Assembly (NCBI GenBank): GCA_000310025.1 | Contig: FN648700.1 | Span: 53,531-76,965, forward strand | DNA length: 23,435 nucleotides | Reading direction: 5' to 3' | From: Ectocarpus siliculosus | Lineage: Eukaryota > Sar > Phaeophyceae > Ectocarpales > Ectocarpaceae | Part shown: one piece after another, positions 1 through 23,435 of the stretch | Numbering within the stretch: the stretch's first letter is position 1 | Layout: every line of letters begins with the position of its first letter | Translations under genes and position numbers: made by a program | The notes under the pieces: generated by a model | The model's input: only the letters and a program-made list of their open reading frames with translations | Databases searched by the model: none | Told to the model about the DNA's origin: nothing

Positions 1-53
1 TTCCACTCGCGAAACCGACCTTGCTTCATTGCTTACTTGTTTTTTTATCGCAG

Positions 54-209
54 AGTAACCCGTTGAACGGGCGAGATCCGGTTCAAGGCTACGAAGAGCA
101 CCTCGAACCGGTCATTCGCGGAGCAAGGAAGGCAAGGCTTGCTGCCGAGGCACCCACAGGCGCGCCGAGAGACCCCCGGGGCGTTGCGGGCCCTCGAGTT
201 AAGCTCTAA
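54..209 (+). CDS. Terminal coding exon of an upstream gene (partial, unidentified)
   Basis: A pyrimidine-rich stretch (31-50) ends in CAG at 51-53 and opens a 156-base segment with a TAA stop at 207-209. In phase 0 it reads SNPLNGRDPVQGYEEHLEPV and ends in GPRVKL. The peptide is charged, moderately basic and Pro/Arg-rich in its second half, with no membrane segment or motif I recognise. The rest of the gene lies left of the window. The exon could begin in another phase, and no homology supports the frame. The acceptor plus an open run to a stop, followed by T-rich non-coding sequence that looks like a 3' untranslated region, is the whole case. Confidence 0.45.
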   Translation, partial: SNPLNGRDPVQGYEEHLEPVIRGARKARLAAEAPTGAPRDPRGVAGPRVKL

Positions 210-498
210 ATGTTCGGAGCGCTTCGCGTTGAACGCCGCCCGGCTTGCGCTGCGTCAATTGGCGTCTTTTTCTCTTATGCTTTGAAAATGAGGCACAAAA
301 GAAAATGAAGGCCAAGTGTGTGATGATCTTTCCCCGACAGAGACATGTCTTGTCTTTTTTTTTGTGTGTGTCTGTTGTTACGATTTCATATTTGATGCGC
401 GGATACGGCGGGGGTGTGGGGGGTACAGTAGTTAGCTTTTTTCTTGTTTGTTTATGTTGGAATGGAGCAAACAGATATATCACCAGTGTGCGTGGTCT

Positions 499-515
499 CC
501 CCCCCCCCCCCCCCC
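499..515 (+). repeat. Poly-C run (17 C)
   Basis: An uninterrupted run of 17 C on the plus strand, preceded by GTGTGCGTGGTCT. Other poly-C runs in the window (8970, 9108, 10090, 19569) end a dispersed retroelement tail whose upstream sequence contains GTGGTCAATGGTCTAAC, so this may be a strongly truncated copy. The match upstream is too short to be sure. Confidence 0.5.
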
Positions 516-735
516 TACGTTGTGAAGTACAAATTCAGTAGGTGCGGGGGAAATGGCATGTCCGGCACGACCGCTGTAAAATAGGGGTATATGCACACAT
601 CGATGATGGAACCATATGTCTCATTGCATCTTGATACATTCACGGGATCGCTTCTTTCACACAGTCAACATCATCCGGACGCTTACATTGTAGAACCCTG
701 TGCTTTTACACCCTGCGGCACGAGAGTGGCAAGAC

Positions 736-737
<2 letters not shown>

Positions 738-782
<45 letters not shown>
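738..782. repeat. (GA)n microsatellite
   Basis: About 22 uninterrupted GA dinucleotides, followed by a short imperfect extension. Open frames crossing it (runs of Arg-Glu on one strand, Leu-Ser on the other) are by-products of the repeat, not genes. Confidence 0.95.
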
Positions 783-786
<4 letters not shown>

Positions 787-1156
787 AGAGATCGGGGACT
801 CATGAACGGAGCGCTCCTCCGGTCGTCCACAAACAGTTTGGGATTGTTGTGCCAGGAGACCTTTGATGACCACAGCTCAGCCTGACAGGGACGCACACCG
901 ATGACTGCTGTAGTTGTTGTAAGAACAGAAAAGAACAGGAAAAAGCAGGTGGTGATAAGAAGACGGAGACACCTTGATAATATCCTTCTGCTGGTGGTTC
1001 CCCACTCTCTGGAGGACGAGCTCTGGCAGCCACGCCACGGCATGGCCCTGCCTCGAAGTCGTTCACGCGACCGACGGGGGTGGTCAACTAGTTTGACGCT
1101 CTGCCTGTCTGTCTCGCGGCGCGATGGCACGCCTAGGCAGATGCCTCGCGGCACCG

Positions 1157-1196
1157 CCCGCGGCGCGGTGTACTTACCCGCGGCGCGGTGTACTTA
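1157..1196. repeat. 20-bp tandem duplication
   Basis: The unit CCCGCGGCGCGGTGTACTTA occurs twice head to tail (1157-1176 and 1177-1196) with no mismatch, indicating a very recent slippage or duplication. No function is evident. Confidence 0.9.
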
Positions 1197-2138
1197 GTGG
1201 TGGAGGTCACGCGAACCAGAAATTTATGTCTGGAAACCCGGGGATGGTGGCTGACATCCCCTCGTTCGGATCCGTCTCCGCCGCTCTCTCGCTGTCCCCC
1301 CCCCATCCACCACCAGCCCCGCGGAGCTGCAGAAATCTGCTGATACTTGACGGGTGACTGCTGGTGAGTGTCCGTTGGTGCGCAGCTTTCTCTCGGGTTT
1401 TGCGTGTTACGTCAAAGTCCCAACAAACTGCAAGCTGCATGCATTGAGCGAGGGTCCGTGCGTTTTGTCTGCAGTCGACACACGTTCGGGACTCGCTGGC
1501 TATATTTTCGGATCACACAATATGGTTGGCGCGGTGTTGCATGTTCGTTTGTACTATCAAGGCTACGTCGTTTCGTGCAATCACAGGACTTCTAGACGAC
1601 CTCTCTCTAAGAAATACTCATACATGCACGTCAACACCGGTCCTGAGATAAAGACCACCGGCCCAAGTGCCTCACCTGGTTTTGGCTGGCTACTGGTGGT
1701 TGAGAGAACAGGCCGATCATGAAGACTGCTGTGGAGTAGACAAGCTATGTACACGCCAAGAGCTTGCCGGAGGATGCGACCAACGACGCCACTCTGGTGC
1801 TCCCCTTCTTTGCAATCAGTACCAAAAGGCCCTCTTCTCTCTCTGCTGGTTGATCCTTCATGTTGCACATTTCACAGATGTTGAGATAATGTATCACCAC
1901 GCTGGTGGTCCGCAAGTACAAGGTCCGCAGCAGATGTATCGCCAGGTAAGCGGAGAGCCCAGGAGCTTGTATGGCTTATGCGTAGGTATGCCTATCTCCT
2001 TCAAGGCTTATGCATAGTAGTAATACTGTAGTACCTCCTCAGAGACTGGAATTGCGGTTTCTCGGAGACAGGGAGGGGAGGAGGGCATTGAGCACAACAA
2101 CCTTCCATACCGCTACGTGTCTTGTTGCTAGTAGTCTA

Positions 2139-2148
2139 CTATATAAAT
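2139..2148 (+). promoter_or_regulatory. TATA-box-like sequence
   Basis: CTATATAAAT is the best TATA match in the region between the upstream gene and the first recognised exon of the PDZ gene. An ATG at 2224 follows about 80 bases later. It could be the promoter of the large plus-strand gene, but no first exon could be tied to it, so this is a suggestion only. Confidence 0.25.
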
Positions 2149-2595
2149 CGTCGGTTCTTTCGTAAATAGTGCTCCCCACATTCTCCTTGCTTTCGTGTGC
2201 TTTGCTCTTGGAAGCACCGCATCATGCGTCCCACGCACCCTCCGTCGGAGGCCGAAGTGTTGCACAAACGGCCTTCTTCCTTGCGTTTCGAGCAGTGCTT
2301 GAGACTTCCATCAATCAGCGCACACCCCTCCGGCATCACCTCCGGCATCACCGCCGTGTTTCCCTACTATCCTCACACACTTGGGGTTTTGTGCCGATCA
2401 AGCGCGGACTTGGCTACAGCGGTCGTAGCCCCGTTTTTTTTTGCGGTCCATAGTGTCACAAAAAATGTTATTACCGCTACAATATTGAGGGCATCGTCGC
2501 TAAACCGGATTGGCAGTTATATCCCGTGCGCTCTTCTGAGCTCTTGCTCCAAGTAGTGAGGCCCCCTGCTTATGTCCCGTCCGCTATGCCCCCAG

Positions 2596-2736
2596 GGTAC
2601 ACCGGGGTCATTACCCCCTGGTAATGGTCCACCGGCAGCTGGGGTCGCGCAGATGGGACCGGCGTGGGTGCAGCTGAAGACGTACTCCGCTCAACCGGGG
2701 CCGCCGTATAGGGGCGTCCGCTTCAACCGCATGACT
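2596..2736 (+). CDS. Candidate exon of the large PDZ-domain gene (first recognised)
   Basis: The acceptor CTATGCCCCCAG ends at 2595 and the donor ACT|GTGAGC starts at 2737. The 141-base segment is open in phase 0 to phase 0. It begins Gly/Pro-rich (GTPGSLPPGNGPP) and then reads MGPAWVQLKTYSAQPGPP and GVRFNRMT, which looks like ordinary folded-protein sequence. An alternative acceptor at 2651-2652 would start the exon at the ATG at 2653 in the same phase, so that ATG might even be the start codon. Phase 0 at the 3' end matches the next candidate exon at 3803. No family is recognised for this part. Confidence 0.45.
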
Positions 2737-3018
2737 GTGAGCATACAACCAATCACCGCCCTTTGTTTTATCTGCTTCAACTGCGTGACTTGTGAGTTTT
2801 CAACCAAGTTTGTTTTGTCTCAGGTCCAGTAATGTATTTGGCTCTCATGACAGCAGTGAAGCTGCGACCAGCTTGAGAAGGGGTGGTCGGTGACTGCTGT
2901 CGTGTTTCCATATGCATGCTTTTGTTTCATGACGATGAGGCTGATGCTTCCTCCGGAACGTGCTTTGCAGCCTAAAGAACGCAATCGACATGTTGGTGCG
3001 TTGCTAATGTTGCTGTTC

Positions 3019-3043
3019 TGTTGTTGTTGTTGTTGTTGTTGTT
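3019..3043. repeat. (GTT)n microsatellite
   Basis: About eight GTT units in an intron of the PDZ gene. Similar short GTT/CAA runs occur near 3085, 11087 and 12560. No further function is visible. Confidence 0.8.
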
Positions 3044-3442
3044 ATCATCATTATTTTTGTGCTGTTCTTGTGTTGTTTGTTTCTGTTGTTGTTGTTGACG
3101 AAATTCGGGGTGCAAGCATTATCAAATATAAACCACCCGACGAATTTTCACACATGATGTGGGGTGTGTGTACAATAGCGCAACACTCACGTCCAGTATT
3201 TTTTTTTCTGCGCGAGACTGAACTACCATCAGCTGCAAATGTCGCTCTTCTGTAGCGTCGATCGCGTGTTGTTAGCACTTTTTCTCGCCCCTTCTCTTGA
3301 CTACCGTAAGAGTGTCCTGTCACTTATCGTCACCTGTACGGGGCAGGGTGGGCTGATTGTAAATCTCCCTCTCGGACCCGTGGCTTCCTTGAGTACACAA
3401 GCTTGCCTGTTAAGGGTCACGGTTCGTAGCACCCAGACCTCG

Positions 3443-3663
3443 TACCGTATATGACACAAGATAACACACCCCCTTGGCCGATTTTCAAAGCTCGATTTCT
3501 CAACAGCAGGAAGAGTCACGGCGCCGAAAACGGCAGCGTTGGAATCGTCTCGTCGAGAAATTTTCGAAAATGTATCGTTTTGTTTGTGCATCCTCTTCGT
3601 CGTGGAGTAATCGAGCTTTGGAAATCGGTCTAGGGGGTGTGTTATCTTGTGTCATATACGGTA
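3443..3663. mobile_element. 221-bp palindromic MITE, copy 1, TA-flanked
   Basis: The first and last ~31 bases are nearly perfect inverted repeats beginning TACCGTATATGACACAAGAT and continuing into AACACACCCCC. The complementarity extends inward to ~55 bases per arm (CGATTTTCAAAGCTCGATT against the other end). The element has no coding capacity. Its middle (GTTGGAATCGTCTCGTCGAG, then CATCCTCTTCGTCGTGGAG) is shared with the element at 7826-8052, so these are two copies of one family. The ends share TACCGTA, AAGATA and CACACCCCC with the pogo-like transposon at 13642-18040, which points to cross-mobilisation. It lies in an intron of the PDZ gene. The terminal TA is probably the target-site duplication. 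Confidence 0.85.
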
Positions 3664-3802
3664 GGCGTACGTACTATTTAGCTCCCCCTTTTTTATTTTT
3701 TCGCTCTCCCTTTTTTGTGTTTTCGCCCCGCCTTCTTTGTTTTTGAGCTCTCCCTGTATACATATTTATTATTCCCGATGACGTTTCTTTCCGTGTGCTC
3801 AG

Positions 3803-3885
3803 AATGCCTGGGGAGCCATGGTCAGCTGCAAGGGGAGAGAGGTGGAGATTTCGTGTCACGAGCACGAGGAGGAGGCCGCTCTCGC
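3803..3885 (+). CDS. Candidate exon of the PDZ-domain gene
   Basis: The acceptor TTTCCGTGTGCTCAG ends at 3802 and a consensus donor GC|GTGAGT follows at 3886. The 83 bases read NAWGAMVSCKGREVEIS and then CHEHEEEAALA. The exon starts in phase 0, as the exon at 2596-2736 requires, and ends two bases into a codon (GC). The next candidate exon supplies one base (T), completing an alanine. This agreement of phase at both ends is the main support. The segment is short, acidic at its end, and unidentified. Confidence 0.6.
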
Positions 3886-4456
3886 GTGAGTGGTGCAAGA
3901 GGTGTCTTTCTTGTGTTTTGAGCGCCGAGAGGCATGTCGCCTTCGTCTGATCGGTAGTATGTCGCCTTCGTCTAACCGGTGGCATCCGGGCGGGGTGTTG
4001 GTTTGCGACCGATGTCTTGCGGCGACGTTTTTTATCGTCTCCTGACGCTCACGTGATAAACGTATGCCCTCCCCCCAAACCAGCATTTATATTTCTATGA
4101 TACAATCGTTTTTTATCATTGCACACCATGAATTGTCTTTTTTGCGCTGACTGAAGTAGACATATCAATCTTCAGACCCAAGCGCCCAAATCACGAACCA
4201 GAGAACCACACCACATCACAACTCACCAAACCCCATGGGACACAAAGCAAAACAGTAGTACCTGTGACCAAGGGTGTTGTCACCGACGACATTCGCCACA
4301 ACACATGTCACCACCAACACACCCGAACGCCTCCTCGGACACTCAAACATCGCAACCGCCATCCTTTTGGCACACACATACACACACGTGTGGCCGCGTT
4401 GTGCATATATATATATATTTATTCATCCCGAATGAGTCGTAGTCTTTCTATGCTTT

Positions 4457-4528
4457 TTTATGTGTGTTGTTATCTTCACATCGAAAACCGTTCCGTTTTC
4501 TCTACCCAGTACCTTCTGCTGTCCGTGC
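4457..4528 (+). repeat. Dispersed repeat of unknown type, copy 1
   Basis: The segment TGTGTGTTGTTATCTTCACA through CCTTCTGCTGTCCGTG matches the reverse complement of 12504-12578 at roughly 80-85% by eye. Both copies contain ACCGTTCCGTT and a Y-rich CTCTACCCAGTRCCTTCT-like block. No terminal repeats or coding content were found, so the class is unknown. Confidence 0.65.
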
Positions 4529-4690
4529 TAGTCTGACACTTGACGCGGTCGATTCCTCCCGTGGTCACGGGCTAACTTACCCAAAAAAGGGTATACGGTA
4601 CTAAATAAAATGAAGTATATTTTTCATAAAAAAAGGACACACCGCCGCGCGCGCGCTTGCTCGCTGCCTCCGCCTGCTTGCCGTCGGCAG

Positions 4691-4865
4691 TCACGACAGG
4701 AGGGTGCTGGAGCTGTTCGGTGCAGGGTCGAGGGTGAACTTCCAATACAGCGGTCTGGTGGATCGGGGCACGATGCAGGTGCTCGGGTTGCGGTCCGCGG
4801 ACGGCACGGAGATCCCCTTTCCAACGGGGGGCGGAGGCGGCGGCGGCGGCGGCGGCGGCGAACAG
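4691..4865 (+). CDS. Candidate exon of the PDZ-domain gene with poly-glycine tract
   Basis: A pyrimidine-rich acceptor (CTTGCCGTCGGCAG) ends at 4690 and the donor GAACAG|GTGTGT follows at 4866. One base completes the codon left by 3803-3885, then 58 codons run to phase 0. It reads HDRRVLELFGAGSRVNFQYS, GLVDRGTMQVLGLRSADG and TEIPFP, then eleven or so glycines encoded by G-rich GGC repeats, ending in EQ. The alternation of hydrophobic and polar residues suggests a beta-rich fold followed by a flexible linker. No family was recognised. The glycine tract is a likely length-polymorphic site. Confidence 0.65.
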
Positions 4866-4869
4866 GTGT

Positions 4870-4922
4870 GTATAGTGCGCGCGTGTGTGTGTATAGTGTG
4901 TGTGTGTGTATAGTGCGTGTGT
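4870..4922. repeat. Interrupted TG microsatellite
   Basis: GTGTGTGTGTATAGTGTGTG-type repeats begin a few bases after the exon donor at 4866. Units of TATAGTGYG interrupt the dinucleotide run. It is intronic with no other feature. Confidence 0.8.
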
Positions 4923-4929
4923 CTTTATT

Positions 4930-4990
4930 ATTAGCATAAACCGCAACCGCGCCAACCGGCTGACCAATGAAAAGACGTCAGTCTCAGTGC
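4930..4990 (+). repeat. Solo copy of the CCAAT/TGACGTC-containing repeat
   Basis: TTAGCATAAACCGCAACCGC, then GCCAACCGGCTGACCAATGA and AAAGACGTCAGTCTCAGTGC, nearly identical to the repeats tandemly arranged at 6085-6512. It lies just inside the intron following the 4691-4865 exon. The core carries a CCAAT box and a GACGTCA (bZIP/CRE-type) palindrome in fixed spacing, but regulatory function is unproven. Confidence 0.8.
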
Positions 4991-5514
4991 GTGTGTGTGT
5001 TGTCGTCCTACTTCTACTTCATTTATTATGGCGACAGTCCCCCCATTTTTCGTGGTGAGACGTGTACTACATTCTCCAGTGTATGTAGATTACTACACTT
5101 TTCAGTGTGTTTTTTCGTACAACTACAACCGTCCAGGGTCACACAGGAGGGGGGTTAAACACCGTATAGTGCATTTTTATTGTTTATTGAACGATGGTCC
5201 TGTAATGGGAGAAACCGTGTCTGCTCCTGAAATAGCAGCTCTATCGTATGCTTCAGGTCAACAAAATCACGCCTCGCGCACAGAGTTGTTACTTATCCCA
5301 AGAATAATAACCCAGATTCAAGAGACCGCGTTTTCTCTCCAAAATGTCTTGGCCACAAACGTACGTGGGTCAACCAGAAATACTCGCGGCCACTTACATA
5401 ATACGGTAGCCACATAAACGTTGCACTTTGACTCCTCAGCACTACCACTTCCTCGTCTTGCTAGCCAGCTCGAGCTGTTCTTGAAATAGAAATACTGCCT
5501 CAAAACATCACGAC

Positions 5515-5835
5515 ACTCAAAATGATCGTCAAGAGGAAGGACGGCGGCGAGTTCATATCCTGCGACCGAAACGAGTGGAACAACTCCGCCTCCTGCAAAG
5601 TATCGCTTTGGCTGTACGCTCCAAGCAAGGACCACCCCCACCCCTGCACCCCCTGCCTGCAAGACGTTTGCGGCAGGCGAATTCGTCTTGTAGGCACAAA
5701 AGGTACAGGGGTGCGGATGATCCTTGCTGGGCTGGAGCAGCGAAAGGGATACTTTGGAGGCGGGGTCCTTCCACTCGTTTTGGTCGCAACTTATGAACTC
5801 GCCGCCGTCCTTTTTCTTGACGATAACATTGACTG
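5515..5835. repeat. About 320-bp imperfect palindrome with two diverged inverted gene-fragment copies
   Basis: The left arm (from ATGATCGTCAAGAGGAAGGA at 5522) and the right arm (reverse complement from about 5840) align around a centre near 5675, where TGCCTGCAAGACG (5654-5666) faces CGTCTTGTAGGCA (5684-5696). Read outward-in, the arms encode similar peptides: IVKRKDGGEFISCDRNEW on the plus strand and IVKKKDGGEFISCDQNEW on the minus strand, both followed by KVSL and then PSKDHPHPCT. The differences are mainly conservative, so the arms look like two copies of one coding segment that diverged at the protein level before or after inversion. The protein is unidentified. A transcript across it would fold into a long hairpin. 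It lies in an intron. Confidence 0.8.
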
Positions 5836-6084
5836 TAACGATGAGTTTAGTGACACATGCATGAATATAGCGTGATAGTGCGAGTCTCGTCGAAAATTGA
5901 TCTTGTCGCGGGCTGTCGTGCTGCACCCGGTCGCATGTAACGATGTGTCAGGTACAGCACAGCAAACACACACACAGAAATCCGCTGATTGGTCAAATCA
6001 TGTGAGGCTGGGCACTGTCAAGTCTAGCGTTAAGTTGGAAGATCCGCTTTTTTTTAGCTTAATTGTATGCATAATAGCTCTATT

Positions 6085-6512
6085 ATCGACCGCGTTAACC
6101 GGCTGACGAATGAAAGACATTATTCTCAGTGAGGCTGAAAATACAAAGTGTATGTGTGTGGATTTTAATATTAGCATCGACCGCGCTAATCGGCTGACCA
6201 ATGAAATGAAGTCCGGTCAGTGCGACTGAAAACAGAGAGTGCTTCCAGAGGCCACCATCTAGGACGCCGTGAGGGGGTATCATGGGAGAGGCCAAGTTGT
6301 TATCCGAATTAAAAGACAGAAACGTCGTAACCGGCTGACGAATGAAAAGACGTCAGTCTCAGTACCGTTGAAAACACAAACCGTGTCAATACGTGTGTCT
6401 GTTTGTTAACATCGACCGCGCCAACCGGCTCACCAATGAGAACACGTCAGTCTCAGTGCGGTTGAAAAAATAATGAAGGCCATGATCTGGGACTCCGTGA
6501 GGGGATATTAAG
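6085..6512 (+). repeat. Two tandem ~240-bp dimeric repeat units (four CCAAT/GACGTC motif copies)
   Basis: Four copies of a ~60-bp motif (starts near 6085, 6176, 6321 and 6411) with the core ACCGGCTGACSAATGAAAAG plus ACGTCAGTCTCAGTGCGGTTG. The second and fourth copies continue into a second block, GGCCACCATCTAGGACGCCG near 6252 and GGCCATGATCTGGGACTCCG near 6478, both followed by TGAGGGG. The order is short, long, short, long, so the whole is a tandem duplication of a ~240-bp dimer. A solo copy lies at 4930-4990. The array sits about 110 bases before interstitial telomere repeats. Confidence 0.8.
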
Positions 6513-6621
6513 CATGTTTGTGTGTGTGTGACTGACTGGCCCTTCTTTCTTGTTGTCCTTCCAATCAGGGCGCGTGTGTGTAGGCACCGGGAGCGTCCTT
6601 GTGTCCTTGGTCAGATCCAAG

Positions 6622-6743
6622 TAACCCTAGCCCTAGCCCTAAAACCCTAACCCTAACCCTAGCCCAACCCTAACCCTAACCCTAACCCTAACCCAACCCT
6701 AACCCTAACCCTAACCCAACCCTAACCCTAACCCTAACCCTAG
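6622..6743. repeat. Interstitial telomeric repeat tract, (CCCTAA)n
   Basis: About 120 bases of CCCTAA units on the plus strand, with variants CCCTAG and CCCAA that break the phase several times. Unique sequence and coding exons lie on both sides, so it is internal and not a chromosome end. CCCTAA/TTAGGG is the telomere repeat expected in brown algae and many other eukaryotes. A tiny relic (CCCCAACCCTAACCCCAA) is present at about 10367-10384. Confidence 0.95.
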
Positions 6744-7142
6744 CCGTAGTTGGTCTTGTGTGGCCCTGACCCACAGAGAACGCAAGTATTCCAACAGCTA
6801 AATGCCTCTTTTTCGGCATTTCCTTTCGCCCTTGTCAAGAACCGAAGAGCAAGGTATAGAGTTGAACGTAGCTTACGCCTCATCCAGTATTGTCCTGTCT
6901 CCCTACAAATCAAGGAGAATGATTGACGTTACCTACATACAAACCTGTCTAAGGCTAGCTCTGCACGTGTGTTCGCTTGTCTTGAAGACTACCCAACGCT
7001 GGTAGGCAAGAGAAAGCCTCGAGTTTACGTGATGGATGCGTTCTTTTGAGTGTACACCCAGATCGTGGCCCATAACATCTTCCTGTGCTTGTCGATATTT
7101 AGGTCTCTTGCTTTTTGAAAGGAACAACTGAAGGTTTCTTAA
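6744..7142. other. Intronic stretch without recognised features
   Basis: The stretch between the telomere tract and the tRNA-like sequence. A possible 14-base segment AACCGAAGAGCAAG (6840-6853) lies between a good acceptor (TTTCGCCCTTGTCAAG) and GTATAG, but its length does not bring the flanking exons into phase, so it is not called. Nothing else was seen. Confidence 0.4.
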
Positions 7143-7212
7143 ATCCTTGACGGGAATCGAACCCTTTTTTTGCCGTGAAAAGGTCAAGTCCTAACCATCA
7201 GACGAAAAGGAC
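7143..7212 (-). tRNA. tRNA-Glu(UUC)-like sequence, probably degenerate
   Basis: On the minus strand the 70 bases fold as a cloverleaf: acceptor GTCCTTT against CAAGGAT (one mismatch, one G-U), positions 8-9 TC, D-arm GTCT-GATGGTTA-GGAC, anticodon loop TTTTCAC with anticodon TTC (Glu), and T-loop TTCGATT with GGG/CCC in the stem. The anticodon stem TGACC/GGCAA has two mismatches and the variable loop is only about three bases. The G1 start and CTTTTCACGG anticodon region look more like bacterial or organellar tRNA-Glu than the usual nuclear one. This suggests a decayed organelle-derived copy, though a functional tRNA cannot be excluded. Confidence 0.5.
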
Positions 7213-7684
7213 TTAAAACAACAATTTATCTAATTTTTTGTGCATTGGTCCCGAATCGTATTGAACGATGGAATATACGCTTATATATGTCTGAGGTCAT
7301 TTCGCGCTCCCGACGCTTCTCGTGGAGGGCATGGATGGATGGGTGATGCATGTAATCGCCCCCCGCAGCCAACAGTGTATTGAGCCTTGAGATCGTTGTA
7401 TGACCACCGGGAGGCTATGTAGGGCTAAGAAGGGACACAGCAGCAGTTCCACAAAGCTGTTTCGTGGTTTGCCCCCGCTCTTGTAGCGCCCTCACGAAGG
7501 CAAGGTCGCGTACCTCAAAATGTCTGAAACGGAAAATTGTTCCGAGACTCTCGATCCCAACCAGTTTTATATCCCAAGCACGGAGTGTTTGTCTTGCCTG
7601 CGGACCGCCGCCACATCTACGGCCTTTTACCTTATCTACACCGCCCTTTTTTTTTTTCTTCTTTTTTGTGCTTTTCCTCGGCAG

Positions 7685-7737
7685 AGTTTGTCGGGAATGA
7701 GCCCTTCGCACACCCTGCCAGCGCGGCTGCCACCAAG
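7685..7737 (+). CDS. Weak candidate exon of the PDZ-domain gene
   Basis: A very strong acceptor (T-rich tract 7648-7675, then CTTTTCCTCGGCAG) precedes 53 bases, and the donor AAG|GTATGT starts at 7738. If two bases complete a codon, the rest reads FVGNEPFAHPASAAATK and ends in phase 0, which the exon at 10132 needs. That requires an unseen exon between 4866 and 7684 ending in phase 1. The alternative frame (SLSGMSPSHTLPARLPPR) ends out of phase with 10132. Good signals but incomplete chain. Confidence 0.4.
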
Positions 7738-7825
7738 GTATGTAGGACTGCATACCACAGATTTGTAAAATGTTTCTTTTTTAGGTTGGTTGAGGTTCGC
7801 TGGGCTCTTCGAATCGAAACCACGT

Positions 7826-8052
7826 TACTGTAGGTTGCGTAAGATATCACACCCCCTGGCCCGATCTTCAAAGCTTGATTACTCGGCAGGAAAAGCAGTG
7901 ACGGTGCCGAGAATGGCAGCCGTTGGAACCGTCTCGTCGAGCGCTTTCCGACAACGCATCCTTTGATTTCAGCATCCTCTTCGTCGTGGAGTAATAAAGC
8001 TTTGAAAATCGCTCCAGGGGGCGTGGTATCTTGTGTCATGCCACCTACGGTA
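7826..8052. mobile_element. 227-bp palindromic MITE, copy 2, with transposon-like ends
   Basis: The left end TACTGTAGGTTGCGTAAGAT plus ATCACACCCCC is nearly identical to the terminal repeat of the pogo-like element at 13642. The right end, reverse complemented, begins TACCGTAGGTGGCATGACAC and continues AAGATACCACGCCCCCTGGA. The inner arms (AAAGCTTGATTACTC and GAGTAATAAAGCTTT) pair. The central region aligns with the MITE at 3443-3663 (GTTGGAACCGTCTCGTCGAG and CATCCTCTTCGTCGTGGAGT). It has no ORF and lies in an intron. TA flanks fit the same target preference as the autonomous-type element. Confidence 0.87.
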
Positions 8053-8859
8053 GCTGTGTGAGCTATTGAGCTTGAGAAACGTCACACCGCAGCTGGAAGC
8101 CAACTGGGGGCCTGTCTACCATCTTCGATCACCCCTTGATGGCACAATCGCTTGCTTTTGCGGCTTCGACACTCCTTGTGCCAGGCTTCACGCCGGTTCG
8201 TAGAGGCAGGCTGGCACCAGGCTTTGTTGCTTTTGGTAAGAGCTTGCCGATTGCGAAAGGCAATTCTTATCTGTGGAAGACATGGACTTGTTCTGTTTTT
8301 TGTACCAAAAAAAAGGAAAAAGCGAGGCAAGGAGTTGCAAAATTTGCGGCGGCGTCGCCAACTTTCAAAGTTGTTGCGGGTTCGCTCAATCTCACGAAAT
8401 AGCTACTTTCTACACCGTCCTGTGCGCTCGGGATGAGGATCTCCAAAACGTAGCAAGCACCACCGCCACCGCCGCCTCCCTTTTCCTCGGTCTACATAGT
8501 TCTCCGTGCTACGAGAGACAGGAAGCGAACGTTGAGTCGGGAGTCTCCGCGAGCTGGCGTCGTGCTGTCCTCCTCCGCTGCAAGCACATCTAGGGCACAC
8601 GAGAGGGACACCGGACCCAAAAACTTTAGTGCTCCTCATTTATCCCGCCGCCCCCTCCCTAACGCCCGCGATGTTTTGCGGTGGCTCCGGCTGTCTCTTG
8701 TCGTAGCCCGGGTAGAATGACGGGCGTAGAAGACACGCCGGGGGCTGGTCGCTGGGACGGGGAACGGCACGTCACGCCCAGCCGGCAGTTGCCAAAGGCC
8801 CCGGGGATGGGGGTGGAGGGGCCCCGTGAGGTAAGGCTTGCCGTAGGTGACAAAAATAG
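8053..8859. other. About 800 bases without a supported gene
   Basis: Short frames are open on both strands here (for example 8136-8402 and 8273-8593 on the plus strand), but none has a convincing acceptor and donor pair in phase with the flanking exons, and none resembles a known protein. It is presumably intron sequence of the PDZ gene. Confidence 0.35.
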
Positions 8860-8978
8860 GAAGGAACGAAGGGCCATCGGTGATCGGTCCTGTGGGAACA
8901 AGGCTCTGTCCTCTCGAGGACGCGTGTCAATGGTCTAACGGCTAAGGCATGGAAAGACATGAGTACTTGCCCCCCCCC
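8860..8978 (+). repeat. Poly-C-tailed retroelement fragment, copy A
   Basis: TAGGAAGGAACG, then CGGTCCTGTGGGAACAAGG and GTCAATGGTCTAACGGCTAA, GGCATGG, ATGAGTACTTG and a run of nine C (8970-8978). The block is repeated right after it at 9005-9120. The GTCAATGGTCTAACG...GGCATG...GAGTAC-polyC end is shared with the LINE tail at 10030-10106, so this is read as a 5'-truncated copy of a related retroelement, in the same orientation as the gene. Confidence 0.75.
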
Positions 8979-9004
8979 AATGTTTGTGCCACCTATGGTG
9001 AAGT

Positions 9005-9120
9005 AGGAAGGAACGATGTTGGCCATCGGTCCTGTGGGAACAGTTTTTCGTCCTTTGGAGGACACGTGGTCATTGGTTTATCCGTTAGGGCATGCAAAAC
9101 TTGAGTACCCCCCCCCCCCC
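9005..9120 (+). repeat. Poly-C-tailed retroelement fragment, copy B
   Basis: AGGAAGGAACGATG, then CATCGGTCCTGTGGGAACAG and CGTGGTCATTGGTTTATCCG, GGCATGC, TTGAGTAC and 13 C (9108-9120), followed by T and six C. It is adjacent to copy A, same orientation and internal order, but clearly diverged from it. It either inserted separately or arose by an old tandem duplication. Confidence 0.75.
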
Positions 9121-9435
9121 TCCCCCCGGTGTTTGCCATCGGGGTTGGGTTTTCGTCGCTTGGCAACGAAGTTGTAAAACAAGCCGATCACTTCGTGAGC
9201 TCGGCAACTAGGTTGACGCTTTTTTTTGCCTCTATTTTTTTTTTTCGGTAGCCATAATGGTGGTCCAGTAGATTCTGTTGTGCGGAGTCGAGAACCCTCA
9301 CTCCGCGCAAGGGGGATGATCGCACCACGTTGTGTTGAGTTGGTCAAGCACCATCGAGGCAGTTACACAGTGCTCATGTCTGTCTCAATAATTAAGTCAT
9401 ACGCAGCTGTCATCCGTACGCAAGGAAGTTTGTGA

Positions 9436-9540
9436 GAGCCTGAGCCTGGTCCGGTGAGAACCCGGCGTGCTCCGTCCCGACTTTGTAGGGATGCGACGTC
9501 AATGGTCTAACGACTACAACGTGCACGACTATGAGTACGA
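9436..9540 (+). repeat. Poly-C-family tail fragment, copy C (lacking poly-C)
   Basis: GAGCCTGGTCCGGTGAGAACC, then GCTCCGTCCCGACTTTGTAG, GATGCGACGTCAATGGTCTA and ACGACTACAACGTGC. This matches copies E, F and G up to the point where they read GGCATGCG. Here the sequence passes directly into the LINE fragment at 9549, so the LINE appears to have inserted into or been joined to an older copy. Confidence 0.65.
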
Positions 9541-9548
9541 AGGTATGA

Positions 9549-10106
9549 AGCGAAGACCACTTGGAGATATACGGGAAGTTGAAAGAAGGGATAGGGATGA
9601 AGACGTACTTGGACGGCCCCATGGACTACGCGAAAAAGCTGAAATTGCAATTTCGAGTAGGCGATCTGGACTTGCCAGAACGGAGGAAGAGGTATGCCAG
9701 CCGTAGGAGAGAGGAAGAGGAGGATAGACACACATGTCCATGTGGCAAATCGGAGGAGAGTAGACCCCACATAGTTGGGGAGTGTGAGTTGTACAGGAAG
9801 GAAAGAGAGGATCTCGAGGAGGAAATGAGACAGAGAGGGTGTGACATGGACAAGTTTGGTAAATTAGACAACAGCGAATAAACGATCGCGATAATTGGGG
9901 ATAGATGGTGGGCACAAGAGGCCCTAGAGGACGGGGATAAGATGTGCAAGAAATTTTTATGGAGTTTGTGGCAGAAACGTAAAGAGCTCCCAAATGTTGG
10001 TGGTGTCTCTAGTAGGGGTAGGAACGGTGCTCCGTCTCGGGACGCGTGGTCAATGGTCAAATGACTACGGCAAGCAACAAATGAGTACGCCCCCCCCCCC
10101 CCCCCC
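9549..10106 (+). pseudogene. 3' fragment of a non-LTR retrotransposon (LINE) ending in poly-C
   Basis: A frame open from 9549 encodes the C-terminal part of a LINE polyprotein: LQFRVGDLDLPERRKRYASR, a run of Glu/Arg, then the zinc-knuckle-like HTCPCGKSEESRPHIVGECE with spacing C-X1-C-X8-H-X4-C, as found after the reverse transcriptase domain of many LINEs. One TAA (9879-9881) interrupts it. The same frame resumes with IIGDRWWAQEALEDG and KKFLWSLWQKRKEL and ends at TGA 10062-10064. Only about 26 bases separate that stop from 17 C (10090-10106). The reverse transcriptase and endonuclease parts are missing, so this copy is 5'-truncated and inactive. The poly-C tail is unusual, as LINEs normally end in poly-A or short repeats. 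Confidence 0.8.
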
Positions 10107-10131
10107 AACTTCCCCGCCTTCGCGTTCGTAG

Positions 10132-10239
10132 GAGCCCTGGGCGGCCGCGGAAGGGGCGGCGGCGGCAGCGGCGGCGGACCACGCTTCCGCCAACGTCGCC
10201 AAGGCTGGAGACCACGATGACACCGGTCTAGTCTACGAG
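10132..10239 (+). CDS. Candidate exon of the PDZ-domain gene, alanine-rich
   Basis: The acceptor CTTCGCGTTCGTAG ends at 10131 and the donor TACGAG|GTGTGT starts at 10240. The 108 bases are open only in phase 0 (the other two frames stop) and read EPWAAAEGAAAAAAADHAS, then GDHDDTGLVYE, so the exon is 0-0 and can be joined to other phase-0 exons of the gene. The alanine run is encoded by GCG repeats and, like the glycine tract at 4691-4865, looks like a linker. The polypyrimidine region of its acceptor is provided partly by the poly-C tail of the LINE fragment ending 25 bases upstream. Confidence 0.6.
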
Positions 10240-10672
10240 GTGTGTTTTTGTGTTTTGTGTTTGTGTTTTGGAATTGGCATCGCCACTTCAAAAGTTTTGG
10301 ACTGCCTATGCAAGGAAAAGTAAGTTTACCTCAGACAAAGACCAGGCACGGGGTACGCAGACCTTAACCCCAACCCTAACCCCAACGTAGCCGTTTCTAT
10401 ACTTTATCCAGTAAATTTGCTTGCTTAGAAAAACCTGCGTCGACTATCGAAAATTTGAAAAATATCCATGACTCTCTTTTCTGGTGGGGGCTTGAGGCTG
10501 TTTAACGGAGGTGCCAACACAGCAGCCGACCTGGCTTTTAAGGAAACCCAGAGTAAGGCACGCCGTGCTCTATGGGCACCATGTGCTAAAGAACGTGGTG
10601 CCCCCGCAGAATGTAAACATCAGGGGGGAGTGAAATACGTTTTCCCCGCTTTAAGGGCGCACTGATGTTGTC
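10240..10672. other. Intronic stretch, only a telomere-like relic seen
   Basis: Holds CCCCAACCCTAACCCCAA (about 10367-10384), a relic of telomere-like repeats, and otherwise unremarkable sequence. A frame open at 10468-10665 (MTLFSGGGLRLFNGG) has no splice support or recognisable domain. Confidence 0.4.
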
Positions 10673-10933
10673 TTAACCCTTACGTGACTACAGGCCGATT
10701 CAGCTCCGTTCTCAGCTCCGATCACTTTGGGTGCCGAAAGATCGCCGTTGTGCCTCGGGTAAGAGCAAAAGTACTACGTAGAGACCAGCAGGGAGACACA
10801 GACAGCCCACCCCAAAAGCACGCTTATCAGCAATGCGCACAGGACTCACATAGTACAACACTATTCACCCATGCCTCATCTCTCTGACGTGGGGCAGATA
10901 TCCTTTCCAGATCCAATCTACTGCCTATACGGG

Positions 10934-10990
10934 TACTGCTGTAGTCTAAGATTCAAACGCACAATACCACCGGAGAGGGTACATACAGCA
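10934..10990. repeat. TACTGCTGTA element, short copy
   Basis: TACTGCTGTAGTCTAAGATTC and AAACGCACAATACCACCGG, ending TACATACAGCA. The order of TACTGCTGTAGT, AGATTCRAAC, CRCAAT and TACATACAGCA is the same as in the 94-bp element at 21509-21602, so it is a shorter copy with internal deletions. It lies within the TTAA-flanked element. Confidence 0.6.
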
Positions 10991-11354
10991 CCCTGAACAT
11001 GTGATCAACTCGGTGCCGCATCCGCGGGGGAGAGCAGAGAAAGCGCACACCGGAGCCGATGCTAACGTACTGCCTCGGTGCTTGTTGTTGTTGTGGTTGC
11101 GGTGCGTGGTTCCCAGTATTGGGAGTGAAGGGTGGTTCGTCTGCTGTGTGCAAAATTTCGCTCAAAGGCAAGGGTTTTCGGGACTACAGCTCCGATCACA
11201 GCTCCGATCACAGCTCTCTATTTGTAGTACTGAATAGTAAAATTTATCACGGTTTTTATGCATTTTGTGCGATAGTGGATGATGTCTCGATTCTCTGATG
11301 AGCGAGCCGTTTTTTTCGTCGATCTGGCGCTTCTGTGAGGCGGTTTCCCGTCAG

Positions 11355-11439
11355 CGTCTTCGCATCTAGCGCCGCTAGCATATACATGCGCTTGTCCTAT
11401 GCTCTGTCCAAGGATGAGGTGGAGAAGATGTGCCAACAG
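11355..11439 (+). CDS. Weak candidate exon of the PDZ-domain gene
   Basis: The acceptor GTTTCCCGTCAG ends at 11354 and the donor CAACAG|GTATTG starts at 11440. After one base the frame reads SIYMRLSYALSKDEVEKMCQQ and ends in phase 0, which joins cleanly to the exon at 12063 (IAFPQAG). It requires a preceding exon ending in phase 2, whereas 10132-10239 ends in phase 0, so an exon is missing or the call is wrong. It also lies within the TTAA-flanked element. Confidence 0.35.
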
Positions 11440-11556
11440 GTATTGCTTGCACAGGTACACCCTCTGCGTGGACCGTTGCTGTCGGAAACAGGCATGCACA
11501 CCTGCTCAGAAACTACTGCTGCTGCTGTAGTCTATTTCTCTCCGCATAATAACTGC

Positions 11557-11574
11557 TACTGCTGTACAGCAGTA
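11557..11574. repeat. 18-bp perfect palindrome equal to two abutting TACTGCTGTA termini
   Basis: TACTGCTGTACAGCAGTA is its own reverse complement and consists of two copies of the terminal sequence of the TACTGCTGTA element (10934, 21509) joined head to head. It could be the remnant of an element that lost its interior, or a footprint. Related partial motifs surround it (CTGCTGCTGTAGTCTATTTC at 11518). Confidence 0.6.
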
Positions 11575-11881
11575 TAATAGTACTACTGTACTCCTGTTCG
11601 TCACTCTTACATATACCGCGTCCCCATCCCTGTGAGCCCCACACATGAACCCACTGCTGCACCATCCTTGCCGCCGTGATTTACGGGTGTACACGCATGC
11701 TCGGAAGATCTTTGACCGCAGAGAGCCAGCTGTGGGGAAAAAAGCAAAAAAATCCAAATTAACCCAGTCACGTAAGGGTTAAGAAAAACCGTGAGTGACC
11801 GAAAATAGAAAAAAGCGGCGACATCAAACATACCCAAGCGCCGCCATTATCACATCAGCAGTTCTTAGACCACACACGCAC

Positions 11882-11904
11882 GCACACACACACACACACA
11901 CACA
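11882..11904. repeat. (CA)n microsatellite
   Basis: About eleven CA units, preceded by imperfect CACGCA units, in an intron. Confidence 0.9.
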
Positions 11905-12062
11905 AAAAAGGATCGTGCTTTTTTTATCCCGCTGCACGACTGACGTCTATTCATTTTCATTGATCAACCCACCAAAATAGCGCGCTTCGGAAAAACTCAG
12001 CCATGTTTGAAACGCCCTGTTGCACGTGCAATATCTCGACGAAATTTCCCTTTGTTTCGCAG

Positions 12063-12197
12063 ATAGCTTTCCCCCAAGCTGGGGCCCTGGGACTCAACCT
12101 CCGGACTTACCTCGCGGAACAGCCCGCCGGTGCACGGCTCGGCCTTCCCCCGTACGGAAGCTTGGAAGTGCTCGACGCTCAGAAGTTTTACCTGAAG
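12063..12197 (+). CDS. PDZ-domain gene exon, first part of the PDZ domain
   Basis: The acceptor CCCTTTGTTTCGCAG ends at 12062. The 135-base exon is phase 0 to phase 0 and ends with a GC donor (AAG|GCAAGT at 12198). It reads IAFPQAGALGLNLRTYLAEQ, then LPPYGSLEVLDAQKFYLK. The LGLNLR segment fits the carboxylate-binding loop (GLGF-like) and first strand of a PDZ domain. Joined to the next exon it gives LDAQKFYLK followed by AIVEPGDLLVAINGK, and the three PDZ exons together give about 85-90 residues, the usual PDZ size. PDZ domains bind C-terminal peptides of partner proteins, often at membranes. Only the domain class can be inferred. If the GC donor is not used, translation would read on to a stop at about 12285. 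Confidence 0.65.
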
Positions 12198-13143
12198 GCA
12201 AGTGTGTCAGAGAGTGCCGTGGCCTGTACCGATCGATCTAGAGCGGTGACAGCAGCAGAACTCAACAAAGAACGAGTGTTTATTTAGTCCGGCTCCGGAG
12301 CGCCTGTTTTTACGAGAGGTGGGGGGGGATTGATGCCGGCGATTTTTCAATGCAACCAGTGACGAAGCGCTTTGGGGGGGATATACTGTAGGAGGTTGCC
12401 TTTTTTTTTGGGACGTGGTGGCGTTGGTATACGTGTAAGGAGGGGGCTGTATTTAAAGGTTTTGCTCGTGGGTATTGTTTAGTTTTCAGGTTTTGGGACG
12501 CCACACGGACAGAAGAAGGCACTGGGCAGAGAGAACGGAACGGTTTGTAATGTGAAGACAACAACAACAACACATGTAAGGGGATGAGAAAAAATATATC
12601 GCAATTTTTTTTGGCGGGACATGGATACATTCGCTACATACTGTGTACAGTACGACACGCTTGGCGGTTGGTTGTATTCCACGTTGCACTCGTAATTCAT
12701 GGCATCGCTGCCTCCGCCTAAGGGGCCTACACGTACCCCGAACGTTCCTTCCACGGCGTTCTTCTTGCCCGCACCCGACCCCGGGCCTCTTCTAAGAAAC
12801 GCTTGCTGCGCGGCGCGCCGCCTCCCCCAGAAGCAACGGCCGGCAAACCGGCGACTCTGCAGCAAAACCAGCAGTTTCAATCTCTCTCTCTCTTGGGAGT
12901 CGTTGGACATACGCATTTATCAAACAGAAAATTGTTGAGCTGCAGCAGTAGTGGTACCGGTATATTGCCGGTGCGATCCAGTCGATTTCACCGACATTGT
13001 TCAGAGTTTGAAAACAACTTGCATGTTCCTTCTGTGCCAGACGGTTTCACCGGCAGTACACAGGGCAACTGGCATTATACCGGGACCACTGCTACCGTAT
13101 ACCCACACTTTGTTTGCATGCCGCTCCTGAATTAAAAACGAAG
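12198..13143. other. Intron of the PDZ gene (GC-AG) with an inverted dispersed repeat
   Basis: The intron begins GCAAGT and ends ACGAAG. It contains the inverted repeat copy at 12504-12578. Minus-strand frames across 12479-12916 are open for long runs and look partly coding (KNAVEGTFGVRVGPLGGG), but they have no matching splice partners and overlap the repeat, so they are not called. Confidence 0.45.
12504..12578 (-). repeat. Dispersed repeat of unknown type, copy 2 (inverted)
   Basis: Its reverse complement (TACATGTGTTGTTGTTGTTG, TCTTCACATTACAAACCG and TCTGTCCGTGTGG) aligns with 4457-4528 across its length. The two copies are in opposite orientation about 8 kb apart in the same gene, so the pre-mRNA could pair between them. 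No element ends were identified. Confidence 0.6.
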
Positions 13144-13256
13144 GCGATCGTTGAACCGGGGGACCTCCTTGTGGCCATCAACGGCAAGAAGCTCACCGGA
13201 AGCAGGTTCAGCTTCGAGGATGCCATCGCTGTCTGCAGCAGAGCGTCCTTGCCAAG
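13144..13256 (+). CDS. PDZ-domain gene exon, core of the PDZ domain
   Basis: A 113-base segment between the acceptor AAAACGAAG (13143) and the donor CCAAG|GTGGGT (13257) reads AIVEPGDLLVAINGKKLTG, then SFEDAIAVCSRASLP. The EPGDLLVAINGK motif with a following helix (SFEDAIAV) is the classic middle of a PDZ domain, so identification of the domain is firm. It starts in phase 0, matching 12063-12197, and ends two bases into a codon (AG), which the exon at 18606 completes as AGG (Arg). The polypyrimidine tract at its acceptor is weak and the exact 5' border is the least certain part. The following intron contains the 4.4-kb transposon. Confidence 0.75.
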
Positions 13257-13332
13257 GTGGGTGGGAGGCGGGAAGCGGAACACCCGTGCTGAATCACCCA
13301 CCCTCGACGCCTTGTTCATCCTGTCGAAACCT

Positions 13333-13440
13333 AACCTGGGCCGGCGAGAAACCTGGCCTATCGCTCCGTCCCGGCATTGTAGGGGTGCTAAGTCAATGGC
13401 CTAACGACTACGGCATGCGTTTTACTTGAGTCCGCCCCCC
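13333..13440 (+). repeat. Poly-C-tailed retroelement fragment, copy E
   Basis: CCTGGGCCGGCGAGAAACCTGG, with ATCGCTCCGTCCCGGCATTG, TAAGTCAATGGCCTAACGAC and TACGGCATGCGTTTTACTTG, ending GAGTCCGCCCCCCC followed by a CA run. It is the same order as copies F and G at 19.3-19.6 kb and lies in the intron of the PDZ gene just before the transposon insertion. Confidence 0.75.
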
Positions 13441-13565
13441 CACACACACACGATTCGAAGAAGTCCATACAGTTTCATTATTTTTCTTTTTTTTAATGTC
13501 GTTACATCAATTAATAGTAGCAATCTGTCTCGGAAGCCGGGGGTCTCCAGTCACCGGAATATCAA

Positions 13566-13641
13566 ACAATATCGCCAGACATGAGGCGGATGTCTTCAGG
13601 TGCACGTGTAGACAAGTTCCCCTTGGGATGTGTGATGTGGA
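13566..13641 (+). repeat. Dispersed repeat R, copy 1, left part (interrupted by the transposon)
   Basis: Aligns with 21112-21188: both contain GCCA-ATGAG, TCTYCAGGTKC and RAGCAAGTTCCC-type sequence, then TTGGGATGTGTGATGTGGA (here) versus TTGGGATGTGTGGTGTGGA. The repeat continues at 18041 after the transposon. In one frame the joined sequence is open across the insertion point (MRRMSSGARVDKFPLGCV). Confidence 0.8.
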
Positions 13642-13662
13642 TACCGTAGGTTGCATAAGATA
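13642..13662 (+). repeat. Left terminal inverted repeat of the transposon
   Basis: TACCGTAGGTTGCATAAGATA, identical to the reverse complement of the right end, and closely matched by the left end of the MITE at 7826. The first TA is the target duplication. Confidence 0.95.
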
Positions 13663-13860
13663 TCACACTTTCATTAGATACCACACCCCCTCAGAAAACG
13701 TACACAATACCACACCCGTGTGCTATTTTTTTCAGCCCCCCAAAAAACGTCATTTTATCACACGGTGACATAAGATACCACACCCCCTGAAGTTGGGCCG
13801 CATTAAATCGACGGAGCCCCTGCTTATCACACGGTGTGACAACGTGAGGACAGAGATCAC
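13663..13860. promoter_or_regulatory. Left subterminal motif cluster of the transposon
   Basis: Repeated short motifs in both orientations: GATACCACACCCCCT, AATACCACACCCGTGTG, TTATCACACGGTGACATAAG and TTATCACACGGTGTG. These resemble the right-hand cluster. In other transposons such clusters bind the transposase. Here that is inferred from arrangement only. The transposase start codon is at 13887, so the cluster also overlaps the likely promoter. Confidence 0.7.
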
Positions 13861-13886
13861 GACCACACCACCTGCTCGCAAGAGCC

Positions 13887-14398
13887 ATGGAGGCGGACAA
13901 TGTCGTGGAGGGTGGTGCAGTTAGCAACCCTGCTGAAAGCCCCGCGGCTCAGACTGCAGTGGGTAAGACTCCAGCGGCGGTCCCACGCTCCATAGCGTCC
14001 TTCTTTCCACCCGCCCCGGGGGAACGTGGGGCTGCTCGGACGACTCCCTCAGCAGCCGCACATGACACCGCACGTACTGCTGAGGCCCGCTCAATAGAAT
14101 CTACTGCTACTGAGACTCCCACAGCACCGGCTGCGCCTGCCACCGCGGGTGCCGCTGAAACCTGCGAAGCAGAACCTACTGCTGAGAATCCCGCAGCACC
14201 CACACCCACACCCGAAAAGGCAGCTCTCCCGCCAACCACCAACACCCTGAGCGCGGCTACTGCTGAGAACCCTGCAGCAGCACCGCGCTGCGGAGAACCA
14301 TCGTGCACCAACAAGCCCTTGTGGGCAGAGCCAGGGAAGGATATGCCGGAGTTTTGCGGCAGGCATGCGAAGTCTGGCGACGTCTACATCAAAATAAG
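13887..14398 (+). CDS. Transposase exon 1 with an EsV-1-7 cysteine motif
   Basis: ATG in good context (GAGCCATGG) opens 170 codons plus two bases, ending at the donor ATAAG|GTGTGC. Residues 1-134 are low complexity, rich in Ala, Thr, Pro and Glu (EAEPTAENPAAPTPTPEKAA-like), likely disordered, with a short SIASFFPPAP motif near residue 35. Residues 135-160 are C-GEPS-C, sixteen residues, C-GR-H, i.e. Cys135, Cys140, Cys157 and His160. Twelve residues, including the last one across the splice, then complete C-X4-C-X16-C-X2-H-X12. This is the published signature of the EsV-1-7 repeat, named after a brown-algal virus gene and found in the Ectocarpus developmental regulator IMMEDIATE UPRIGHT. The domain's function is unknown and a zinc-binding role is assumed from the residues. 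One motif is present where many family members have several. Confidence 0.85.
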
Positions 14399-14990
14399 GT
14401 GTGCGCAGAGCGTCTTGCAGTTTGCAGCACATGGGTGTTTGTGAGGATTCTCATGGCTCAAGCAAACCAAAGAACATGCCACGCCTGATTGCCTGATCGA
14501 TAACCAGATCGAAAAAATAATGTGATTTTGACGTCGTGTTGTCGCGCTCGCCTCACTGTACATTGGCATGTACACACTACATTTACATGTAGTTCATATA
14601 TTGTGGTGTGGGCGAAATGTTTACTGGATTGTTTTTTTCACACACACGACACGTTTCCGCATACCGTTTTTTGTGTTTGATGTTTCGGTAGGAAGACTGC
14701 GAAACCCGTACCCAACACGTGCAAATATGTAAACATAACCTCGACAGCAGTTCGTGCCTGTTTGTGTGAGATACGAAATAGGTGCCGTCAGCTGCTCACC
14801 CTCTGTACCTTGCAAGCGTGGACGACATGACTCTCAACCTGGTGGCCGTTGTCAGAGCTATCCGCTAGCCATCGTATTTTTGGTACGTTTGCCTGATGGT
14901 CGTTGGAGCGAGCGCATTGTTACAGATACTGCACTTAACGACACGTATGCTACATGTTGTGTTGCTTCCTCGAACTCATGCGCTTTTCAG
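14399..14990 (+). other. Intron 1 of the transposase gene
   Basis: Begins GTGTGC and ends CATGCGCTTTTCAG. The 5' portion is the read-through of the exon-1 frame to a stop at 14444, so retained-intron transcripts would give a short EsV-1-7-only protein of 185 residues. No other feature is apparent. Confidence 0.6.
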
Positions 14991-15933
14991 GAACGTGCAC
15001 CTGCCTGAAGCACCGACGACAGCAGCCGCAGCGGCGCCCGTCGGCGACGCCATGTTTCCTGGAGAGTCAGAGGAGTGGACAGATGGTTTCGGTGGGCGTC
15101 TCGACGGCACGCCGGCCGAGGGCAAGGGCAAGGGAAAGAGGAAAAGAGAGCCGCTGGAATTGGAGCCACCAAACTTCCCCATTAAGTTTGGTGGTGGCCA
15201 GAAACGCAAGCGGTACGATTTGGAATTCAAAGTAAACGCCATTAAGTACGCGACCATGCAAGCCCGGAGGCGCAGGGGCCTAATGGAACCATCGGTGTGT
15301 CGTATGCGCAACGAGTGCTTGGGATTTCCGAGAAGATCATACTCTCTGCGTGGATAAAAGACAGAACAAAGTACGAGAAGCAGCTGGAACAGGCAGACCA
15401 GCTCGGGGCCAAACGCAAGAAGAAAGCCCGGAGCGTGAAGTCGTTCAGAACGGGGAGGGTTAGGTCAAACGCTGAGGCCGAGCTCGAACTTCTCGACTGG
15501 ATCAACGATGTTCGTTCGGAAGCCACCTCTGCCCGCGTCTCTACAAGGATGATCAAGAACAAGGTGGTATCGCTCAACTCGCTTTGGTTCGGCCCGAGGC
15601 CTGCAGCGAACGACCTGGGGGGGCAGTAGAAAGTACCGCAACAAGCAGACTCACTGGTGCAGGAGGTTCCTTAGGAAGAACCGGTTGTCATTCCGGGCGG
15701 TTACCAGGCAAGGCCAGAAACTCCCTTCCGGGTGGCCTGCGATTGCCATGAAAGCCGTCAAGGAATGGAGGGCGCTTCGTCACGGAGGAATCGACGGTGG
15801 GGGAGGACGGAGCATGGGGGGGGCAACGAGCAATGCGCCTTCGAAGCCACCTCTGTTGTTCAAGGAGGAGCAGAGCTACAGCATGGATGAAACTGCTGTG
15901 TGGATGGAGCCCGCTGGCACGTCGACCGTGGCG
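14991..15933 (+). CDS. Transposase exon 2, helix-turn-helix domains and first catalytic Asp
   Basis: After one base completing Arg, the frame reads [16 protein letters not shown], then the basic [10 protein letters not shown] and [19 protein letters not shown], the beginning of the pogo/pipsqueak-type DNA-binding helix-turn-helix. At about 15257-15280 the homology moves to another frame ([38 protein letters not shown]), and at the G7 run 15617-15623 it returns to the first frame ([20 protein letters not shown]), the CENP-B-type second DNA-binding domain. The exon ends with [20 protein letters not shown], carrying the first catalytic Asp. The net shift is zero. A stop (TAG at 15627-15629) blocks the middle frame. 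Confidence 0.8.
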
Positions 15934-16246
15934 GTGAGTTCAATAGTGTTGCTTCGAGTCATGTGCCTGTCTGGTCGTTTCTTGGCATTCCGTGCAAACA
16001 GTGGGCATTGTGATGCAATATTTCTTGCCGTACGTACTCAGTGTCCAGCCAGTAAGGCTAGACGACGTTGGTATTGCGCTTATGCCGGGTTAGAAGTTTC
16101 TTACCATTCGCATCCATCATCGCTGTACTGCAAAACCCATACGTTGCTTTGTGCGTGAAGAGCTGTCATCCTCATCTACAAAATCGACTTTTTTCGTCGC
16201 CTCTGCTTTCTCTATTGCTTATTGCTTTTTATTTTGTCGTTCGCAG

Positions 16247-17186
16247 CACACCGGTCAGAAAGAGGTGGCCATCAAAACCGGTGGAAAGGAAAAGTTGCGG
16301 ATCACTGCCGTGCTTGCAGCAAACATGAAGGGCGGCAAACTCCCGGCGCTGCTCATCTTCAAGGGTAAGCCTACGGCGCCGGGCAAAACCCCCGCTGCCA
16401 ACAGCATCGAACGAGAGTTCAAGGTGGGCAAGGACAAGAAGGGGATAGTATACCCTCAGAGCGTTGTGTACGCCGTGGACGACAAGGCGTGGCACACGCA
16501 GCGCGTCTTCAGGGATGTTTGGCTCCCCCAAGTGTGGAACCGGCGCCCGGGTCGCGAGGGGGTCCTGGGCAACTACCGTCAGCCGGACACGCTGCTATCG
16601 TGGGACGATTACACCGTGCACAAGACAGCCCTGTGCAAGGAAGCGATGGACAAGTCCAACACGACGCTGTTTTTTGTCCCCGGAGGCCTAACGCCCAAGA
16701 TCCAGCCTTGCGATGGACTTATGAACAAGCTGTTCAAGTCCAACATGTCCAGGCTCTACGATGACCACATGGCCTCCACCGACGCCGTGCGCAACGACCG
16801 CGGCTACCCGGATCCCCCATCGAGGGGATTGCTCGCGCAGTGGGTGAAGAAAGCGTGGGATGAAGTGGACCCTGAGAGCATCCGTTCGAGCTGGAGGAAG
16901 GCTGGCATGACCCTTGCCTTCGATGGATCTGAGGACGAGGCGTGGGCCAACAAGGAGCTCAAAAAAATCCGACGCCCAAGGGAAACCACTTCGTGCAGAC
17001 GGCGACGCGGCCGATGCCGGCGTGGAGGAGGCTGGCCCATCGGAGGAGGGGGAGACGATGGCCGACTTGTTGGAGGTGTTGGAAATCGACGACGATGACA
17101 GCTCGGGAGATGGCGAAGGCAACGATGACTCGGAGGTTGAGGTCATGGCAGACTTGCCGGGGGCGGACGTTATTTGCATAGACTGA
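16247..17186 (+). CDS. Transposase exon 3, rest of the DDE domain and acidic tail
   Basis: Acceptor TTTTGTCGTTCGCAG, then HTGQKEVAIKTGGKEKLRIT, PALLIFKGK, VYAVDDKAWHTQRVF, LLSWDDYTVHKT (second Asp), TTLFFVPGGLTPKIQPCDG (third Asp) and MNKLFKSNM, the standard order of a pogo/Tigger catalytic domain. The frame open from 16247 stops at 17098 with an Arg/Gly-rich end. From the A7 run (16961-16967) the neighbouring frame reads KSDAQGKPLRADGDAADAG, then LLEVLEIDDDDSSGDGEG, to a TGA at 17184-17186. This acidic tail looks like the true C-terminus, so the A7 run probably lost or gained a base. Confidence 0.85.
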
Positions 17187-17208
17187 GGTGTCTTGTCTGG
17201 TATCTACC

Positions 17209-17220
17209 TACCGTAGTTGC
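17209..17220 (+). repeat. Internal copy of the transposon's terminal motif
   Basis: TACCGTAGTTGC, followed by ATG, matches the first 15 bases of the TIR with one gap, 22 bases downstream of the transposase stop. It could be a relic of an internal rearrangement or chance. Confidence 0.35.
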
Positions 17221-17559
17221 ATGCCATGGTCAAGTCAACCAAAGCTGCTATTCGAGCCAATTTGTCCTGGGTTTCATATGTTTCGGTAGTCGCTTGTCCT
17301 CGTGGTTTCTAGCTTTGGTTGATATGTAGCTGGCACTTGCTTGCGTCCTATGTGGTTCCAGCTTGAGTGGTGAACGCAAGTCTTGCAAGTGGTTGCGTCG
17401 TCCAGGTGCCTGTGTGCTGTCGTTTTGTCGCACACAACACCGGCACAACCGCTATGAGGTATCGGTTCTACGTCTTCGTTGTGTACCTATGCGAAGAATA
17501 TCCAAAGGATACTGCGAAGATGCACGTGGGAAAGCATGTACGTGATGGAGTGGTGTGAG

Positions 17560-18019
17560 CCATCCTAGCTATCACACCTGTTTTACACCCCTTGACGCCC
17601 TTTGTACGTGGGTGCCTCCTGTAAGCGCACCGCATCACTCGAGCGACATTATTATCACACCCCCGTAGGTAGGGTCTTGTGGGCGCACGGCAACCACACG
17701 GGCGACATTATCACCCCCCCGTCAGGCCGGGTCCTGTGAGCGAGTATCACCACACGGGCGAAGTTATCACACCCCCTTGTTATCACACCCCCTGTAAGCC
17801 GGGTCCTGTGAGCGCGCTTCATCACACGGGCGACGGTATCACACTCCCTTGTTATCACACCCCCTTGTTATCACACCCCCTTGTTATCACACCCCCTGTT
17901 GGTGAGACTCTGTGAGTACACTTTATCACACGGGTGACATAAGATATCACACCCCCTACAGAATACCACACCCGTGTGATAACTTTCGTCCTCCCGAAAA
18001 TGTTATCACACGGGTGTGG
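17560..18019. repeat. Right subterminal array of TATCACACCCCC motifs
   Basis: A tandem arrangement of imperfect units combining GGGTCCTGTGAGCG, ATCACACGGGCGAC and TTATCACACCCCCTTG. The last motif occurs directly repeated several times near 17763-17900. Mirror-related TTATCACACGGG and CACACCCGTGTGATAA motifs lie toward the end (17926-18019). The array is longer than its left-hand counterpart. Such asymmetric clusters are typical transposase binding regions in other systems. Here that remains an inference. Confidence 0.75.
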
Positions 18020-18040
18020 TATCTTATGCAACCTACGGTA
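18020..18040 (-). repeat. Right terminal inverted repeat of the transposon
   Basis: TATCTTATGCAACCTACGGTA, the exact reverse complement of the left end. The last TA (18039-18040) is the second target-duplication copy. Confidence 0.95.
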
Positions 18041-18238
18041 CACACCGGTTCAACCTCTTGCGGAGAGGCTGAAGAGTACGGATAGTTGGGTTCTGAGAGT
18101 CGGGGGGGAAGCGAGCCTGCTGCAGCAGGTTCAGCGTCCAACATACACTGACTCTATCTGTGGCAACACCCCGAAGGTAGATCTCCGACAGATCATCTGA
18201 CGTCACAATCTACGACAGTCTGAGGTGGCATTCACAGC
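18041..18238 (+). repeat. Dispersed repeat R, copy 1, right part
   Basis: CACACCGGTTCAACCTCT, GAGTACGGATAGTTG, ACTGACTCTATCTGTGGCAA, CACCCCGAAGGTAGATCTCC and CTGAGGTGGCATTCACA all recur in order at 21191-21389, about 85-90% identical by eye. Together with 13566-13641 this was a single repeat before the transposon landed in it. Confidence 0.88.
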
Positions 18239-18312
18239 ATCCCCCTATCTTCAATCTCGGGGCCTGAATCCGGATTGAAACATACAAGAATGACATGGAT
18301 ATCACAGAGTGT

Positions 18313-18390
18313 CATGTACACATCCCGGAACTTGTCCACACGTGAACCTGGAGACATCCGTCTCATAGTTGGCATCAGCGGCAGGATACC
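18313..18390 (-). repeat. Dispersed repeat R, inverted partial copy
   Basis: The reverse complement reads GATGCCAACTATGAGACGGA, TGTCTCCAGGTTCACGTGTG and GACAAGTTCCGGGATGTGTA, matching the left part of repeat R (21118-21180 and 13580-13640). It lies shortly after the right part of copy 1 in opposite orientation, so copy 1 and this fragment form a partly inverted pair. Confidence 0.75.
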
Positions 18391-18605
18391 AGCGGACGAC
18401 GCCGGATCTTGTTGGTCTTCCCTGGGGAGAGGGCGGTTCATAGTCGACCAGCTGGTCCGTAGAGACCGTACCCTCCTGAACACACCCTTGCAATGTTGCA
18501 AGACTGTCGGCAGATGCAACAGGTAGCGTAGTTCGAAAGACCAACAACGGGAAACCATGTTTTCTCGATAACTTATTTTTTGTGCACTGCCGTGTGGCTT
18601 GTCAG

Positions 18606-18699
18606 GGTGCTCCGATTTGCCCGCATGAAGGGGGCTTCCGCTGCGGAGATCGAGTGCGCTTTCGGGGCTGATGTGGTGTGTGCGACGTTCGACGCCATG
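18606..18699 (+). CDS. PDZ-domain gene exon, end of the PDZ domain
   Basis: The acceptor CCGTGTGGCTTGTCAG ends at 18605 and a consensus donor ATG|GTGAGT starts at 18700. One base completes the Arg codon left by 13144-13256, then VLRFARMKGASAAEIECAFG and ADVVCATFDAM follow to phase 0. VLRFAR fits the last PDZ strand. The phase match across a 5.3-kb intron that holds the transposon is strong support for a single gene. The downstream coding sequence is unidentified. Confidence 0.68.
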
Positions 18700-19189
18700 G
18701 TGAGTGTGGTGTAAAACTAATTTAAGTGTGGCGTTTCGTTTTCATCGTTGTTGCTCTTCGGTTGTACTTTTATGCCGTCGTCGTCTTTGTTTTCCACGTT
18801 GACACCCGGTCTGAACAATCTATTCCGTTTTCCGTAGATGATTTTCTAGCCGTGACAAGCGTGCTAGACGCACAACCTCAAGAACTGTTTTTGTGTTCGA
18901 TTCTTCGGTGCCGTAGATAGTTCTAGCCTTGAGGTTATTATGGTGATCTTTTCTACGGGCACGACGGGGGACGGTATGCGTAGCGGCATGAATCGCCTCT
19001 GTCGTGTTGGTTGCGGTCGATTCTTGCTGTGTTTAGCGAGGTTCTGCATGGATGGACAGAGTTATCGCAATATGTCGTATTTCTTTATCGATTATTGTGT
19101 CTCTTTCTGCGGTACTTGAAGTATAGTCGTGCCTGCCGAAGGTTAAACGTTTGATTAGCCGGGATGCCCAATGAACCCCTGGCATTCCT
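18700..19189. other. Intronic or downstream stretch without features
   Basis: Pyrimidine-rich, T/G-biased plus strand with no convincing exon or repeat. A frame at 18726-18920 has no splice support. Confidence 0.35.
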
Positions 19190-19350
19190 GGTTTGGCAAG
19201 GATCATGATGGCCAGCTTCTGGTTCATCCTTGCCGAATGTAGCCAGAGCTGGCGGACACCCGGCATATCGCTCCGTCCCGGCATTCGTTGTAGGGACGCG
19301 AGGGCAATGGTCTAACGATTACGGCATGCGTTTACATGAGTACCCCTCTC
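19190..19350 (+). repeat. Poly-C-tailed retroelement fragment, copy F
   Basis: A stem of GGCAAGGAT and ATCCTTGCC (19194-19235) is followed by GGACACCCGGCATATCGCTC, CGTCCCGGCATTCGTTGTAG, GGTCTAACGATTACGGCATG and CGTTTACATGAGTACCCC, with an impure C/T tail. Same order as copies E and G. Confidence 0.72.
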
Positions 19351-19471
19351 CCCTTCCCCCATGCTGTCATCCGTATGCAAGGACAACATGCCGAACACCC
19401 TTAGCAGGATGCAGGGCACCCTCCACGCGACCGACTCGCCGAATTCCTCACGACGCTTCGCACTTGGTGAT

Positions 19472-19583
19472 GAGCTAGCCTGAGCCGGCGACCACCCGGC
19501 ATATCGCTCCGTCCCGTTTGCGAGGTCAATGGTCTAATACACGACTACAGCATGCGTTTACATGTGTACCCCCCCCCCCCCCC
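19472..19583 (+). repeat. Poly-C-tailed retroelement fragment, copy G
   Basis: GAGCCGGCGACCACCCGGCA, TATCGCTCCGTCCCG, GGTCAATGGTCTAATACACG, ACTACAGCATGCGTTTACAT and GTGTAC followed by 15 C (19569-19583). It has a small insertion relative to copy F (TAATACACGAC for TAACGAT). Confidence 0.78.
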
Positions 19584-20378
19584 GCGCGCGCCATGCCTCA
19601 CGTAGGACGCGCCCCAGCAGCGGCTGGTGACGGCACAGCTACACCCCTCGGCACCCTCCCATTTTTTTCTCAACCCGCCAACTAGGCGGGGGACGAAGAC
19701 CCCTACCGCGGGTACAGCTGCTGGCGGTGCTGAGGCGACGGCGGCGGCGATTGGTGAGTCTGCGCCATCACAATCAATCGCCACAGGCGACGACAAAGCA
19801 GGCTGCGACAACGTGTAGTACCCGGCCTGGTTCGGCAACAATGATAATGGGCACCGAAGGCGCCTCAGCGGTAGCAACCCCGGCCCCGGTGACCTAGCCG
19901 CCTCCTACGCTTGCTTGCTCGGTTCCGACAACCCTGCGCACGCAGGAACAGCGGCCAGTCGAGTTGTGTGTGCGTATAAGTATAATACGCGTTTTTACAA
20001 TTTTTTTGCTTACAGTGAACGCGCGCGCCGGCTGTTGTGTATTATTCGGGATGATGCCCGGAAAATTTTGATTTTTTTCTATAATTATTTGTTTGCCCGC
20101 CGGGGCCTGCAGTCCGTCTGTGCCTAAATGACCGAGAGGATATAGAGGGCGCCTGGCAATCTGCTGACGCATGGGGGTTGCGCGAAGGCGGGCGGGATTA
20201 GTAGTCGGGGGTGACTGCGCATGCCCGCACGATGAGACCCAACGGATAGGATGTTGGAGGGGACGGGCGGCGGCAAGCAGCCTGATTCAGAGCATTAGTT
20301 GTTGGGTGATGAAAGTTCATCCGTTATGTATGCAACCAATTTCACTATTTTTTCTTTTTAGTTTCTTGCGGGGGGCAG
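19584..20378. other. Stretch with no confident gene
   Basis: A 36-base segment at about 19719-19754 (acceptor GCGGGTACAG, donor ATTG|GTGAGT) is open in phase 0-0 but encodes a run of Arg and is composed of GCG repeats, so it is not called. Ala/Thr-rich frames on both strands near 19627-19877 are low complexity. Nothing else stands out. Confidence 0.35.
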
Positions 20379-20444
20379 CTCTACAACGAGAGTTTGGTGC
20401 ACGAGACGGTCCTAAGGCAGGCATGGATATGGATGGAGGAGTGA
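20379..20444 (+). CDS. Weak candidate for the terminal exon of the PDZ-domain gene
   Basis: After the acceptor TTGCGGGGGGCAG the phase-0 frame reads LYNESLVHETVLRQAWIWME and stops at TGA 20442-20444. A stronger acceptor (TTTTTTCTTTTTAG, ending at 20361) lies 17 bases upstream but would give a different short frame ending in TAA. A third frame stays open for over 200 codons through this point. The phase-0 donor at 18700 permits the first two. This is a guess at the gene's end, not a determination. Confidence 0.25.
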   Translation, partial: LYNESLVHETVLRQAWIWMEE

Positions 20445-21111
20445 TAGCTGGAGTGGATGGTGGTAGAGGAGCTAGAGAGGGAAGAAGACTCCCCGTGTGG
20501 CGTTACCCCTGCGCGGCCCCCGCTGGTAATGCGTCCCAAACACAGGCAGAGCGAAGGTGGCCGTGCTACAGAGGACCGTCAAGGAATCTAGAATGTATCT
20601 GTTTCTTCTATGTCTGTACAGCAGGTAGATGGACTTTATGTTTCTCGCCCGGCGTGAACAATGGAACAAAGCAAGGCAGGCGACCTTGCTTGGTGGAACT
20701 CAGGGCTACACCTGGGCTGGTGAACGCTCTTTTGGACCAAGGAGTATATCGGAAAAGAAGGGTTGATGAAACCAACAGCAAGACGATTACAACATGCGTA
20801 AAATGTAGCATACTTCGAAGTACAACGTAAGATGTTTAGCCTGTGATTTGCTGTGATCATTGATCAGGGGAGACGGTAGATGATGGTGGTACGCATATTT
20901 CACGCATGCACTATTATAGCATAGCATAGGTTTGCAATCTCTTGAACCCGACCCCGGGAGGAACTTCTCCCCCCAAGACACCTGTGTCTTGTAAGTTCTA
21001 AATCGCGGTCTCGCTGCTGCATCCGCAACTGCTGTGCCTTTCATTTTGTGTATTGACAACGACTACACGAATGGTTAGTTACTCCGTTGTTATTCCCATC
21101 TGTCTATGAGA
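20445..21111. other. Intergenic or 3' stretch, no supported feature
   Basis: No tandem repeat, terminal inverted repeat or convincing exon was seen. A 219-codon frame (20171-20830) crosses part of it without any recognisable domain. Confidence 0.35.
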
Positions 21112-21389
21112 CGCCGCTGACGCCACTATGAGACTGTTGTCTCCAGGTTCGCGTGTGAGCAAGTTCCCGTTGGGATGTGTGGTGTGGATACACACCGGTT
21201 CAACCTCTGGTGAAGAGGCTGACGAGTACGGATAGTTGTGTTGTGAGTCAAGGGGGGGAGCAACCTTGTGTTGAAGCAAGGTTCAGCATCCATCCGACAC
21301 TGACTCTATCTGTGGCAACACCCCGAAGGTAGATCTCCGACAGGTCATCTGACGTCACAATCTACTACAGTCTGAGGTGGCATTCACAT
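21112..21389 (+). repeat. Dispersed repeat R, copy 2 (unoccupied target site)
   Basis: Matches both flanks of the transposon continuously: the left part to GGTGTGGATA (21190) then directly CACACCGGTTCAACCTCT. The TA at 21189-21190 is the undisturbed target. A frame across this point reads MRLLSPGSRVSKFPLGCVVW, then IHTGSTSGEEADEYG and a stop. The other copies keep similar residues (MRRMSPGSRVDKF), so repeat R may derive from a coding sequence, but the opposite strand is also open over part of it. Confidence 0.88.
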
Positions 21390-21508
21390 GTCTGCTTGTT
21401 TTTATTGTTTTTATGAGAATCAATCACATCATCAATGATGATGCAGTGTTTGATTGCTTACAGCTCAGCTACTACTCTTTGCCGCACAGCTAGCTCTAGA
21501 CTGCGAGG

Positions 21509-21602
21509 TACTGCTGTAGTTTTTTATTTGATCAAGAGAGATTCGAACCCGCAATGGTCGAGATTTACTGAATGAATCAGTTTCCAACTACATACAGCAG
21601 TA
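21509..21602. mobile_element. 94-bp TACTGCTGTA element with tRNA-like internal sequence
   Basis: Starts TACTGCTGTAGTT and ends AACTACATACAGCAGTA, an imperfect inverted repeat of about 12 bases. On the minus strand it contains GCGGGTTCGAATCTCTC, matching a tRNA B-box (GGTTCGAATC), but the flanking T-stem does not pair, so it is not a tRNA gene. A shorter relative is at 10934-10990. It may be a MITE, or a small tRNA-derived element. Confidence 0.6.
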
Positions 21603-22159
21603 CTAGACCACCAAACATGGGACGTAGAGGTTGGTTGAATGGGTCGGGCATCATGGGATTGGCTCAAGGTGTCCGCTGAATGTTTCTCATTGAGTTTGTG
21701 GTTATTTTTGTTGCAACACACGATACTCAAATCCGAACTCGAGACTTGGTCTATTAAGGAAAAATAAATACACACACAGAAAGACTACCCATTCGAGATA
21801 TACTACCCACAGTCGAACGGCTATTGGTCCATTTCCAAAGATTCTGCTCAAAGATTCTTCTACAATAGAGCCAGCATTGTTTCAGTTGCGGTTCAGAGCA
21901 AAATTGAACTTCCTCTCTGTCTCTATTTACGTTGCGAATTCTCAATTCCCTTTGAAGTTTGAAGTGAACTTGAATTGAACCCAGAGACACCAAGCGAGAG
22001 AAGAGAACACAAGCTCCCAAGAAGTAAAGTGGGCTGGTCAATGGGCGCATGCTTGTCTGCAGCATCAGTATACGTATCCAGAACCAGAGGAAGAGCGTCC
22101 TTTTTTTACTTTTTTTTTGTGCTATGCCCACCCCTATTTTTTGACCTTCAACTTGCAAG
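21603..22159. other. Stretch without a supported gene
   Basis: AT-richer than its surroundings. A long T-rich run (22100-22141) just before 22159 is probably the polypyrimidine tract of the candidate exon at 22160. Nothing else recognised. Confidence 0.4.
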
Positions 22160-22257
22160 ACTGGGACGCCTGATCGATGCTCAAATGACGTGTGTTGCCC
22201 CCACTGAACTCAGGTCTCCAACTGGCTCCAGCACCAACAAGAGAGCAGAAACCCAAG
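22160..22257 (+). CDS. Candidate exon of a right-hand gene
   Basis: A long T-rich tract and CTTCAACTTGCAAG precede 22160. The donor ACCCAAG|GTAAGA (a near-perfect consensus) starts at 22258. After one base the frame reads LGRLIDAQMTCVAPTELRSP, then TGSSTNKRAETQ, ending in phase 1. This matches a next exon starting with two bases at 22505 or 22508. No known domain. Confidence 0.4.
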
Positions 22258-22504
22258 GTAAGAATGCTCGAAGAAGGTGCACCTGTGTGTTCTGTCTGTC
22301 TCCTGCCTCGTTGGGCGCGCTTTTGGGCGAGCTTTTCGGAGCGACATGCGGAGGAGGGTTGCTCAACAGCAGTTTGCTGTTTGATTTTATGTGTCCAAGG
22401 AGCAGCCTTACTTGTAGAGAGATTGAAACTGCTGGTTAGTTGCCGAGTCCGCCTTGTTTGTCGTTGCTCTTTCTCCATTGGGCTCAAGCTCTTTGTCCCA
22501 ACAG

Positions 22505-22649
22505 CAGCCAGGCGTTGGAAGCAAAAGCCTGTAACACACTCTTCCATGCCTATTTCCTCCCCGCAAACCCCCTCGGCCTTACAGGCGTCGACCCAGCTCT
22601 CTTTTGTGTGTGTGTTTGCGGCCCTCCGGCAAACATCCGGCTGTGAAAG
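22505..22649 (+). CDS. Candidate exon of a right-hand gene, 3' border uncertain
   Basis: A good acceptor (CTCTTTGTCCCAACAG) with a tandem CAGCAG alternative three bases later, both in phase with 22160-22257. The frame reads ARRWKQKPVTHSSMPISSPQ, then TPSALQASTQLSF. Several weak donors are possible (22604, 22650) and the listed end is only one of them. Both strands are open here for over 200 codons, so codon content does not decide the strand. Confidence 0.3.
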
Positions 22650-22757
22650 TAATATTATTGCAGACGCAGCACTGAAGTCTCCGCATTTTTCCATTTTCCC
22701 GCTTCTTATTATTCCCGCCCCTCTTTCCCGTTCCCCCCCCACCCAATCACACGGCAG

Positions 22758-22816
22758 CAGCAGCAGCGGCATCGATGGCTTGCGCTTCCAAGACAGCAGC
22801 CCGCACTCCGAGGAAG
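22758..22816 (+). CDS. Candidate exon of a right-hand gene, serine-rich
   Basis: A strong pyrimidine tract (22686-22741) leads to ACACGGCAG, then 59 bases to the donor GAGGAAG|GTAAAG. In the frame continuing from the previous candidate it reads SSSGIDGLRFQDSSPHSEE. A different frame gives MACASKTAARTPRK, faintly like a histone tail, but I do not favour it. No family recognised. Confidence 0.4.
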
Positions 22817-23435
22817 GTAAAGTGCTGCTACCCTGTAATTCACCATATTCCCGTATAGCGCACACAGCAGGAGCATGACAAACTAGCGAGCCCTGCTGCA
22901 AAATGAATGCAGGAGCTAGCCAGCTCTATCGCAAGCGTTGTTCTTTGGCGCAACCACCACATGCACATGTCGGAGCCTCCGAGGTCGGATTACCAATCGT
23001 GCGAAAGGATCTTTAGGGGGTTCGGGGGTAGGGTTTCCGGAAGGTTCGGAAAGCATGCCGTACTTTTTGGGCGCGCGCGCACGCGGTTCTTGACGGTTTG
23101 GAGGTGGTACTCGGCTAGCTCAGCTCTGCTAGCTTGCACACTGAAGCCCGAGCTGTGCAGGCTTGCAGAGCCCGCCTGCTCGTATGTTCAGTGGAGTATG
23201 TTCCTGCGCGCACAGGGGACTCATGGTGTGTAGGGGAGGAGAAGAATGCTGCTAGAAAAACATGTCAGGACCGCCGAAAGCAATCAATTAGTCTACAATG
23301 TAGACTGTTGTCGGGGGCACCGATTTGTATGTGCGCGCTACCGGGCTGCCGGCCGTTCGGTAGGGCGTGTACTGCTGCTGTACGAAGAGCGAGTGGAATA
23401 TCTAGCTGAGTCTAAGTGCTGTAGGTCTAGGCCTT
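22817..23435. other. Window end, no confident feature
   Basis: Contains a possible acceptor (CGCACACAG at 22867) whose frame stops within a few codons, which could be the end of the right-hand gene. Short alternating GCGC/CACG runs lie near 23070-23085. No repeats matching other parts of the window were seen. Confidence 0.35.

Follow-up and report, generated by a model that had tools for sequence, protein, structure and literature searches.

The closest described system is TcMar-2_Ec32, a 4.4 kb autonomous Mariner-Tc1 element of Ectocarpus whose transposase, in the passages cited here, is reported to have acquired an N-terminal EsV-1-7 domain, and whose partner is the 217 bp MITE TcMar-N1_Ec32 (PMC12477816, Genome Biology 2025). 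Among the matches listed in a literature search that combined EsV-1-7 with transposase or transposon, this account was the only one. The domain itself belongs to a family with 90 proteins in Ectocarpus species 7, for which a passage of one paper cites the hypothesis of zinc-finger transcription factors (PMC12629598). The developmental regulator IMM is a member, as stated in part of another (PMC7457493), and the same and a further source describe IMM and a viral link of EsV-1-7 in the parts cited (PMC7457493, PMC12993054).

We analyzed a stretch of 23,435 nucleotides of Ectocarpus siliculosus contig FN648700.1 (the window), for which an earlier note had proposed a transposase fused to an EsV-1-7 domain, adding that no such transposase had been described. 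The fusion is real; the claim of novelty has been overtaken by the 2025 description from Ectocarpus, since when the fusion has been known. The element in the window agrees with what the cited passages say of TcMar-2_Ec32 in its length of 4.4 kb, its N-terminal EsV-1-7 domain, and a 217 bp MITE with common ends. The likeness is one of description (size, domain, and MITE), and on that footing the family is most likely TcMar-2_Ec32 itself or a very close relative. In the cited passages of that account there is no mention of the exon boundary, of sister lineages, or of a PIP-like motif, and the terms "PCNA" and "sliding clamp" are absent from its main text. Beyond the published account, we compare the element with a sister lineage and describe an old diverged copy, the boundary of exon 1, and a PIP-like motif. 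The system is a clear case of a lineage-restricted zinc-finger-like module taken on by a transposase, and its module-free sister lineage and many young copies offer a natural comparison for the biochemical role of the EsV-1-7 domain.

The boundaries of the element were given by its empty site. When the flanks of the window copy were joined at one TA, the joined sequence matched two uninterrupted relatives of the flanking repeat across the junction, at 88% (L049) and 87% (L050) identity; the transposon therefore has the limits listed in Table 1, with the TA duplicated on either side and 4395 bp between the TAs. A TA also flanks both ends in 18 out of 18 copies followed from one terminal inverted repeat (TIR) to the other (L001–L018), so the TA target-site duplication of Tc1/mariner, pogo/Tigger-type elements is present both at the window copy and across the family. 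A search of the genome (189 Mb) with the initial 21 bases of the TIR, allowing up to one mismatch, gave 268 matches, compared with zero for a reversed control. Copy numbers are lower bounds (40 of 217 candidates were scored), with at least 18 TIR-to-TIR loci. The subterminal repeats on the 3' side and the inner end of the TIR have a TATCACAC core in common, and these repeats may be transposase-binding sites.

Table 1. Features of the transposon, in coordinates of the window
Feature	Position	Strand	Basis
Target-site TA, 5' side (partner 18039-18040)	13642..13643	.	Flanks joined at single TA match L049, L050
5' terminal inverted repeat TACCGTAGGTTGCATAAGATATCACAC (first TA = target-site TA)	13642..13668	+	TIR analysis, genome counts
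Whole transposon (TcMar-2_Ec32-like), ~4.4 kb	13644..18038	+	TIRs; 18 TIR-to-TIR genome copies
Exon 1: Ala/Pro-rich arm, PIP-box-like motif, EsV-1-7 domain	13887..14398	+	Pfam match; open in 10/18 copies
PIP-box-like P-R-S-I-A-S-F-F (aa 33-40); consensus Gln is Pro	13983..14006	+	13/18 copies, first aromatic F or Y
EsV-1-7 domain CGEPSC...FCGRH...IKI (aa 135-170)	14289..14396	+	Pfam PF19114; whole-genome domain search
Intron 1, phase 2, AAG|GTGTGC ... CAG|G	14399..14990	+	GTGTGC and TTTCAG in 18/18 copies; splicing inferred
Exon 2: linker plus putative helix-turn-helix region; frameshift in window copy	14991..15933	+	HTH_Tnp_Tc5 E 0.017, below cut-off
Intron 2, GTGAGT ... CAG	15934..16246	+	Sequence; frame continuity in open copies
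Exon 3: catalytic DDE_1 domain plus acidic tail; in window copy, frameshift close to C terminus	16247..17186	+	Pfam PF03184 E 2.5e-18
Subterminal TTATCACACCCCCT-type direct repeats, families D1-D4; putative transposase-binding sites	17564..17897	+	Function inferred
3' terminal inverted repeat (last TA = target-site TA)	18014..18040	-	TIR analysis, genome counts

The gene model was based on other copies of the element, not on that of the window, which is broken by a stop at amino acid 293 in the exon 2 frame and by a frame change near the C terminus in exon 3. A full frame of 796 amino acids over three exons was found in three copies (L005, L013, and L017), and 15 of the 18, the window copy among them, are broken. 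By inspection, exon 1 is shifted or stopped in eight copies (L004, L006, L008, L010, L011, L012, L014, and L018). The intron 1 splice bases are in place in all 18, and the earlier note's proposal that the splice phases join the exons, with AG|G spanning intron 1, was borne out by GT/AG ends and in-phase exons. From these splice-site bases and phases, exon 1 is predicted to be spliced to the transposase exons. The intron 1 donor (GTGTGC) falls short of a strong consensus, and a GTGAGG at 14441 would also preserve phase 2; AAG|GTGTGC is retained in a diverged copy, L034, in which the alternative donor has no counterpart.

The domain at the end of exon 1 was identified by its profile. Pfam PF19114 (EsV_1_7_cys) matched exon 1 of the window at amino acids 135–168 with 35.7 bits against a cut-off of 25 (E 8e-9), upholding the reading of the earlier note, and matched the open L005 protein with 32.9 bits, also above the cut-off. 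Cys135, Cys140, Cys157, and His160 all lie where that note had placed them, in C-X4-C-X16-C-X2-H spacing. The X12 tail it had added did not hold: AG|G comes 10 codons past the His in the transposase and mostly 11 in host arrays, so that the tail is one codon short and X12 is not exact in the sense of the arrays. The spacing was found once in the six frames of the window and averaged 0.04 occurrences in shuffled windows (2-mers, n = 100), 4 out of 100 of which had at least one; the pattern alone is therefore weak, and the profile score is the evidence. In aligned columns, with frame ignored, every one of the 18 copies retains all three Cys codons, and 17 retain His160. Two of the three fully open copies have all four ligands, and the third, L013, has Arg in place of His160. 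Searching the genome with the 36-amino-acid domain returned 14 full-length matches at 94%–100% identity (window included), one at 74% (L034), and five partial matches of 24 residues; the other domain matches listed had at most 53% identity (150 of 360 candidates scored). C-X4-C-X16-C-X2-H spacing was found in an alignment of the domain with 34 host repeats, one host single domain, and L034. An AlphaFold2 model of the domain, computed metal-free, was confident (mean pLDDT of 87.9), and its comparison with the PDB gave a sole, weak row. The domain is predicted to bind zinc.

The remainder of the protein places the element among pogo/Tigger (DDE_1) transposases. Pfam PF03184 (DDE_1) was above its cut-off both on exon 3 of the window and on L005 (E 8.5e-19), and the candidate acidic triad SMDET, WDDYTVHK, and QPCDG fits by eye; among the relatives described below, the first Asp is replaced by Gly in P0006, and the third position is missing in P0005 and P0006. 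Like pogo/Tigger elements, the transposon has a DDE_1 domain, a TA target, TIRs, and a candidate helix-turn-helix-like region upstream; unlike them, it carries an EsV-1-7 domain and an imperfect PIP-like motif at its N terminus, and its helix-turn-helix profile match (HTH_Tnp_Tc5, 15.5 bits) falls under the cut-off of 22.2. The profiles, the copies, and the diverged L034 together back the fusion with a pogo/Tigger-like (DDE_1) transposase that the earlier note had described. We are confident that the element is a young, multi-copy Tc1/mariner-type (pogo/Tigger-like, DDE_1) cut-and-paste transposon carrying an EsV-1-7 fusion, of which the window holds a decayed copy.

Does the domain matter to the transposon? 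One possibility is that it is a passenger without a function in transposition. One zinc ligand is lost in the open copy L013 and one, Cys140, in L034, and significant constraint was not found among the young copies: most other regions of the 18 drift near neutrality, and the domain variants among them (three synonymous and four nonsynonymous) are too few for constraint to be demonstrable there. Against this stands the comparison with L034 (on C43), an old broken copy whose exon 1 domain is 74% identical and scores 21.9 bits with PF19114 (cut-off 25). Between L034 and L005, the domain has 11 synonymous and 17 nonsynonymous differences (dS 0.73, dN 0.23, dN/dS ∼0.3; rough Fisher p 0.017), a synonymous excess, and it was kept over ∼0.7 synonymous substitutions per site. 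We consider it unlikely that the domain is only carried along.

A sister lineage bears on when the domain was acquired. Relatives from Ectocarpus sp. CCAP 1310/34 (P0001–P0006) have 45%–70% protein identity with the transposase, and four genomic loci (L029–L032) have exons 2 and 3 in common with the element or flank them. The DDE exon is constrained between lineages (L005 vs. L029, dS 0.867, dN 0.204). The sister exon 1 looks coding, with whole-codon gaps between L031 and L032 (dS 0.283, dN 0.133), and ends in the same phase 2 as that of the element (TCC AA|GTGAG). An EsV-1-7 match was absent in a profile search of L031 exon 1, P0002, P0004, and P0006, the latter three of which reach upstream of the MFPGE segment; exon 1 is mostly or wholly missing from P0001, P0003, and P0005, which are thus uninformative about it. 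Because EsV-1-7 is absent from a sister lineage whose exons are arranged in the same way, the domain was probably gained in the lineage of the element. A loss in the sister lineage from a transposase clade that had the domain ancestrally appears rather improbable: the domain-bearing lineage is itself old, as L034 and non-autonomous copies of 83%–92% identity that begin the domain attest, and the gene model of the closest relative found, P0001, omits exon 1, but all four informative sequences lack the match, and the EsV-1-7 family is abundant in the genome outside transposons, a ready source for a gain. That exon 1 lies outside the transposase altogether, as a separate frame or 5' region before a start at the exon 2 Met (MFPGES), is very improbable; positions 13848–14444 are one 198-codon open frame running through the donor, which is itself not of strong consensus, and two relatives' gene models begin MFPGES or MMFPGE (P0001 and P0003), but sister gene models P0004 (MEHSNN..., with a garbled middle) and P0006 (...MENPNN...) join exon 1 to later exons, sister exon 1 evolves in a codon-like manner with whole-codon gaps, and exon 1 ends in phase 2 in both lineages. 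Two gene models show joins of another kind. P0002 has a reverse-transcriptase-like start (RVT_1 E 0.0063, below the cut-off) before the transposase and is probably mis-joined, and the eukprot model P0007, for which PF03715 and DDE_1 matches had been precomputed, combines an unrelated N-terminal part with a piece of the sister transposase and is mis-joined or stems from a chimeric gene.

Returning to a gain in the lineage of the element, the abundance of the family makes a host source for the domain likely. Host EsV-1-7 proteins (IMM and relatives, PF19114) have C-X4-C-X16-C-X2-H in common with the transposase; however, host arrays are tandem repeats of 38 amino acids, whereas the transposase has one copy, with GD where host repeats have GM and a tail one codon shorter. 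Of the 150 candidates scored out of 360, the host match with the best score outside the element is L038 (G000 C24:907477), an exon with one domain that is 44% identical to that of the transposase. Like exon 1 of the transposase, L038 reads CGEPxC...AEPG, and this motif is followed at a short distance by an AG|GT donor of the GTAAG type (AAAAG|GTAAGC) in matching phase; unlike it, L038 is without a transposase, and its donor lies 11 codons past the His instead of 10. In 38 of the 71 motif matches in host sequence, moreover, a phase-2 AG|GT comes next, formed by the Arg-Cys codons that link one array repeat to another. Given this and the offset of one codon, the transposase donor GTGTGC may equally come from an Arg-Cys pair of an array. 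The gain, at the 3' end of exon 1, may have come about when a stretch of host EsV-1-7 sequence was captured. The converse traffic, in which transposons spread the EsV-1-7 family as the earlier note had suggested, found no support: matches above 53% identity (150 of 360 scored) were the element's own copies or L034, the host arrays are tandem repeats of 38 amino acids, and homology with the element ends inside the domain in each of four non-autonomous copies that were inspected (L023 and L025–L027).

The N-terminal arm of exon 1 holds a second motif. The pogo transposase binds PCNA, and a PIP-box, with the consensus Q-x-x-[I/L/M]-x-x-F-[F/Y], is conserved in Tigger and Lemi1, according to the cited part of a review (PMC5371812). 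We rejected PRSIASFF as a true PIP-box: Pro occupies the place of the required Gln, and only the hydrophobic and aromatic part fits. Because the Gln is missing, we term the motif PIP-like. Its counterparts in sister exon 1 are PQQITSFF, PKEITSFF, and PQQIASCF.

In the mechanism that we propose, the helix-turn-helix region would bind the terminal repeats and the DDE domain would cut and join at TA. The EsV-1-7 domain, on the N-terminal arm, would bind zinc and add a DNA or protein contact, possibly beside the clamp-binding-like motif. A second nucleic-acid or protein contact by the domain is plausible, and we give the added-contact mechanism an even chance. Very doubtful, in our judgment, is the bolder version in which the exon end and splice donor were captured together from a host EsV-1-7 gene and the N-terminal arm, now pairing the clamp-binding-like motif with a module from a family of developmental regulators of brown algae, steers transposition to replicating or EsV-1-7-regulated chromatin; its odds were slightly lowered because the L038 donor is one codon off and a phase-2 AG|GT follows many host repeats.

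The family also includes shorter derivatives. Three MITEs (L046, L047, and L048) are 221, 222, and 230 bp long with their TAs, or 217, 218, and 226 bp without them, and have 27–30 bp of their ends in common with the element; for one of them, a first look at the genome gave 2394 candidates, of which 40 were scored. Longer non-autonomous copies (L023 and L025–L027; 83%–92% identity) retain the 5' part as far as a position within the EsV-1-7 domain; their homology to the element ends within this coding sequence and restarts in the 3' part. Finally, the transposon of the window is nested in another repeat with inverted arms of its own (13574–13620 and 18327–18373), and its right flank has at least 40 other long matches at 79%–94% identity (40 of 128 candidates scored).
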